From assembly GCF_000550805.1 (NCBI RefSeq), contig NZ_CP004353.1:372001-436000 (forward strand): 64,000 nucleotides of DNA. Reading direction: 5' to 3'. The first letter of the stretch is position 1, and each line of letters opens with the position of its first letter. The notes beneath the pieces were generated by a model that was not told the DNA's origin, did no database searches, and was given only the letters and a program-made list of their open reading frames with translations. The position numbers were made by a program, and so were the translations under genes. Positions 1 to 64,000 of the stretch are shown piece after piece. Origin of the DNA: Corynebacterium vitaeruminis DSM 20294. GTDB lineage: Bacteria; Actinomycetota; Actinomycetes; Mycobacteriales; Mycobacteriaceae.

Positions 1-393
1 AACTACTCGCCCTCGGCGCAGCCGGTGACCGTGTCCACCAAGAAGGCGGACGAGGAGACGGTGCTCATCCGGGTCACCGACCGCGGCATCGGCATCGCGC
101 CGGAGGATCAGAAGCGCGTGTTCGAGCGGTTCTTCCGCGTGGATAAGGCGCGTTCGCGATCTACCGGCGGAACCGGCCTGGGGCTGGCTATTGTTAAGCA
201 TGTGGTGGCCAACCACGGCGGCAACATCAAGCTCTGGTCGCGGCCGGGCACGGGATCCACCTTCACCCTGGAGCTCCCCATTCACCACGCTGACCCGCAG
301 GGTCAGATTCCGGTCTCGGATATCGAGCCGGACATTTCACTTCGCCCAACTACTCACCGGGTGGGCTCGCGCAGAAAGGACAAGACGTTATGA
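1..393 (+). CDS. senX3: Sensor histidine kinase SenX3, C-terminal fragment
   Basis: The reading frame is open from the first base and codes for the last 130 residues of a membrane sensor kinase. It begins inside the ATP-binding domain at the end of the N box (NYSP). It then shows the F box ([10 protein letters not shown]) and the G2 box ([14 protein letters not shown]), followed by the usual C-terminal strand (GSTFTLELP). The stop codon overlaps the start of the response-regulator gene (ATGA), so the two are translationally coupled. By family and context this is the SenX3 phosphate-responsive kinase that phosphorylates RegX3. The sensor and dimerisation parts lie outside the window. Confidence 0.9.
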
Positions 394-1082
394 CGACCAT
401 CCTGTTGGTCGAGGACGAGGAGTCGTTGGCGGATCCGTTGATGTTCCTCCTGCGTAAGGAGGGGTTCGAGGTCATTCACGCGGCGGACGGTCCGAGCGCG
501 CTCGTGGAGTTCGAGAACAACGACATCGACATCGTGCTGCTCGACCTCATGCTGCCCGGCATGTCGGGCACCGACGTGTGCAAGCGCCTGCGGGCGGTCT
601 CCTCGGTCCCGGTCATCATGGTCACGGCCCGCGACTCGGAGATCGACAAGGTGGTCGGCCTCGAGCTGGGCGCCGACGACTACGTGACCAAGCCCTACTC
701 CTCGCGCGAGCTCATCGCCCGCGTCCGCGCGGTTCTGCGCCGCGGCGGCGACTCCGGCGGCAACGACGAGGCCGAGGACGAGCAGATCCTGGTCGGCGGG
801 CGGGTGCGCATGGACGTCGAGCGCCACATGGTCACCGTCGACGGCGAGGAGGTGCAGATGCCGCTCAAGGAGTTCGACCTGCTCGAGTATTTGATGCGCA
901 ACTCCGGGCGCGTGCTCACCCGCGGTCAGCTCATCGACCGCATCTGGGGCGCCGACTACGTGGGCGACACCAAGACCCTCGACGTGCACGTCAAGCGCCT
1001 GCGCTCCAAGATCGAGCTCGAGCCGTCCAGCCCGCGCAACCTGGTGACGGTGCGCGGCCTCGGCTACAAGTTCGAGGACTAG
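390..1082 (+). CDS. regX3: Response regulator RegX3 (OmpR/PhoB family)
   Basis: A 230-residue two-domain regulator. The receiver domain (about 1-120) has the acidic pair EDEE near residue 9, the phospho-acceptor Asp in [11 protein letters not shown], the conserved Thr in MVTARD and Lys in DYVTKPYS. The C-terminal winged-helix domain (about 135-230) ends with the family pattern [14 protein letters not shown] and VRGLGYKFE. The start overlaps the kinase stop by 4 nt. In mycobacteria the SenX3-RegX3 pair controls the phosphate-starvation response, and the ppx gene just downstream fits a phosphate theme. The identity is strong at family level; the symbol rests on gene order. Confidence 0.92.
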
Positions 1083-2005
1083 TCGGTCGCGGCACGCGCG
1101 GCGACGGTGGCCGGGTGGGGGAGCAGGATCTCCTCATCGACGCCCGCCTCGCGCGCGGCCTGCCGCTTGGCGCAGTGCTCGGCGATGATCTCGTAGCAGG
1201 CGTCGCCGACGAGCGCGCGCAGCTCCGCCTCGCTGGTCTGCCACAGCGGCCGGGGGTTGGTGTGGCACGCGGGGGCGGTGGTGCAGTACCAGTCGAAGTC
1301 CTCGCCGCCGCCGCCCCAACCGCGGCGCTGGTACTCGGCGATGGTGGTGCGCAGGACCTCGACGCCGTCGCCGCGGTCCTCGTAGGCCTCGAGCCGGCGC
1401 AGCGGCAGCTGCCAGCACACCTCCGGCTTGACCACCGTGAGGTCGCGCCCCTCGGCGAGCCCCCACTGGTGGATGGCGCAGCCAGCCCCCGTGGCCCAGC
1501 CCGTGCGGTTGGCGAAGATGCAGGCGCCGTCGACCACGAGCGTTTTGAGCGCGGGCTCCGCCTCGCCCTCGTCGTTGTCTAGCTCGTCCCATTCCAGCCA
1601 CGGCTCGAGCTCGGCCGGGTTGGCCTCGGCGAGGAAGCGGTCGGTGCCCGCCGGGCGCAGCTGCCAATATTTCGCGGGCATCTCCGCCACGGCGTCGTAG
1701 AGCTGGTCGCGGTCGGCCTCGTCGGTGAGGAAGGCGCCGTGGACGCAGCAGCCCAGGTCCGGCCTCGCGGCGTCGATGCCCTTGCAGGCGGGAGTGCCGA
1801 ACGCGCACGAGTAGTGAGACTCAAGCCACGTGAGGTCGATTGTAAGGATGTGCTCAGCATCCTCAGGATCCGTAAATTCAAGCCACTGCCTGCGCATATC
1901 CGGAGGCAGCTCCTCGCCCGCCCGGATGGACCGCGCCGCCGGGGTGGAGGCGGGGAATCCAAGGTTCACGGGTGTAGCAGCGAGTTTTTTTGAATCATAG
2001 TTCAC
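1079..2005 (-). CDS. Conserved cysteine-rich protein (Rv0495c-like)
   Basis: A 308-residue protein with no signal peptide or membrane segment. It has clustered cysteines: [11 protein letters not shown] and GCCVHGAF near residues 86-110, then single or paired Cys in [24 protein letters not shown] and YCTTAPACH. The CCxHGA cluster recalls zinc- or iron-chelating YkgJ-type proteins, but I cannot assign a function. Its position beside regX3 and divergent from ppx matches M. tuberculosis Rv0495c. Translation starts at GTG 2005; a minus-strand TAGCGT hexamer (2014-2019) ends 8 nt before it, suggesting a leaderless mRNA. The 3' end overlaps the regX3 3' end by 4 nt. Confidence 0.8.
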
Positions 2006-2036
2006 ACTTGGACACGCTACCGTCTAACCTGAATAT
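2006..2036. promoter_or_regulatory. 31 bp divergent promoter region, both sides apparently leaderless
   Basis: Only 31 bp separate the two divergent GTG starts. On the plus strand TAACCT (2025-2030) ends 6 nt before GTG 2037. On the minus strand TAGCGT (2014-2019) ends 8 nt before GTG 2005. There is no room for a Shine-Dalgarno leader on either side. Confidence 0.5.
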
Positions 2037-3008
2037 GTGCGATTAGGTGTATTAGACGTGGGAAGTAACACGGTCCATCTGGTTGCGGTGGACGCCAAGC
2101 GCGGCGGCCGCCCCACCCCGATGAGCGACTGGAAGACGACCCTGAAGCTGGTTGAGTACCTCGATGCCGACGGTGCCATTGACGACAAGGGCTTGAACAA
2201 GCTCACCGAGTCCGTCGCCGAGGCTCGCGGGCTGGCCACGCAGCTCGGCTGCGATGAGCTCAAGCCCTTTGCCACCTCCGCGGTGCGCTCGGCCACCAAC
2301 GGCCAGGAGGTGCTCGACCACGTCGAAAAGGAAACGGGCGTTAGGCTGGAGATCCTCTCCGGCGAGGACGAGGCCCGCCTCACCTTCCTCGCGGTGCGCC
2401 GCTGGTACGGCTGGTCCGCTGGCCGCATCACCAACCTCGACATCGGCGGCGGTTCGCTGGAGATGTCCACCGGCATGGACGAGGAGCCGGACGTCGCCTA
2501 TTCGCTCGACCTGGGCGCCGGCCGCCTGACCCACAACTGGTTCGATACCGACCCGCCGGAGCGCAAGAAGATCAACCTCCTGCGCGACTTCATCGACGCC
2601 GAGCTCGCCGAGGCCGCCCGTGGCATTCGCGCCCACGGTCCCGCGCGCCTCGCTGTGGGAACCTCGAAGACCTTCCGCACGCTGGCCCGCCTGACCGGCG
2701 CCGCGCCGAGCGCGGAGGGGCCGTTCGTCACCCGCCAGCTCACCGCGCCCGGCCTGCGCCAGCTCATCGCGTTCATCTCGCGCATGACCGCCGCCGACCG
2801 CGCGGAGCTCGAGGGTGTGAGCCAGAACCGTTCCCACCAGATCGTGGCCGGCGCGCTCGTCGCAGAGGCCTCCATGCGCGCCCTCGGCATCGAGGTTTTG
2901 GAGATTTGCCCATGGGCGTTGCGCGAAGGTGTTATTCTGCGACGACTGGAGCAAGGCGTGGACGGGCCCATCGTGGCCAATGACCAAAAGGAGAGTGAGA
3001 AAGCGTGA
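2037..3008 (+). CDS. ppx: Exopolyphosphatase, Ppx/GppA family
   Basis: A 323-residue ASKHA-fold phosphatase. The N-terminal phosphate-1 loop is LGVLDVGSNTVHL. The motif near residue 139 is NLDIGGGSLEM, and EILSGEDEARLTF and AVGTSKTFRTLARL are also family-typical. It releases phosphate from polyphosphate, or hydrolyses pppGpp in GppA-type members. The length fits the short actinobacterial PPX1 class rather than the roughly 500-residue enzymes with an HD domain. The start is GTG 2037, chosen because of the TAACCT hexamer 6 nt upstream and because MRLGVLDVGSNT begins the domain. Its end overlaps the next gene (GTGA). Confidence 0.9.
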   Translation: MRLGVLDVGSNTVHLVAVDAKRGGRPTPMSDWKTTLKLVEYLDADGAIDDKGLNKLTESVAEARGLATQLGCDELKPFATSAVRSATNGQEVLDHVEKETGVRLEILSGEDEARLTFLAVRRWYGWSAGRITNLDIGGGSLEMSTGMDEEPDVAYSLDLGAGRLTHNWFDTDPPERKKINLLRDFIDAELAEAARGIRAHGPARLAVGTSKTFRTLARLTGAAPSAEGPFVTRQLTAPGLRQLIAFISRMTAADRAELEGVSQNRSHQIVAGALVAEASMRALGIEVLEICPWALREGVILRRLEQGVDGPIVANDQKESEKA

Positions 3009-4036
3009 GCGAGCAGCAACTAACGGTTGCGGAGCTACTGGCGCGCTCCGGCAAGGACAAGAAGACCTCGGGTCGGCGTCGCCGCCGCAGCCTTGAGGAG
3101 GGCGGCGTCTCCGTCGCCGAACTGACCGGCAACATCCCGAAGGTCGACGCCAAGCCCGTCGAAGGCAAGCACAACACCGAGACCATCGATGGCGAGACCC
3201 GCGCCGGGGTGGCCGAGGTGGCCGCGCAGAAGGCTGCCGAAGCCGCCGAGGCTGAAAAGGCGGCCGCGGAAAAGGCGGCCGAGCCCGAGCAGGCGCCGGA
3301 AGCGCCCGAGCGGCCGGAGGCCCCTGCCGAGCAGGCGGAACCCGAGCCCGCCGAGCAGCCGGAAGAAGCGGCCGAGGAAAAGGCTCAGAAAGAGGCCACG
3401 GAACAGTCCGAGGAGACGAAGGCCGAAGGCGTCGACAAGCCTGTAAAGCGCACGCCGTCCAACGACGAGACCATCGTGCTCTCCGTCGTCGACGAGAACG
3501 AGCCCGTGCGGCTGACCACCGGGACGTTCCCCGCGGTCAAGAAGGCCGAGGTCGCGGAGAAGGAGGCCCCAGTGGTCGATCCGCTCGCAGGCGTCACCGC
3601 TGCCGCGCTTGCCGACGCCAAGGTGGGCGAGCCCGAGGAGCCGGAGGCCGAGGAGGCTGAGGAAACCCAGGAACCTGCGGTCGCCGCAACCGATGGCGTC
3701 GACGAGGCCAACGCGGTCGACGAGGTCGACGAGGATGCCGAAGAGGCGGAGGACTACGACGAGTACGAGGAGGAAGACGACCACGTCTCCGCCGGCTCGG
3801 TGGTGCTGCTGTCCATCCTGGGCATCGTGCTGGGCATCGCCGCGTTCGTCCTGTTCACCTACCTGTGGGGCTCGCTGTCGGCGCCGGTCGTCGCCGCGCT
3901 CGCGGTTGTCGTCACCGCCGTCATGATGTTCGTGGTGTACAAGATGAACACCGCCCGCCCGCGCCTGTCGCTGTTCCTCAGCGCCGTCGTGGGCCTGGTC
4001 CTCACGTTCGGGCCGATGCTCACGGTGCCTCGCTAG
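3005..4036 (+). CDS. Membrane protein with long acidic Ala/Glu/Pro-rich region (Rv0497-like)
   Basis: A 343-residue protein in three parts. The basic N-terminus (1-60) carries two similar short elements, [14 protein letters not shown] and [12 protein letters not shown], around an RRRRR patch. Residues about 70-255 are low-complexity Ala/Glu/Pro-rich and very acidic ([14 protein letters not shown]). The C-terminus (about 258-343) has three predicted membrane helices. The start overlaps the ppx stop by 4 nt. It matches the position of the M. tuberculosis transmembrane protein Rv0497. The conserved N-terminal elements could be a cytoplasmic docking site; this is inference and the function is unknown. 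Confidence 0.8.
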
Positions 4037-4045
4037 AACCCCGCC

Positions 4046-4080
4046 GCCCCTGGCCAACCGCCAGGGGCGTTGGTTTTTTC
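4046..4080 (+). terminator. Rho-independent terminator of the ppx operon
   Basis: An 8 bp perfect stem GCCCCTGG/CCAGGGGC (4046-4053 with 4061-4068) with a 7 nt loop, followed by a T-run at 4074-4079. Confidence 0.85.
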
Positions 4081-4139
4081 GCCCCCTTTTTCGCGAGGGC
4101 GGTTCGAAAAGCCTGGCCGTTCATGGCATGGTGTTAGCC

Positions 4140-4946
4140 ATGAGTTCTATTGCAGTCATTGGCGGTGGCAAGATCGGCGAGGCCCTCGTGTCGGGCCTGG
4201 TGTCCAGCGGGGTCAACCCGAAGGACATCAACGTCACCAACCGCAACGCCGAGCGCGGCCAGTACCTCAAGGAGACCTACGGCGTCGTGCCGTTTACGGA
4301 GAACCCCTCCGCGGTGGACGAGGTCAGCGTCGTGTTCCTGTGCGTGAAGCCGAAGGACGTCGCCAACGTCGTCGAGGAGATCTCCGACGTGGTGGACAAC
4401 AACACCGCCACCACGGTCGTGTCCATGGCCGCCGGCGTGTCCAACGCGGTCATCGAGGAGGCGCTCGCGGCGGGCGCGCCGGTCGTCCGCGTCATGCCGA
4501 ACACCCCGATGCTCGTGGGCAAGGGCGTCTCGGCCGTCGCGCCGGGCCGCTTCGTGGGCGAGGAGCAGCTCCAGGAGGTCGTGGGGCTGCTCGAGTCGGT
4601 CGGCACCGTGCGCGTGGTCGCGGAGTCGGACATGGACGCCGTCACGGCGCTGTCGGGTTCCTCGCCCGCGTACGTCTTCCTCGTCGCCGAGGCGCTTATC
4701 GACGCTGGCGTGAGCCTCGGCCTTACCCGCGAGGTGGCCAAGGACCTGGCGGTCGGCGCGATGTACGGCTCGGCAGCGATGATGCAGGAGACCGGCACGG
4801 AGCCGACCGAGCTGCGCGCGAACGTCTCCTCGCCGGCGGGCACCACCATCGCCGCCATCCGCGAGCTGGAGGAGTCGGGGCTGCGCGGCGCCTTCTACCG
4901 CGCCGCCCAGGCGTGCGCGGACCGCTCGGCGGAGCTGGGCAAGTAG
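4140..4946 (+). CDS. proC: Pyrroline-5-carboxylate reductase
   Basis: A 268-residue NAD(P)H-dependent reductase catalysing the last step of proline synthesis. The Rossmann motif is at the N-terminus ([17 protein letters not shown]). The NRN motif after strand 2 suggests NADPH preference. Family signatures [19 protein letters not shown] and, in the C-terminal domain, [24 protein letters not shown] are clear. Start ATG 4140 is preferred over an in-frame ATG 12 nt upstream because the Rossmann strand begins immediately after it. A weak CATGGT hexamer lies 7 nt upstream. The gene stands alone between two terminators. Confidence 0.96.
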
Positions 4947-4962
4947 GCGGTTCGTCACCGCG

Positions 4963-4990
4963 AGGCGTCGGGAAGCCCGGCGCCTTTTTG
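4963..4990 (+). terminator. Terminator of proC
   Basis: A 10 bp stem AGGCGTCGGG/CCCGGCGCCT with one T.G wobble, a 3 nt loop and a T-run at 4985-4989. Confidence 0.8.
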
Positions 4991-5282
4991 CGTGCCTGAA
5001 TTACAAAACTGTAACGGCGAGCGCTAGAAAAACGCCGAAATCGTAGTAAATCACTGTTGTTAGTGAGAAAAATCTTGAGCCCCGTGGCGCGCGTGAAGCC
5101 TGCAAAAAGGTGTCGCTAGCTGTGGAAATGGAACACCACTGTGGGTGACTCTTAGGTCACTGGAATATTTTTGCCGAACTTAAGTCGCAACAGTCACACG
5201 ATTCACGCTAAACTTTAGCAAGCACGTGCGTGATCGTTCTGCGGGAGGGGAAGCCTGCAGCGCGCCACTGCTGAAGGGTTAG
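4991..5282 (+). promoter_or_regulatory. AT-rich upstream region of the HTH regulator gene
   Basis: About 290 bp without a coding frame, clearly more AT-rich than its surroundings. It holds a 13 bp interrupted palindrome GCTAAA-C-TTTAGC (5207-5219), which contains a possible -10 TAAACT (5209-5214), and a short inverted repeat GTGAC-N6-GTCAC near 5151. This suggests a regulated promoter for the following gene, but no specific regulator can be named. Confidence 0.4.
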
Positions 5283-5480
5283 ATGAATATGGCAAGAGAA
5301 GAAAACGGAACCTTCTTGACGGTCGCCGAGGTCGCAGAAATCATGCGAGTCTCCAAGATGACCGTTTACCGTTTGGTCCACTCCGGTGACCTTCCGGCGG
5401 TTCGCGTCGGGCGCAGCTTCCGCGTCCACGAGAAGGCTGTCAACGAGTACCTGGACTCCTCCTACTACGAGGCCGGCTAG
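5283..5480 (+). CDS. Small excisionase-family HTH regulator (Rv0500A-like)
   Basis: A 65-residue protein that is essentially one MerR/excisionase-type winged helix: FLTVAEVAEIMRVSKMTVYRL is helix-turn-helix and GDLPAVRVGRSFRVHEKAV is the wing. It looks like a phage Xis, but no integrase or att site is present and the gene occupies the conserved slot of M. tuberculosis Rv0500A downstream of proC. It is therefore read as a chromosomal, BldC-like regulator. Two starts are possible (ATG 5283 or ATG 5289); GAAGG lies about 8 nt upstream of the first. Targets are unknown. Confidence 0.85.
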   Translation: MNMAREENGTFLTVAEVAEIMRVSKMTVYRLVHSGDLPAVRVGRSFRVHEKAVNEYLDSSYYEAG

Positions 5481-5510
5481 GGGCTCGCGAAAGCCTTGTC
5501 GCGATGAGGG

Positions 5511-5550
5511 CGGCGGTATCTCCTTCGAGGTATCGCCGCTTTCGCTTTTC
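5511..5550 (+). terminator. Terminator downstream of the HTH regulator
   Basis: An 11 bp stem with two G.U wobbles (5511-5521 with 5530-5540), then a T-rich tail TTTCGCTTTT. The tail is the start of a dispersed-motif copy. Confidence 0.75.
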
Positions 5551-5556
5551 GACGCT
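5545..5556 (-). repeat. Dispersed motif, variant GCGTCGAAAAGC
   Basis: Intergenic, in the tail of the terminator after the small HTH gene. Confidence 0.5.
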
Positions 5557-5780
5557 AAAGCAAGGGGCGATTTTTGGTCGTGACCTAGTCAGTAGGTAAG
5601 ATATTCAGCATTCGTGTCAGCAGCATGCCCAGCAGGACGGCCTTGGGGCCCCGTTGGGGTTCGTGTCGGCCGTGGTCAACGCGGGCGGATGTGCACTTCG
5701 GCTGCGTTATGCAACCACTGGACCGTTGGGCGGCTGACAGGGAAGTACGTACACCTACTGATAAAGCGAGGGAAACCGTT
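5551..5780 (+). promoter_or_regulatory. Promoter and long leader of the bS22 gene
   Basis: A possible -10 TAAGAT sits at 5597-5602, giving a leader of about 170 nt before the bS22 start. No coding frame with a credible product was found in the leader. A ribosome-binding GAGGGAAA precedes the start. Confidence 0.4.
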
Positions 5781-5882
5781 ATGGGTTCTGTCATCAAGAA
5801 GCGCCGCAAGCGCATGTCCAAGAAGAAGCACCGCAAGCTTCTGCGCCGCACCCGCGTGCAGCGTCGTAAGCTCGGCAAGTAA
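5781..5882 (+). CDS. Small ribosomal protein bS22 (33 residues)
   Basis: A 33-codon gene coding for an extremely basic peptide, more than half Lys/Arg, beginning [17 protein letters not shown] and ending [12 protein letters not shown]. This matches, from memory, the mycobacterial AURKAIP1/COX24-domain peptide Rv0500B, identified by cryo-EM as small-subunit protein bS22. The ATG is preceded by GAGGGAAACCGTT. An in-frame upstream extension to 5625 is not credible because it is not conserved-looking and crosses the leader. A strong terminator follows. Genes this short are often missed by annotation pipelines. Confidence 0.93.
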
Positions 5883-5892
5883 TCCGAGCATG

Positions 5893-5926
5893 AACCGCCC
5901 CGGTCGCCGTACCGGGGCGGTTTTGT
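5893..5926. terminator. Terminator between bS22 and the convergent HAD gene
   Basis: A 12 bp perfect stem AACCGCCCCGGT/ACCGGGGCGGTT (5893-5904 with 5911-5922) with a 6 nt loop and TTTTG tail. A-rich sequence on the other side lets it serve both strands. Confidence 0.85.
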
Positions 5927-6970
5927 CTATTTCTTGAACAGCTTCCAGCCGCCGAAGCTGCAGGCGGCCGTGACCAGCGCCGGGGCACCGAAGGTACGCA
6001 GGGCCTTGCGGATCGAGCGGTAGTCGCGGATCTCCCAGCCGCGGAGCTTGGCCTCCTTGCGCAGCGGTCCGTCGGGGTTGATCGCCACCGCGTTGCCCAT
6101 CATGGACAGCATGGGCACGTCGTTGATGGAGTCCGAATAGGCCGTGCAGCGGGAAAGGTCGAGCCGCTCGATGGTGGCCAGCGCCGCCACGGCGTGCTTC
6201 TTGCCGGGGCCGTGGAGGATGTCGCCGACGAGCCGGCCGGTGAACTTCCCGTCCTCGACCTCCGCGACGGTGCCCAGCGCGCCCGTGAAGCCCAGGCGCT
6301 TGGCCAGGATCTGCGCGAGCTGCACCGGGGTGGCGCTGACCAGCCACACCTGATGGCCCGCGGCCAGGTGGGTGTCGGCCAGCTGCTTGGTGCCGGGCCA
6401 GAGCTTCTCGCTCATGTTGTTGTCCACGATCTCCTCGCACAGCGCGACCAGCTCGTCGACGCTGCGGCCCTTGATGAACTCCAGCGCCTGCTGGCGACCC
6501 TCGGCGACGTCCTCGGCGTTCTCCGAGCCGGTGACGCGGAACTTGATCTGCTTCCACAGCACCGGGAGGATCTCCGAGAGCGTGAAGTAGCGCTTCTTGG
6601 CCAGCCCCACCGCGAACACGATGAGCGAGGAGCCCTGGATGAGCGTGTTGTCCACGTCGAAGAAGGCGGCCGCGCCCTCGTCCTGCGGGATGTCGGGGTC
6701 GGGGCTGGTCAGGTGCAGCCCGCCCGCGGACTCGATGGATCCGGTGACCGAGTCCAAGCCCTTGGTGTAGTCGCTGAGCTCGAGGTCGAACAGCTCGGAG
6801 ACCGCGGCGGCGGCGGCCGCCTCGCCGGCCTCGCGCTGGGAGTGGTCGTCGATGGGCGGCAGCGCCATCTCCTCGAGAAATCGGCGCAGGTTGCCGCGCG
6901 TGCTCGACCAGCTGGCTAGGAACTCCTGGGGGGTGTGGTGCCAGTTGGGGTCAGGCTGCTGGAAGCTCAC
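5927..6970 (-). CDS. HAD-superfamily phosphatase, SerB-like
   Basis: A 347-residue protein. The HAD motif I is [15 protein letters not shown], motif [13 protein letters not shown], and the C-terminal motif [16 protein letters not shown] gives the Asp pair of motif III/IV. It belongs to the SerB/HAD-IB group that often carries a hydrophobic C-terminus; here the end ([18 protein letters not shown]) is weakly hydrophobic. Position matches the M. tuberculosis SerB1 slot between Rv0500B and the heme genes. The substrate is not certain: phosphoserine or a lipid phosphate. The chosen start is GTG 6970; ATG 6994 and ATG 7096 are upstream alternatives. Confidence 0.85.
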
Positions 6971-7179
6971 TTGGGTGCCTCGTGCCTTTCTCATAACGCG
7001 AGCAATCGAACGTCGATCCCCTGCGTGGGTGGACGGGGTCGACGGGACTTCGGTTGAGGCTTCGTGCAACTTTGTCGGCGCGGCAGGTAATCTCACACCA
7101 TGTTAATGCCGTGCGGGTTTTCTCGCTGGCTTGAGTCGCGGTGCCGTAAGCGTCGGCATGCGAAAAGAAGGGAACGGGC

Positions 7180-7422
7180 ATGGGGCACCTCGTGGAGCTC
7201 ATGGTGCGGGCGACCTGCGGGTCGTGCGCGCGCGTCGGGGCGCAGATCGAACCGATCGTTGCGGCAAGCGGGTCGAGGCTTGTCCGCCGGGACGTGGACG
7301 CGGATCCGGAGCTGGCGGCGGAGTACGGCGACCGCGTGCCGGTCGTGGTCATCGACGGCGAGGAGTTCGCCTGCTGGGAGGTCGACGACGAGGACCTCGC
7401 CGCCGCCCTCGCCGACGATTAG
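7180..7422 (+). CDS. Glutaredoxin-like thiol protein
   Basis: An 80-residue thioredoxin-fold protein with a CGSC active site in MVRATCGSCARVGAQIEP and the cis-Pro segment RVPVVVIDGEEF. The size and motif fit the glutaredoxin-like family found just before hemA in mycobacteria (Rv0508). It starts at ATG 7180 after AGAAGGGAACGGGC. It probably reduces a disulfide in the cytoplasm, and no partner can be named. It is divergent from the HAD phosphatase gene. Confidence 0.85.
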   Translation: MGHLVELMVRATCGSCARVGAQIEPIVAASGSRLVRRDVDADPELAAEYGDRVPVVVIDGEEFACWEVDDEDLAAALADD

Positions 7423-7473
7423 ACCCCCATCTGTCTACCCCCAAGTGGTGGGGCAGGATACTCCCGGCGGTAT

Positions 7474-7495
7474 CATAATCAACCTTATGGTTGAT
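7474..7495 (+). promoter_or_regulatory. Candidate hemA promoter with TCAACC-N4-GGTTGA operator
   Basis: A perfect 6-4-6 palindrome TCAACC/GGTTGA at 7479-7494 overlaps a -10-like CATAAT (7474-7479). The same palindrome with a different 4 nt core lies upstream of hemE. It is a candidate site for a heme-responsive regulator such as HrrA (inference). Confidence 0.5.
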
Positions 7496-7633
7496 GATTT
7501 CGTCCACCGGGGTGTGCTCGGTGGTAGCGTGTCCTGAAGCCACGGCCGCGCGCGCAGCGTGGCCGACATCGGTCCCGCCCGGCGCGGGGCCCAGAATCCG
7601 TCCTCTACGGGATTGAAAGCGGTGGTGTAAGTC

Positions 7634-9025
7634 GTGAGTGTGCTGGTTGTGGGAATGTCCCACCGGTCCGCACCGGTGGCGCTTCTGGAGCAGCTGAGCA
7701 TGGACGATGCGGTGCGCGACTCCACGGCCAGGGAGCTCGTGGAAAGCCCGTCGCTGACCGAGGCCATGATCGTGTCCACGTGCAACCGGCTGGAGGTCTA
7801 CGCGATGACCTCCAGCTTCCACATGGGCGTCAACGACGTGGTCCAGGTGCTGCACAACATGTCCGGCGTGGACATGGACACCCTGCGGGGATACCTCTAT
7901 GTTCGCTACGCCGACGCCGCCGCCGAGCACATGATGGTGGTCGCGGCCGGCATGGACTCCATGGTGGTCGGCGAGCAGCAGATCATCGGCCAGGTGCGCA
8001 CCGCCTACCAGCACGCCACGGAGATCGGCACGGTCGGTCCCGCGCTGCACGGGCTGGTGCAGGCCTCCCTGCACACCGGAAAGCGCGTGCACACCGAGAC
8101 CAACATCGACGACGCGGGCTCCTCCATGGTCTCCTTCGCCGTCGAGGAGGCGCTCGGGCAGATGGGCCTCGACCCGGCCGCGCCCGAGCCGCTGCGGGGC
8201 AAGACCGCGCTGGTGCTCGGCGCGGGTGCCATGGCCTCGCTGGCCGCCACCCACCTGGGCAAGCTGGGCGTGTCCACGCTCATCATCGCCAACCGCACCC
8301 ACGAGCGCGCCGAGCGCCTGGCCGACCATGCCCGCCAGGCGGGCGTCAACGCCGAGGTCGTGGACTTCGACGACCGCGCCAAGACCTTGCACCGCGTCGA
8401 CATCGGGGTGTCCGCCACCGGCGCGAACACGTTCACCATCGAGGGCAAGGACGTCGACGGGCTGCCCGCGGGCCACGAGCTCATGCTCATCGACCTGTCC
8501 ATGCCGCGCGACATCGACGACGCGACCGCGACCCGCGAGGGCGTGCGGCTGGTCAACATCGAGAAGCTGCACAACGTCCAGCGCGAGGACTCCGGCTCCG
8601 ACGGCGCGGCGCAGCGCATCGTCAACGAGGAGCTCGCCGCGTACAGCTCCGCGCAGCGCGTCAAGGACGTCGCCCCCGCGGTGTCCGCTTTGCGACGCCA
8701 TGCGGCGGAGCTCGTGGATTCGGAGCTTAGCCGCCTGAAGTCGAAGATCCCCGACGTCTCCGGCGATGACTACGAGGAGATCCAGCGCACCGTGCGCCGG
8801 GTCGTGGACAAGCTGCTCCACCACCCGACCGTGCGCGTAAAAGAGCTGGCGGCCACCTCCGGCACGCTGTCCTACGAGTCCGCGCTGCAGGAGTTCTTCG
8901 GGCTGAGCGAGGCGATGCCGGAGCGCTCGGTCAAGGTCGACGTCGACGAGCTTCCCGACGCCGAGATCGTGGCGCTGGGCATCACCGACGCCGAGCGCGC
9001 CACCGCCGGGATGCGCACCAAGTAG
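7634..9025 (+). CDS. hemA: Glutamyl-tRNA reductase
   Basis: A 463-residue enzyme converting glutamyl-tRNA to glutamate-1-semialdehyde, the first committed step of C5 heme synthesis. The N-terminus [20 protein letters not shown] is typical. The catalytic Cys is in [13 protein letters not shown], and [16 protein letters not shown] is the family signature. The NADPH domain follows ([17 protein letters not shown]), then a C-terminal dimerisation helix bundle. The start is GTG 7634. An approximately 200 bp upstream region contains a possible operator. hemC follows after 37 bp with its own strong Shine-Dalgarno, so both are probably co-transcribed. Confidence 0.97.
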
Positions 9026-9062
9026 CGCCCACCTTTTCATCCGAGCTTCAAGGAGATTTTCG

Positions 9063-9968
9063 ATGACCACCCCCACCCTGCTGATCGGCACCCGCGGAAG
9101 CCTGCTGGCCACCACGCAGTCCGGCCACGTCCGCGACGCGATGGGGGAGAGGGGCTTCCCGGCTAAGCTGCACATCGTCACCACCCACGGCGACGTGAAC
9201 ATGGCCCCGGTCGAGCGCATCGGCGTGGGCGTGTTCACCCAGGCGCTGCGCGAGGCGCTGCAGGCGGGCGAGTGCGACATCGCCGTGCACTCCTTCAAGG
9301 ACCTGCCCACCGAGCCTGACCCGCGCTTCAAGCTGGTCGTCCCCGTGCGCGCCGACGCCCGCGACTGCCTCATCGCCCGCGACGGGCTGACGCTGTCCGA
9401 GCTCCCGCAGGGCGCGAAGGTGGGCACCGGCGCCCCGCGCCGGATCTCCCAGCTCAAGGCGCTTCGCCCGGATCTTGAGATCCTCCCACTGCGCGGCAAC
9501 ATCGACACCCGCATGGGCAAGGTCACCAGCGGCGAGCTCGACGCGGTGGTGCTCGCCTTCGCCGGCCTCGAGCGCGTGGGCCGCGGGGAGCAGGCCACCG
9601 ACGTCTTCGACCCGGCCGACTTCCTGCCCGCGCCCGCCCAGGGCGCGCTGGCCATCGAGTGCCGCGTCGATGACGAGCGCGCCTGCGCGGCGCTGGACTC
9701 CATAGCGGACGAGACCGCCTTCGCCGAGGCGCAGGCCGAGCGCGTGGTGCTCAACCGGCTGGAGGCGGGCTGCACCGCGCCGGTCGCGGCGCACTCGTTC
9801 GTCACCGGCTCCGGCGAGCTCGAGGTGACCGGCGCCGTGGCCGCCCTCGACGGCACCACCGTCCTGCGCGCCACCGTCGCCGGCCCGGTCGGGCAGGCCG
9901 CCGAGCTGGGCGAGAAGGTCGCCGCCCAGCTCATCGCCGATGGCGCCTCCACCCTTTTGGGGGCATAG
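9063..9968 (+). CDS. hemC: Porphobilinogen deaminase (hydroxymethylbilane synthase)
   Basis: A 301-residue enzyme that joins four porphobilinogens into hydroxymethylbilane. Visible are [12 protein letters not shown] at the N-terminus, [10 protein letters not shown], and the catalytic region with GNIDTR. The Cys that carries the dipyrromethane cofactor is in [13 protein letters not shown]. The ATG at 9063 follows AAGGAGATTTTCG, a clear ribosome-binding site. It lies downstream of hemA and ahead of a 440 bp gap before hemD, so the hem genes form at least two transcription units. Confidence 0.97.
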
Positions 9969-10408
9969 CGGATTCCATTCACGCCGCCTCCGGCCGCCGC
10001 GTGGCTCTTTCCCGCGGGGGATCGGGGCCGCCGTCAGGCGGGTGACCATGCGGTTTGCGGCTTTAGTGGGCGTCGACAAGCGAAAAACGCCACGACGATA
10101 CCACTCGCCCTCCGAGGGGGACCCACGACCCCCGGTTTTTTATTAGAGCGCAACTGAATTATCGTGTAATACCACATGCCTTTGAGCGCCCTGTGCACGG
10201 GGTCCGCGGTTGAGCGGCCGCCTGTACGCACACGGGCGCGACTTTGTGTTTACCCGCCCGGCGTGGGCTGGGGAAGCGATAACCGAATACGACTTAACCA
10301 CTTACATGCGACGCCCCATCGGCGTAGCGCATATTCCATGTGAACCGGTCCCGTCCGGGCAGGGATAGGCGTGTGCCGAGGGAGCTAGAAAACGGGTTTT
10401 TTCCATTT
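9969..10408 (+). other. 440 bp gap between hemC and hemD
   Basis: No credible gene. It holds one copy of the dispersed CGTCGAYAAGC motif (10070-10081), a G5/C5 hairpin followed by a T-run near 10116-10142 that probably ends the hemAC transcript, and AT-richer sequence around 10150-10180 and 10275-10310 that may contain the hemD promoter. No convincing -35/-10 pair was found. Confidence 0.5.
10070..10081 (+). repeat. Dispersed motif GCGTCGACAAGC
   Basis: Intergenic, about 100 bp after hemC; followed by GAAAAA. Confidence 0.65.
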
Positions 10409-12160
10409 ATGAGCTCTACTCAGGTCGATCAGACCACCTCCCCGAAGGTGATTTTCGTCGGCGCAGGTCCGGGTAACCCCGACCTGCTGACCGTCCGCGC
10501 CCGCGAGGTGCTCAGCATGCACGCGCTCGCCGTGGTCGACGCGGACATCCTCCCCGGCGTGCGCGGCATCATCGCCTCCGAGCTGCCGGTGCCTGCCGAC
10601 AAGCTCAAGGAGTACGAGGACGCCTACGAGGAGCTGTGCGAGAAGGCGCGCGCGGCGGGCGCCCGGCGCAAGCCCGCCAAGCCGGAGCCGCCGACCGCCG
10701 CGGAGATCACCGACGTGGACGAGGACGAGTCGGTCGAGCGCGTCGTGGAGATCCTCTCCTCGCTGCTGGAGTCGGGCGAGGACGTCATCCGCCTGGTCCA
10801 AGGCAACCCGCTCTCCGACGACCGCACGCTGCAGGAGATCACGGCGGTGCAGGAAAAGGGCCTAGAGTTCTACATCGTGCCGGGCATGTCGCTGCCGGCG
10901 ACGGTGCCGGCGTTCGCGGGCATCGCGCTGGGTTCCAACTACACCGAGCACGCCATCAACGGTGAGGACGTGGACTGGGACCAGCTCGCGGCCTCGCCCA
11001 TGCCGCTGGTGCTGGAGGCGAATCGGGACAAGCTCGCGCTCATCTCCTCGGAGCTGGTTTCGCGCGGCTTGCCGACGACTACGCCGGTGACCGTCACCGC
11101 GCACGGCACCACCCGGATGCAGCGCTCCTACGACGTCACCCTGCGCACGCTGGCGAAGCTCGACGCCGACCTGAGCGGGAAGCTGGTGATCACCGTGGGC
11201 AAGTCGGTGGACGAGCGCTCGAAGTACTCCTGGTGGGAGTCGCGCCCGCTGTTCGGCTGGCGCGTGCTGGTGCCGCGCGCGAAGGACCAGGCGGGCCCCA
11301 TGTCGACGCGGCTGGCCACCCACGGCGCCATCCCGCAGGAGGTGCCGACGATCTCCGTCGAGCCGCCGCGCAACCCGGCGCAGATGGAGAAGGCGATCAA
11401 GGGCATCGTCGAGGGCCGCTACCAGTGGATCGTCCTGACCAGCGTCAACGCCGTGCGCGCCGTGTGGGACAAGATCACCCAGTTCGGGCTGGACTCCCGC
11501 GCGTTCGCGGGCGTGCGCATCGCCGCGGTGGGGACCAAGACCGCCAACGCGATCCGCGACCTGGGGATCACCCCGGAGCTCTTGCCGCCGCGCAGCCGCC
11601 AGAACGCGGCCGGGCTGGTCGAGGTGTTCCCGGAGTACATTGAGGAGCTGGATCCGGTCGGGCGCGTGCTGCTGCCGCGCGCGGACATCGCCACCCAGGT
11701 GCTGGTCGAGGGCATCGAGGCGCTGGGCTGGGAGGTCGACGACGTGGTTGCCTACCGCACCGTGCGCGCGGCCCCGCCGAGCGCGGAGATCCGCGACATG
11801 ATCAAGTCCGGCGGCTTCGACGCTGTGTGCTTCACGTCCGCGTCGACGGTGCGCAACCTGGTCGGCATCGCGGGCAAGCCGCACAACCGCACGATCATCG
11901 CGTGCATCGGGCCGATGACGAAGGCCGCGGCGGAGGAGCTGGGGCTGCGCGTCGACGTGGTCCCGGAGGTCGCCGATGTGCCCTCGCTTGTCGACGCCCT
12001 CGCGGCGCACGTCGCGAAGCTCCGCGCGGCAGGGCAACTCCCGCCGCCGCGCAAGAAGCGCCGCGCGAGGAGGAAGGCGGCCGAGAAGCTGGCTGAGTCG
12101 ACTGCGGCGGCTGAGGCTGCCAAGCACACGGACGGCGGCGAGCGTAGTACCTTGGGATGA
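10409..12160 (+). CDS. hemD: Uroporphyrinogen-III synthase fused to a uroporphyrinogen-III methyltransferase domain
   Basis: A 583-residue two-domain protein. Residues about 11-250 are a CobA/CysG-type SAM methyltransferase: VIFVGAGPGNPDLLTVRA, then FYIVPGMSLPATVPAFAGI in place of the usual GVTS segment. An insert rich in Ala, Lys, Pro and Glu (about 75-110) splits this domain. Residues about 290-550 are HemD (WRVLVPRAKDQAG, WIVLTSVNAVRAVW, CFTSASTVRNLVG). The extreme C-terminus is a basic tail (PPRKKRRARRKAAEK). HemD closes the tetrapyrrole ring; the methyltransferase domain would divert the product to siroheme/cobalamin if active. Start ATG 10409 is the last Met before the first domain. Confidence 0.92.
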   Translation: MSSTQVDQTTSPKVIFVGAGPGNPDLLTVRAREVLSMHALAVVDADILPGVRGIIASELPVPADKLKEYEDAYEELCEKARAAGARRKPAKPEPPTAAEITDVDEDESVERVVEILSSLLESGEDVIRLVQGNPLSDDRTLQEITAVQEKGLEFYIVPGMSLPATVPAFAGIALGSNYTEHAINGEDVDWDQLAASPMPLVLEANRDKLALISSELVSRGLPTTTPVTVTAHGTTRMQRSYDVTLRTLAKLDADLSGKLVITVGKSVDERSKYSWWESRPLFGWRVLVPRAKDQAGPMSTRLATHGAIPQEVPTISVEPPRNPAQMEKAIKGIVEGRYQWIVLTSVNAVRAVWDKITQFGLDSRAFAGVRIAAVGTKTANAIRDLGITPELLPPRSRQNAAGLVEVFPEYIEELDPVGRVLLPRADIATQVLVEGIEALGWEVDDVVAYRTVRAAPPSAEIRDMIKSGGFDAVCFTSASTVRNLVGIAGKPHNRTIIACIGPMTKAAAEELGLRVDVVPEVADVPSLVDALAAHVAKLRAAGQLPPPRKKRRARRKAAEKLAESTAAAEAAKHTDGGERSTLG

Positions 12161-12196
12161 GTAATTCATCCCCGTTGTGTGAAGGAAGATCTCCCC

Positions 12197-13210
12197 ATGG
12201 CTTCGAACAATGACTTTGGTATCCTGCGCCGCCCGCGTCGGCTGCGCACGTCCGCGGTGATGCGCGACTTCGTCGCCGAGACGAGCCTGCGCCCGGCGGA
12301 CTTCATCCTGCCGATGTTTGTTGCCGAGGGCATCGACGCCCCGCGCGAGATCCCCTCCATGCCGGGAGTTTTCCAGCACACCATTCCCTCGCTCATCGCG
12401 GCCGCCCGCGAGGCCCGCGACCTGGGCATTCGCTGCATCGACCTGTTCGGCGTCCCGCTGGATGAGAATAAGGACGCCACCGGCTCCCAGGCGTGGGACC
12501 CGGAGGGCATTCTCAACAAGGGCCTGGCGGCCCTGCGCGCCGAGTTCGGCGACAGCCTGCTCATCATGGCGGACACCTGCCTGGACGAGTTCACCGACCA
12601 CGGCCACTGCGGCGTGGTGAGCATCAACTCCCGCGGCGTGGCCGTGGTGGACAACGACGCAACCCTGCCGCTGTACCAGAAGATGGCCGTGTCCCAGGCC
12701 ACGGCGGGTGCGCACATCGTGAGCCCCTCCGGCATGATGGACGGCCAGATCCTGGCCATCCGCGAGGCCCTCGACGAGGCCGGCTACCAGGATGTGGCCA
12801 TCATGGCCTACTCCGCGAAGTACGCCTCTGCCTTCTATGGACCCTTCCGCGACGCGGTTGGTTCCTCCCTCGAGGGAGATCGCCGCACCTACCAGCAGGA
12901 CCCGGCGAACCTGCGCGAGTCCCTGCTCGAGGTGGAGCTCGACGTGGAGGAGGGAGCGGACTTCGTCATGGTCAAGCCCGCCATGCCGTACCTCGACGTC
13001 CTCAGCGAGGTCGCCCACGAGTCGCCGGTGCCGGTCGCGGCCTACCAGGTCTCCGGCGAGTACGCGATGCTTCAGGCCGCGGCCGCCCAGGGCTGGCTCG
13101 ACCTGGACGCGGTCATGATGGAGTCGCTGACCGCCATCAAGCGCGCGGGCGCGGATCAGATCCTCACCTACTTCGCGGTCGAGGCCGCCAAGAAGCTGCA
13201 GGGTAAGTAG
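12197..13210 (+). CDS. hemB: Delta-aminolevulinic acid dehydratase (porphobilinogen synthase)
   Basis: A 337-residue enzyme condensing two 5-aminolevulinates. The two active-site lysines are in [19 protein letters not shown] and [12 protein letters not shown]. The metal-site segment [16 protein letters not shown] has two Cys flanking an Asp, a mixed zinc/magnesium-type site. ATG 12197 follows AAGGAAGATCTCCCC. It lies 36 nt after hemD and 3 nt before the next membrane-protein gene, so it is likely part of one transcript running through to the P-type ATPase homolog. Confidence 0.97.
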
Positions 13211-13213
13211 CGG

Positions 13214-13723
13214 ATGGAGAAGACGTCCGTTCCCGAGTCGCTGCGGCAGGCGGTGTGGCTGTGGTACGCCGTCATCGGGCTCGAGGTGGTGCACCAGGGT
13301 CTCAACGTCGCGATGACGCTCATGAACAAGGCCGTGGCCCGCGAGCAGATCAAGCAGGCGCTGACCGGGGACCAGAGCTACTCCGACGGGTTCATCAACG
13401 CCACGATCACGCTGGGGACGGCGGTCTCCGCGCTCATTGCCCTGGCGATCCTGGGCGGGGTGTACTACCTCGTCCGCTCGCTGCGGGAGGGGACGAAGTC
13501 CGCGGGCATGGCCCAGCGGGTGCTCATCTACTTCGCGGTGTACTTCGCGCTGCGGGCGCTGTTCCTGTTCGTGAGCAGCCCCGATTCTAACCTGCCGGTC
13601 GCCCTTTACGCCGTGGACGGCTGCATCCAGATCGTCATCGGCGCGGCCGCCGCGGTGGCGGCGTATCTGTCGATGAACAAGGATGCCGTGGAGTGGCTGC
13701 TGAAGACCGCGCCCAAGCCCTAA
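13214..13723 (+). CDS. Four-helix membrane protein of unknown function
   Basis: A 169-residue protein with about four predicted membrane helices (roughly residues 11-35, 60-86, 97-118 and 128-155) and short loops. There are no enzyme motifs. It begins 3 nt after the hemB stop codon, so it is almost certainly in the heme transcript. M. tuberculosis also has small membrane proteins (Rv0513, Rv0514) directly after hemB, which supports a conserved though unexplained link with heme synthesis. Confidence 0.78.
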   Translation: MEKTSVPESLRQAVWLWYAVIGLEVVHQGLNVAMTLMNKAVAREQIKQALTGDQSYSDGFINATITLGTAVSALIALAILGGVYYLVRSLREGTKSAGMAQRVLIYFAVYFALRALFLFVSSPDSNLPVALYAVDGCIQIVIGAAAAVAAYLSMNKDAVEWLLKTAPKP

Positions 13724-13814
13724 ACGGGTGGCGTTGATTCGGCACAATTCGCCTGCGAAAATGGTTGCTGGTACATTGCTTCGACGTCCGTTGTCAGAAA
13801 ACCCGAGGATTCCT

Positions 13815-14282
13815 ATGCCCAGCATGTTCCCCTCGCCCCTCCGCGGCGACGCGGGCTCGCCCACGCCCGCCGACCCCAGCGCCAAGCCGAAGGCGCTCCT
13901 GGTCGCCTACTACCTCGCGGTGGCCTCGGCCATCGTGCTGATCCTGTCCGGCCTCGTGCTGTTTACCACGCAGGCGCCGGGCGGGGCAGATGCGGAGATG
14001 GTGCAGGCGGTGTCGCGCAACCAGCGGTTCATGGCGATCGTCAACATCGTCGGCGGGCTCATGATCGCGGCGCTGGCCTCGCAGTTCCACCAGGCGGGCA
14101 GGGTGACCAGGCGCGTGTACCTGGGGCTTGTCGTGGTGCTCATCGCGCTCAACCTCATCGCCGTCATGCTGCGCGTGGGCGGGTTGGTGCTCATGATCAT
14201 CGCCCTGATGCTGGCGCTGAGTGCGATGGCCTACTTCCAGCAGACGGTAAGCGCCTATATCGACCACCGAGTGAGGTCCTAG
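13815..14282 (+). CDS. Small membrane protein of unknown function
   Basis: A 155-residue protein with a polar N-terminus followed by four hydrophobic segments, the last two (VYLGLVVVLIALNLIAV and LMIIALMLALSAMAYF) close together. No known motif was recognised. Start ATG 13815 is preceded by CCGAGGATTCCT. The in-frame extension to 13728 lacks a ribosome-binding site. The next gene starts 5 nt downstream, so the two are probably co-translated. Confidence 0.72.
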   Translation: MPSMFPSPLRGDAGSPTPADPSAKPKALLVAYYLAVASAIVLILSGLVLFTTQAPGGADAEMVQAVSRNQRFMAIVNIVGGLMIAALASQFHQAGRVTRRVYLGLVVVLIALNLIAVMLRVGGLVLMIIALMLALSAMAYFQQTVSAYIDHRVRS

Positions 14283-14287
14283 CACCA

Positions 14288-16954
14288 ATGCCGGAAACCC
14301 CTGACCTCCCCTCCGCCCCCCGCGCGCTCGACGGATCGGACCAAAAAGAGCTCGACGAGGTCATCGTCAGCGCGAAGAACGCCGCGGCCAAGGCCGGAAT
14401 CGATACCGGCACGATGCGCGCGATCACCGGGTTCCGGCGCAAGCCCGCCGCGGACGAGGACGACTCCAGCGCCCCCGAGGGCAAGACCTCCTTCGCCTTC
14501 GAGCTGAAGAACCTGCCGAGCGCCTCCTCCATCGAGGAGGTCGAGAACGCGGTCAACGAGCTCGACGACGTCGACGTGCGCATCGTCTACCCCTCGGCCT
14601 TGGCCTGGGTGACGGCCGGGCGCTCGGTCGACCCGACGACCATCCAGGACGTGTTCGCCCGGTTTGGCATCACGGCCACGCTCACCGACTCCTCGCTGCG
14701 GCGGCGGCTGGCGTGGTCGGACGTCGAGGAGCGGCGCTACGGCCGGTCGGAGCGGCGCCACTTCCGGCGCAGCCGCGCGCACGGCATCTCCGCCCGCCTG
14801 CGCAAGCAGCTGGAGGACGACGAGCGCGCCAACGAGCAGGCCAGGCAGTCCGGGTTCATGGACAAGGGCAGGGTCGTGCACAAGACGCCGACCGCCCCCT
14901 CCGACGTTCTGTTTACCGCGCGCAGCCTGCTCACCCGCTCGCGGTTTATCGTGAGCTTCCTGCTGAGCATCCCGGTGCTGCTGATCAGCTTCTACCCGAG
15001 CCTGCAGTTCGACTACTGGCAGTGGGTGCTCATGCTCGTGAGCATGCCGGTGGTGTTCTACGGCGCGTGGCCGTTCCACCGCGCGACGCTCGGCGGGCTG
15101 CGGCGGAAGATGTCGGCGCTCGACTCGGCCAGCTCGGCGGCGGTGCTGCTCGCGTGGTTCTGGTCGGTGGCGATGATCGTGTTCACCTCGGTGGGCGATC
15201 CCACCTACCGGGCCAACCCGCAGTGGGTGTTCGTGGACCCGACCCGCTTCAAGGACGGCGCGCTGTTCTTCGACGTGGCCTGCGGCATGACGGTGCTGCT
15301 CGTCGGCGGGCGGCTGTTCTCCCGCAAGACCAGGGCCAGCTACCTCGACGTGCTCGACCGCTACCGCCTCGATCCCACCTCGCTCGTGACCGTGGTGCGC
15401 AAAAACCGCAAGACCGGCGAGGTGAAAAAGGAAGACAAAGCGATCCAGAAGCTCAACGTCGGCGACGACGTCATCGTCGGCCCCGGCGAGATCATCCCCG
15501 TGGATGGTTCGGTGATCGGCGGCTCCTCGCAGATCGACGCCACCGCGCTGGGCATCTCGCCCTACACCGCGAAGGTGCACTCTAAGGTCTACGCGGGCTG
15601 CATCAACGAGACCAAGACGCTCAAGATCCGCGTCCACAACACCGGCCATCGCACGTGGCTTGCGGCCATCTACCGTTGGGTCGAGTCCGCGGCCGTGCAC
15701 CAGAACGTCTCCGACGCGCTGGCCACGAAGACGGCCAGCATGCTTGTGCCCATCTCGATGATCGTCGCCGCCTGCGACTTCGCCCTGTGGGCGCTCTTGA
15801 CCAACAACCCCAACCAGGCGTTTGCCACCGCGCTCGCCGTCCTCGGCTGCGTGGCGCCGGTCGCGCTGGCCATGTCCGCCTCGCTGGCCACCCGCCAGGG
15901 CATCGAGGCCGCCGCCAAGCGCGGCGTGCTCATCAACGAGGGCGAGGACGTGCGCGCGCTCGACGAGATCGAGACGGTGATCTTCAACCGCGTGGGCACG
16001 CTCTCCGAGGGCGAGATGTCGGTGGAGACCGTCACCGCCGACCGCGGGGAGAACCCCGAACTGGTCATCCGCGTGGCGGGCGCGGTGGCGCTGGAAAGCG
16101 ACCACCCCGTGTCCAGGGCGCTCATCAGGGCCGCGCGCGAGTCCCGCGACCAGTCCGCCGACAAGTCCATCCCCAGCTGGATCGAGGCCTCCCACTTCCG
16201 CTTCGACGAGGACGGCAACTTCCACGCCATGGTGGAGCTGCCGATCACCAACGGCAACGGCGAGACGGAGGTCCGCAGCGTGGAGGCCCTGCTGTGGCGC
16301 CCGCGCAACCTGGCGCAGCTCGACGGCCGACTCGCGGCCGCCGCTGTCTCGGGCGGCACGCCGATCGTCGTGCGCTGGAAGGGCAAGGACCGCGGCGTCA
16401 TCACCCTGTACGACCACGCCAAGGACGACGCCAACGAGGCCGTCGACGAGCTGGAGTCGATGGGCATCGAGACGATGATGCTCTCCCGCGACACCTACCC
16501 CGTGGCCCGCCGCTACGGCGACTACGTCGGCGTGTCCCACGTGCTGGCCGGCATCCAGCCCGGCGACAAGCCGCAGACCGTGCGCTCGGTGCGCTCCCAC
16601 GGCGTCAACGTCGCCCTCGTCGGCGACACCTCCGTCAACGAGTGCTTCCGCGTGGCCAATCTCGGCATCCTCATCGGGGCGATGCAAAGCATCGAGAACC
16701 CCAGCGCGCTCGACCACCCGAAGTGGGACATCGTCCTGCTCGAGGGCAACGTCGCGCCGATCCCGTGGCTGTTCCGCTTCGGCCGGAAGCTCTCGCGTCT
16801 CGTGCGCAACAACATGGCCTTCGCCTGGGCATACAACGGCATCGCCGTGGCGCTGGCCTGCGCCGGGCTCTTGCACCCGATGATCGCGACCGTGGCCATG
16901 CTCGCCTCCTCGCTCATCATCGAGCTGCGCTCGAAGATGGCCAGCACCTACTAG
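14288..16954 (+). CDS. Catalytically degenerate P-type ATPase homolog (P1B-like pseudoenzyme)
   Basis: An 888-residue protein with the layout of a heavy-metal P-type ATPase: an HMA-like N-domain without the CxxC (FELKNLPSASSIEEVENAV), membrane helices, actuator and nucleotide regions. PGEIIPVDGSVIGGSSQID and the HP motif (ESDHPVSRALIRAA) are kept. The phosphorylation motif DKTGT reads FNRVGTL, with Asn567 for the essential Asp (codon AAC, 15986-15988). TGES reads LGIS. The membrane CPx is CVAP. GDGxND is GDTSVNE. It cannot use the normal phospho-Asp cycle. It sits between hemB and hemE, so a regulatory or scaffold role linked to heme or metal is possible (inference). Confidence 0.85.
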   Translation: MPETPDLPSAPRALDGSDQKELDEVIVSAKNAAAKAGIDTGTMRAITGFRRKPAADEDDSSAPEGKTSFAFELKNLPSASSIEEVENAVNELDDVDVRIVYPSALAWVTAGRSVDPTTIQDVFARFGITATLTDSSLRRRLAWSDVEERRYGRSERRHFRRSRAHGISARLRKQLEDDERANEQARQSGFMDKGRVVHKTPTAPSDVLFTARSLLTRSRFIVSFLLSIPVLLISFYPSLQFDYWQWVLMLVSMPVVFYGAWPFHRATLGGLRRKMSALDSASSAAVLLAWFWSVAMIVFTSVGDPTYRANPQWVFVDPTRFKDGALFFDVACGMTVLLVGGRLFSRKTRASYLDVLDRYRLDPTSLVTVVRKNRKTGEVKKEDKAIQKLNVGDDVIVGPGEIIPVDGSVIGGSSQIDATALGISPYTAKVHSKVYAGCINETKTLKIRVHNTGHRTWLAAIYRWVESAAVHQNVSDALATKTASMLVPISMIVAACDFALWALLTNNPNQAFATALAVLGCVAPVALAMSASLATRQGIEAAAKRGVLINEGEDVRALDEIETVIFNRVGTLSEGEMSVETVTADRGENPELVIRVAGAVALESDHPVSRALIRAARESRDQSADKSIPSWIEASHFRFDEDGNFHAMVELPITNGNGETEVRSVEALLWRPRNLAQLDGRLAAAAVSGGTPIVVRWKGKDRGVITLYDHAKDDANEAVDELESMGIETMMLSRDTYPVARRYGDYVGVSHVLAGIQPGDKPQTVRSVRSHGVNVALVGDTSVNECFRVANLGILIGAMQSIENPSALDHPKWDIVLLEGNVAPIPWLFRFGRKLSRLVRNNMAFAWAYNGIAVALACAGLLHPMIATVAMLASSLIIELRSKMASTY

Positions 16955-16964
16955 CCCCGAACGG

Positions 16965-17006
16965 TCAACCATTCGGTTGATTCTGGGCGGGTGAAAAAGG
17001 CATGAT
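16965..17006 (+). promoter_or_regulatory. hemE promoter with TCAACC-N4-GGTTGA palindrome
   Basis: A perfect palindrome TCAACC (16965-16970)/GGTTGA (16975-16980). Its right arm runs into a -35-like TTGATT (16977-16982), 18 bp before CATGAT (17001-17006), which ends 7 nt before the hemE ATG. A protein bound here would block the promoter. Confidence 0.5.
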
Positions 17007-17013
17007 GTAATCC

Positions 17014-18078
17014 ATGACTGCCAAGCGCCGAACTCTCCACAACGCCCCCATCCTCGACGCTGCGCTGGGGCGCACCCCCTCCCGCCGCCCCGTCTGGTTC
17101 ATGCGCCAGGCGGGCCGCTCGCTGCCGGAGTACCGCGAGGTCCGCGAGGGGATCGGCATGCTGGAGTCCTGCTTCATGCCCGAGCTGCTCGCCGAGATCA
17201 CGCTGCAGCCGGTGCGCCGCCACGACGTCGACGCGGCCATCCTGTTTTCCGACATCGTGGTCCCGCTCAAGGCCGCGGGCGTCGCAGTGGAGATCGTCCC
17301 GGGCCGAGGTCCGGTGATGGACAAGGCGATCGAAAGCCGTCAGGACGTCGACAAGCTGCCAATGCTCGAAGAAGACGTTCCGGAAGTGGCGGCGGGCATC
17401 GAAATCATCCTGGGCGAGCTGAGCGATTCGCAGACGCTCATCGGCTTCGCGGGCGCGCCGTTCACGCTGGCCTCCTACCTCGTCGAGGGCGGGCCGAGCA
17501 AGAACCACGAGAAGACCAAGGCCATGATGCACGCCGAGCCCGAGACGTGGCACGCGCTCATGCGCCGGCTCACGCCCACCATTATCGCCTTCCTCAAGGC
17601 GCAGATCGCCGCGGGCATCGACGCCATGCAGCTGTTCGACTCGTGGGCGGGCTTCCTCACCGAGCGCGACTACCGCGACCACGTCCTGCCGTACTCGACC
17701 GAGATCCTTGCCGCGCTGGCGGAGGACGGCATCCCGCGCATCCACTTCGGCGTGGGCACCGGCGAGCTGCTCGGCGCGATGAGCGAGGCGGGCAGCGAGG
17801 TCATGGGCGTGGACTGGCGCGTGCCGCTCGACCGCGCGGCCGAGCGCATCGCCGCGGCCTCGGGGCCGCGCGCGCTGCAGGGCAACCTCGACCCGGCGAT
17901 GCTGTTCGCGGGCGAGGAGGTCGTGGCGAAGGAGGTCGCGCGCATCTGCGCCGAGGCGGACGCGGCGATCGCCGCGGGGACGGCCACCGGCCACATCTTC
18001 AACCTCGGCCACGGCGTCTTGCCGCACACCGCGCCGGAGGCGATCACCCGCGCCGTGGAAATCATCCACGAGCACTAG
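17014..18078 (+). CDS. hemE: Uroporphyrinogen decarboxylase
   Basis: A 354-residue TIM-barrel enzyme converting uroporphyrinogen III to coproporphyrinogen III. The substrate-binding N-terminal signature is RRPVWFMRQAGRSLPEYREVR, and AAILFSDIVVPLKAAGVAVEI and LIGFAGAPFTLASYLVEGG are family-typical. The C-terminal GHIFNLGHGVLPHTAPEAI is also clear. It begins a unit with hemY, separated by 27 nt with AAAGAAGGG before the hemY start. Its promoter overlaps a palindrome shared with hemA. The mRNA may be leaderless. Confidence 0.97.
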   Translation: MTAKRRTLHNAPILDAALGRTPSRRPVWFMRQAGRSLPEYREVREGIGMLESCFMPELLAEITLQPVRRHDVDAAILFSDIVVPLKAAGVAVEIVPGRGPVMDKAIESRQDVDKLPMLEEDVPEVAAGIEIILGELSDSQTLIGFAGAPFTLASYLVEGGPSKNHEKTKAMMHAEPETWHALMRRLTPTIIAFLKAQIAAGIDAMQLFDSWAGFLTERDYRDHVLPYSTEILAALAEDGIPRIHFGVGTGELLGAMSEAGSEVMGVDWRVPLDRAAERIAAASGPRALQGNLDPAMLFAGEEVVAKEVARICAEADAAIAAGTATGHIFNLGHGVLPHTAPEAITRAVEIIHEH

Positions 18079-18105
18079 TTTTCCAAGGAAAGAAGGGCAC
18101 GAAAC

Positions 18106-19503
18106 GTGCGCATCGCAATCATCGGCGCCGGGCTGGCTGGCCTGACCGCCGCGTACGAGATTCACAAGCTCAACAAGGACGCCGAGGTCGAGGTCTTCGA
18201 GGCCGCCGACCGCATCGGCGGCAAGCTGTACACGGTGCCCTTCGCCTCCGGCCCCACCGACATGGGCGCCGAGGCCTACCTCGCCTTCCGCCAGGACGCG
18301 ACCGACTTCTTCACCGAGCTGGGGCTCGGCGAGCACCTCAACGCGCCGAGCGGGCTGCCGTCGCTGCTCTACGCGGGCGGCGCGCTGCACCCGATGCCCG
18401 CCGGCACCGCCATGGGCATCCCCGGCTCGAGCGAGGGGCTCGAGGGGCTGATCAGTAAGGAGACGCTCGCGCGCATCGACGCGGAAGCAGATGCCGAACC
18501 CATCGAGTGGGGAGAGGGCGACGTCTCGCTCGGCGGGCTCGTGCGCGAGCGCTACGGCGACGACGTGGTCGATCGCGTGGTCTCCGCGCTGCAGGGCGGG
18601 GTCTACTCCGCCTCCTCCGACGACCTGGGCATCCGCGCCACGCTGCCGGAGCTCGCGCGCACCCTCGACGCGATGAAGGCGGAGGGGGAGAAGCTCACTT
18701 TGTCGGGCGCCGTGCGCCGCATCCTCGACCAGCGCGCCGCCCGCAACGCCGCGCGCGCGGAGAAGGTCCCCGGCTACAAGCCGCAGGTGTTCGCGGCGTT
18801 CACCGGCGGCTACGCGGAGCTGTACGAGGCGCTTGCCGAGCAGTCGGGCGCCGCCATCCACATCGACGCGTTCATCTCGGGCGTGAGCCGCGCCAAGGGC
18901 GGCTACCAGCTCAAGGGCGCCGACGGGGTGTTCGACAAGGTGCTGTTCGCCACCCCCGCGCCGACCACGGCGATGCTCCTCAAGGACATCCTGCCCGCGG
19001 CGGTCGCTCCGCTGAAGACCATCAAGCTGGCAAGCTCCGTGGTGGTGGGCATGAAGTTCGACTCGGGCGAGGGGCTGCCTAACAACTCGGGCATCCTGGT
19101 CGCGATCGACGAGCCCGGCGTCCACGCGAAGGCCTTCACGTTCAGCTCGAAGAAGTGGCCGCACCTGGGCGCCCGCGGCGGGGCCCTCGTGCGCGCGTCG
19201 TTCGGCCGCTTCGGCGACGACGCTATCACCCGCGCCGATGAGGACGATCTGGTCGACTACGCCCTCGACGACTTGCAGGCGATCACCGGCTTCGACGGCC
19301 GCGCCGCGGGCCTGTCCGAGATCTACGTGCAGCGCTGGTTCGGGGGGCTCCCGGTGTACGGCCCGCAGCACCTCGCGGCGGTCTCCGAGATCCGCTCGTT
19401 GCTTTCCGACGCGCAAAGCGTCGACGTCGCCGGTGCCTGGGTCGACGGGGTGGGCGTTCCCGCCATCATTGCCGACGCCCGAAAGGCGGCAGCGCGCCTG
19501 TAG
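18106..19503 (+). CDS. hemY: Coproporphyrinogen III / protoporphyrinogen oxidase
   Basis: A 465-residue FAD enzyme with the dinucleotide motif IAIIGAGLAGLTAAYEIH at the N-terminus, followed by the acidic strand end EVEVFEAADRIGGKL. The C-terminal FAD contact region is VAGAWVDGVGVPAIIADARKA. In actinobacteria the HemY-type enzyme (CgoX) oxidises coproporphyrinogen III in the coproporphyrin-dependent pathway; hemH and hemQ are not in this window. Start GTG 18106 follows AAAGAAGGGCACGAAAC. The last codons (GCGCGCCTGTAG) form the edge of the 1,101 bp inverted repeat. Confidence 0.94.
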   Translation: MRIAIIGAGLAGLTAAYEIHKLNKDAEVEVFEAADRIGGKLYTVPFASGPTDMGAEAYLAFRQDATDFFTELGLGEHLNAPSGLPSLLYAGGALHPMPAGTAMGIPGSSEGLEGLISKETLARIDAEADAEPIEWGEGDVSLGGLVRERYGDDVVDRVVSALQGGVYSASSDDLGIRATLPELARTLDAMKAEGEKLTLSGAVRRILDQRAARNAARAEKVPGYKPQVFAAFTGGYAELYEALAEQSGAAIHIDAFISGVSRAKGGYQLKGADGVFDKVLFATPAPTTAMLLKDILPAAVAPLKTIKLASSVVVGMKFDSGEGLPNNSGILVAIDEPGVHAKAFTFSSKKWPHLGARGGALVRASFGRFGDDAITRADEDDLVDYALDDLQAITGFDGRAAGLSEIYVQRWFGGLPVYGPQHLAAVSEIRSLLSDAQSVDVAGAWVDGVGVPAIIADARKAAARL

Positions 19504-19530
19504 CCCGCGGGGCGTGATTCGCCTGCGGGT
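19504..19530. terminator. Bidirectional hairpin between hemY and HNH copy A
   Basis: CCCGC (19504-19508) pairs with GCGGG (19525-19529), and GGCG with CGCC inside; a short T tail follows. It would serve the convergent hemY and HNH genes and is duplicated in copy B. Confidence 0.5.
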
Positions 19531-20487
19531 TTAGTGGTAGACGCGGGTGACTTTTCCGTTTTGTCTGGTCAGGTGCCCGTAGCGTGGTGGGGCGTTGGGG
19601 TTATCGTCGTTGACACCGTTGTGGTAGTTGCAGCAGGTGGCTAGGTTGCTGCTTGTGGTGTGTCCGCCGTGGTGCCAGGCAACCAGGTGGTGGATCTGGC
19701 ATTCGTCGGCGGGGGTGGTGCATCCGTCCCAGGCGCAGGTGGGGTTGTCCACTGTGGCGAGGATGCGCTGCTTGGTGTTGGCAAACCGCTGGGTGCGTAC
19801 GAGGTCGACGGGGCCAGCTACAGGGTGGGTGAGCGCAAACCCCCAGGTTTCGTCCAACTCCATGTTGGCTATTTGGGTGCTGGTGCGGATGACCCCGTCG
19901 CTGCAGCAGAAGGTGGTTTCGTCTTTGGTGCCGTCTAGCACTTTCGTGGTGTGGTCTAGGGGGATGACGACGATGGGGCGCAGCACGGTGCTCACCCCAC
20001 CACGGGTGATGGTGTCGCGGAGGGCGGTTGCGGGGTCGCGGGTGTGTTTGAACGGGTCGTAAAGTTGCGCGATGGTGGCTGCGGGTCCGGTGAACGTCAC
20101 GGACCAGACCTGGTTTTTGCGTCTGGTGATTCTAGCCCCGGTTTTCGGTGGTGGGGTGGCTGGTAGTAGGGCGCGGCCTGCTGCGTGAATGTGGTCGACG
20201 TCGCCTACCATGCGGGCAAGGGTGAGCCGAAAGGTGTGGCGTGCGCCGGTGGGGAGGCGGCGGGCGAGTTTTTCGATGACCTGGATGGTGGCTAGGCCGT
20301 GCCCGTTTTCTTCGAGGGCGGCCGCGAGGTGGCCGCGGGTGTAGATGGGGGCGAGGTCTGTGAGTTCGCGGGCGTAGGTGGCTGGTATTCCGCGGGCTGT
20401 CAGGCTGGCGACGCTGGCCCCGGTCACGGCGCGCAGGAGGGCGACGGGGTAGGTGAAGGCGGCGGCGAACGCGTCGATCGGATCCAT
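19531..20487 (-). CDS. DUF222 / HNH endonuclease domain protein, copy A
   Basis: A 318-residue protein beginning MDPIDAFAAAFTYPVALLRAV. The N-terminal two thirds are DUF222 (the 13E12-repeat family of actinobacteria). The C-terminus is an HNH nuclease domain: CAWDGCTTPADECQIHH, then GGHTTSSNLATCCNYHNGV, with paired Cys and His for zinc and the HNH metal site. Start ATG 20487 is preceded, on its strand, by TAGCGT and 7 nt, a leaderless layout. The product appears identical to copy B at 29124-30080. This family spreads as multicopy dispersed repeats; its role is unknown. Confidence 0.9.
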   Translation of the reverse strand: MDPIDAFAAAFTYPVALLRAVTGASVASLTARGIPATYARELTDLAPIYTRGHLAAALEENGHGLATIQVIEKLARRLPTGARHTFRLTLARMVGDVDHIHAAGRALLPATPPPKTGARITRRKNQVWSVTFTGPAATIAQLYDPFKHTRDPATALRDTITRGGVSTVLRPIVVIPLDHTTKVLDGTKDETTFCCSDGVIRTSTQIANMELDETWGFALTHPVAGPVDLVRTQRFANTKQRILATVDNPTCAWDGCTTPADECQIHHLVAWHHGGHTTSSNLATCCNYHNGVNDDNPNAPPRYGHLTRQNGKVTRVYH

Positions 20488-20603
20488 GAGCCTCACGCTA
20501 CAAACACTCGGCTGCGCGCGCGAGCGTAGCCGAGCACGCCTGTGGATAACCCCACTTTTCGTTGACACGTCACCACGAGTTATCCACAGGCCGCCTGCTT
20601 TAG

Positions 20604-20615
20604 CCGTCGACAAGC
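20604..20615 (+). repeat. Dispersed motif CCGTCGACAAGC
   Basis: Intergenic, just outside inverted repeat copy A and upstream of hemL. Confidence 0.6.
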
Positions 20616-20656
20616 GACACAGCGACCGCCCACAATCGGTGGTGCCCAACTTAAGT

Positions 20657-20685
20657 TTGACGGCCGTTCCCCTACAATGGTCGGC
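20657..20685 (+). promoter_or_regulatory. hemL promoter region with leaderless start
   Basis: TACAAT (20673-20678) ends 7 nt before ATG 20686. A perfect 10 bp palindrome AACTTAAGTT lies just upstream (20648-20657). A TTGACG at 20657-20662 is too close to act as the -35 for this hexamer. Confidence 0.5.
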
Positions 20686-22011
20686 ATGACTTCTTCGCCC
20701 ACCTCCTCCCATGTCGAACGTTCCCACGAGCTTTTCGAGCGCGCCCAGAAACTCATCCCCGGCGGAGTGAACTCGCCGGTGCGCGCGTTCGGCTCCGTGG
20801 GCGGCCAGGCGCGCTTCATCGAGTCCGCCAAGGGCTCCAAGCTCTACGACGTCGACGGCAACGAGTACGTCGACCTCGTCTGCTCCTGGGGGCCGATGCT
20901 GCTGGGCAACGCCCGTCCCGAGATCATCGAGGCCGTGGCCAAGGCCGCCGAGAAGGGGCTCAGCTACGGCGCGCCCACCGAGGCGGAGCTCGAGCTGGCC
21001 GAGATGATCATCGACCGCACCAGCGTCGACGAGGTGCGCATGGTCAACTCCGGCACCGAGGCCACCATGTCCGCCGTGCGCCTGGCCCGCGGCTACACCG
21101 GCCGGGCGAAGATCATCAAGTTCGCTGGCTGCTACCACGGCCACGTGGACGCGCTTTTGGCCTCCGCTGGCTCCGGCGTGGCCACCTTCGCGCTGCCGGA
21201 TTCCCCCGGCGTGACCGGCGCATCCGCGGCCGACACCATCGTCGTGCCCTACAACGACATCGAGGCCGTGCGCCAGGCGTTCGCCGACAACCCGGGCCAG
21301 ATCGCCTGCGTCATCGCCGAGGCCGCGGCCGGCAACATGGGCACCGTGGCCCCGGTGAACGACTTCAACGCACAGCTGAAGGAGATCGCCCACGCCGACG
21401 GCGCCCTGCTCATCCTCGACGAGGTCATGACCGGCTTCCGCACCTCCTACAACGGCTGGTTCGGTGTGGACAAGGTCGCGGGCGACCTGACCACCTTCGG
21501 CAAGGTCATCTCCGGCGGCCTGCCCGCCGCGGCCTTCGGTGGTCGCCGCGAGATCATGAACTGTCTCGCGCCCGTCGGCCCGGTCTACCAGGCGGGCACC
21601 CTGTCCGGTAACCCGGTCGCCATGGCCGCGGGCAAGAAGTCGCTCGAGCTGGCCACACCCGAGGTCTACGACGTCATCCGCGCCAACGCCGACCGCGTCT
21701 CCGGGCTCATCTCCGATGCGCTTTCCCGCGAGGGCGTGGCCCACCACGTCCAGCGCGCCGCGACCTTCTTCTCCGTGCGTTTCGCCGAGGGCGAGGGGCA
21801 CAACTTCGAGGACATGAAGGCCGCCGACACCTTCCGCTACCCGCCGTTCTTCCACGCGCTGCTGGACAACGGCGTCTACACCGCGCCCAGCGTGTTCGAG
21901 ACCTGGTTCGTCTCCTCCGCGCTCACCGACGCCGACTTCGAGCGCATCGAGCAGGCCCTCGTGCCCGCCGCGAAGGCCGCAGCCGCCGCTTCACAGGTTG
22001 AGGGTGTTTAA
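20686..22011 (+). CDS. hemL: Glutamate-1-semialdehyde 2,1-aminomutase
   Basis: A 441-residue PLP enzyme making 5-aminolevulinate from glutamate-1-semialdehyde, the step after HemA. The N-terminus [18 protein letters not shown] and [16 protein letters not shown] are diagnostic. PLP contacts are in [17 protein letters not shown], and the Schiff-base Lys is in [21 protein letters not shown] 20686 is chosen over ATG 20677 because it lies 7 nt after TACAAT and gives the expected N-terminus. It lies inside the segment bracketed by the inverted HNH repeats. Confidence 0.96.
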
Positions 22012-22024
22012 TAAAGCAGGCTTT

Positions 22025-22036
22025 GCTTGTCGACGC
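22025..22036 (-). repeat. Dispersed motif GCGTCGACAAGC
   Basis: Intergenic, 13 bp after the hemL stop; on its strand it is preceded by GCCGTAG. Confidence 0.65.
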
Positions 22037-22082
22037 CTACGGCTTCCCGCCCACATTGACCGACGATCCCCAGAAAGGGACC

Positions 22083-22691
22083 ATGAGCACCACCATCGTT
22101 CACCTCGTGCGCCACGGCGAGGTGTTTAACCCGGAGCGCATCCTCTACGGGCGCCTGCCGGACTACCACCTCTCCGAGCGTGGCCAGGCCATGGCGCAGG
22201 CCACCGCGGCGTCCTTCGAGGGCCACGACGTGGCCATCCTGCGCAGCTCCCCGCTCGAGCGCGCCCAGGAGACGGCCGCACCCATCGCCGAGGCGACCGG
22301 GCTCGACAACGGCATCGACGAGGACCTCCTCGAGGCGGGCAACCGCTACGAGGGCCTCCACGTCAAGGGCGTGCGCTCCCAGCTGTGGAACCCGGTGCGC
22401 TGGCCGCTCATGTACAATCCGACCCTGCCCAGCTGGGGCGAGCACTACGACGACATCGTCGAGCGCATGATGGCGGCCATCGAGCGCGCCCGACGCGACG
22501 CGAAGGGACACGAGGCCGTGCTGGTCAGCCACCAGCTTCCCATCGTGTGCGTGCAGCGCCACGTGCAGGGAAAGCCGCTGGCCCACAACCCGGCCGTGCG
22601 CCAGTGCGACCTGGCCAGCGTCAGCTCGCTCGTGTTCCGCGGGCGCGACCTCATCGACTACATCTACTCAGAACCCGCGCAGGAGATCTAG
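22083..22691 (+). CDS. Histidine phosphatase (phosphoglycerate mutase-like)
   Basis: A 202-residue member of the histidine phosphatase family. The catalytic His is in HLVRHGEVFNPERILYGRLPDY, and the second His in AVLVSHQLPIVCVQRH. Conserved position between hemL and ccsX (M. tuberculosis Rv0525) shows a stable but unexplained association with heme and cytochrome c genes. ATG 22083 follows AGAAAGGGACC. It is 4 nt upstream of ccsX, so they share a transcript. The substrate cannot be deduced from sequence. Confidence 0.88.
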   Translation: MSTTIVHLVRHGEVFNPERILYGRLPDYHLSERGQAMAQATAASFEGHDVAILRSSPLERAQETAAPIAEATGLDNGIDEDLLEAGNRYEGLHVKGVRSQLWNPVRWPLMYNPTLPSWGEHYDDIVERMMAAIERARRDAKGHEAVLVSHQLPIVCVQRHVQGKPLAHNPAVRQCDLASVSSLVFRGRDLIDYIYSEPAQEI

Positions 22692-22695
22692 ACCC

Positions 22696-23310
22696 ATGCC
22701 TTCCATCCGCCCCGCCGCGAAGGCGGGAGCCGCGATCGTCCTCGCCGCCGCCGTGAGCCTCGGACTCGCGGCGTGTGGCTCGAGCAACACCGCCGGCAAG
22801 GACGCCGTCGCCGTCGGCGGCACCTTCGAGTTCTACTCGCCGGACGGCAAGCAGGAGATCTTCTACGACGAGGCCGACCGCAAGCCCATCTCCAACCTCT
22901 CGGGCGACTCGCTCATGGAGGAGGGCAAGACGATCTCGCTGGACGACTACAAGGACCAGGTTGTCGTGCTCAACGCCTGGGGCCAGTGGTGCGCCCCGTG
23001 CCGCAGCGAGTCCGACGACCTCGAGCAGGTCCAGGAGTATCTCGCCCAGCACAACGGCACCGTGCTCGGCATCAACGTCCGCGACTTCAGCCAGCAGATC
23101 TCGCAGGACTTCGTCAAGGACAACGGGATCACCTACCCGAGCATCTACGACCCGCCGTTTAGGACCGCGGCCTCGCTCGGCGGCATCCCGGCCTCGGTCG
23201 TGCCCACGACGATCGTTCTGGACAAGCAGCACCGCCCGGCGGCGGTCTTCCTGCGGGAGATCACCGCGCAGGACCTCCTCGACGTGCTCGGTCCCTTGGT
23301 CGACGCATGA
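22696..23310 (+). CDS. ccsX: Thioredoxin-like lipoprotein CcsX/TlpA for cytochrome c maturation
   Basis: A 204-residue protein with a signal peptide and lipobox (LAACGSS, lipidated Cys near residue 27), so it is exported and anchored outside the membrane. The thioredoxin domain has the active site WGQWCAPCRSESDD and cis-Pro region SVVPTTIVLD. It keeps apocytochrome c cysteines reduced for heme ligation, receiving electrons from CcdA encoded next. The stop overlaps the ccdA start (ATGA). Confidence 0.92.
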   Translation: MPSIRPAAKAGAAIVLAAAVSLGLAACGSSNTAGKDAVAVGGTFEFYSPDGKQEIFYDEADRKPISNLSGDSLMEEGKTISLDDYKDQVVVLNAWGQWCAPCRSESDDLEQVQEYLAQHNGTVLGINVRDFSQQISQDFVKDNGITYPSIYDPPFRTAASLGGIPASVVPTTIVLDKQHRPAAVFLREITAQDLLDVLGPLVDA

Positions 23311-24119
23311 GCGAAACGGTGATCCTGGCCAGCGGGTTCGGGCAGCAGGTGGCCGACGTCGCCGCGTCCGGCCCGCTGCTGCTGGGCGTGCTCGCGGCGG
23401 CGCTGGCGGGGCTGGTGTCCTTCGCGAGCCCCTGCGTCGTCCCGCTCGTGCCCGGCTACATCTCCTATCTTGCGGGCGTGGTCGGCGCGGAGGTCGAATA
23501 CGGCGACCAAGGGCCCAAGGTGACCCGCTCGGGACGCTGGCGGGTGGCCGGCGCCGCGGCGCTGTTCATCCTCGGCTTCACGGTCGTGTTCCTCCTGGCC
23601 ACCGTGTCGGTCTTCGGGGTGATCTCGGCGTTGACGCTCAACGCGGAGACGCTCATGCGGGTCGGCGGCGTGGTCACGATCGTCATGGGTCTCGTGTTCA
23701 TGGGGGCCGTGCCGTTCCTGCAGGGGACCAAGCGCTTCGCTCCCAAGCGCTGGTCGACGTGGCTGGGTGCGCCGCTGCTCGGCGGCGTCTTCGCGCTCGG
23801 CTGGACGCCGTGCCTCGGCCCCACGCTCGCGGCGATCATCTCGGTCGCGGCGGGCACGCAGGGCATGACCGCCGCCCGCGGCGTCGTGCTCATCATCGGC
23901 TACTGCCTGGGGCTGGGGCTACCCTTTCTCATCGTCGCGCTCGGCTCGGCGCGGGCCATGAGCGGCGTGAGCTTCCTCGGCCGGCACTCGCGCGCCATCC
24001 AGATCATCGGCGGGGTGCTGCTCATTCTCGTCGGCCTGTCGCTGGTCACGGGCCTATGGGCGGAGTTTATCAACTGGGTTCGCCAGTGGACGGTCCAGTA
24101 CGGGACGACCCTCATCTAG
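23307..24119 (+). CDS. ccdA: Cytochrome c biogenesis protein CcdA
   Basis: A 270-residue protein with six membrane helices that passes reducing equivalents from cytoplasmic thioredoxin to CcsX. The two redox Cys are in FASPCVVPLVPGYISYLAG (helix 1) and GWTPCLGPTLAAIISVA (helix 4), each with the diagnostic Pro. It overlaps ccsX by 4 nt, and resB follows after 29 nt. A small loop between helices 1 and 2 carries a charged segment (EYGDQGPKVTRSGR). Confidence 0.94.
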   Translation: MSETVILASGFGQQVADVAASGPLLLGVLAAALAGLVSFASPCVVPLVPGYISYLAGVVGAEVEYGDQGPKVTRSGRWRVAGAAALFILGFTVVFLLATVSVFGVISALTLNAETLMRVGGVVTIVMGLVFMGAVPFLQGTKRFAPKRWSTWLGAPLLGGVFALGWTPCLGPTLAAIISVAAGTQGMTAARGVVLIIGYCLGLGLPFLIVALGSARAMSGVSFLGRHSRAIQIIGGVLLILVGLSLVTGLWAEFINWVRQWTVQYGTTLI

Positions 24120-24148
24120 GGACACACACTACTTTTTAAGGTTTCGTT

Positions 24149-25756
24149 GTGAAAGTTATTCTGAACGCTGTGAAGAAGGCCTGGCACTGGCTCACCTCGA
24201 TGCGCACGGCCCTGGTGCTGTTGTTCCTCCTGGCCCTGGGAGCGATCCCGGGCGCGCTGCTCCCGCAGCGCTCGCTCAATGAGACCAAGGTCGACGAGTA
24301 CATCGCCAACAACGGCAAGCTCGCCGAGGTCTACGACAAGCTCCAGCTCTTCGACGTCTTCAGCTCCACCTGGTTCACCGCGATCTTCGTGCTGCTGTTC
24401 GTCTCGCTCGTCGGCTGCATCATCCCGCGCACGTGGGAGCACTACCAGGCCATGAAGGCCAAGCCGGTGCGCGCGCCGAAGAACCTCGCCCGCCTGCCGC
24501 TGCACGGGGAGGGAAGCGTCGAGAAGCCGCTGGCCGAGGTCGAGGCCGACATCCGCCAGGCGCTGAAGAAGTGGCACGTGGCCGACTACTCCGCCGAGGA
24601 GGACCGCGCGGGCGCGCGCTCGTTCTCCGCGGAGCGCGGCTACCTGCGTGAGTTCTTCAACCTCACCTTCCACCTCGGGCTCGTCGGCATGCTGGTGGCC
24701 ATCGCGATCGGCCACATGTACTCCTACGAGGGCCAGGTCATCGTCGTGGCCAGCGACAAGGAGGGCATGAACACGCAGTTCTGCAACACCGCCACCGCCA
24801 ACTACGACTCCTTCAAGGCCGGCGTGAAGTTCGACGGCACGGGGCTGAGCCCCTTCTGCTTCGAGGTACACAACTTCGAGGCCAACTACCTGCCCAACGG
24901 CCAGGCGGACATGTTCAGCTCGGACATCTCCTACGCCGCGGGCTCCGACATCAATAATGACCCCAGCACCTGGACCGACTTCACGCTCAAGGTCAACAGC
25001 CCGCTGCGCATCGCGGGCGACCGCGTCTACCTCCAGGGCCACGGCTACGCGCCCACCTTCACCGTGACCTGGCCCAACGGTGAGACCCGGACCCAGACGG
25101 TCCAGTTCCGCCCCGACGACCCGACCTTCTTTCTCTCCTCCGGCGCCATGCGCTTCGACCCACCGGCCGGAATGTACCCGGACCTCTACGAGCGCCGCCA
25201 GCACCAGCTGGCGCTCCAAGGCCTGTTCGCGCCGACGGCGCAGTGGAACGGTGACAACCAGGAGCTTCTAAGCTCTAGCTACCCGGGGCTGACCGACCCG
25301 GCCGTGGCCATCGACATCTACCGCGGCGACAACGGCCTCGACACCGGCATCGGCCAGAGCCTGTTCTCGCTGGACACCTCGCTCATGCACTCCGGACAGC
25401 TGCAGAAGCTCGAGCGCACCAACCTCATGGCGGGGGAGTCGATCACCCTCGACGACGGCACGAAGATCACCTTCGACGGCGCCGAGCAGTACGCGAACTA
25501 CCAGATCAGCCACAACCCGTCCCAGAACTGGGTGCTGGCCTTCACGCTGTTCGCGCTGGCCTCGCTCGTCGGCTCGCTGGTGATCAAGCGCCGCCGCGTG
25601 TGGGTGCGCCTGCGCCCGGTGTCCGACACCGTCACCTACGTCGAGACCGGCGGCCTCGCGCGCACCGACCGCGCGGGCTGGGGCGAGGAGTACGAGCGCA
25701 TACACCGCCTAATCCTCGGCCTCCCCGATCCCGATGACGAGGACGAAGACGATTAA
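24149..25756 (+). CDS. resB: ResB/Ccs1 cytochrome c heme-lyase component
   Basis: A 535-residue System II protein. Helices lie near residues 18-38, 71-90 and 164-186. A large extracytoplasmic domain (about 190-455) follows, and a last helix (about 460-480) leads to a cytoplasmic acidic tail (PDPDDEDEDD). The N-terminal MRTALVLLFLLALGAIPGALLPQ is typical of Ccs1. It works with CcsA to deliver heme and attach it to apocytochrome c. Start GTG 24149 follows TTTAAGGTTTCGTT. Confidence 0.93.
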   Translation: MKVILNAVKKAWHWLTSMRTALVLLFLLALGAIPGALLPQRSLNETKVDEYIANNGKLAEVYDKLQLFDVFSSTWFTAIFVLLFVSLVGCIIPRTWEHYQAMKAKPVRAPKNLARLPLHGEGSVEKPLAEVEADIRQALKKWHVADYSAEEDRAGARSFSAERGYLREFFNLTFHLGLVGMLVAIAIGHMYSYEGQVIVVASDKEGMNTQFCNTATANYDSFKAGVKFDGTGLSPFCFEVHNFEANYLPNGQADMFSSDISYAAGSDINNDPSTWTDFTLKVNSPLRIAGDRVYLQGHGYAPTFTVTWPNGETRTQTVQFRPDDPTFFLSSGAMRFDPPAGMYPDLYERRQHQLALQGLFAPTAQWNGDNQELLSSSYPGLTDPAVAIDIYRGDNGLDTGIGQSLFSLDTSLMHSGQLQKLERTNLMAGESITLDDGTKITFDGAEQYANYQISHNPSQNWVLAFTLFALASLVGSLVIKRRRVWVRLRPVSDTVTYVETGGLARTDRAGWGEEYERIHRLILGLPDPDDEDEDD

Positions 25757-25760
25757 GAAC

Positions 25761-25796
25761 GCACCGGCTGACTCCCTAAAGGGGTAGCCGGTGTGC
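25761..25796 (+). terminator. Hairpin after resB
   Basis: CACCGGCT/AGCCGGTG (25762-25769 with 25786-25793) extended by an inner CUCC/GGGG helix. There is no T-run, so termination strength is uncertain. Confidence 0.45.
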
Positions 25797-25858
25797 ACCA
25801 TTTCGCGGCCCGAAAACGCCCTCAGCGGTGTCTTTGGGCCTTGCGCTCGAAACCATGG

Positions 25859-25870
25859 CCGTCGATAAGC
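25859..25870 (+). repeat. Dispersed motif CCGTCGATAAGC
   Basis: Intergenic, between resB and the ccsA promoter. Confidence 0.6.
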
Positions 25871-25882
25871 GGGCAATTGCCC

Positions 25883-25953
25883 TTGGAGCTGGGCAAAGTC
25901 TGGAGTATCGTTAAGCCACGTGTGTTCCCCCTGAAATGCGGGGGGCTCTTTTT
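25883..25953 (+). promoter_or_regulatory. ccsA promoter followed at once by an intrinsic-terminator-like hairpin
   Basis: TTGGAG (25883-25888), 17 bp, TATCGT (25906-25911). Only about 9 nt after the expected start point a C5/G5 hairpin (25927-25931 with 25940-25944) precedes CTCTTTTT. This could be an attenuator in the ccsA leader, or the resB terminator with a coincidental promoter. Confidence 0.45.
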
Positions 25954-25976
25954 CTAGTTTCCCCTTAGGTCTGCAT

Positions 25977-26981
25977 ATGAATGTCAACAACACCCTAGCG
26001 TCGCTTTCCGACGTCGCCTTCGGCTCGGCGTTCGTCATTTACTTCATCGGCCTCGTGCTGGCGATTGTCTACTACAGCAAGTCGCGCACGATCATCGACA
26101 TCACCCGCGAGCTCGAGATGGTCAAGACCGGCGAGCTCGTCTCCGTCGGCGGCGGCTCGACCGAGGCGCCGGAGGCCCACGAGGAGTCCGCGCTGCGCGC
26201 CAGCCTCGAGGAGAAGGAGGCCAGCCGCGAGAAGTTCGCCAACATGACTCAGCTCATCATCTGGCTGGGCGTTATCGTGCACCTCGTGGCCGCCGTCAGC
26301 CGCGGCCTGTCGGTCTCACGCTTTCCGTTCGGCAACCTCTACGAGTACGTGTTGGTCATCTCGCTGTTCTGCATGGCCGTCGCGGCGGGCTTCCTGCAGC
26401 GCAAAGACCTTCGCATCATGTGGACCTGGATCCTCGTTCCGATCCTCGCGCTCATGTTCTTCGGCGGCACCAAGCTGTACGCCGACTCCGCCCCGGTCGT
26501 CCCAGCGCTGAAGTCCATGTGGCTGCCGATCCACGTCACCACCGTTGCCACCGGCGCCTCCATCGGGCTCATCTCGGGCGTGGCCTCGCTGCTGTACATC
26601 CTGCGCATGTTCCAGCCGGTGGGCAAGGAGAAGGGGCCGCTGGGCGCGATCGCCAAGCCGCTGCCGACCGCCAAGGCGCTGGACACCATCGCCTACCGCA
26701 CCGCGATCGTGACCGTGCCGGTGCTGGGCCTGGGCATCGTGCTGGGCGCCATCTGGGCGGAGTCCGCGTGGGGCCGCTTCTGGGGCTGGGACCCGAAGGA
26801 GACCGTTTCCTTCATCACGTGGATCCTCTACGCCGCCTACCTGCACGCCCGCGCGACGGCGGGCTGGCGCGACTCGCGCGCGGCGTGGATCAACATCCTC
26901 GCCATGGGCATGATGGTGTTCAACCTGTTCTTCATCAACATGGTGGTCTCCGGCCTGCACTCCTACGCCGGGCTCAACTAA
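25977..26981 (+). CDS. ccsA: Cytochrome c biogenesis heme-handling protein CcsA (CcsB)
   Basis: A 334-residue polytopic protein with the heme-binding WWD-type motif WGRFWGWDPKETVSFITW and flanking His in LPIHVTT and YAAYLHARATAG. Residues 45-90 form a charged loop after the first helix. With ResB it makes the heme exporter/lyase of System II. ATG 25977 is preceded by CTTAGGTCTGCAT. It lies 220 bp from resB with its own promoter-like signals and is followed by a strong terminator. Confidence 0.93.
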   Translation: MNVNNTLASLSDVAFGSAFVIYFIGLVLAIVYYSKSRTIIDITRELEMVKTGELVSVGGGSTEAPEAHEESALRASLEEKEASREKFANMTQLIIWLGVIVHLVAAVSRGLSVSRFPFGNLYEYVLVISLFCMAVAAGFLQRKDLRIMWTWILVPILALMFFGGTKLYADSAPVVPALKSMWLPIHVTTVATGASIGLISGVASLLYILRMFQPVGKEKGPLGAIAKPLPTAKALDTIAYRTAIVTVPVLGLGIVLGAIWAESAWGRFWGWDPKETVSFITWILYAAYLHARATAGWRDSRAAWINILAMGMMVFNLFFINMVVSGLHSYAGLN

Positions 26982-27003
26982 AGCACCAACCCGGAAACTA
27001 GAA

Positions 27004-27034
27004 GGCGGCACGCGAAAGCGTGCCGCCGTTTTTT
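27004..27034. terminator. Terminator after ccsA
   Basis: A perfect 10 bp stem GGCGGCACGC/GCGTGCCGCC with a GAAA tetraloop, then GTTTTTT. It also lies just past the stop of the convergent arsR gene. Confidence 0.92.
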
Positions 27035-27039
27035 CGCGC

Positions 27040-27333
27040 CTAGAGCGCCTCGATGAGCTCGTTGACGCGGTCGAATTCGGGCCGGTTGACGGAGTAGAAG
27101 GCCCACTTTCCCTTCTTCGTGCGGCTGACCAGCGAGGCCGCCGCGAGCCGCTTCATGTGGTGGGTGACCGTCGGCGCGGAGATCCCCAGCGCGCGGGTCA
27201 GGTCGATGCAGCAGACCTCGTCGGTCTCCGCGACGAGATAGAGGAGACTCAGGCGGGTGGGGTCGCCGAGGGCCTTGAAGAGCTCGGCGGCCTTGTCGCT
27301 GTCGAAGGGTTGCCTAAGTTTCGCCGCACACAT
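27040..27333 (-). CDS. ArsR-family transcriptional regulator
   Basis: A 97-residue winged-helix regulator. The HTH is LTRALGISAPTVTHHMKRL and the wing SRTKKGKWAFYSVN. Cysteines CC in DEVCCIDLTRAL lie where ArsR proteins bind metal, and another Cys is at residue 2. It is at the position of C. glutamicum cg0527, reported from memory to be a DtxR target. Its ATG is 7 nt after TATAGT on the minus strand (leaderless), and a DtxR-like box overlaps the promoter, so iron control is likely. Confidence 0.9.
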   Translation of the reverse strand: MCAAKLRQPFDSDKAAELFKALGDPTRLSLLYLVAETDEVCCIDLTRALGISAPTVTHHMKRLAAASLVSRTKKGKWAFYSVNRPEFDRVNELIEAL

Positions 27334-27340
27334 GTCGACT

Positions 27341-27364
27341 ACTATATAGGTAAGGCTAGGCTAA
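27341..27364 (-). promoter_or_regulatory. arsR promoter with DtxR-like iron box
   Basis: Positions 27346-27364 match 15 of 19 bases of the DtxR consensus TTAGGTTAGGCTAACCTAA. The minus-strand -10 TATAGT is 27341-27346, so the box covers the upstream edge of the -10 and the spacer. Confidence 0.6.
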
Positions 27365-27380
27365 ATGAAAGCCGGGGGTG

Positions 27381-27635
27381 CTATTCCGGGTTGCGCTCGG
27401 TGTCCTCGTTGCCTTGGGCGCGGCGCTCCTTGAAGTTGCGCTTCTTCAGCTCCCAGAGGAACTCCTCGTCGTCGTCCGCCCCCTTGATCGCCGGCGGCTC
27501 CTCACGCTTCCACGTGCTCGGCCCGAACGCCTTCCAGACCAGCCACGCCGCGGCGATGAGCAAGAGGAGGAGGATGAGCCTTCCCACGGTGAGGACCCCT
27601 TCAATGGTGTTGACAACGATTGCCCGAACCAGCAT
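27381..27635 (-). CDS. Small single-span membrane protein
   Basis: An 84-residue protein with one hydrophobic segment (GRLILLLLLIAAAWLVWKAF, about residues 18-37) and a charged cytoplasmic tail (KGADDDEEFLWELKKRNFKERR). No family was recognised beyond a conserved small actinobacterial membrane protein. ATG 27635 is chosen because codons before it are Pro-rich and antisense to the promoter of the divergent gene. The function is unknown. Confidence 0.65.
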   Translation of the reverse strand: MLVRAIVVNTIEGVLTVGRLILLLLLIAAAWLVWKAFGPSTWKREEPPAIKGADDDEEFLWELKKRNFKERRAQGNEDTERNPE

Positions 27636-27676
27636 ACCGGGGTAAGCCGAAAGTGCGCACGGGGGTGGCGGGCGAG

Positions 27677-27689
27677 TAGGGTATCTTTC
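27677..27689 (+). promoter_or_regulatory. Leaderless promoter of the DUF4229 gene
   Basis: TAGGGT (27677-27682) then 7 nt, then GTG 27690. Confidence 0.45.
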
Positions 27690-28010
27690 GTGAACGAAAA
27701 CGCTGCTTCGACCGAGCCGGTGCGCGACCCGGCCGTCCGCGCCGCCGCGCGCAAGAACGTCACCCTCTACGGGCTGGCCCGCCTGAGCCTGTTCATCGTG
27801 CTCACCGCGGTCATCCACCTCATCGCGGTGGTCATCAACGCGCCGGTGCCGCTGCTCATCTCCGCGACGCTCGCGCTGCTCGTCGCGATGCCGCTGTCCA
27901 TGTTCGTGTTCAAGGGCCTGCGCCTGCGCGCCACGGAGGCCGTCGCCCTGTGGGACAGCCAGCGCAAGGCACACAAGGAATGGGTCAAGCGGGAGCTCGC
28001 TAGCCGCTAG
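27690..28010 (+). CDS. DUF4229-type membrane protein
   Basis: A 106-residue protein with a polar N-terminus, two hydrophobic helices (LSLFIVLTAVIHLIAVVI and LLISATLALLVAMPLSMFVF) and a basic C-terminus (RKAHKEWVKRELASR). This architecture fits the DUF4229 family of actinobacteria. It is placed between the small membrane-protein gene and menA as in related genomes. GTG 27690 is chosen for the TAGGGT hexamer 7 nt upstream. The function is unknown. Confidence 0.72.
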   Translation: MNENAASTEPVRDPAVRAAARKNVTLYGLARLSLFIVLTAVIHLIAVVINAPVPLLISATLALLVAMPLSMFVFKGLRLRATEAVALWDSQRKAHKEWVKRELASR

Positions 28011-28021
28011 CTTGTCGACGC
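28010..28021 (-). repeat. Dispersed motif GCGTCGACAAGC
   Basis: Left arm of the terminator hairpin between the DUF4229 gene and menA. Confidence 0.65.
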
Positions 28022-28076
28022 CAAAGGCGCGCCATCTCTCATCTACGAAAGGTGGCGCGCCTTTGGCGTCGGAAAG
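28011..28076. terminator. Bidirectional terminator built from two motif copies
   Basis: The whole 66 bp gap between two convergent stop codons is a hairpin with 23 nt arms (28011-28033 and 28054-28076) that match in 21 positions. Each arm is one copy of the dispersed GCGTCGAYAAGC-type motif plus CCAAAGGCGCGCC. Confidence 0.8.
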
Positions 28077-28077
28077 C
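28066..28077 (+). repeat. Dispersed motif, variant GCGTCGGAAAGC
   Basis: Right arm of the same hairpin. Confidence 0.55.
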
Positions 28078-28988
28078 TAGAACGCGAGGGCGAGGGCGGT
28101 CACCACCGACCACAGCGCCATCGCCCGGCCGGTCCCGCCGAGGACCGGGATGAGCGCGCGGCCCTGGGCACCTGAGACCACGGGGCGAACGGCCTGCCAG
28201 AGCAGCGGGGCGACGACGAGCGCCATCAGCGCCCACAGCGTCTGCGTGGCCAGCAGCGCGGTGACGGCGAACGGCAGGCACACGAGCACGCAGTAGAGGT
28301 TGCGGGTCCGCTTGTCGCCGAGGCGCACGGCGAGGGTGATCTTGCCCGACTCGCGGTCGGTGGGGATGTCGCGGAGGTTGTTGACGAGGTTCACGCCCGC
28401 CGACATCGCGCCCACCGCGACGGCGGTGACCAGCCCCACCCACGTGACGCGGCCGAGCTGGGTTAACTGGGTGCCCATGACGGCGACCAGCCCGAAGAAG
28501 ACGAAGACGGCGACCTCGCCGAGGCCCCGGTAGCCGTAGGGATTCTCGCCGCCGGTATAGAACCACGCGCCGAGGATGCAGGCGGCACCGACGAGGATGA
28601 GCCACCAGGAGCTGGCCAGCGACACCGCGATGCCCGCGACCGCTGCGACCCCGAAGGCGGCGAAGGCCGCGTACTTGACCTTCTTGGGCTCCACGAGCCG
28701 AGAGCCGGTCAGGCGCAGGGGGCCGGTGCGGTCCTCGTCGGTGCCGCGGATGCCGTCGGAGTAGTCGTTGGCGAAGTTCACGCCGATGATCAGCGCCCAC
28801 GCGACGCAGGCCGCGAGCAGCGCCCGCCACCAGCTAAACCCGCCATGGAAGGCCGCCGCGCCGGTGCCCGCGATGACCGGGGCGAAGGCGTTGGCCCACG
28901 TGTGCGGGCGGGCGCCTTCTAGCCACTGGGCGAAGGTGGCGCCGGGGTAGGTGTGCTGATCCTTAAGGGGTGAAGACATGCCTTCCAT
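28077..28988 (-). CDS. menA: 1,4-dihydroxy-2-naphthoate polyprenyltransferase
   Basis: A 303-residue UbiA-family membrane prenyltransferase that attaches the isoprenoid tail to DHNA to give demethylmenaquinone. The prenyl diphosphate/Mg site is [20 protein letters not shown], and the second Asp motif is [13 protein letters not shown]. Eight to nine hydrophobic helices are seen. ATG 28988 or ATG 28979 may start it. The prenyl diphosphate would come from the polyprenyl synthase encoded at 46740. Confidence 0.95.
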
Positions 28989-29020
28989 CTTTCACCACCG
29001 CGGGCGCGGACGAAAATTGG

Positions 29021-29072
29021 CCTGTGGATAACTCGGGGTGACGTGTCAACGAAAAGTGGGGTTATCCACAGG
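29021..29072. repeat. 12 bp inverted repeat with two DnaA-box-like sites
   Basis: CCTGTGGATAAC (29021-29032) and its complement GTTATCCACAGG (29061-29072), 28 bp apart. Each contains TTATCCACA, the consensus DnaA box. The same pair is at 20539-20590. Confidence 0.75.
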
Positions 29073-29123
29073 CGTGCTCGGCTACGCTCGCGCGCGCAGC
29101 CGAGTGTTTGTAGCGTGAGGCTC

Positions 29124-30080
29124 ATGGATCCGATCGACGCGTTCGCCGCCGCCTTCACCTACCCCGTCGCCCTCCTGCGCGCCGTGACCGGGGCCAGCGT
29201 CGCCAGCCTGACAGCCCGCGGAATACCAGCCACCTACGCCCGCGAACTCACAGACCTCGCCCCCATCTACACCCGCGGCCACCTCGCGGCCGCCCTCGAA
29301 GAAAACGGGCACGGCCTAGCCACCATCCAGGTCATCGAAAAACTCGCCCGCCGCCTCCCCACCGGCGCACGCCACACCTTTCGGCTCACCCTTGCCCGCA
29401 TGGTAGGCGACGTCGACCACATTCACGCAGCAGGCCGCGCCCTACTACCAGCCACCCCACCACCGAAAACCGGGGCTAGAATCACCAGACGCAAAAACCA
29501 GGTCTGGTCCGTGACGTTCACCGGACCCGCAGCCACCATCGCGCAACTTTACGACCCGTTCAAACACACCCGCGACCCCGCAACCGCCCTCCGCGACACC
29601 ATCACCCGTGGTGGGGTGAGCACCGTGCTGCGCCCCATCGTCGTCATCCCCCTAGACCACACCACGAAAGTGCTAGACGGCACCAAAGACGAAACCACCT
29701 TCTGCTGCAGCGACGGGGTCATCCGCACCAGCACCCAAATAGCCAACATGGAGTTGGACGAAACCTGGGGGTTTGCGCTCACCCACCCTGTAGCTGGCCC
29801 CGTCGACCTCGTACGCACCCAGCGGTTTGCCAACACCAAGCAGCGCATCCTCGCCACAGTGGACAACCCCACCTGCGCCTGGGACGGATGCACCACCCCC
29901 GCCGACGAATGCCAGATCCACCACCTGGTTGCCTGGCACCACGGCGGACACACCACAAGCAGCAACCTAGCCACCTGCTGCAACTACCACAACGGTGTCA
30001 ACGACGATAACCCCAACGCCCCACCACGCTACGGGCACCTGACCAGACAAAACGGAAAAGTCACCCGCGTCTACCACTAA
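29124..30080 (+). CDS. DUF222 / HNH endonuclease domain protein, copy B
   Basis: A 318-residue protein identical, as far as I can compare, to the product at 19531-20487. DUF222 comes first and the HNH motif (DECQIHHLVAWHHGGHTTSS, then CCNYHNGV) last. ATG 29124 lies 7 nt after TAGCGT (29111-29116), which is inside the repeat, so each copy carries its own leaderless promoter. It sits between menA and the IS element. A nuclease role in spreading its own repeat is possible but unproven. Confidence 0.9.
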   Translation: MDPIDAFAAAFTYPVALLRAVTGASVASLTARGIPATYARELTDLAPIYTRGHLAAALEENGHGLATIQVIEKLARRLPTGARHTFRLTLARMVGDVDHIHAAGRALLPATPPPKTGARITRRKNQVWSVTFTGPAATIAQLYDPFKHTRDPATALRDTITRGGVSTVLRPIVVIPLDHTTKVLDGTKDETTFCCSDGVIRTSTQIANMELDETWGFALTHPVAGPVDLVRTQRFANTKQRILATVDNPTCAWDGCTTPADECQIHHLVAWHHGGHTTSSNLATCCNYHNGVNDDNPNAPPRYGHLTRQNGKVTRVYH

Positions 30081-30122
30081 ACCCGCAGGCGAATCACGCC
30101 CCGCGGGCTACAGGCGCGCGCC

Positions 30123-30179
30123 TATAATCGGCGACCATGTTCAACTCGCAATCGAACGCCAGGATCCGCCGCCTCGAAA
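30123..30179 (+). repeat. Target-site duplication, left copy (57 bp)
   Basis: Identical to 31860-31916. It contains TATAAT, an ATG and the first codons of the L12-CTD-like gene. The truncated frame runs from ATG 30137 into the IS and stops after 20 codons. Confidence 0.93.
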
Positions 30180-31859
30180 CCCGAGTTAGGTCAGATTAGT
30201 GCCGAAATTAGGGTTGGAGGATTTTGGTGACGATGGCTTGGGTGTCAGCGGGTAGCGGTGTCGCGGCGTGGATGGCGCGGCCGGCGACGGTGAGTTCGAA
30301 ACTCCGGTACTTTTTCAAGGTTCTCACGAGTCGTTTGATGGTTTCCCCTGTGGCGTTTTCCATCATTTTGCTGATCGCGAGTGCAGCCATCACGATGTTG
30401 AGGTGAGCGTTGATGGAGTCGTGCTTGCGCGCGTATATCGGCCTGGCCTGGAGGTCTGATTTTGCCATCCGAAACGACCGCTCAATGTTGAGCAGTCGAC
30501 GGTACATCCCCAACACATCAGAAGCAGACATGCTGGTCAGGGTGGTTTCGTATCCTTTGATTCCTGCTAGCTGCCGGTGTTTGGCAGCGAGTGTGAAGTT
30601 GACTTGTTTGTTCGGGGCTTTCAAATCAACGTAGCGATTGCGTTTGATGGCTACCTCACCGTTGACAGCACGCTTGGCTTTGGCGAGCTGCTCGTCGATC
30701 CCACGGACGGTTCGCCTAGCTCGATCAAACGAGTAGTGATAATGCGTCACCGAGTTCGGGGTACCGCTTTGACGTCCGTCGGAAAACGACGGCTGTGACC
30801 AGATCTGCCCGTGGGTGTACTCCAGTCCGGGATGTTGACGTACCCAGGAGGCAATAACCTCAGGCACGTTGGGCACTTTGGTGGACAAAATATAGTCCAG
30901 ACCAGCATCGATAATCGCTTGCTTGTTACCAGCAGAAAACATGCCCGCATCAGCGACGACAGTGACCTCGTTTAAGTTGTAGGCCTGCTGGAAAGCTCGA
31001 ATCATCGGCAGCATCGTGTGCGTTTCTGCTTTGTTGCCTTCGAACGCCCCAATATGCAGTGGAAAACCGGTTTGGTCGGCGAGCAACCCGACCAAGATTT
31101 GGGGTTCGACTCGCCGTTCTTTGGAGTACCCAGATTTGCGAAGATCATCCGGGGTGTCAGTTTCGAAATACAAGGTCGTGACATCGTAGAGAATGAAACT
31201 TCCCCGACCAACACCTGCGTGACGAGCCAAGCACTGGGACAGGATTTCCCGGAAATCATCCGTCGCGTACCCGGGTAGTCGGCGTTGGATCGTTTTGTAG
31301 CTTGCCGACGCAACACCTACTTCCGCAAGAGTTTCAATCGAGTCCAATTTCGATCCGGGTTGGATAATCCGAGCCCTGACTAGATCCAAAAACACCTGAT
31401 CGTCACCGGTTGCAACATCCAAACCAAGCCGCTGGTAACACGCGTCAATACAGTCAAGTAGATACCCGGCCTTCTGCCCCGTCACCGGGAGTGGATTGTC
31501 CTTCGAACCGGATCCGCCTAGGGCTGTGCCCAAGCCCCCTAAGGGGAGATCTAAGACCAGCTGGTCCCCGTCGATGATGCGCTGCGCTTGAGCCTTTAAC
31601 AACGACAATTCATGCTCATCGTGAGCTGATCCGACATGCCGCAGCGTCTTTTTGCCCGCATGCTCACCAAAAACAACTTGCACAGCGGTAGCCCCAGAAG
31701 CAGTCTTCACAGTACGGACATAGGGACTCATAAAAGATCACACTAACAGCTACCCCCACGACCGCACCCTTAGTGCCGAAAAACCACCACCAACCAACAC
31801 AAACCACCAGGTCAACACGTCAAGGACTAATATGTCACACCAAAATGACCTAAGTCAGG
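30180..31859 (-). mobile_element. IS1634-family insertion sequence (1,680 bp)
   Basis: It is bounded by imperfect inverted repeats: CCCGAGTTAGGTCA at the left and CCTGACTTAGGTCA at the right, 17 of the first 22 positions matching. It is flanked by a perfect 57 bp duplication. One transposase gene fills it. Its base composition is clearly lower in GC than the neighbours. Long, variable target duplications are known for IS1634/IS1549 elements. A 12 bp TTAGTGCCGAAA occurs near both ends as a direct repeat. Confidence 0.93.
30208..31731 (-). CDS. IS1634-family DDE transposase
   Basis: A 507-residue, apparently intact transposase of the IS4 superfamily. Candidate DDE residues are in FILYDVTTLYFET (first Asp), VTVVADAGMFSAGNK (second Asp) and YRRLLNIERSFRMAK (Glu, within the Y-R-E-K signature). 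RKHDSINAHLNIVMAALAIS follows, as in IS1634 relatives. The ATG at 31731 is 128 bp inside the right end. No frameshift is seen, so the element may be active. Confidence 0.92.
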   Translation of the reverse strand: MSPYVRTVKTASGATAVQVVFGEHAGKKTLRHVGSAHDEHELSLLKAQAQRIIDGDQLVLDLPLGGLGTALGGSGSKDNPLPVTGQKAGYLLDCIDACYQRLGLDVATGDDQVFLDLVRARIIQPGSKLDSIETLAEVGVASASYKTIQRRLPGYATDDFREILSQCLARHAGVGRGSFILYDVTTLYFETDTPDDLRKSGYSKERRVEPQILVGLLADQTGFPLHIGAFEGNKAETHTMLPMIRAFQQAYNLNEVTVVADAGMFSAGNKQAIIDAGLDYILSTKVPNVPEVIASWVRQHPGLEYTHGQIWSQPSFSDGRQSGTPNSVTHYHYSFDRARRTVRGIDEQLAKAKRAVNGEVAIKRNRYVDLKAPNKQVNFTLAAKHRQLAGIKGYETTLTSMSASDVLGMYRRLLNIERSFRMAKSDLQARPIYARKHDSINAHLNIVMAALAISKMMENATGETIKRLVRTLKKYRSFELTVAGRAIHAATPLPADTQAIVTKILQP

Positions 31860-31916
31860 TATAATCGGCGACCATGTTCAACTCGCAATCGAACGCCAGG
31901 ATCCGCCGCCTCGAAA
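31860..31916 (+). repeat. Target-site duplication, right copy (57 bp)
   Basis: Carries TATAAT (31860-31865) and the start codon (31874) of the intact downstream gene, so the insertion left promoter hexamer and coding frame complete. Confidence 0.93.
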
Positions 31917-32116
31917 ACCGCGTCGCCGCCCTCGAGGCGGCCGTCGTCGCGCTCGGGGGCAGGCTGCCCGCGCCGGAGGAACTCCTCAGCGACCGCGTTA
32001 AGGCGATCGCCGATCGGGGCAAGCTCGTCGCCGCTATCAAAGCCCACCGCGAGGACACCGGCGCCGGGCTCGTCGAGGCAAAGGAAGTCGTAGAGGCGTA
32101 CGCGAGGCGCGGGTAG
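31874..32116 (+). CDS. Small protein with a bL12 C-terminal-like domain
   Basis: An 80-residue protein. Residues 8-28 form a likely coiled coil (RIRRLENRVAALEAAVVAL). Residues 40-80 (KLVAAIKAHREDTGAGLVEAKEVVEAY) resemble the bL12 C-terminal helix region ([24 protein letters not shown] in the rplL of this window). It is not a ribosomal stalk gene, since rplL is at 53704. It is leaderless, with TATAAT and 8 nt before ATG. The IS inserted exactly at its 5' end and duplicated the start. The function is unknown. Confidence 0.75.
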   Translation: MFNSQSNARIRRLENRVAALEAAVVALGGRLPAPEELLSDRVKAIADRGKLVAAIKAHREDTGAGLVEAKEVVEAYARRG

Positions 32117-32124
32117 GTTCGGTG

Positions 32125-33252
32125 CTATGTGGCGTCGAAAAGCGAAATCACCGCGCGGCGATCGACCTTGCCAGGGCCGGTGAGCGGGAGCGAATCGACG
32201 CGCAGGATCTGCTTCGGCAGCTGCCAGCGCGGCAGGTCGTCGAGGGCCTCGATGATGTCGGTAGGCTGCGCCGTGCCCACGTAGACCGCGCAGATCGCCT
32301 GGCCGAGGCGCGTGTCGGGCACGCCGACCACGCACGCGGCCTTGACGCTCGGGAGGTCGGTCATGCGGCGCTCGAGCACCTCGGGGTGGATCTTGAGCCC
32401 GCCGGAGTCGATGATCGTGTCCAGCCGGCCGGTGACCGTGAGCACGCCGCCGTCGAGGTAGCCGGTGTCGCTGGTGACAAACCAGCCGTCGCGGAAGGCG
32501 TCGCTTGGCACGTTGCGGTAGCCGCGCGCGATCATGGGGCCGCCCAGGTGGATGCGCTCGTCGACGATGCGCACGCGGGCGCCGGGGATGGGTCGGCCGT
32601 CGTAGACGCAGCCGCCGGAGGTCTCCGAGGAACCGTAGGTGCTCACCACGCGGATGCCCAGCTCGCGGGCGGCGCGGCGATCGTCGGCGCGCAGGGGTGC
32701 GCCGCCAACCAAGATGGCGTCGAACAGCCGCAGCGCCTCGATGCCGACGAGGGTGTCCATCGCCTTGAGCAGCTGCATCGGCGTGAGCGAGGTGTAGCGG
32801 CGATCGGCCTCCTCGGCTAGGCGCGCGGCGGCGGTGGCGAAGGTGGGTACGTGGAAGCCGCCGCGGACGTCGACGCTCGCCGGGTCGATGCCCGCGATGA
32901 GCGAGCGCACGAGCACCTGGATGCCCGCGATGTGGTGCGGCGGCATTGCCAAAAGCCACGCGCCCTCGCCGCCTAGGAACTGGTGGGTGGCGTCCGCGCT
33001 GGAGACTAGGTTGAGCGGGGTGAGCATGGCGCCCTTCGGCGTGCCGGTCGAGCCGGAGGTGGCCACGACGAGCGCGACCTCGGGTTCGATCTCCTCGCCG
33101 ACGCGCAGGCTACGCCTCAGCAGCTGGGCGCGGCCGGGATCGTCGATCGGCAGCGGGGCGATGGCGCGCTGGCCAGCGATGGCTTCTTCGAGGACGTCGA
33201 GAGTGGGCGCGAGGTTCGATGGGTCGACGACGTGAGGCTCCAGCTTGTGCAC
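32125..33252 (-). CDS. menE: o-Succinylbenzoate-CoA ligase
   Basis: A 375-residue adenylate-forming enzyme activating o-succinylbenzoate with CoA. The AMP-binding P-loop is VVATSGSTGTPKGAML; VSTYGSSETSGGCVYDG, WFVTSDTGYLDGGVLTVTGRLD and the catalytic Lys region LTGPGKVDRRAV are clear. It is shorter than E. coli MenE, as usual for actinobacteria. GTG 33252 is chosen over ATG 33282 because TAATAT ends 7 nt before it on the minus strand. The last codons contain a variant of the dispersed motif. Confidence 0.93.
   Translation of the reverse strand: MHKLEPHVVDPSNLAPTLDVLEEAIAGQRAIAPLPIDDPGRAQLLRRSLRVGEEIEPEVALVVATSGSTGTPKGAMLTPLNLVSSADATHQFLGGEGAWLLAMPPHHIAGIQVLVRSLIAGIDPASVDVRGGFHVPTFATAAARLAEEADRRYTSLTPMQLLKAMDTLVGIEALRLFDAILVGGAPLRADDRRAARELGIRVVSTYGSSETSGGCVYDGRPIPGARVRIVDERIHLGGPMIARGYRNVPSDAFRDGWFVTSDTGYLDGGVLTVTGRLDTIIDSGGLKIHPEVLERRMTDLPSVKAACVVGVPDTRLGQAICAVYVGTAQPTDIIEALDDLPRWQLPKQILRVDSLPLTGPGKVDRRAVISLFDAT
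32132..32143 (+). repeat. Dispersed motif, variant GCGTCGAAAAGC
   Basis: Lies in the last codons of menE and is followed by GAAA. Confidence 0.5.
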
Positions 33253-33266
33253 CCGCAAAATATTAC

Positions 33267-33278
33267 GCTTATCGACGC
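33267..33278 (-). repeat. Dispersed motif GCGTCGATAAGC
   Basis: Immediately upstream of the menE -10 hexamer. Confidence 0.65.
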
Positions 33279-33341
33279 CCATGGCCGCTCATCCGCACTA
33301 CAGTTGGAACGAAAAGGATTTTCCATGAAATTGGGGGCATC

Positions 33342-34667
33342 GTGCGTCGGCTGGTCATCGTCTCGCTTCTCGGCTCGCTTACGGTGGCGGCACCGGCGCA
33401 GGCGCAGGAGGTGTGCCCGGCGGTCGAGGTGATCACGGCGGCGGGCTCCGGCGATGCCAACCCGGCCGATGACCCGAACGACCCGATGGGGTTCACCACG
33501 GGCACCAACCACGCGCGGATCATGGAGGAGCGCTTTGAGGGGGTGCGCTCGTGGCAGCTGCCCTACTCGGGTTCGGTGGGGATCATCGGGTCGAACGACA
33601 AGGTGGGCTTGGCTGAGATCCCCAACTACGCCGAATCCGAGGCCGACGGGGTGGCGCGGCTCGACGCCCACGTGAAGGAGGTGCGGTCCGCGTGCCCGGA
33701 CGCGGCGTTCGTGCTCACGGGGTTCTCCCAGGGCGCGCAGGTGGTTGGCGACGTGCTGGCGGGGCTGTCGCCGGAAAACGCGTCGCGGGTGCTGTCGGCG
33801 TACCTGCTGTCGGATCCTCGGCGCGGACATAATGATGGCGCGCAATTAATCGAGACCAATTGGGGTCCGATCCCGCCGGAGACCGCCGGGTTTGCCGGGC
33901 CGCGCGCGGAAGGTACCTTCGCCCGCTACGGCGGTGCGGTGCGCAGCATCTGCAGCCACGAGGACCCGGTGTGCGACACCCCGACCGACGGTCTGCTCGC
34001 GGCGGCGGGGCAGTGGGCGATGCAGGCCGACGGCTCGGCCTACCACGTGACCCCGGTGGTGGCCTTCGACTCGATGCTCAAGGACGGCAGCTTCGTGGCG
34101 GCGGTGGCGCCCGTGGCCCCGGCGCTGGTGCGCGCGCTCGGCGCGGGCGATGTGGCCGGGGTAGGGGACGGGTTGCGCCAGGCGGCGGCGACCCCGTGGC
34201 TGAGCGAGGCGCAGCGCAACACGATGACGCTGACCGCCCACGAGGTAGAGGACCTGCTCGGCTACCTCGCAGGCCGCGGGTACGCCCAGGTGGCGCCCGT
34301 CGCAGGGACAGGAAGCACGGACCTCGACGCCGTCCTGGCCCTCGCGCAGCTCGCGAGCGCGCCCGAGGTGGCGGACTCCGTCCCGCAGGCGTTGCACATG
34401 TTCGATCGCCACTTCAACTACCGCGGCGAGACCCTGAACTTCACCACGATCGACGGGGTGCGCGTGGACGATTGGTTGGTGGCCAGCATGTCGGAGGACA
34501 TCGCCGCCCATCTGGGGCGTCCCGAGGCGCGCGTGGCCGCCGTCCCCGCCGGGCAGCGGCTGGGGCCGGGGCAGTTCGTGGGGCGCGCGCTGTGGGAGGT
34601 GGCCAACCGGGTGCTCGGCGCCCGGCACCCGCTCTCGCGGGCGCTGTGGGCGTACTTCGAGCTCTAG
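33342..34667 (+). CDS. Secreted cutinase-family serine esterase
   Basis: A 441-residue exported protein. The signal peptide is MRRLVIVSLLGSLTVAAPAQA, cleaved before QEVCP. The cutinase domain has the nucleophile in VLTGFSQGAQVVGDVLAG, disulfide Cys in the EVCPAVEV and ICSHEDPVCDTP segments with the catalytic Asp, and His in AYHVTPVVAFDS. A C-terminal half (about 230-441) of unknown type follows. Such enzymes act on mycolate or other cell-envelope esters. GTG 33342 follows TTGGGGGCATC. Its stop codon overlaps the convergent menB stop by 4 nt. Confidence 0.88.
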   Translation: MRRLVIVSLLGSLTVAAPAQAQEVCPAVEVITAAGSGDANPADDPNDPMGFTTGTNHARIMEERFEGVRSWQLPYSGSVGIIGSNDKVGLAEIPNYAESEADGVARLDAHVKEVRSACPDAAFVLTGFSQGAQVVGDVLAGLSPENASRVLSAYLLSDPRRGHNDGAQLIETNWGPIPPETAGFAGPRAEGTFARYGGAVRSICSHEDPVCDTPTDGLLAAAGQWAMQADGSAYHVTPVVAFDSMLKDGSFVAAVAPVAPALVRALGAGDVAGVGDGLRQAAATPWLSEAQRNTMTLTAHEVEDLLGYLAGRGYAQVAPVAGTGSTDLDAVLALAQLASAPEVADSVPQALHMFDRHFNYRGETLNFTTIDGVRVDDWLVASMSEDIAAHLGRPEARVAAVPAGQRLGPGQFVGRALWEVANRVLGARHPLSRALWAYFEL

Positions 34668-35620
34668 TAGTAGTAGGGGAACTCGGACCAGTCCGGGTCG
34701 CGCTTCTCGAGGAAGGAGTTCTTGCCCTCGACGGCCTCGTCGGTCATGTATGCCAGGCGGGTGGCCTCGCCCGCAAAGACCTGCTGGCCCATGAGGCCGT
34801 CGTCGGTCAGGTTGAAGGCGAACTTGAGCATGCGCTGGGCGGTGGGGGACTTGCCGTTGATTTCGCGGCCCATCTGGATGGCGGCGTCCTCGAGGTCGGC
34901 GTGGTCGACGACCTCGTTGACCGCGCCCATCTCGTACATGCGCTGGGCGTCGTAGGTGCGGCCTAGGAAGAAGATCTCGCGGGCGTACTTCTGGCCCACC
35001 ATCTTCGCCAGGTACGCGGAGCCGTAGCCCGCGTCGAAGGAGCCGACGTCGGCGTCGGTCTGCTTGAAGCGAGCCTCCTGACGCGAGGCGATGGTCATAT
35101 CGCACACAACATGAAGGGAGTGCCCGCCGCCGGCGGCCCAGCCGTTAACCACGGCGATGACGACCTTGGGCATGGTGCGGATGAGGCGCTGGACCTCGAG
35201 GATGTGCAGGCGCCCGCCCTCGACCTTGGTGCGCGCCTCGTCGACGGTGGAGGCGTCCGCGGTGGCGTCGTCGCGGGCGTGCTCGATGGCGTACCGGTAG
35301 CCGGAGCGTCCGCGGATGCGCTGGTCGCCGCCGGAGCAAAACGCCCAGCCGCCGTCCTTGACGGACGGGCCGTTGCCGGTGAGCAGCACCGTGCCCACGT
35401 CCGGGGTGCGGCGGGCGTGGTCGAGGGCGCGGTAGAGCTCGTCGACGGTGTGCGGGCGGAAGGCGTTGCGGACCTCGGGGCGGTCGAAGGCGATGCGCAC
35501 GATGCCGTCGGCGCGGGTATCGCCGCGCAGGCGGTGGTAGGTGATGTCGGTGAGATCCTCGAAGCCCGGGACGGGCTTCCATAGCTCGGGCTTGAACGGG
35601 TTGTCGGTGCTATAGCTCAT
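34664..35620 (-). CDS. menB: 1,4-dihydroxy-2-naphthoyl-CoA synthase
   Basis: A 318-residue crotonase-fold enzyme that cyclises o-succinylbenzoyl-CoA. The oxyanion-hole segments VVNGWAAGGGHSLHVVCDMT and FDAGYGSAYLAKMVG are visible, with Asp of the latter as a MenB hallmark, and SGGDQRIRGRSGY is the flexible loop. The C-terminus ends KRDPDWSEFPYYY, the classic MenB tail. ATG 35620 lies 6 nt after TACAAT on the minus strand, so it is probably leaderless. Confidence 0.96.
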   Translation of the reverse strand: MSYSTDNPFKPELWKPVPGFEDLTDITYHRLRGDTRADGIVRIAFDRPEVRNAFRPHTVDELYRALDHARRTPDVGTVLLTGNGPSVKDGGWAFCSGGDQRIRGRSGYRYAIEHARDDATADASTVDEARTKVEGGRLHILEVQRLIRTMPKVVIAVVNGWAAGGGHSLHVVCDMTIASRQEARFKQTDADVGSFDAGYGSAYLAKMVGQKYAREIFFLGRTYDAQRMYEMGAVNEVVDHADLEDAAIQMGREINGKSPTAQRMLKFAFNLTDDGLMGQQVFAGEATRLAYMTDEAVEGKNSFLEKRDPDWSEFPYYY

Positions 35621-35650
35621 TGCCACATTGTATCCGTCGCGCCGGGGTGC

Positions 35651-36373
35651 CTACGCGGTGCGGCGGCGCATCGACACCGCGGCCAGCGCCAGGAATACCA
35701 CGAGGAAGGCCAGCAGCACGAGCATGTCGGTGCCGATCGATCCGCTGCCCGCGCTCACCTTCTTGATGGCGTCGACGGCGTAGCTTAGCGGCAGCACGTC
35801 GGAGATCTTCTCCAGCACGGTGGGTAGCTGGTCGCGGGGGACGAGCAGGCCGCACAGCATGAACTGCGGGAAGACCACCGCGGGCATGAACTGCACCGCC
35901 TGGAACTCCGTGCGAGCGAAGGCGGACGCGAGAAGCCCTAAGGCGGTGCCCGCGAGGGCGTCGATAAGCGACACCGCGAAGAACTGCCAGAGCGAGCCCT
36001 CGATGGCGAGGCCGAGCAGCCACAGCACCACCGTGGCCGAGACAATCGTCTGCACGATGGACAGCACGGCGAAGGCGAGCGAGTAGCCGCCGATGAAGTC
36101 GATGCGGTGAACCGGCATGCTCAGCGTGCGTTCCAGCGTGCCGGAGGTGCGTTCGCGGAGCGTGGCCACCGAGGTGACCAGGAACATAACCGTGAACGGG
36201 AAGAGCGCGAAGAGAGACGGCGCGATGCGGTCGAACATCTGCGTGTCCGAGTAGATCCACGCGAGCAGGCTCATGAGGGTCGCGGGCAGGATGACAAGGA
36301 GCGCGAGCGTGCGGCGGTCGCGGCGGATCTGCTGCAGGACGCGGCGGGCGATGATCAGGGTCGCGGTGCTCAT
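35651..36373 (-). CDS. ABC-2 type transporter permease
   Basis: A 240-residue membrane protein with six hydrophobic segments and the ABC-2 signature region (FMPAVVFPQFMLCGLLVPRDQLP followed by LPLSYAVDAIKK). It pairs with the ATPase encoded immediately upstream; the start overlaps its stop (ATGA). It forms the channel of an exporter, probably for a drug or lipid. A divergently transcribed TetR-type gene suggests substrate-inducible expression (inference). Confidence 0.9.
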   Translation of the reverse strand: MSTATLIIARRVLQQIRRDRRTLALLVILPATLMSLLAWIYSDTQMFDRIAPSLFALFPFTVMFLVTSVATLRERTSGTLERTLSMPVHRIDFIGGYSLAFAVLSIVQTIVSATVVLWLLGLAIEGSLWQFFAVSLIDALAGTALGLLASAFARTEFQAVQFMPAVVFPQFMLCGLLVPRDQLPTVLEKISDVLPLSYAVDAIKKVSAGSGSIGTDMLVLLAFLVVFLALAAVSMRRRTA

Positions 36374-37074
36374 TTCATCAGCTCCAGGAAGGCTTCCTCG
36401 ATGGTGGCGGTGTGGGTTTCCTGCTTCATGGCCGCAGGGGTCGTGGCGTAGATGGTGCCCTCGCGGATGAGTAGCAGGTCGTCGCAGTGCTCGGCCTCGT
36501 CGAGGACGTGGCTGGAGATGATGAGCGTCTTGCCCTCCTCCTTGAGCTCGTTGAACATTGCCCACAATTGAATGCGGAGAACTGGGTCGAGGCCCACGGT
36601 CGGCTCGTCGAGCACGAGAAGCTCCGGGTCGCCCACGAGCGCCATGCCGAGGCTCACCCGCGAGCGCTGGCCACCACTTAGATTGTTGACAATAGTATTG
36701 ATTTTGTCCTGCAAGTCGACCTTTTCGATGATCTTCGCCACCCGTGCCTTCGGCTGCTTGAGCAGCCCCGCGCAGTAGGCGAAGTTCTCCTTCACCGTGA
36801 GGTCGCCGTACACGCTCGCCTGCTGGGTGGCGTAGCCGACCCGGGAGCGCAGTGCGGGGGAACCCGCGGGCAGCCCCAGCACGGAAAGCGATCCAACGGT
36901 CTTCGCCTGCGTGCCCACTATCATGCGCATGAGGGTGGACTTGCCCGCGCCCGAAGGGCCGATGAGTCCCGCGATCTGGCCCCGGGGAATGCGGAAGGTG
37001 AGCGGCGTGAGCGTGCGCGCCTGCGCCTCCCGCGCCTCGACCGCCCACGGCCCGGTAGTTGTGTGCGTCGTCAT
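36370..37074 (-). CDS. ABC transporter ATP-binding protein
   Basis: A 234-residue ATPase. Walker A is LIGPSGAGKSTLMRMIVG, the Q-loop RVGYATQQ, the signature NNLSGGQRSRVSLGMALV, Walker B ELLVLDEPTVGLDP and the H-loop IISSHVLDEAEHC. It energises the ABC-2 permease that follows. ATG 37074 lies 7 nt after TAGCGT on the minus strand (leaderless). The 38 bp gap to the divergent tetR gene holds both promoters. Confidence 0.92.
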   Translation of the reverse strand: MTTHTTTGPWAVEAREAQARTLTPLTFRIPRGQIAGLIGPSGAGKSTLMRMIVGTQAKTVGSLSVLGLPAGSPALRSRVGYATQQASVYGDLTVKENFAYCAGLLKQPKARVAKIIEKVDLQDKINTIVNNLSGGQRSRVSLGMALVGDPELLVLDEPTVGLDPVLRIQLWAMFNELKEEGKTLIISSHVLDEAEHCDDLLLIREGTIYATTPAAMKQETHTATIEEAFLELMK

Positions 37075-37112
37075 GCCTTCGACGCTAGAAAAGCGGGGCT
37101 AGGCTGGCAAGC
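37075..37112. promoter_or_regulatory. Divergent leaderless promoters of the ABC exporter and tetR
   Basis: Minus strand TAGCGT (37082-37087) ends 7 nt before ATG 37074; plus strand TAGGCT (37100-37105) ends 7 nt before ATG 37113. The two hexamers are 12 bp apart, so one bound repressor would cover both. Confidence 0.5.
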
Positions 37113-37604
37113 ATGGTGAATAAACAACCCGGGCGCCCGAAGGGCGGCACCGACACCCGCCGCCTGCTCGTCGAGGCAGCAATGGAGGAGTTTCTCCGGC
37201 GGGGCTACGGACGGGCCAGCGCCCGCGGCATCGCGCGCCGCGCCGGGTGCGACCACACCATGGTGAATTATTATTTCGGCTCCAAGGACGGCCTCTTTAA
37301 CGAGGCCTTCGGGCTCGAGCTGAGCCCCAAGGAGCTGCTTGCCGGAATGCGCCAGCGAATCCGAACCAAACAAGAGGCAGCACGCCTGCTTCCGGGCCTG
37401 CTCGCCCACGCGATCTTCCGCTACTGGGAGGATCCACGCTTCCGCGGCACGGCCATGCCGATCATCGATCAGGTCTTCCTCCAGCGAAGCGTCGACCTGC
37501 AAAACCTCTTCCGCGAGTTCGTCGAGCAGGGCATCTACTCCGAGCTGCGCGGCCTGCTCTACCGGCTCTATGGCGCCGGGGCCACCCAGCGCGCGGCGGG
37601 CTGA
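37113..37604 (+). CDS. TetR-family regulator, frameshifted near the C-terminus
   Basis: The open frame gives 163 residues: a TetR HTH (GYGRASARGIARRAGCDHTMVNYYFGSKDGLF split across two lines of the fold) and a ligand domain up to LYRLYGAGATQRAAG. It then stops at 37602. In the neighbouring frame, 34 codons from 37601 to 37702 read LIVTRYVAGVGPMAEMPGR and on to SQLA, the normal TetR C-terminus, ending at TAG 37703. One missing G in the GGG at 37598-37600 would explain the break. A restored protein would have about 198 residues. It is probably inactive or altered as regulator of the adjacent ABC genes, unless this is a sequencing error. Confidence 0.8.
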   Translation: MVNKQPGRPKGGTDTRRLLVEAAMEEFLRRGYGRASARGIARRAGCDHTMVNYYFGSKDGLFNEAFGLELSPKELLAGMRQRIRTKQEAARLLPGLLAHAIFRYWEDPRFRGTAMPIIDQVFLQRSVDLQNLFREFVEQGIYSELRGLLYRLYGAGATQRAAG

Positions 37605-37705
37605 TCGTCACCCGCTACGTGGCGGGCGTGGGCCCCATGGCCGAGATGCCCGGACGCGACGCGCAGGCGGTGATCGAGCGGCTCATCGCCTCGCAGCTGG
37701 CTTAG

Positions 37706-37717
37706 TAGGCTTAGACC
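37706..37717 (+). promoter_or_regulatory. Leaderless promoter of menC
   Basis: TAGGCT (37706-37711) then 6 nt to ATG 37718. It follows directly after the ancestral tetR stop at 37703-37705. Confidence 0.45.
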
Positions 37718-38737
37718 ATGTCTAATTTTGCACCCACACTCGATGAGGTCCTCGAACGCGCCCGCGTCGTAGCACTTCCTATGCGCGTGAAGTTCCGCGG
37801 CGTGACCACCCGCGAGGCGCTGCTCATCGAGGGGCCCGCCGGCTGGGGCGAGTTCTCGCCCTTCCTCGAGTACGGGCCCGAGGAGTCCGCCGCGTGGCTG
37901 CGCTGCGGGCTCGAGATGGCCTACCAGGGCCCGCCCGCTTCGCTGCGCGAGCGCATCGAGGTCAACGCCACCATCCCCGCCGTGCCCGCAGGTCAGGTCG
38001 CCGAGGTGCTGGCGCGCTTCCCGGGAGCGCGCACGGTGAAGGTCAAGGTCGCCGAGAAGGGGCAGACCCTCGCCGACGACGTTGCCCGCGTCAAAGCCGT
38101 CCGCGAGCTCAACCCGCAGGCCATCATTCGCGTCGACGCCAACCGCGGCTGGACCGTCCCCGAGGCGCTCGAGGCCGCGAAGAAGCTCGCGCCGCTGGAC
38201 TACATGGAGCAGCCGTGCGCGAGCGTCGACGAGCTCGCCGAGCTTCGGCAACTGCTTGTGCGCAATGGTTTGTTCGTGCGCGTCGCGGCCGACGAATCCA
38301 TCCGCCGCGCCCAGGACCCCTACGAGGTCGCCCGGCGCCACGCGGCGGACGTCGCCGTGGTCAAGGCCGCGCCGCTGGGCGGACCGAGCCGGGTGCTCGA
38401 GCTGGCCAGCTTCATGCGCGCCCGCGGCCTCGACATCACGGTCGCCAGCGCTCTCGACACGGGAGTGGGCATGAACGCCGGGCTCGCCGCGGTCGCCGCC
38501 CTGCCGCGCCACGCCGATGACGAGCACATCGACGTCCCGCCCGCCGCCGCTGGCCTTGCCACCCAGAGCCTCTTCGTTGAGGACGTCACGTGCCCGCGCT
38601 TGCTTGTCGACGGCCACCTCACGGTGGAGATGCTCGATCCCGAGCCCGACCGCCTCGACGCGCTCGCGGCCCCGGCCGCCCGCCGCGACTTCTGGCTCAA
38701 CCGCGTGCGTGAGTGTTGGGAACACCTCGCACTCTAA
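37718..38737 (+). CDS. menC: o-Succinylbenzoate synthase
   Basis: A 339-residue enolase-superfamily enzyme dehydrating SHCHC to o-succinylbenzoate. The catalytic Lys pair is in ARTVKVKVAEKG. The metal ligands are Asp in IIRVDANRGW, Glu in YMEQPCASVDE and Asp in RVAADESIRR, and the second base Lys is in VAVVKAAPLGG. Length and motifs fit the short actinobacterial MenC. It lies upstream of a UvrA paralog and menD. Confidence 0.94.
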   Translation: MSNFAPTLDEVLERARVVALPMRVKFRGVTTREALLIEGPAGWGEFSPFLEYGPEESAAWLRCGLEMAYQGPPASLRERIEVNATIPAVPAGQVAEVLARFPGARTVKVKVAEKGQTLADDVARVKAVRELNPQAIIRVDANRGWTVPEALEAAKKLAPLDYMEQPCASVDELAELRQLLVRNGLFVRVAADESIRRAQDPYEVARRHAADVAVVKAAPLGGPSRVLELASFMRARGLDITVASALDTGVGMNAGLAAVAALPRHADDEHIDVPPAAAGLATQSLFVEDVTCPRLLVDGHLTVEMLDPEPDRLDALAAPAARRDFWLNRVRECWEHLAL

Positions 38738-38747
38738 GATTGTTCTC

Positions 38748-41021
38748 ATGACAACAATGGCCGATGGTCACGACACCATTCGCGTCCGCGGCGCGCGCGT
38801 GAACAACCTCAAAAACCTCGACGTCGACATCCCCAAGCGCAGGCTGACGGTGTTCACCGGCGTGTCCGGCTCGGGCAAGTCCTCGCTGGTCTTCGGCACG
38901 ATCGCCTCCGAGTCCCGCAGGCTCATCGACGAGACCTACTCCTCGTTCATCCAGGGCTTTATGCCCTCGCTCCCGCGCCCCGACGTGGACACGCTCGAGA
39001 ACCTCTCGCCCGCGATCATCATCGACCAAGAGCGCATGGGTGCGTCCAGCCGCTCGACGGTGGGCACCGCCACCGACGCCAACTCCATGCTGCGGCTCGT
39101 CTTCTCGCGCCTGTCCGAGCCCTACGTGGGAACCTCCGGGCACTTCTCCTTCAACCTGCCCGAGGGCATGTGCCCCACCTGCGAGGGCTCCGGCGAGGCC
39201 GCCACCCTCGACTATTCCGCCTTCCTCGACGAATCCAAGTCGCTCAACGAGGGCGCGATCACCGCCCCCGGCTTCGAGGTGGAGCAGTGGTACTGGAACA
39301 CCTACGGCAACGACCCCACCCTCGACAACGACAAGAAGATCGCCGACTACACGCCCGAGGAGCGCGAGTGGTTCCTCCACGCGCCCCAGCAGAAGGTGAA
39401 GGTCGGCGGCAAGAACGTTACCTACGAGGGCCTGGTCACCCGCATCCGCCGGCTGTGGATCGACAAGCCGGAACCGCCGAAGGCCAAGCAGATCGTCGAC
39501 TTCGTCGCGCGCGTGTCCACCAAGTCCACCTGCCCGGACTGCCTGGGCACCCGGCTCAACGAGGCCTCGCGCACCGCGACCGTAGGCGGCAAGACCATCT
39601 CCGAGTGCCAGGCCATGCAGGTCGACGAGCTGGCCGAGTTCATCGACGCCCTGGGCGACCCCCGGGTCAAGCCCGCGCTCGATTCCCTCAACGGGATCCT
39701 GGGCGCCATGGTCGAGGTGGGTCTTGGCTACCTCAGCCTCGACCGGCCAGCCGGGACGCTGTCCGGCGGCGAGGCCCAGCGCGTGAAGATGGTGCGGCAC
39801 CTGGGCTCGCCGCTCTCGGACGTCACCTACGTCTTCGACGAGCCCACGGCCGGTCTGCACCCGCAAGACATCACCAAGATGAACGCTCTTCTGCGCAAGA
39901 TTCGGGACAAGGGCAACACCGTGCTCGTCGTCGAGCACAAGCCCGAGGTCATCGCCATCGCCGACCACATCGTCGACATCGGGCCGGGCTCCGGCGAAGG
40001 CGGCGGGCGGCTCGTCTACGCGGGCCCGCCCGAGGGGCTGAAGGCCACCGATTCCATCACCGCCGAGTACCTCGAGCGCGGCATTACCCTCAACGAAAGC
40101 CCCCGACAGGCGTCGACAAGCAAAAAGATCGGACCGGTCAACCGCAACAACGTGCGCGGCGTGGAAGCGGAGATCCCCCTGGGCGTGCTGACGATCGTGA
40201 CGGGCGTGGCGGGCTCGGGCAAGTCCACGCTCATCGAGGAGGGGCTCAACAGCCAAGACGGCGTGCTGGTGGTCGACCAGTCCGCCATCCGCGGCTCGCG
40301 GCGCTCGAACCCCGCCACCTACACCGGCCTGCTGGACAAGATCCGCGCGAAGTTCGCCAAGGACAACAAGGTCAAGCCCGCGCTGTTCTCGGCGAACTCC
40401 GAGGGCGCGTGCCCCAACTGCAACGGGCTGGGCGTGACGTACATGGATCTGGCGATCATGGCGGGCGTGGCCAGCACCTGCGAGCTCTGCGGCGGCAAGC
40501 GTTTCAAGGAGGAGGTGCTCGCGTACACGATCGCGGACAAGTCGGGCGCGGAGTACTCCATCGCGGACGTCCTCGACATGTCCGTCGAGCAGGCGCGTAC
40601 CGTGTTCACCTCGGGCGAGGCGAAGAAGATCCTCGACCGGCTGATCTCGGTAGGGCTGGGGTACGTGCGCATCGGCCAGCCGCTCAACACGCTGTCCGGC
40701 GGCGAGCGACAGCGCCTCAAGCTCGCGGCGCAGATGAACGACGGCGCCGACATCATCGTCCTCGACGAGCCCACCACCGGCCTGCACCTGAAGGACACCC
40801 AGACCATCATCACGATGATGAACGACCTGGTGGACCAGGGCAAGACCGTCGTCGCCATCGAGCACAACGTCGCCTGCATGGCCGCGGCCGACTGGGTGAT
40901 CGACATGGGCCCGGACGCGGGCGCGCACGGCGGGCGCATCGTCTTCGAGGGGACCCCGGCGCAGCTGGCGGCCTCCGAAACGCTGACCGGGCGGCACCTC
41001 AAACTAGAATGTGGGGCATGA
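38748..41021 (+). CDS. UvrA paralog (short, UvrA2/DrrC-like ABC ATPase)
   Basis: A 757-residue protein with two ABC modules but shorter than the roughly 950-residue UvrA. Walker A motifs are [16 protein letters not shown] and [16 protein letters not shown]. Signatures are [16 protein letters not shown] and [15 protein letters not shown], Walker [15 protein letters not shown] and [13 protein letters not shown]. Zinc-binding Cys pairs appear in [20 protein letters not shown] and CELCGGKRF. Such paralogs are linked to drug self-resistance or accessory repair. It is leaderless, with TAAGAT and 7 nt before ATG 38748. A dispersed-motif copy codes for ASTSKK between the two halves. Confidence 0.9.
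40110..40121 (+). repeat. Dispersed motif GCGTCGACAAGC inside a gene
   Basis: In the linker between the two ABC halves of the UvrA paralog; followed by AAAAAG. Confidence 0.5.
41005..41017 (+). promoter_or_regulatory. Internal leaderless promoter of menD
   Basis: TAGAAT (41005-41010) and 7 nt before ATG 41018, lying inside the last codons of the UvrA-like gene. Confidence 0.45.
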
Positions 41022-42658
41022 TTTCTTCGCCCGAGCTAGCCCACCTCGTCGCCGCCGAACTCGCCCGCCACATAACCGACGTGGTCGTGTGCCCCGGCTC
41101 GCGGAACTCGGCGCTCTCGCTGGCGCTGCTGGCCCGCGCGGACGTCCGCGTGCACACCCGCATCGACGAGCGCTCGGCGGCGTTCCTCGCGCTCGGCATG
41201 GCGCGCGCCACCCGCCGCCACGTCGCGGTGCTCACCACCTCCGGCACGGCCGTGGCCAACTGCCTGCCCGCGATGGTCGAGGCGCACCACTCGCACACCC
41301 CGCTGGCGATGATCTCCGCCGACCGCCCCGAGCGCCTGCACGGCACCGGCGCCAACCAGACGATCACCCAGCAGGGCATCTTCGGCGATGCCGCCCGTAC
41401 CGTGCAGATCACCCAGGAGGCCGCCGCCGGTCGCCCCCTCGGCGAGCTCGGCGCCGTCGTCGACGAGGCCTTCTCCAGCGCCCAGGTCCACCTCAACGTC
41501 GCGCTCGATACGCCGCTTGTCGACGGCCTCCCGGCCGTCACCGGCACCCCGCGCAGGCTCGGACCCTCCGCCGCGGGAAGAATCGACCACGGCGAGATCG
41601 CCCTCGACCGGTCCAAGAACACCCTGGTCATCGCGGGCGATGAGGCCTGGGAGGTCGACGGCCTCCAGGACGTTCCCACCATCGCCGAGCCCACCGCGCC
41701 CGCGCCCTTCAACCCGGTCCACCCGCTGGCGGCCGGGGTCTTCTCCCGCGAGCAGGTCTCGGCGGAGGGCTTCGTCGTGGACACCAAGCCCGCCCAGGTC
41801 GTGGTGGTCGGCCACCCGACCCTGCACCGCGGCGTGCTCGCCCTCCTCGAGGACCCCGCGATCGACCTGTACGTGCTCACCCGCAGCGACGTGGTCACCG
41901 ATCCCGCGCGCCGGGCCGCGGCAGTGGGCACCCGCGTCAAGGCTACGGGCGCGCCCGCGAAGCAGTGGCTGAAGATCTGCGAGGCCGCCAGCGACCTCGC
42001 CGCCGAGGCCGTCCGCGAGGTCCTCGACGAGGAGGAGTTCGGCTTCACCGGCCTGCACGTCATGGCGGCGGTCGGCGACACGCTGGCCACCGGCGACACG
42101 CTGTTCGTGGGCTCCTCCAACCCGGTCCGCGACGCTGCCTTCGTCGGCATGCCCTTCGACGGCGTGGACACCTTCGCTGCGCGCGGCACCGCGGGCATCG
42201 ACGGCACGAACTCCCAGGCCATAGGCGTGGCGCTGGCCGTGCAGGCCGCCCACCCGGACGAGCTCCGCGCCCCGCGCACCGTGGCGGTCATGGGGGACGT
42301 GACCTTCCTCCACGACGCGGGCGGCCTGCTCATCGGCCCCGACTCGCCGCGCCCGGAGAACCTCACCATCGTGGTCGCCAACGACGACGGCGGCGGGATC
42401 TTCGAGACCCTCGAGGTCGGCGGCGAGCAGTACCGTCCTTCCTTCGAGCGCGCGTTCGGCACCCCGCACGGCGTCGACATCGCCTCCCTGTGCCAGGCCT
42501 ACGGCATCGAGCACCGCGAGGTCAGCGGCCTCCAGGAGCTCATCGAGGCGCTCATCGACACCACCGACCTCGGCGGCTTCACCGTCATCGAGGCCCGCAC
42601 CACCCGCGAGACCCGCCGCGCCATGCACGAGGCGCTGGCGAAGAAGGTGGCCATGTGA
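41018..42658 (+). CDS. menD: SEPHCHC synthase (2-succinyl-5-enolpyruvyl-6-hydroxy-3-cyclohexene-1-carboxylate synthase)
   Basis: A 546-residue thiamine-diphosphate enzyme joining isochorismate and 2-oxoglutarate. The N-terminal domain has [17 protein letters not shown] with the conserved Arg, the catalytic Glu-type segment [18 protein letters not shown], and [20 protein letters not shown]. The ThDP site [13 protein letters not shown] with [14 protein letters not shown] is in the last third. It overlaps the preceding stop (ATGA) and the following start (GTGA). Confidence 0.96.
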
Positions 42659-43155
42659 ACCAGATCCCGGACTACCGCCCCGAGGGGATCAGGCGGCGTG
42701 CCCACCAGCTCGCGCTGTTCCTCTACGCCTGCGCGCTCGTGGGCTGCCTCGGGATGGTGGTCGGAGCCGGGCTCAACGACCGCACCATCGACGCCGATCC
42801 CGGCCGCGCGCTCGCGAAGGTCACAGACGTCTCCCGCCTGCGCACCACGGTCGAGTTCCAGGACGAGGACGGCATCTACCACTCGCCGCCCACCGGCCTG
42901 CTCTATCCCACCGGCCTCGGCGAGGGGCAGCGCGTGTGGGTCACCTACGCGAAGTCGAACCCGGACCTGGTCAAGGTCGAAGGTCGCAAGTGGACGCTCT
43001 CGCTCATCCCCGCCGGCAGCACGGCGGCCGCGGCGACGATCGTCTTCCTCGTCATCTGGTGGCTCACCAGCAAGCTCACCCGCGCCTACATCGCCCGCCG
43101 CGGCAAGCTCCAGCAGGCGGCGTCCCACAGCGAGATCCGCATCAAGCTGCAATAG
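42655..43155 (+). CDS. DUF3592-type membrane protein (Rv0556-like)
   Basis: A 166-residue protein with helices near residues 16-40 and 120-142. An extracytoplasmic loop between them ([20 protein letters not shown] and [19 protein letters not shown]) has the DUF3592 beta pattern. It overlaps menD by 4 nt (GTG start), so it is translationally coupled. The same gene order occurs in mycobacteria (menD, Rv0556, mgtA). The role is unknown; the context suggests the envelope. Confidence 0.85.
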
Positions 43156-43166
43156 CTTATCGACGC
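43155..43166 (-). repeat. Dispersed motif GCGTCGATAAGC
   Basis: Directly after the stop of the DUF3592 gene. Confidence 0.65.
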
Positions 43167-43357
43167 TACGCCGGTGCCCTCATCTGCTTGAAAGGCGCTC
43201 AGAGTAGGTGCCGCCTATCATTAGAATCCTTATTTAATGGGGAGAGCCCAAAAATAGGCCGTCGCCCGATGCGATTAACGCCGAGTTTCAAAAACCGTCA
43301 GTAACTCTTAGCATCGATGTTGACCGACGTTGGAAAAGGAAGGGGAGTATCGGGCGC

Positions 43358-44554
43358 ATGCGTGTAGCCATCGTCGCGGAAGCCTTCCTCCCCAACGTCA
43401 ACGGAGTCACCAACTCCGTGCTTCGAGTCCTCGAGCACCTCGAGCGAACCGGCCACGAGGCCATCGTCATCGCCCCGGGCGCCAGGGACCACGAGGAGGA
43501 GATCACGCACTACGCCGGAGCCCGCATCGTGCGCGTACCCACCGTCATGGTGCCGCTGGTCAACTCGCTCCCGGTGGGCGTTCCGTCGGCGACGGTGCTG
43601 GAGACGCTGGCTGAGTTCAAGCCGGACGTCGTGCACCTGGCCTCCCCGTTCGTGCTGGGCGCCGCGGGCGCCTTCGCCGCCCGGCAGCTGCGCATCCCCG
43701 CGGTGGCCATCTACCAGACCGACGTCGCGGGCTTCTCCCAGCGCTACCACCTCGCCTCGCTGGCCGCCGCCAGCTGGGAGTGGACCCGCACCATCCACAA
43801 CATGTGCCAGCGCACGCTGGCTCCCAGCTCACCCACGATCGACGCGCTCAAGGTCCACGGCATCAACCACATCCACCGCTGGGGTCGGGGAGTGGACTCG
43901 GTCCGCTTCCACCCGTCCAAGCGCTCCGAGGGGCTGCGCCACGCCTGGGACCCCACGGGTAGGAAGAAGCTCGTCGGCTTCGTCGGCCGGCTTGCCAGCG
44001 AGAAGGGCGTGCACCGCCTGCAGGCCATCCACCCGCGCGAGGACGTCCAGCTGGTCATCATCGGCAGCGGCCCCGAGCAGGACTACCTCGAGCAGCTCCT
44101 GCCCAACGCCCACTTCATGGGTGCGCTGTCGGGGGAGAAGCTCGCGCAGGCCTACGCCAGCCTCGACGTGCTGGTCCACACCGGCGAGTTCGAGACCTTC
44201 TGCCAGGTGGTCCAGGAGGCGCAGGCCTCCGGCGTGCCCACCATCGCCCCGCGCGCGGGCGGCCCGGTCGACCTCATCACCCCGGGCAAGAACGGCCTGC
44301 TCCTGGACGTCGACGGCTTCGAGGACGAGCTGGGGCCGGCCGTCGACCAGCTCACCCGCCCGGACCTCCTGCCCGCGCTCAAGGAATCCTGCCGACGTGG
44401 CGTGCGCACCCGCACGTGGGAGGCGCTGTGCGAGCAGCTCGTCGGGCACTACGAGGCGGTCATCTCCTCCGCGCAGGAGGTGCCGCTGACCATCATCGGG
44501 CAGCGCCCCGCCCTCCCGCGCTGGGCGCAGAAGGCGCTCGGTGCCCGCATTTAG
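43358..44554 (+). CDS. mgtA: GDP-mannose-dependent alpha-mannosyltransferase MgtA (GT4)
   Basis: A 398-residue GT-B glycosyltransferase. The N-terminal acceptor domain is VAIVAEAFLPNVNGVTNSVL. The C-terminal nucleotide-sugar domain has KLVGFVGRLASEKGVHRL and the E(x7)E motif in TFCQVVQEAQASGVPTIAPR. Position beside menD and menG matches C. glutamicum NCgl0452 and M. tuberculosis Rv0557, which mannosylate a glycolipid for lipomannan synthesis at the cytoplasmic face of the membrane. ATG 43358 follows AAGGGGAGTATCGGGCGC. Confidence 0.92.
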   Translation: MRVAIVAEAFLPNVNGVTNSVLRVLEHLERTGHEAIVIAPGARDHEEEITHYAGARIVRVPTVMVPLVNSLPVGVPSATVLETLAEFKPDVVHLASPFVLGAAGAFAARQLRIPAVAIYQTDVAGFSQRYHLASLAAASWEWTRTIHNMCQRTLAPSSPTIDALKVHGINHIHRWGRGVDSVRFHPSKRSEGLRHAWDPTGRKKLVGFVGRLASEKGVHRLQAIHPREDVQLVIIGSGPEQDYLEQLLPNAHFMGALSGEKLAQAYASLDVLVHTGEFETFCQVVQEAQASGVPTIAPRAGGPVDLITPGKNGLLLDVDGFEDELGPAVDQLTRPDLLPALKESCRRGVRTRTWEALCEQLVGHYEAVISSAQEVPLTIIGQRPALPRWAQKALGARI

Positions 44555-44566
44555 GTGGCCCCCATA

Positions 44567-44579
44567 TAGAATCGGCTAG
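44567..44579 (+). promoter_or_regulatory. Leaderless promoter of menG
   Basis: TAGAAT (44567-44572) and 7 nt before GTG 44580; the whole gap to mgtA is 25 bp. Confidence 0.45.
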
Positions 44580-45263
44580 GTGGCTAAGGCATCACTAGAT
44601 AAGAAACCCTTCGAAGTCGCCCGCATGTTTGACGCGGTCGGCGCGAAGTACGACCTGACCAACACCGTCATGACCGGCGGCCTCGATCGCCTGTGGCGCA
44701 AGCGCACCCGCGAGGTACTCGGCATCGGCGCGGGCGACAAGGTCCTCGATCTCGCGGCGGGCACGGCGGTGTCCACCGTCGAGCTGGGCAAGTCGGGCGC
44801 GTGGTGCGTGGCCTGCGACTTCTCCCAGGGCATGCTCGCGGCCGGTAAGGATCGCTCGGTGCCCAAGGTCGTCGGCGACGGCATGCACCTGCCGTTCGCG
44901 GACGACAGCTTCGACGCCGTCACCATCTCTTATGGGCTGCGCAACATCCACGACTTCCGCCAGGGCCTGCGCGAGATGGCGCGCGTGACCAAGCCCGGCG
45001 GGCGGCTGGTGGTGGCGGAGTTCTCCACCCCGACCGTGCCCGTGATCAAGACCATCTACAAGGAGGGCGTCCTGCGCGCGCTGCCAGCCGTGGCGCGCAC
45101 CGTCGCCTCCGACCCGGAGTCCTACGAGTACCTCGCCGACTCCATCCGCGCCTGGCCCAAGCAGGAGGAGCTGGCCCAGGCCATCAACGAGTCCGGCTGG
45201 CACAACTGCGGCTGGGTGAACCTCACCTTCGGCGTGGTCGCCCTCCACGTCGCCACCAAGTAA
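44580..45263 (+). CDS. menG: Demethylmenaquinone methyltransferase
   Basis: A 227-residue UbiE/MenG-family SAM methyltransferase for the last methylation of menaquinone. UbiE signatures are [21 protein letters not shown] and [24 protein letters not shown]-binding motif I reads [20 protein letters not shown] 44580 is chosen for the promoter hexamer 7 nt upstream. It runs tail to tail with the reductase gene that ends at the next base, with no terminator between. Confidence 0.95.
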
Positions 45264-46568
45264 CTAGGACCACAGCGGGGCACCGGGGTGTACCCGGTGC
45301 AGCACCGCACCCGCGCCGCGCCAGGCGCGGGCGACGAGGTCGCGGTCGGCGTCGGTGACGAGGTTTCCCATGAGCCTCGCCGCGGCCGGCATGAGGACCC
45401 GCGCCAGGGGTCCGCGCAGGCCGAGCGGCCCCACTGCGGGGAGGAACGCGGGGTAGGTGAGCAGCCTGGCCGCCGTCCGCGCCAGCAGGAACGCCTCGCC
45501 GTACTCCCGGCGCAGGACGAACGGCCACACGAGCGTGAGGTCGCGCCGGGGATCGACGAGCTCGGCCGCGAGCCGGGCGGTCTCCAACGCGTAGTCGATG
45601 CCCTCGCCGTTGAGCGGGTTGACGCAGGCGGCGGCGTCGCCGACGAGCATCCAGTTCGCGCCCGCCACGCCGCTGACGGCCCCGCCCATGGGAAGCAGCG
45701 CCGAGGCCACCTTCTGCGGCTGCCCGAAGCCCCACTCAGGGCGGGTGAGCTCCGCGTACTGCCCGAGCAGCTTCTTCGTGTTGATCCTAGCCGGGCGCCT
45801 GTCCGTGGACAGCGCGCCGCAGCCCACGTTCGCCTGGCCGTTGCCGAGCGGGAAGATCCATCCGTAGCCCGGCTGGATCTCACCTTGGGCGTCGCGAAGC
45901 TCGACGTGCGAATGGATCCACGGCTCGCGCGAGCGCGGGGTGTCGCAGTAGGAGCGGGCGGCGATGCCGTAGACCTCGCCCTTGTGCCACGTGCGCCCGA
46001 GCGTCTTGCCGAAGGTGGAGCGCACGCCGTCGGCGACGATGACGGTCCCCGGCCGCACCACGCGCCCGTCCGTGAGCGTCACCGCGGAGATCCGGGCGCC
46101 GGAGTGCTCGGCGGACGCCGCGCCCACGCCCTGCCAGACGCTCACCTCCGGGCGCGCCGCGGCGGCCTGGAGAAGCAGGTGATCGAGCTCGGTGCGCGGC
46201 ATCGCGGAGCTGACCTGCCCGAACTCGGTGTCCGGCCACGGCACCTCCACCGACCCGCCGTAGCCGTGCAGCTTCAGCCCGTTCGAGCGGTACCGCGCGG
46301 TGATCGCGCCGTCGAGGCCGAGCAGCCGCAGCTGGTGCATCGCGCGCGGGGTGAGCCCATCGCCGCAGGTCTTGTCGCGCGGAAACGATTGCGTGTCGAC
46401 GACCAAGGTTTCCAGCCCCCGGGCTGCGCAGTGCAGCGCCGCCGCGGAGCCAGCCGGCCCCGCGCCCACGACGAGCACGTCCACGCGCGTGGGGTCCGAG
46501 GAATAAGAAGGAGAGTCGAAGGCCTGGAAAGTCACGCCCTCCATTGTCGCAGCAGGAAATCTCGACAT
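45264..46568 (-). CDS. menJ: Geranylgeranyl-reductase-family flavoprotein, MenJ-like
   Basis: A 434-residue FAD protein. The N-terminal motif VDVLVVGAGPAGSAAALHCA, the GRL-type DKTCGDGLTPRA and MLVGDAAACVNPLNGEGIDYA are clear. The equivalent gene in M. tuberculosis (Rv0561c, MenJ) saturates one isoprene unit of the menaquinone tail. Corynebacteria make MK-n(H2), so the role fits. The start is uncertain: ATG 46568, ATG 46544 and GTG 46535 are in frame before the first strand. Confidence 0.88.
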   Translation of the reverse strand: MSRFPAATMEGVTFQAFDSPSYSSDPTRVDVLVVGAGPAGSAAALHCAARGLETLVVDTQSFPRDKTCGDGLTPRAMHQLRLLGLDGAITARYRSNGLKLHGYGGSVEVPWPDTEFGQVSSAMPRTELDHLLLQAAAARPEVSVWQGVGAASAEHSGARISAVTLTDGRVVRPGTVIVADGVRSTFGKTLGRTWHKGEVYGIAARSYCDTPRSREPWIHSHVELRDAQGEIQPGYGWIFPLGNGQANVGCGALSTDRRPARINTKKLLGQYAELTRPEWGFGQPQKVASALLPMGGAVSGVAGANWMLVGDAAACVNPLNGEGIDYALETARLAAELVDPRRDLTLVWPFVLRREYGEAFLLARTAARLLTYPAFLPAVGPLGLRGPLARVLMPAAARLMGNLVTDADRDLVARAWRGAGAVLHRVHPGAPLWS

Positions 46569-46684
46569 GCCACCCCGGGTGTGTCTCCGCGCGGACTTTC
46601 GACTACGGTAAATGCGTTAGACATATGTTTGGTGTGGCCTGAGGCTCCCTCACCCAATGGGATGCCCGCCTTGAAAGGGCGCGA

Positions 46685-46700
46685 ATCAAGTAGTCTTGAT
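46685..46700 (+). promoter_or_regulatory. Palindrome upstream of the polyprenyl synthase
   Basis: A perfect 6-4-6 palindrome ATCAAG-TAGT-CTTGAT in the 171 bp divergent gap, 40 bp before the start codon. Possible operator; regulator unknown. Confidence 0.35.
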
Positions 46701-46739
46701 CGTAATTTGGCCAGCGATGATTGAAGAGGCTTTGAACGC

Positions 46740-47774
46740 ATGAGCAACGGTGCACAGGTGTCCCAGGCAAGTCACGGGGATGCGGCTGTTGGGGCGCAGG
46801 TGGACCTTGGCGACGAGGCGCTCAACGCCGCCATCGGCACCGGACTGGCCAGGGTCGAGACCCTGCTGCTCGGCGAGCTCAACAAGGGCGAGGACTTCGT
46901 CACCGACAAGGTGCTGCACCTCGCCGAGGCCGGCGGCAAGCGCTTCCGCCCGATGTTCGCCCTCCTGGCCTCCAACTATGGCCAGACCCCGCTGAGCGAC
47001 GACGTGGTCAAGGCCGCCGTCGTCGTGGAGATGACCCACCTGGCCACCCTCTACCACGACGACGTGATGGACGAGGCGGACAAGCGCCGCGGCGTGCCCA
47101 GCGCGAACGCCCGCTGGAACAACTCCGTGGCCATCCTGGCCGGCGACATCCTGTTGTCCCACGCCTCCCGCCTCATGGGCGAGCTGGGCGCTCCCACCGT
47201 CCTCCACTTCGCCGACACCTTCGGCGTGCTGGTCACCGGACAGATGCGCGAGACCATCGGCGCGGGCCAGTCCAACGCCGTCGACCACTACATGAAGGTC
47301 ATCAGCGAGAAGACCGGCATCCTCATCTCCTCGGCGGGCTACCTGGGCGGCATGCACTCGGGCGCCAGCGAGGAGCACATCAAGGCGCTGCAGGCCTACG
47401 GCTCAGCCATCGGCATGGTGTTCCAGATCGTCGACGACTTCATCGACATCTTCTCCGAGTCCAAGGACTCCGGCAAGACCCCCGGCACGGACCTGCGCGA
47501 GGGCGTGTTCACCCTCCCCGTGCTCTACGCGCTGGAGGAGGACTCCGCCATTGGCGAGGAGCTGCGCGGGCTGCTCACCGGCCCTGTGGAGGACGAGGAG
47601 ACCGTGGCACACGTGATCGACCTGCTGCGCGAATCCACCGGTCGCGAGCGCGCGCTGGCGGACGTCGCCTTCTACCTCTCCGAGGCCGAGAAGGCCCTCG
47701 AGGTGCTGCCCGAAAACGCGACCACGGCGGCGCTGCGCAGCCTGGCTCAGTTCGCCGCCTCGCGGGTGGGTTAA
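46740..47774 (+). CDS. ispB: Polyprenyl diphosphate synthase (menaquinone side chain)
   Basis: A 344-residue trans-prenyl synthase. The first Asp-rich motif is LATLYHDDVMDEADKRRG and the second QIVDDFIDIFSE. AGGKRFRPMFALLA is the N-terminal Lys/Arg signature. The motif pattern fits a long-chain (for example nonaprenyl) synthase that supplies MenA. It corresponds to M. tuberculosis GrcC1 (Rv0562). It is divergent from the MenJ-like gene, and tRNA-Tyr follows after a weak C3GC/GCG3 hairpin. Confidence 0.93.
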   Translation: MSNGAQVSQASHGDAAVGAQVDLGDEALNAAIGTGLARVETLLLGELNKGEDFVTDKVLHLAEAGGKRFRPMFALLASNYGQTPLSDDVVKAAVVVEMTHLATLYHDDVMDEADKRRGVPSANARWNNSVAILAGDILLSHASRLMGELGAPTVLHFADTFGVLVTGQMRETIGAGQSNAVDHYMKVISEKTGILISSAGYLGGMHSGASEEHIKALQAYGSAIGMVFQIVDDFIDIFSESKDSGKTPGTDLREGVFTLPVLYALEEDSAIGEELRGLLTGPVEDEETVAHVIDLLRESTGRERALADVAFYLSEAEKALEVLPENATTAALRSLAQFAASRVG

Positions 47775-47856
47775 CCCCGCAAAAACGCGGGTTGGCGTGC
47801 AGATTTGCGCAACCACCCATCCCTCGTAGTACAGTATGTACCGCACCACGGTGCAC

Positions 47857-47938
47857 GCCAGGTTGCCCGAGCGGCCAAAGGGAGCGGATTGTAAATCCGT
47901 CGGCATTGCCTACAGAAGTTCGAATCTTCTACCTGGCA
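47857..47938 (+). tRNA. tRNA-Tyr (GTA)
   Basis: 82 nt. Acceptor GCCAGGT/ACCTGGC, anticodon stem CGGAT/ATCCG with GTA at 47891-47893, a class II long variable arm, and T-loop GTTCGAATC. The CA of the 3' end follows the discriminator in the genome (ACA). Confidence 0.96.
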
Positions 47939-47947
47939 CACTTTCAC

Positions 47948-47977
47948 ACCCCAGTACGCGGAAGCGTGCTGGGGTTT
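47948..47977 (+). terminator. Terminator after tRNA-Tyr
   Basis: A 12 bp stem (47948-47959 with 47964-47975, one T.G wobble) with a GGAA loop and a TTT tail. Confidence 0.8.
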
Positions 47978-48014
47978 CGTGCGTCTCCGGGGTCGTTGCG
48001 TTGGTGCGCCGTAG

Positions 48015-48026
48015 GCGTCGACAAGC
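48015..48026 (+). repeat. Dispersed motif GCGTCGACAAGC
   Basis: After the tRNA-Tyr terminator; preceded by GCCGTAG as at the hemL copy. Confidence 0.65.
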
Positions 48027-48165
48027 GAGTGCTTGAAAGGCGCTAAAAATCGGCGAAAAGCTGTAACGACCTGCGGATTTGTGTAAGTAGCGGTGTTCGG
48101 GTTAATCTTTTGAAGGCTTCAGCGAGCAAGGCGGAACACAAACCGCACTACTTAGAAGAAGCTGT

Positions 48166-48238
48166 GCCCCCTTAGCTCAGTCGGCAGAGCGTTTCCATGG
48201 TAAGGAAAAGGTCGACAGTTCGATTCTGTCAGGGGGCT
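48166..48238 (+). tRNA. tRNA-Thr (GGT)
   Basis: 73 nt. Acceptor GCCCCCT/AGGGGGC, anticodon stem TTTCC/GGAAA around loop ATGGTAA (anticodon GGT), and T-loop GTTCGATTC. First of a Thr-Met-Trp cluster. Confidence 0.95.
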
Positions 48239-48277
48239 CTGTTGTTTTTCTAGCCTGGTTAGGAAAACGACGGGTCT

Positions 48278-48351
48278 GGCGGTGTAGCTCAGCTGGTTAG
48301 AGCGCACGACTCATAATCGTGAGGTCGAGGGATCGAGTCCCTCCACCGCTA
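48278..48351 (+). tRNA. tRNA-Met (CAT), elongator
   Basis: 74 nt. Acceptor GGCGGTG/CACCGCT with a terminal G.U pair, anticodon stem ACGAC/ATCGT region with CAT, and T-loop GATCGAGTC. The paired first position argues for elongator rather than initiator tRNA. Confidence 0.94.
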
Positions 48352-48358
48352 CAATCTT

Positions 48359-48389
48359 CCCCAACGGTTACTGATCGTTGGGGATTTTT
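48359..48389 (+). terminator. Terminator after tRNA-Met
   Basis: CCCCAACG/CGTTGGGG (48359-48366 with 48376-48383), followed by ATTTTT. A dispersed-motif variant follows immediately. Confidence 0.85.
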
Positions 48390-48390
48390 G

Positions 48391-48402
48391 CATTGTCGAC
48401 GC
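48391..48402 (-). repeat. Dispersed motif, variant
   Basis: GCGTCGACAATG directly after the tRNA-Met terminator. Confidence 0.5.
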
Positions 48403-48559
48403 CTCGCGGCCCGTTCCCCTCGTGCGGTATGTGCCCCCACGCTGCCGAGTTTGTTTAACGCGCGGGGCGTCTGATAAAGTACCAACTCGTTGCACGAGTG
48501 CAGGCGCCAAGCTTGCTGCGTGCCACGAGAATCGGGGCCTGGCCTCGAGGATCGCCACT

Positions 48560-48632
<73 letters not shown>

Positions 48633-48638
48633 CAAAAC

Positions 48639-48669
48639 AAGGCCAGAAGTTTTTGCTTCTGGCCTTTTT
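48639..48669 (+). terminator. Terminator after tRNA-Trp
   Basis: An 11 bp stem AAGGCCAGAAG/CTTCTGGCCTT with loop TTTTTG, then TTT. Confidence 0.85.
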
Positions 48670-48712
48670 GCTTCCCCGTCATCGCTGATGGGGTTCGTCG
48701 CCGAGTGTTTGG

Positions 48713-48718
48713 TATACT
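48713..48718 (+). promoter_or_regulatory. Candidate -10 of the secE-nusG transcript
   Basis: TATACT preceded by TTTGG. No clear -35 was seen. The leader to the secE start is about 85 nt. Confidence 0.4.
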
Positions 48719-48809
48719 CGTACACTTGAACGCCTGCCGAGGAGCCCTCCGCGGCGGCAACGCCAAAGGGAACTTCCCGCAGAACACGATCGATGACATG
48801 AGGAGCGCC

Positions 48810-49133
48810 GTGTCCGAAGAACAGCCAGAGAAGGTCGGGGCAGCAGTGCGCCCCACCGGCAAGCGTCAGCTGGCGGGCGTGAGCACAACCACCGTCTCCT
48901 CCGACGAGGCCAAGAAGTCCATCGCTAAGGACTCCGAGGAGAAGAAGGGCAACAAGGTCGCCAGCTTCATGCCCGAGGTGGTCCAGGAGATGAAGAAGGT
49001 CATCTGGCCGACCCTGCGCCAGATGATCAGCTACACCTTGATCACCTTCGGCTTCCTCATCGTGATGACGGCCTTGGTCGCCGGCGTCGACTTCGTCGCA
49101 GGCCTCGGAGTTGAGAAGATCCTCACTCCGTAG
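48810..49133 (+). CDS. secE: Preprotein translocase subunit SecE
   Basis: A 107-residue protein with a charged N-terminal tail, then the amphipathic surface helix PEVVQEMKKVIWPTLRQMISY and one membrane helix (TLITFGFLIVMTALVAGVDF). It is the essential small subunit of the SecYEG channel. GTG 48810 is chosen because AGGAG lies 4 nt upstream. An in-frame ATG 48798 would place that site inside the gene. It is followed by nusG as in most bacteria. Confidence 0.94.
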   Translation: MSEEQPEKVGAAVRPTGKRQLAGVSTTTVSSDEAKKSIAKDSEEKKGNKVASFMPEVVQEMKKVIWPTLRQMISYTLITFGFLIVMTALVAGVDFVAGLGVEKILTP

Positions 49134-49335
49134 CTAAGATAAAGAAATACTTTTTGTCATCCCGCCGAGTTCTTATCCCAAGGAACGGCGGGATAACTTA
49201 TGCACCAGATGCCCGCGGGGCGCCGTTTCGCAGGCCAGGGCCGCCAGCAATGGCGGTAGACTGGTAAGCCAGCAAGCGCCGCCGACGGTGGCGGGGATTC
49301 TCCCGCCGCGGGCGCACTAAACACAGGAGAGATAC
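49134..49335 (+). promoter_or_regulatory. secE-nusG intergenic region
   Basis: Contains a hairpin ATCCCGCC/GGCGGGAT (49160-49167 with 49188-49195) with an inner GTTC/GAAC helix but no T-run. No other gene is seen. AGGAGAGATAC precedes the nusG ATG. Confidence 0.4.
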
Positions 49336-50235
49336 ATGAGTGACGCATCCTTCGCCGATGCCTTCGAAGAGGAAACTGAGGGCGGCTCCATCGCTGACGC
49401 CTTCGACGAGGCCGTAGAGGCTACGATTTCCGCGGATGCTTCCGAGGATGCGGGCGCCGGTGCTCCCGAGGCCCCGGCCGAGGGCGAGGAGGCGCAGTCC
49501 GTCGAGGCCGCCGCCGCAGCGCTCGGTGACACCGCCGAGGCGGGCGAGGAAGCCCCCGCGGAGGCCGCCGAGGAGGCCGAGCCGGACGCCGAGTACAAGG
49601 CGCGCCTGCGCAACTACATCCGCGAGCTGAAGAAGCTGCCGGGCCAGTGGTACATCATCCAGTGCTACTCGGGCTACGAGAACAAGGTGAAGACCAACCT
49701 GGACATGCGCGCCCAGACCCTCGAGGTGGAGGACTCCATCTTCGACGTCGTCGTCCCGATCGAGCAGGTCGAGGAGATCCGCGACGGCAAGCGCAAGATC
49801 GTCAAGCGCAAGCTGCTGCCGGGCTACGTGCTGGTCCGCATGGACATCAATGACCGCGCCTGGTCCGTCGTCCGCGACACCCCGGGTGTGACCAGCTTCG
49901 TGGGCAACGAGGGCAACGCGACCCCGGTCAAGCACCGCGACGTGGCCAAGTTCCTCATGCCGCAGGAGACCGTCTCCGGCGACGCAGAGACCGCGGCCAC
50001 CACTGCCGAGGGCGAGAAGGTCGTGGCCATGCCCACCACCGCCGCCAAGCCCGCGGTCGCCGTCGACTACGAGGTGGGCGAGGCCGTCACCATTCTCTCC
50101 GGCGCGCTCGCCGGTGTGTCCGCCACCATCTCCGAGATCGACGCCGAGAACTCCAAGATCCGCGCGCTCGTGTCTATCTTCGGCCGCGAGACCCCGATGG
50201 AGCTCACCTTCGACCAGATCGAGAAGATCTCCTAA
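49336..50235 (+). CDS. nusG: Transcription elongation/antitermination factor NusG
   Basis: A 299-residue protein. The first 90 residues are an acidic, Ala/Glu-rich extension typical of actinobacteria. The NGN domain (about 104-205) has [20 protein letters not shown] and [12 protein letters not shown]. The KOW domain is C-terminal ([20 protein letters not shown]), ending [18 protein letters not shown]. It binds RNA polymerase and couples transcription with translation or Rho. Confidence 0.96.
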
Positions 50236-50247
50236 GCGCCTTGTAGC

Positions 50248-50294
50248 GCAGACCCCGCCACCGGCTCCGAGTTTGGGCTGGTGGCGGGGTCTGC
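50248..50294. terminator. Strong hairpin after nusG
   Basis: A perfect 15 bp stem (50248-50262 with 50280-50294) and 17 nt loop, no T-run. The loop and right arm overlap a promoter for rplK. Confidence 0.6.
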
Positions 50295-50302
50295 TGTATG
50301 CT
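50273..50302 (+). promoter_or_regulatory. rplK-rplA promoter
   Basis: TTGGGC (50273-50278), 18 bp, TATGCT (50297-50302). It would start transcription near 50309 with a leader of about 180 nt. Confidence 0.5.
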
Positions 50303-50487
50303 AGTAAATCGCGTGTTTTTCGCGCTGTTCAATCGTATTTTTCCCGGTGGCCCAGTCACGCAAAGAGGAAGGCCCCGCCTCTAAACAGGCGGTGACTTTG
50401 AGCTGGACTGGGCATCCGGACGGTGCCCCGGTCGTCGACCATCATTTCGACCGAGAGTTGCCGTTAACAAGGAAGTAGGTAAAAAAG

Positions 50488-50922
50488 ATGGCTCCCAAGA
50501 AGAAGAAGGTCACCGGCTTCATCAAGCTGCAGATCGAGGCTGGCGCCGCTAACCCGGCTCCTCCGGTCGGTCCGGCCCTTGGTGCCCACGGCGTCAACAT
50601 CATGGAGTTCTGTAAGGCGTACAACGCCGCTACGGAAGGCCAGCGTGGCAACGTGATCCCGGTTGAGATCACCGTCTACGAGGACCGCTCCTTCGACTTC
50701 AAGCTGAAGACCCCGCCGGCTGCCAAGCTGCTGCTGAAGGCCGCTGGCATCCAGAAGGGCTCCGGCGTTCCGCACACCCAGAAGGTCGGCACCGTCACCC
50801 TTGACCAGGTCAAGGAGATTGCCCAGACCAAGATGGAAGACCTCAACGCCAACGACATCGACAACGCTGCCCGCATCATCGCCGGCACCGCCCGCTCCAT
50901 GGGCATCGTCGTCGAGGGCTAA
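50488..50922 (+). CDS. rplK: Large-subunit ribosomal protein uL11
   Basis: A 144-residue protein with the uL11 N-terminal domain ([39 protein letters not shown]) and C-terminal rRNA-binding domain ([32 protein letters not shown]). It binds 23S rRNA at the GTPase-associated centre. A ribosome-binding AAGGAAGTAGG precedes the ATG. It forms a unit with rplA. Confidence 0.98.
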
Positions 50923-50947
50923 TTCCAGGCCCCGGCTTGAACCCCAA

Positions 50948-50967
50948 GCCCCGCCTGAAGGCGGGGC
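50948..50967 (+). promoter_or_regulatory. Hairpin between rplK and rplA
   Basis: GCCCCGCC-TGAA-GGCGGGGC without T-run, between two co-transcribed genes. It may be an mRNA structure; whether uL1 binds here is unknown. Confidence 0.35.
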
Positions 50968-51030
50968 GCACGTGGGAGGGCCCGCTCCGGCCCGAACCAC
51001 ACATCCTCTACTGAAATTTAAGGATTCACA

Positions 51031-51738
51031 ATGAGCAAGAACTCCAAGACTTACAAGGCTAACGCCGAGCTGGTCGACAAGACCCGCCTCTACAGCCCGC
51101 TGGCCGCCGCTGAGCTGGTCAAGAAGACCTCCTCCAAGAACCACGACGCCACCGTCGACGTTGCCATCCGCCTGGGCGTTGACCCGCGCAAGGCCGACCA
51201 GCTGGTCCGCGGCACCGTCTCCCTGCCGAACGGCACCGGTAAGACCGTCCGCGTCGCCGTCTTCGCCGAGGGCGAGAAGGCCACCGAGGCCGAGGCAGCT
51301 GGCGCTGACATCGTCGGCACCGCCGAGCTGATCGAGCAGATCACCGCTGGCACCATCGACTTCGACGTCGCCATCGCCACCCCGGATCAGATGGCCAAGG
51401 TCGGTCGCGTGGCCCGCGTCCTCGGCCCGCGTGGCCTCATGCCTAACCCGAAGACCGGCACCGTCACCACCGACGTTGCCAAGGCCATCACCGAGGTCAA
51501 GGGCGGCAAGATCTCCTTCCGCGTGGACAAGGCTTCCAACCTGCACGCCATCATCGGCAAGGCTTCCTTCGACGCCAAGGCACTGGCTGAGAACTACGGC
51601 GCTCTCCTCGACGAGATCAACCGCCTGAAGCCGTCCTCCTCCAAGGGCATCTACGTCAAGAAGGTCACCATGACCTCCACCTTCGGCCCGGGCGTCCCGG
51701 TCGACGCTTCCGTGCAGAAGAACTACACCGAGGCATAA
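51031..51738 (+). CDS. rplA: Large-subunit ribosomal protein uL1
   Basis: A 235-residue protein. [20 protein letters not shown] and [15 protein letters not shown] are uL1 signatures; the C-terminus contains [18 protein letters not shown]. It builds the L1 stalk and in many bacteria represses its own operon by binding the mRNA. ATTTAAGGATTCACA gives the ribosome-binding site. A terminator follows. Confidence 0.98.
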
Positions 51739-51762
51739 AGAACGAGAGTTCTAGCTTTTGAG

Positions 51763-51791
51763 GCACCCGCTCATTGAGTGGGTGCTTTTTT
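51763..51791 (+). terminator. Terminator of rplKA
   Basis: A 10 bp stem GCACCCGCTC/GAGTGGGTGC (one wobble) with an ATT loop, then TTTTTT. A dispersed-motif variant begins inside the tail. Confidence 0.9.
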
Positions 51792-51792
51792 C

Positions 51793-51804
51793 GCTTTCCG
51801 ACGC
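51793..51804 (-). repeat. Dispersed motif, variant GCGTCGGAAAGC
   Basis: Directly after the rplKA terminator; preceded on its strand by GCCGTAG. Confidence 0.55.
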
Positions 51805-51918
51805 CTACGGCTAAGGAACCGAACGGCGAATTCCGCCGTTCGAGGATGTGGCACTACCTTTTCTTCTTGGAAGGAACACACCATGACGCTCGTCATCGGA
51901 AATAAGTAGGTCTCCCGC

Positions 51919-52767
51919 GTGGGATACGGGATGGGAAGCCTCACCCGCAAGGCCGAGACGCAGGAGGGCTTCGACTCCGGCGTCGAGCTCCTTAGGCACG
52001 CGCTCGGGCGCGGCGTCACCTTCTACGACACCGCCCAGTTCTACGGCAACGGCCGCGCCAACGAGCTGCTGCGCGCCGCCTTCGCCGACCGGCGCGAGGA
52101 CGTGTGCCTGGCCAGCAAGGTCGGCGCGCGCCCGCTGGTCGGCGGCCCCGTGCCGATGACCGCGGCGCAGAGGCCCGCCGAGCTGCGCCAGGCGGTGGAG
52201 GAGAACCTCGAGGCTTTCGGCACCGACTACCTCGACCTCGTCTACATGCGGCGGATGGACATGCTGCCCGGGCTCGTCATCGACGACCCGGAGCAGACGG
52301 TCGCGCTGGAGGAGCAGCTCGAGGCGCTCGCCGCCATGCGCGAGGAGGGGCTCATCAAGGCGATCGGGCTCAGCCACGTCGACTCCGCGCAGCTGGCCAC
52401 GGCCCTGCCGTACGGCATCGCCGCGATCTCCAACATCTACAACCTGCTGGATCGGAAGTGGGAGGACATGTTCGCCGTCGCGGAGGAGCACGGCATCGCG
52501 TGGTCGCCATACTTCCCGCTGGGAGGCGGCGGATTCGCGGGCCTGCCCAAGGTCACCGAGCTCCCCGGCGTCGTGGAACTCGCGGGCGAGCTGGGCGCGA
52601 CCCCGAACCAGGTGGGGCTGGCCTGGCTGCTCGCGCACAGCCCGCAGTCGCTGGCCATCGCTGGCACCTCGAGCATCGGCCACCTAGACGAGAACATCGA
52701 CGCCGGTGCGCTCGAGCTCAGCGCCGGGCAGATCGCCGCCCTCGAGGAGGCAGCGGCGGCCGCCTAG
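51919..52767 (+). CDS. Aldo/keto reductase with an in-frame amber codon at the N-terminus (possible pseudogene)
   Basis: An AKR barrel with Asp and Tyr of the tetrad in TFYDTAQFYGNGRANEL and Lys in LASKVGARP. The usual His position reads VYMRRMD (Arg). NADP-binding elements are in LAIAGTSSIGHLDENI. The natural start appears to be ATG 51883, behind TTGGAAGGAACACACC. It codes for MTLVIGNK, then TAG (51907-51909), then VSRVGYGMGSL in the same frame. One base change (CAG to TAG) would explain this. The longest uninterrupted frame starts at GTG 51919 and lacks the first strand. It is either a recent pseudogene or a shortened protein. Confidence 0.75.
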   Translation: MGYGMGSLTRKAETQEGFDSGVELLRHALGRGVTFYDTAQFYGNGRANELLRAAFADRREDVCLASKVGARPLVGGPVPMTAAQRPAELRQAVEENLEAFGTDYLDLVYMRRMDMLPGLVIDDPEQTVALEEQLEALAAMREEGLIKAIGLSHVDSAQLATALPYGIAAISNIYNLLDRKWEDMFAVAEEHGIAWSPYFPLGGGGFAGLPKVTELPGVVELAGELGATPNQVGLAWLLAHSPQSLAIAGTSSIGHLDENIDAGALELSAGQIAALEEAAAAA

Positions 52768-52787
52768 GGGTTGAGATGGCCAGCGAA

Positions 52788-52799
52788 GCGTCGATAAGC
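52788..52799 (+). repeat. Dispersed motif GCGTCGATAAGC
   Basis: 20 bp after the aldo/keto reductase stop and just before the rplJ promoter. Confidence 0.65.
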
Positions 52800-52806
52800 A
52801 GGCGAT

Positions 52807-52835
52807 TTGGACAAAGGGCCGCGCCTGTGTAGGCT
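52807..52835 (+). promoter_or_regulatory. rplJL promoter
   Basis: TTGGAC (52807-52812), exactly 17 bp, TAGGCT (52830-52835). Transcription would begin near 52842. Confidence 0.7.
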
Positions 52836-52841
52836 ACCTTA

Positions 52842-53023
52842 TCGAAGTTTGAATGACCGCCTGAAAGCGGTCGCACTCAAGTTTCACCGAAGACCGTCGG
52901 TCGGCCGCGAAAGCGGCCCGAAGGATTCCAAGCAATTGGGACGGCCCACGCAGGAGTCACTTAGAGTTCACCCCTCCTTTTCGGAGTATGTGCGCCCTGT
53001 GCTCTTGCACGGGGCTTTTGCTT
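52842..53023 (+). promoter_or_regulatory. rplJ leader with L10-type structure and attenuator
   Basis: A structured leader of about 240 nt before rplJ. It has GACCGCC/GGCGGTC-type and GGCCGC/GCGGCC hairpins, then a 9 bp stem (52994-53002 with 53007-53015) followed by TTTTGCTTT, an intrinsic terminator ahead of the gene. This fits the known autoregulatory bL10 leader of ribosomal operons. Confidence 0.65.
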
Positions 53024-53081
53024 TGCGGCAAGGGCCTCGGCGGATCAACACATAGACATGAATGAGGAAGGAGGCGAAGTA

Positions 53082-53597
53082 ATGGCAAACCCGAAGAACA
53101 CTGCTTCTCTCGCAGAGCTGAAGACTCGTTTCGCAGAGGCTAACGCCCTCGTGCTGACCGAGTACCGCGGCCTGACCGTGGCACAGACCACCGAGCTGCG
53201 TCGTGCTCTTGGCGCTGACGTCCAGTACTCCGTCGCCAAGAACACCCTTCTGAAGCTTGCTGCAAAGGAAGCTGGCTTCGAGGGCCTTGATGATCTCCTT
53301 ACCGGCCCGACCGCTGTCGCCTTCATCAAGGGCGAGGCTGTCGACGCTGCGAAGGCGATGAAGAAGTTCGCTTCTGACAACAAGGCTTTAGTCGTCAAGG
53401 GTGGCTACATGGATGGCAACGCCCTGACCCCCGCTCAGGTCGACGCCATCGCCGAGCTGGACAACCGCGAGACCACTCTCGCAAAGCTGGCTGGCGCCAT
53501 GAAGGGCAACTTGGCAAAGGCCGCAGGCCTGTTCAACGCTCCTGCTTCCCAGGTCGCTCGCCTCGCGGCAGCGCTCCAGGAGAAGAAGGAAGCTTAA
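53082..53597 (+). CDS. rplJ: Large-subunit ribosomal protein uL10
   Basis: A 171-residue protein that anchors bL12 dimers at the stalk base. [35 protein letters not shown] and the C-terminal bL12-binding helix ([17 protein letters not shown]) are visible. ATG 53082 follows GAAGGAGGCGAAGTA; an upstream ATG 53058 lacks that support. It is expressed with rplL. Confidence 0.97.
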
Positions 53598-53703
53598 GGA
53601 GTTCTTGCTGCACGCGGCATAAGCTCTTTACACACCTTAAAAACACATACTTTGAACAACCGGCCCGATGGCGCGGGGGTTCGCAACCGAAAGGAATACC
53701 ATT

Positions 53704-54090
53704 ATGGCTAAGCTCACCAAGGACGAGCTCATTGAGGCTTTCAAGGAGATGACCCTGATCGAGCTCTCCGAGTTCGTGAAGGAGTTCGAGGAGGTCTTCG
53801 AGGTCACCGCTGCTGCTCCGGTTGCCGTTGCTGCTGCAGGCGTTGCTGGCGGCGAGGCTGCTGCCGCTGAGGAGAAGGACGAGTTCGACGTCGTCCTCGA
53901 GGACGCAGGCGCCAAGAAGATCGGCGTGATCAAGGCTGTCCGCGAGATCGTCTCCGGCCTGGGCCTGAAGGAGGCTAAGGAGCTGGTCGAGTCCGCTCCG
54001 AAGGCTATCCTCGAGGGTGCTAACAAGGACGACGCTGAGGCTGCTAAGGCTAAGCTCGAGGAGGCTGGCGCAAAGGTTACCCTCAAGTAA
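53704..54090 (+). CDS. rplL: Large-subunit ribosomal protein bL12
   Basis: A 128-residue acidic stalk protein. The N-terminal dimerisation domain is [20 protein letters not shown], an Ala/Gly hinge lies about 38-56, and the C-terminal domain carries [20 protein letters not shown]. It recruits translation GTPases. ATG 53704 follows GAAAGGAATACCATT. Confidence 0.98.
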
Positions 54091-54111
54091 TCTCGCTTAC
54101 TTCCTTTATAA

Positions 54112-54146
54112 CTCCCGCCACGGTGCAAACCGGGCGGGAGTTTCCC
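54112..54146 (+). terminator. Terminator of rplJL
   Basis: CTCCCGCC/GGCGGGAG (54112-54119 with 54133-54140), 13 nt loop, TTT tail. Confidence 0.75.
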
Positions 54147-54217
54147 GTATATTGGTAACTGTTTTCTATAATCAGTAGGGTTGCCGCGGCGAGGCGGTGC
54201 GAGAAGGAAGGGAAGAA

Positions 54218-55516
54218 GTGAACCTCATCGGCAAGTCCCAAGTCAGCGCCATCCGCCGGTTCGGTTCACTGGGGCTCGAGGCGAAGCTGCTCTTATCTAC
54301 CCAGCTCCTGTTCAACGTGGGTTTTTACCTCGTCGTGCCGTTCCTCGCCGCCTACATGACCGAGGATCTGGCGCTCGGCGGGGCGCTGGTGGGATTCATC
54401 ATCGGCCTGCGCACGTTCAGCCAGCAGGGCATGTTCTTCGTCGGAGGCGCGCTCGCCGACCGCTTCGGGATTAAGCCCGTCCTGCTCACCGGCATCGTCA
54501 TCCGCATCCTAGGCTTCCTCGCCACGGGCCTCATGACCTCGGTGGCCGGGTTCATGCTGGGCGTGGTCCTCATCGGCTTCGGCGCGGCGCTGTTTTCTCC
54601 CGCGGTGGAGTCGCGGCTGGCGCAGCTCGAACGGGCGGAGCGGGGGGACCTGAGCCGGCCGGAGCTGTTTAGCCTAGACACGCTCTTCCTCAACATCGGC
54701 TCGCTCTTGGGGCCGGTGCTCGGCGCCTTACTCATTCCCTTTGGGTTCCGGCTGGTCAGCCTCCTGGGCGCGGGCATCTTTGGCTGTATCTTCCTAGGCC
54801 ACGCGTTCCTCGTGCGCGGGGGAGAGGTCAAGCGCGCGGAGTCGCTCACGGCTGGCATGTCTTCGGTGGTCCGCAACCGCATGTTCATCGCCTTCGCCCT
54901 GACCAGCTGCATGGGCCAGGTCGCCTACCACATGCAGTACCAAGCGATCCCGGTCGAGCTCCAGCGCACCGGCCTGCCGGAGCTGGTCATGGGCTGGATC
55001 TTCGCGGGGATCAGCGTCTACTTCGTCACCGCGCAGATGTCCATAAACGCCTGGGCCGAGCGCCGCCCGGTGCGGGAGGCCCTCGCGGTGGGCTTCGGGG
55101 TGCAGGCTATTGGGTTCGTGATCATGGCCGTGGCGGCGGTGTGCCCCCCGCTGCCGGGCGCGTGGGCGCTTTTGCCCATCGCGGTGTGGCTGCTCATCAT
55201 GCATTTCGGGCAGATGGTGTCCTACCCGTCTTCCAAGGATCTCGTGGGCATCATCGCGGGGGAAAAGAACCTGGGTACCTACTTCGGCGTCTACAACTCC
55301 TTCGGCGGGTTCGCGGTCATGGTGGTCTCGATCGGGGTGGGGCGGGTTTTCGACTTCGCCACCGTGACCAACCCGTGGGCCTTCCTGCCGTGGGCGTGCC
55401 TGGCCGCGCTGCTGGCCGCCGCGGCGATGGGGGTCGCGCGGGTCGCGGGCGCGGTGGAGTCCCGCCGCGTGGCGGGTCCCGCTCCGAAGGCCCGGCGGGA
55501 ATCCGCGCATCTGTAA
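54218..55516 (+). CDS. Major facilitator superfamily transporter
   Basis: A 432-residue membrane protein with about twelve helices. The MFS loop 2-3 motif is GGALADRFGIKPVLLTG, and SLDTLFLNIGSLLGPVLGALLI resembles drug/proton antiporters (DHA group). GTG 54218 follows GAAGGAAGGGAAGAA, an excellent ribosome-binding site, and is preferred to ATG 54197. A TATAAT at 54167-54172 may be its -10. The substrate is unknown. It lies alone between rplL and the DUF3068 gene. Confidence 0.88.
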   Translation: MNLIGKSQVSAIRRFGSLGLEAKLLLSTQLLFNVGFYLVVPFLAAYMTEDLALGGALVGFIIGLRTFSQQGMFFVGGALADRFGIKPVLLTGIVIRILGFLATGLMTSVAGFMLGVVLIGFGAALFSPAVESRLAQLERAERGDLSRPELFSLDTLFLNIGSLLGPVLGALLIPFGFRLVSLLGAGIFGCIFLGHAFLVRGGEVKRAESLTAGMSSVVRNRMFIAFALTSCMGQVAYHMQYQAIPVELQRTGLPELVMGWIFAGISVYFVTAQMSINAWAERRPVREALAVGFGVQAIGFVIMAVAAVCPPLPGAWALLPIAVWLLIMHFGQMVSYPSSKDLVGIIAGEKNLGTYFGVYNSFGGFAVMVVSIGVGRVFDFATVTNPWAFLPWACLAALLAAAAMGVARVAGAVESRRVAGPAPKARRESAHL

Positions 55517-55625
55517 AACGGCACGCCGCAAAAGCGCAGGTGGTCAGATCTGCTACCGGGGTTCGTGGGGTGAGAAGCGCGGATTTTGGCTAGGGGAGGC
55601 CCGATGGTTCGGTGCCGAAGGCAAA

Positions 55626-55637
55626 TCGTCGACAAGC
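55626..55637 (+). repeat. Dispersed motif TCGTCGACAAGC
   Basis: Between the MFS and DUF3068 genes; followed by AAAAG. Confidence 0.6.
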
Positions 55638-55698
55638 AAAAGGTGCGACGGGGCGGGGGAATAAGCATTGGGGAAGCGGGGAAGGTAACATGTGCCCC

Positions 55699-56688
55699 AT
55701 GCTGCCTTCCTCACGAATCGCCTCCATCCTCACCGTGTGCGCGGGAGCTGCGATGGCCGTGTGGGGAGGGCTCGCGCCGCAGATCATCGACTATGACGCG
55801 CGCATGCCCGTCGATCTGGAAAACACCACGCTGACGATCTCGGACAGCTCGGCGACCACCCGGCTCATCAACGACGGCCGCCAGCTCACTGTGGGTGTTA
55901 ACCGCCAGTTCCACGCCGAGCTGCTGCCGCCGGTCGACGACGACACCGTCACCGCGCGCGTGGGGCTCACCGACTCGCGCGTGAGCAACCAGGACGACCT
56001 CAACCGGCTCATCTCCGCGAGCGTGTGGAGCTACAGCTTCGACCGCACCACCGGCGAGGCCACCTCGCAGGCCACCGTCAACAACCAGCTGGCGAGCGAG
56101 GACGAGACCGTCGATGTCAACGGCCTGTGGGTGAAGTTCCCCTCCGACGCGGAGCAGACCACCTACCAGGTCTTCGACCCGGTCCTGCGCGACTCGGCGC
56201 CGGCGGTGTTCCAGGACTCGTCCGAGCAAGACGGCCGCACGATCTACCGCTACCACCAGGAGATCTCGCCCACGAACGTCGCGGAGCGCTACTCCTCGGT
56301 GTTCAACACGATCGACGTGACGAGCAGCTCGGATGGCTCGTCCGACTCGGCCGAATCGGACGCTGATACGTCCACGCAGGCCTACCTCTACCACTCGGGC
56401 ACTCGCGACTACTACGTCGACCAGGTCACGGGGCTCATCGTCAACGTCGAGGAGAACATCGACGACTACTACGGCGACAAGGATGGCAACAAGCTCGAGC
56501 AGGCATTGCTTTTCGACGGCCAAGGCTCGCAGGAGCAGACCGATGCGCTCATCGCGCAGGCGGCCACCGTGCACGACGGGCACGTGGCACGTATCGTCAA
56601 CTATGTCGTCCTCGCCGTGGGCATTCTGCTCGCCATTTTGGGTCTGGCGGGTACTTTCGGTATCTTCAAGCGCAAGAGAACTTCATAG
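55699..56688 (+). CDS. DUF3068 family envelope protein
   Basis: A 329-residue protein. An N-terminal signal anchor (ILTVCAGAAMAVWGGLAP) precedes a large extracytoplasmic domain (about 30-290), and a C-terminal helix (IVNYVVLAVGILLAILGLAGTFGIF) ends in a basic RKRTS. The pattern, with WSYSFDRTTGEA and YYVDQVTGLIVNVEENI, fits DUF3068, a family of mycolate-containing actinobacteria. ATG 55699 is chosen because TAACAT ends 7 nt upstream. The function is unknown. Confidence 0.82.
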   Translation: MLPSSRIASILTVCAGAAMAVWGGLAPQIIDYDARMPVDLENTTLTISDSSATTRLINDGRQLTVGVNRQFHAELLPPVDDDTVTARVGLTDSRVSNQDDLNRLISASVWSYSFDRTTGEATSQATVNNQLASEDETVDVNGLWVKFPSDAEQTTYQVFDPVLRDSAPAVFQDSSEQDGRTIYRYHQEISPTNVAERYSSVFNTIDVTSSSDGSSDSAESDADTSTQAYLYHSGTRDYYVDQVTGLIVNVEENIDDYYGDKDGNKLEQALLFDGQGSQEQTDALIAQAATVHDGHVARIVNYVVLAVGILLAILGLAGTFGIFKRKRTS

Positions 56689-56710
56689 GGGTTCCCGCCA
56701 GCGCGGGGTC

Positions 56711-56740
56711 AAACCGATCGGAAACGGGGGTGATCGGTTT
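56711..56740. terminator. Inverted repeat between the DUF3068 gene and rpoB
   Basis: AAACCGATC/GATCGGTTT (9 bp arms, 12 nt loop), no T-run. It may terminate the DUF3068 transcript or act on the rpoB promoter. Confidence 0.4.
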
Positions 56741-56756
56741 GACAAAACGCGAGGCC

Positions 56757-56785
56757 TTTACAAAGCCGTGAAATTGGTATAGGCT
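56757..56785 (+). promoter_or_regulatory. rpoBC promoter
   Basis: TTTACA (56757-56762), exactly 17 bp, TAGGCT (56780-56785), the same -10 as rplJL. The leader to the rpoB start is about 170 nt. Confidence 0.65.
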
Positions 56786-56963
56786 GATTCGTTGCGCTGG
56801 AATGCTTTTCCTGCTAGTTCGCTGACCTTGATCACCGGGTGCAAAAACTCGGATTTGACAAGGTCATTCTGTGCTATCTGGATGAGGTGTTCCGAAGCAG
56901 ACCGAAATGCTCAAATACCAGCGGTTTTGGTGGTCAATATTGCGGGGCCACCATCCGCGTGAG

Positions 56964-59900
56964 GTGCTGGAAGGACCCATCTTGGCAGTCTCCCGCCAGA
57001 CCAAGGCCGACATCCCTGGGGCTCCAAAACGTAAGTCGTTTGCAAAGATTACGGAACCAATCGAGGTCCCGGGACTTCTTGATATTCAGCTCGACTCCTT
57101 TGCTTGGCTCGTCGGCACGCCGGAGTGGCGTGCGCGCAAGCAGGAGGAGCTGGGTGAGGGCGCCCGCGTCACAAGCGGACTCGAGGACATCCTCGAGGAG
57201 CTCTCGCCGATCCAGGATTACTCTGGAAACATGTCTCTGTCTCTGTCAGAGCCGCGCTTCGAGGACATGAAGAACACCATCGAAGAGGCCAAGGACAAGG
57301 ACATCAACTACTCCGCGCCACTGTACGTGACCGCAGAGTTCATCAACAATGACACCCAGGAGATCAAGTCTCAGACCGTCTTCATCGGCGACTTCCCGAT
57401 GATGACCGACAAGGGCACGTTCATCGTCAACGGCACCGAGCGTGTCGTCGTCTCCCAGCTGGTTCGTTCCCCGGGCGTCTACTTCGATCAGACGATCGAC
57501 AAGTCCACCGAGCGCCCGCTGCACTCCGTGAAGGTGATCCCCTCCCGCGGCGCGTGGCTCGAGTTCGACGTGGACAAGCGCGACACCGTGGGCGTGCGCA
57601 TCGACCGCAAGCGCCGCCAGCCGGTCACCGTCCTGCTGAAGGCCCTCGGCTGGACCACCGAGCAGATCACGGAGCGCTTCGGCTTCTCCGAGCTCATGAT
57701 GTCCACCCTCGAGGCGGACGGCGTGGCCAACACCGACGAGGCCCTGCTGGAGATCTACCGCAAGCAGCGCCCGGGCGAGCAGCCGACCCGCGACCTCGCG
57801 CAGTCCCTGCTGGACAACTCCTTCTTCCGCGCCAAGCGCTACGACCTGGCCAAGGTCGGCCGCTACAAGGTCAACCGCAAGCTGGGCCTGGGCGGCGACA
57901 ACGACGGCCTCATGACCCTGACCGAAGAGGACATCGCCACCACGCTCGAGTACCTCGTGCGCCTGCACGCGGGCGAGACCTCGATGACCTCGCCGTCCGG
58001 CACCGTCATCCCGGTCGAGACCGACGACATCGACCACTTCGGCAACCGCCGCCTGCGCACCGTCGGCGAGCTCATCCAGAACCAGGTCCGCGTGGGCCTG
58101 TCCCGCATGGAGCGCGTCGTGCGCGAGCGCATGACCACCCAGGACGCCGAGTCGATCACGCCGACCTCGCTGATCAACGTTCGCCCGGTCTCCGCCGCCA
58201 TCCGTGAGTTCTTCGGAACCTCCCAGATGTCGCAGTTCATGGACCAGAACAACTCCCTGTCCGGTCTGACGAACAAGCGCCGCCTCTCGGCCCTGGGCCC
58301 CGGCGGCCTGTCCCGCGAGCGCGCCGGCATCGAGGTCCGCGACGTTCACGCCTCTCACTACGGCCGCATGTGCCCGATTGAGACTCCTGAGGGCCCGAAC
58401 ATCGGTCTGATCGGCGCCCTGGCCTCTTACGCCCGCGTGAACCCCTTCGGCTTCATCGAGACCCCCTACCGCAAGGTCGAAAACGGCAAGCTGACGGACC
58501 AGATTGACTACCTGACCGCCGACGAGGAGGACCGCTTCCGCGTCGCCCAGGCCAAGACCGCCGTCGACGCCGAGGGCAACATCATCGACGATCGCGTCAC
58601 CGTCCGCATGAAGAATGGCGACATCGCCGTCGTCTCCGGCGACGAGATCGACTACATGGACGTCTCGCCGCGCCAGATGGTCTCCGTGGCTACCGCAATG
58701 ATCCCGTTCCTCGAGCACGACGACGCCAACCGTGCCCTCATGGGTGCGAACATGCAGCGCCAGGCCGTGCCGCTGGTGCGTTCCGAGGCTCCGCTGGTCG
58801 GTACCGGCATGGAGCTGCGCGCCGCCTACGACGCGGGCGACCTCATCATCAACAAGGCCGCCGGCGTCGTCGAGAACGTCTGCGCCGACTACATCACCGT
58901 CATGCAGGACGACGGCCTGCGCGAGACCTACCTGCTGCGTAAGTTCGAGCGCACCAACCAGGGCACCTGCTACAACCAGAAGCCGCTGGTCAACATCGGC
59001 GACCGCGTCGAAGACGGCCAGGTGCTGGCCGATGGCCCGGGCACCAAGGACGGCGAGATGTCGCTCGGCCGCAACCTGCTGGTCGCGTTCATGCCGTGGG
59101 AGGGCCACAACTACGAGGACGCCATCATCCTCAACCAGCGCGTGGTGGAGGAGGACATCCTCACCTCGATCCACATCGAGGAGCACGAGATCGACGCCCG
59201 CGACACCAAGCTCGGTGCCGAGGAGATCACCCGTGAGATCCCGAACGTGTCCGAGGACGTGCTCAAGGACCTCGACGAGCGCGGCATCGTCCGCATCGGC
59301 GCCGACGTCCGCGACGGCGACATCCTGGTCGGTAAGGTCACCCCGAAGGGCGAGACCGAGCTGACCCCGGAGGAGCGCCTGCTGCGCGCCATCTTCGGCG
59401 AGAAGGCCCGCGAGGTCCGCGACACCTCCATGAAGGTGCCGCACGGTGAGACCGGCAAGGTCATCGGCGTCCGCCGCTTCTCCCGCGAGGACGACGACGA
59501 TCTGGCCCCGGGCGTGAACGAGATGATCCGCGTCTACGTCGCTCAGAAGCGCAAGATCCAGGACGGCGACAAGCTCGCCGGCCGCCACGGCAACAAGGGC
59601 GTCGTGGGCAAGATCCTGCCGGCCGAGGACATGCCGTTCCTGCCGGACGGCACCCCGGTTGACATCATCCTCAACACCCACGGTGTGCCGCGTCGTATGA
59701 ACATCGGCCAGGTGCTCGAGGTTCACCTGGGCTGGCTGGCTGCCGCCGGTTGGCACGTGGACCCGGCCGACCCGAAGAACGCAGAGCTGCTTAAGGTGCT
59801 GCCGGAGGACCTCTACGACGTCCCGGCTGGCACGCTCACCGCGACCCCGGTGTTCGACGGCGCCTCCAACGAGGAGCTGGCTGGCCTGCTCGCCAACTCG

Positions 59901-60458
59901 AACCCGAACCGCGACGGCGACGTCATGGTCGACGAGAACGGCAAGGCCACCCTGTTCGACGGCCGCTCCGGCGAGCCCTTCCCGTACCCGGTGTCCGTTG
60001 GCTACATGTACATGCTGAAGCTGCACCACCTGGTCGACGAGAAGATCCACGCCCGCTCCACCGGCCCGTACTCCATGATTACCCAGCAGCCGCTGGGTGG
60101 TAAGGCCCAGTTCGGTGGCCAGCGCTTCGGCGAGATGGAGGTGTGGGCAATGCAGGCATACGGCGCTGCCTACACCCTGCAGGAGCTTCTGACTATCAAG
60201 TCTGACGACGTGGTCGGCCGCGTGAAGGTCTACGAGGCGATCGTCAAGGGCGAGAACATCCCGGATCCGGGCATCCCGGAGTCCTTCAAGGTTCTCCTCA
60301 AGGAGCTGCAGTCCCTGTGCCTGAACGTGGAGGTCCTCTCCGCGGACGGCACCCCGATGGAACTGTCCGGCTCCGACGACGATGAGTTCGACCAGGCCGG
60401 TGCCTCTCTCGGCATCAACCTGTCGCGCGACGAGCGTTCCGACGCCGACATCGCCTAA
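56964..60458 (+). CDS. rpoB: RNA polymerase subunit beta
   Basis: 1,164 residues with all beta landmarks: [20 protein letters not shown], the rifampicin region [20 protein letters not shown] followed by [48 protein letters not shown] and [20 protein letters not shown]. The conserved His of the rifampicin pocket (E. coli H526) is Asn (codon AAC 58272-58274), and the usual Leu of SQLSQF is Met. Start GTG 56964 gives the usual [15 protein letters not shown] 56982 behind GGAAGG is an alternative. It is co-transcribed with rpoC. Confidence 0.97.
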
Positions 60459-60587
60459 CACGCCAGGTCTGCTTCTCGATGGCCGAAGGCTCGACGCCTA
60501 TGGTCGTCGACAAGCAGGCGGAAAACGTAAATCGCAAGAAAGATTCACTACGACTTCTCGGAAGAATCCGAGGGGAAAGGGAGTTAC
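60459..60587 (+). other. rpoB-rpoC intergenic region
   Basis: 129 bp with no gene. It contains one full dispersed-motif copy (60504-60515) next to a half copy in opposite orientation (CTCGACGCC near 60490), and the rpoC ribosome-binding GGAAAGGGAGTTAC. Confidence 0.6.
60504..60515 (+). repeat. Dispersed motif TCGTCGACAAGC
   Basis: Between rpoB and rpoC. Confidence 0.6.

Positions 60588-64000
<3,413 letters not shown>

Follow-up and report, generated by a model that had tools for sequence, protein, structure and literature searches.

A very probably inactive P1B-type ATPase homologue, probably retained for a different job, in the heme gene cluster of Corynebacterium

Genes of the heme locus

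The window, the whole stretch of DNA analysed here, comprises 64,000 nucleotides of the genome of Corynebacterium vitaeruminis DSM 20294 (2.93 Mb, single contig). It holds a heme gene cluster with the order hemA, hemC, hemD, hemB, M1, M2, the ATPase homologue (hereafter the pseudo-ATPase), hemE, hemY, hemL, a phosphatase-family gene, and thioredoxin-like and CcdA-like genes; the names hemA, hemC, hemD, hemY, hemL and CcdA were given from sequence and order. hemB (porphobilinogen synthase, 12179..13210, + strand) matches PF00490 and NF006762 above cut-off, as does hemE (uroporphyrinogen decarboxylase, 17014..18078, + strand) for PF01208 and TIGR01464. Between them lie two small membrane proteins, M1 (13214..13723, + strand, 169 aa) and M2 (13815..14282, + strand, 155 aa), followed by the pseudo-ATPase (14288..16954, + strand, 888 aa). 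The M2 reading frame as listed (13728-14282) begins too early, the likely start being the ATG at 13815, where the conserved start MPSMFP is found. An HNH endonuclease-like gene (19531-20520, - strand, PF01844 at its cut-off) lies antisense between hemY and hemL; across the 72 loci with both genes the distance between them ranges from nothing to about 5 kb, and the gap resembles an insertion hotspot.

The first-pass annotation had described the placement between hemB and hemE with two small membrane proteins correctly, and the position is very stable. hemB was found in 79 of the 80 member loci with long flanks, and in 79/79 the pseudo-ATPase gene follows it downstream in the same orientation. 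The heme gene that comes next is hemE at 66 of these loci and hemL at 12, with none in the fetched stretch of the remaining one. The loci with hemL next include L119, L127-L129, L133 and L140; in those viewed, neither hemE nor hemY turned up in the flanking sequence fetched.

M1 belongs to no Pfam family. Its AF2 model (pLDDT 89.7) consists of four long helices and has no significant fold match in the PDB (best E 0.17), and its invariant polar residues are Glu24, His27, Gln28 and Arg114 (23 aligned sequences). M1-like proteins are encoded in 71 of 201 family genomes and in 14 of 31 genera, Corynebacterium included, and went undetected in the other 130 genomes. Among the 55 genomes of other genera with M1, 22 were checked for hemB and 21 matched; in all 21, M1 is directly downstream of hemB on the same strand, within 250 bases in 20 and at 1,052 in one. 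BLAST gave no M1 in seven outgroup loci, and a profile comparison placed M1 after hemB in one of the seven (93% probability). M1 is likely the older companion of hemB and is a candidate heme-pathway membrane protein, as yet unnamed. Since it adjoins hemB in other genera, the ATPase probably joined a hemB-M1 pair that was already there. A fusion with M2 or with a heme enzyme, which would link them physically, was looked for in the ten longest N-terminal extensions and in five long database proteins, and none was seen.

Fold and motifs of the pseudo-ATPase

The gene is a single open frame of 888 codons, intact and without stops in the window, as had been claimed. The E1-E2_ATPase and HAD hydrolase domains of Pfam score above cut-off, and Pfam and comparison of the AF2 model with PDB structures give a P1B membrane layout with A, P and N domains. 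Fourteen NCBIfam models matched, of which only the general P-type model TIGR01494 passed (108 vs 62.3); the heavy-metal, Cu and Cd pump models remained below cut-off (283/346, 227/397 and 198/314 bits). The AF2 model, built from an alignment of 85 proteins, fits 7r0g_A and the ATP7B mutants 7xun and 7xuk at 2.9-3.4 A and the E2P form 4bbj at 11.7 A; the fit to other E1 structures is poorer (8q74, 5.0 A; 8q73, 8.3 A). 7r0g_A is an E1 form, and the modelled conformation gives a weak indication of the resting state.

At residues 566-572 (15983..16003, + strand) the sequence FNRVGTL replaces xDKTGTL, and both Asn567 and Arg568 are invariant. In the homologue alignment of 140 rows (the window protein and 139 loci, one row being gapped at Asn567) the Asp position is Asn and the following Lys is Arg in 139/139 rows with residues there. 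The same pair is present in all 120 database proteins listed (119 by pattern, P0079 by alignment); these are the best 120 of 204 matches, overlap the genome set and include the window's own protein (P0002). No orthologue with an intact DKTG at the catalytic position was found among the 139 homologues with residues or the 120 database proteins listed, the single DKTG string among the latter being elsewhere in P0082. A string count gave no Asp within -2 to +4 of Asn567 in any of the 140 rows. The Asn567 change is thus not confined to one strain; it is genus-wide and no local mutation.

The A-domain loop 418-428 (15539..15571, + strand), which in pumps carries the TGE for dephosphorylation, is not conserved, with 122 distinct 9-mers in 140 rows and a mean conservation of 0.36 vs 0.78 in canonical ATPases, and is free to vary. 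TGE occurs in 4/140 rows and is absent from the window protein, which has LGIS at 421-424. GDTSVNE (779-785, 16622..16642, + strand) replaces GDGxNDxP; GDGxND, the Mg site of pumps, is found in 0/140 rows, and its Asn782 and Asp783 are kept in 0/135 homologues. LSRD (732-735, 16481..16492, + strand) replaces LTGD, with Arg734 at 1.00 where the canonical Gly stands at 0.98. The other motifs placed in the window protein are PGEIIPVDG (399-407) and ESDHP (603-607). All of the motifs quoted in the first-pass annotation, namely Asn567 in FNRVGTL, LGIS, CVAP, GDTSVNE, PGEIIPVDG and the HP motif, read as given there. Its statement that every catalytic motif is lost is a little too strong: HAD Lys761 (138/139), Asp735, Gly779, Ser604, His606, A-domain Asp406 (140/140) and most of Asp780 (126/138 rows with a residue) are retained, as are Gly570 and Pro524 (139/139 each) and the few TGE strings. 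Three pumps from the same genome (L001-L003) served as controls and have DKTG, GDGND, TGE and CPC, CPG or TPC, which indicates that the method detects such motifs where they exist.

A joint comparison was made of 135 homologues with 65 canonical P1B ATPases. The latter had been pre-filtered for DKTG, so that Asp and Lys score 1.00 there by construction; before filtering 65/68 had the motif, and the three without it belonged to the pseudo-ATPase family. Five loci (L060-L064) were left out as fragments or split matches, of which L062-L064 later proved full-length. In this comparison 56 positions are lost (canonical letter in ≥93% of pumps and <30% of homologues) and 53 are gained as near-invariant new letters, including Asn567, Arg568, Arg734, Trp670, Cys332, Arg273, Trp464 and Tyr737. 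The CxxC, the Cu-entry residues, the CPC cysteines, the TGE Thr, the N-domain Glu, the GxG, the TGD Gly and the ND of GDGxND are each kept in ≤5% of homologues, and the M4 Pro, M5 Tyr-Asn, M6 Met, HAD Lys, Ser604 and His606 are retained. Positions 278, 345 and 480 are the Cu-entry positions, by the roles given to them in the LpCopA literature.

In M4, CVAPV (521-525, 15848..15862, + strand) occupies the CPC site of pumps, with Pro524 kept and both Cys lost (cysteines kept in 1% and 0% of homologues; a CP-type M4 string in 1/140 rows). The CVAP at 521-524 had been equated with the membrane CPx. The string is present, but since the canonical CPC aligns to A523-P524-V525, Cys521 is no remnant CPx cysteine; the position is Cys in 40/139 rows with a residue. 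The HMA-like domain (66-132, 14483..14683, + strand) has the beta-alpha-beta-beta-alpha-beta order by AF2/DSSP and no Pfam HMA match. It is without CxxC, as the first reading had it: both Cys are lost in 135/135 rows, and no CxxC occurs in the 120 database proteins listed (best 120 of 204). Charged helices (134-187, 14687..14848, + strand; Arg139 invariant) are inserted between this domain and the first membrane helix. Judged from these alignments, the loss of soft-metal ligands argues against metal transport by the pseudo-ATPase.

The nucleotide pocket is also altered. In the N-domain segment 601-607 (16088..16108, + strand) His606 is kept and the canonical Glu601 falls from 1.00 to 0.00 of homologues. 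At 642-646 (16211..16225, + strand) the GxG of pumps has become xGxF, with Gly642 falling from 0.97 to 0.03, Gly644 from 0.98 to 0.01, and Phe645 almost invariant among homologues. In LWRP (669-672, 16292..16303, + strand) Trp670 (0.97) replaces a canonical Gly (0.92). In the P1B literature this Gly, Glu601 and the GxG are assigned to the nucleotide pocket. The loss of Glu601 and GxG together with Trp670 should therefore block the canonical adenine site.

Regional conservation was compared in redundancy-reduced sets of 85 homologues and 45 pumps. Near-invariant positions number 17 in homologues vs 7 in pumps in the N-domain, and 15 vs 7 in the MB platform. Conservation is lower in homologues than in pumps in the A-domain (0.55 vs 0.70), M4 (0.71 vs 0.84), M5 (0.55 vs 0.76) and M6 (0.68 vs 0.81), a pattern that relaxed constraint would also give.

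Distribution, selection and origin

Among 242 Corynebacterium genomes, 207 matched at the 1e-60 cut-off and 185 carry the pseudo-ATPase (E ≤1e-117; tally from the genus match table). The 57 genomes without a detected member comprise 22 with ordinary pumps only (1e-60 to 3e-82) and 35 without a match. Across 401 family genomes, own genus included, no comparable match was found outside the genus, where the best (3e-88) is at the ordinary-pump level. One database member, P0072, is filed as Staphylococcus chromogenes; the other listed matches with a named organism are all Corynebacterium, so the record is probably contaminated or misnamed.

The median dN/dS is 0.147 (range 0.05-0.21) over 26 of 28 disjoint locus pairs with usable dS, and 0.113 for HemB; frames were taken stop to stop, so that some 5' noncoding sequence is included for both genes. 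Full-length frames are present in 137/139 homologous loci, the other two being from genomes 88% and 77% complete. Five matches (G108, G113, G018, G143, G163) were flagged with one in-frame stop; their extracted frames are 869-1014 aa long, so that the stop falls outside them. The earlier view of a pseudoenzyme under selection is well supported by the genus-wide altered motif, the low dN/dS and the 53 new near-invariant residues.

In a FastTree phylogeny with 44 canonical pumps, the 21 members included group in a single clade (stem 0.97 changes/site, support 100); the tree output labelled three pseudo-ATPase members canonical by mistake. A species tree was calculated with FastTree from HemB, HemD and HemL of 113 Corynebacterium and 7 outgroup loci, and has several weak nodes. 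Gene absence was examined in 40 of the 57 genomes; the tree includes 39 of these 40, L275 having no HemD match. The earliest branches have the gene, which is absent from one clade of 34 sampled genomes and from five other genomes in three further places; the fewest-changes count is 5, matching one gain and four losses. No pseudo-ATPase match was found in the 40 absent loci, where BLAST found M1 nearby in 37, M2 in 29 and hemE in 39. Most likely the ancestor of Corynebacterium gained the gene once, and several later losses left hemB and hemE in place. Entire clades have the heme genes but not the pseudo-ATPase, so heme synthesis does not require it, and its repeated loss would mean that it tunes rather than enables the pathway. 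An ORF of 668-711 aa after hemB in three outgroup loci, a candidate on account of its size, was rejected as a homologue, having no match; it reads as a secreted hydrolase in two loci and is probably a spurious frame in the third.

Other genes were tallied in genomes with and without the pseudo-ATPase. The heme-uptake protein HtaA occurs in 18/40 genomes without and 20/40 with the gene (no link), CopD in 80/80 (no link with gene presence), and CydA (cytochrome bd) in 17/40 with the gene, plus two partial, vs 9/40 without. These are raw tallies that ignore phylogeny, and for this reason no conclusion is drawn from them.

Proposed role and comparison with known systems

The defining feature of P-type ATPases is a single Asp that becomes phosphorylated. 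The pseudo-ATPase has the features of a pseudoenzyme as far as sequence and prediction tell: it is homologous to an enzyme family, has lost catalytic residues, keeps the fold and is under purifying selection. From its sequence it is very probably an inactive pump retained for a different job. The best-fitting reading is a non-pumping scaffold or receptor acting with M1 and M2, since pocket and platform have been rebuilt and show conservation, not decay; the whole explanation, tuning of heme included, is given a probability of about 0.5. A CopA-type copper ATPase gene would have arrived in the hemB-M1-M2 locus of the Corynebacterium ancestor, by copying or by a move, and there have turned non-pumping, keeping the full predicted P1B fold. 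We infer that neither a phosphorylation cycle nor copper movement would be possible for such a protein, which would be held in a single E1-like shape. It would offer two binding surfaces for a ligand or protein, a rebuilt head (Asn567-Arg568, Arg734-Asp735, Lys761, Trp670, Phe645) and a positive platform at the membrane edge (His264, Arg265, Arg272, Arg273), mostly inherited from pumps. M1 and M2 are its probable partners, and heme or porphyrin handling at the membrane may be tuned or organised, the step being guessed from gene order. More tentatively still, and on balance doubtfully, an entire P-type ATPase may have become, in this one genus, a membrane receptor or scaffold that serves heme synthesis or hand-over, its catalytic pocket becoming an invariant ligand site (Asn567, Arg568, Arg734, Asp735, Lys761, Trp670), together with M1 and M2. 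The regulatory, sensory or scaffold role first suggested is plausible by elimination. A role in heme or metal handling had been suggested from the locus. The gene position is stable and is the basis from which the heme part is guessed, but the protein is not required for heme synthesis and the ligand losses speak against the metal part.

Four other explanations were weighed. Decay to a pseudogene or a sequencing artefact would fit the loss of nearly all canonical motifs and the several losses of the gene, but it is rejected, and was held to be extremely improbable, on account of the full-length frames, the dN/dS and an Asn-Arg pair present without exception; a sequencing error restoring the motifs is likewise contradicted by DKTG in 0/139 homologues with residues there and GDGxND in 0/140 rows. 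It is unlikely that the protein continues to transport by a mechanism that needs no Asp phosphorylation, as a channel, a carrier or by unconventional use of ATP, as claimed for ERMA/TMEM94. Membrane positions of pumps are indeed kept (Pro524, Tyr849, Asn850, Met871, and position 329, still acidic with Asp for Glu), but all three presumed Cu-entry positions and the CPC are lost. ERMA was reported to take up Mg despite degenerate motifs, yet it keeps the Asp, and D427N abolishes uptake according to the part of PMC13322241 consulted, whereas Asn is fixed in the pseudo-ATPase.

Slightly less credit is given to a nucleotide sensor, in which the change of Asp to Asn would allow binding of ATP or ADP without turnover and the energy state would be reported to heme enzymes. 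In other pumps, mutants with Asn in place of the Asp bind ATP tightly, and His606, Ser604, Lys761, Asp735 and Gly779 are kept; against this stand the loss of Glu601 and both GxG glycines and the Trp670 found in 97% at a pocket Gly, given the presumed roles of these residues. The protein might instead act as a regulator together with an active copper ATPase of its own cell, or donate copper to the assembly of cytochrome oxidase; this reading was judged improbable. The relationship to CopA-type ATPases, a CopA-like paralogue with DKTG and CPC in the genome (L001), the thioredoxin-like and CcdA-like genes downstream and the somewhat commoner CydA where the gene is present are in its favour, while the missing CxxC in the 120 database proteins listed (best 120 of 204) and the lost CPC are not. 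Moreover, the part of PMC3140484 consulted names CtpV and CopB as copper ATPases of C. glutamicum and, within the heme locus, gives hemL and later genes as induced by copper.

In the portions of the literature available, C. glutamicum hemE (cg0516) is described as strongly targeted by HrrA (PMC7337898) and hemB expression as unchanged with hrrA repression (PMC6160403). The portions seen of PMC7764795 and PMC1382209 do not mention the pseudo-ATPase gene, and a search of the open-licence literature yielded no paper on the protein. The names given to database members include 'Copper-exporting P-type ATPase A', 'heavy metal translocating P-type ATPase', 'cation-translocating P-type ATPase' and 'HAD family hydrolase'. 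The copper-exporter name of several entries is probably wrong, and naming as a copper exporter or heavy-metal pump probably misleads metal-resistance inventories.

Among known systems, the CopA-type P1B-1 copper ATPases (7r0g, 3rfu and the paralogue L001) have the motifs that the pseudo-ATPase is without, i.e. DKTG, GDGxND, CPC, CxxC, Cu-entry Met/Glu/Asp, GxG and a conserved TGE, and lack its extra N-terminal helix and charged helices. M1 of other family genera shares the locus but is not an ATPase. ERMA/TMEM94, a eukaryotic ER protein, resembles the pseudo-ATPase in its P-type architecture and in the loss of TGES and GDGxND, and its solved structures were reported to have a nucleotide pocket closed to ATP; it differs in keeping the Asp (DKQGI), in the reported movement of Mg2+, in its 10 membrane helices and in being eukaryotic (PMC13322241, in the part consulted). 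With a genus-wide change of Asp to Asn, lost metal ligands and strong selection, the pseudo-ATPase suggests that a P-type fold can be retained for another job, and would provide a tractable bacterial case alongside eukaryotic ERMA/TMEM94.
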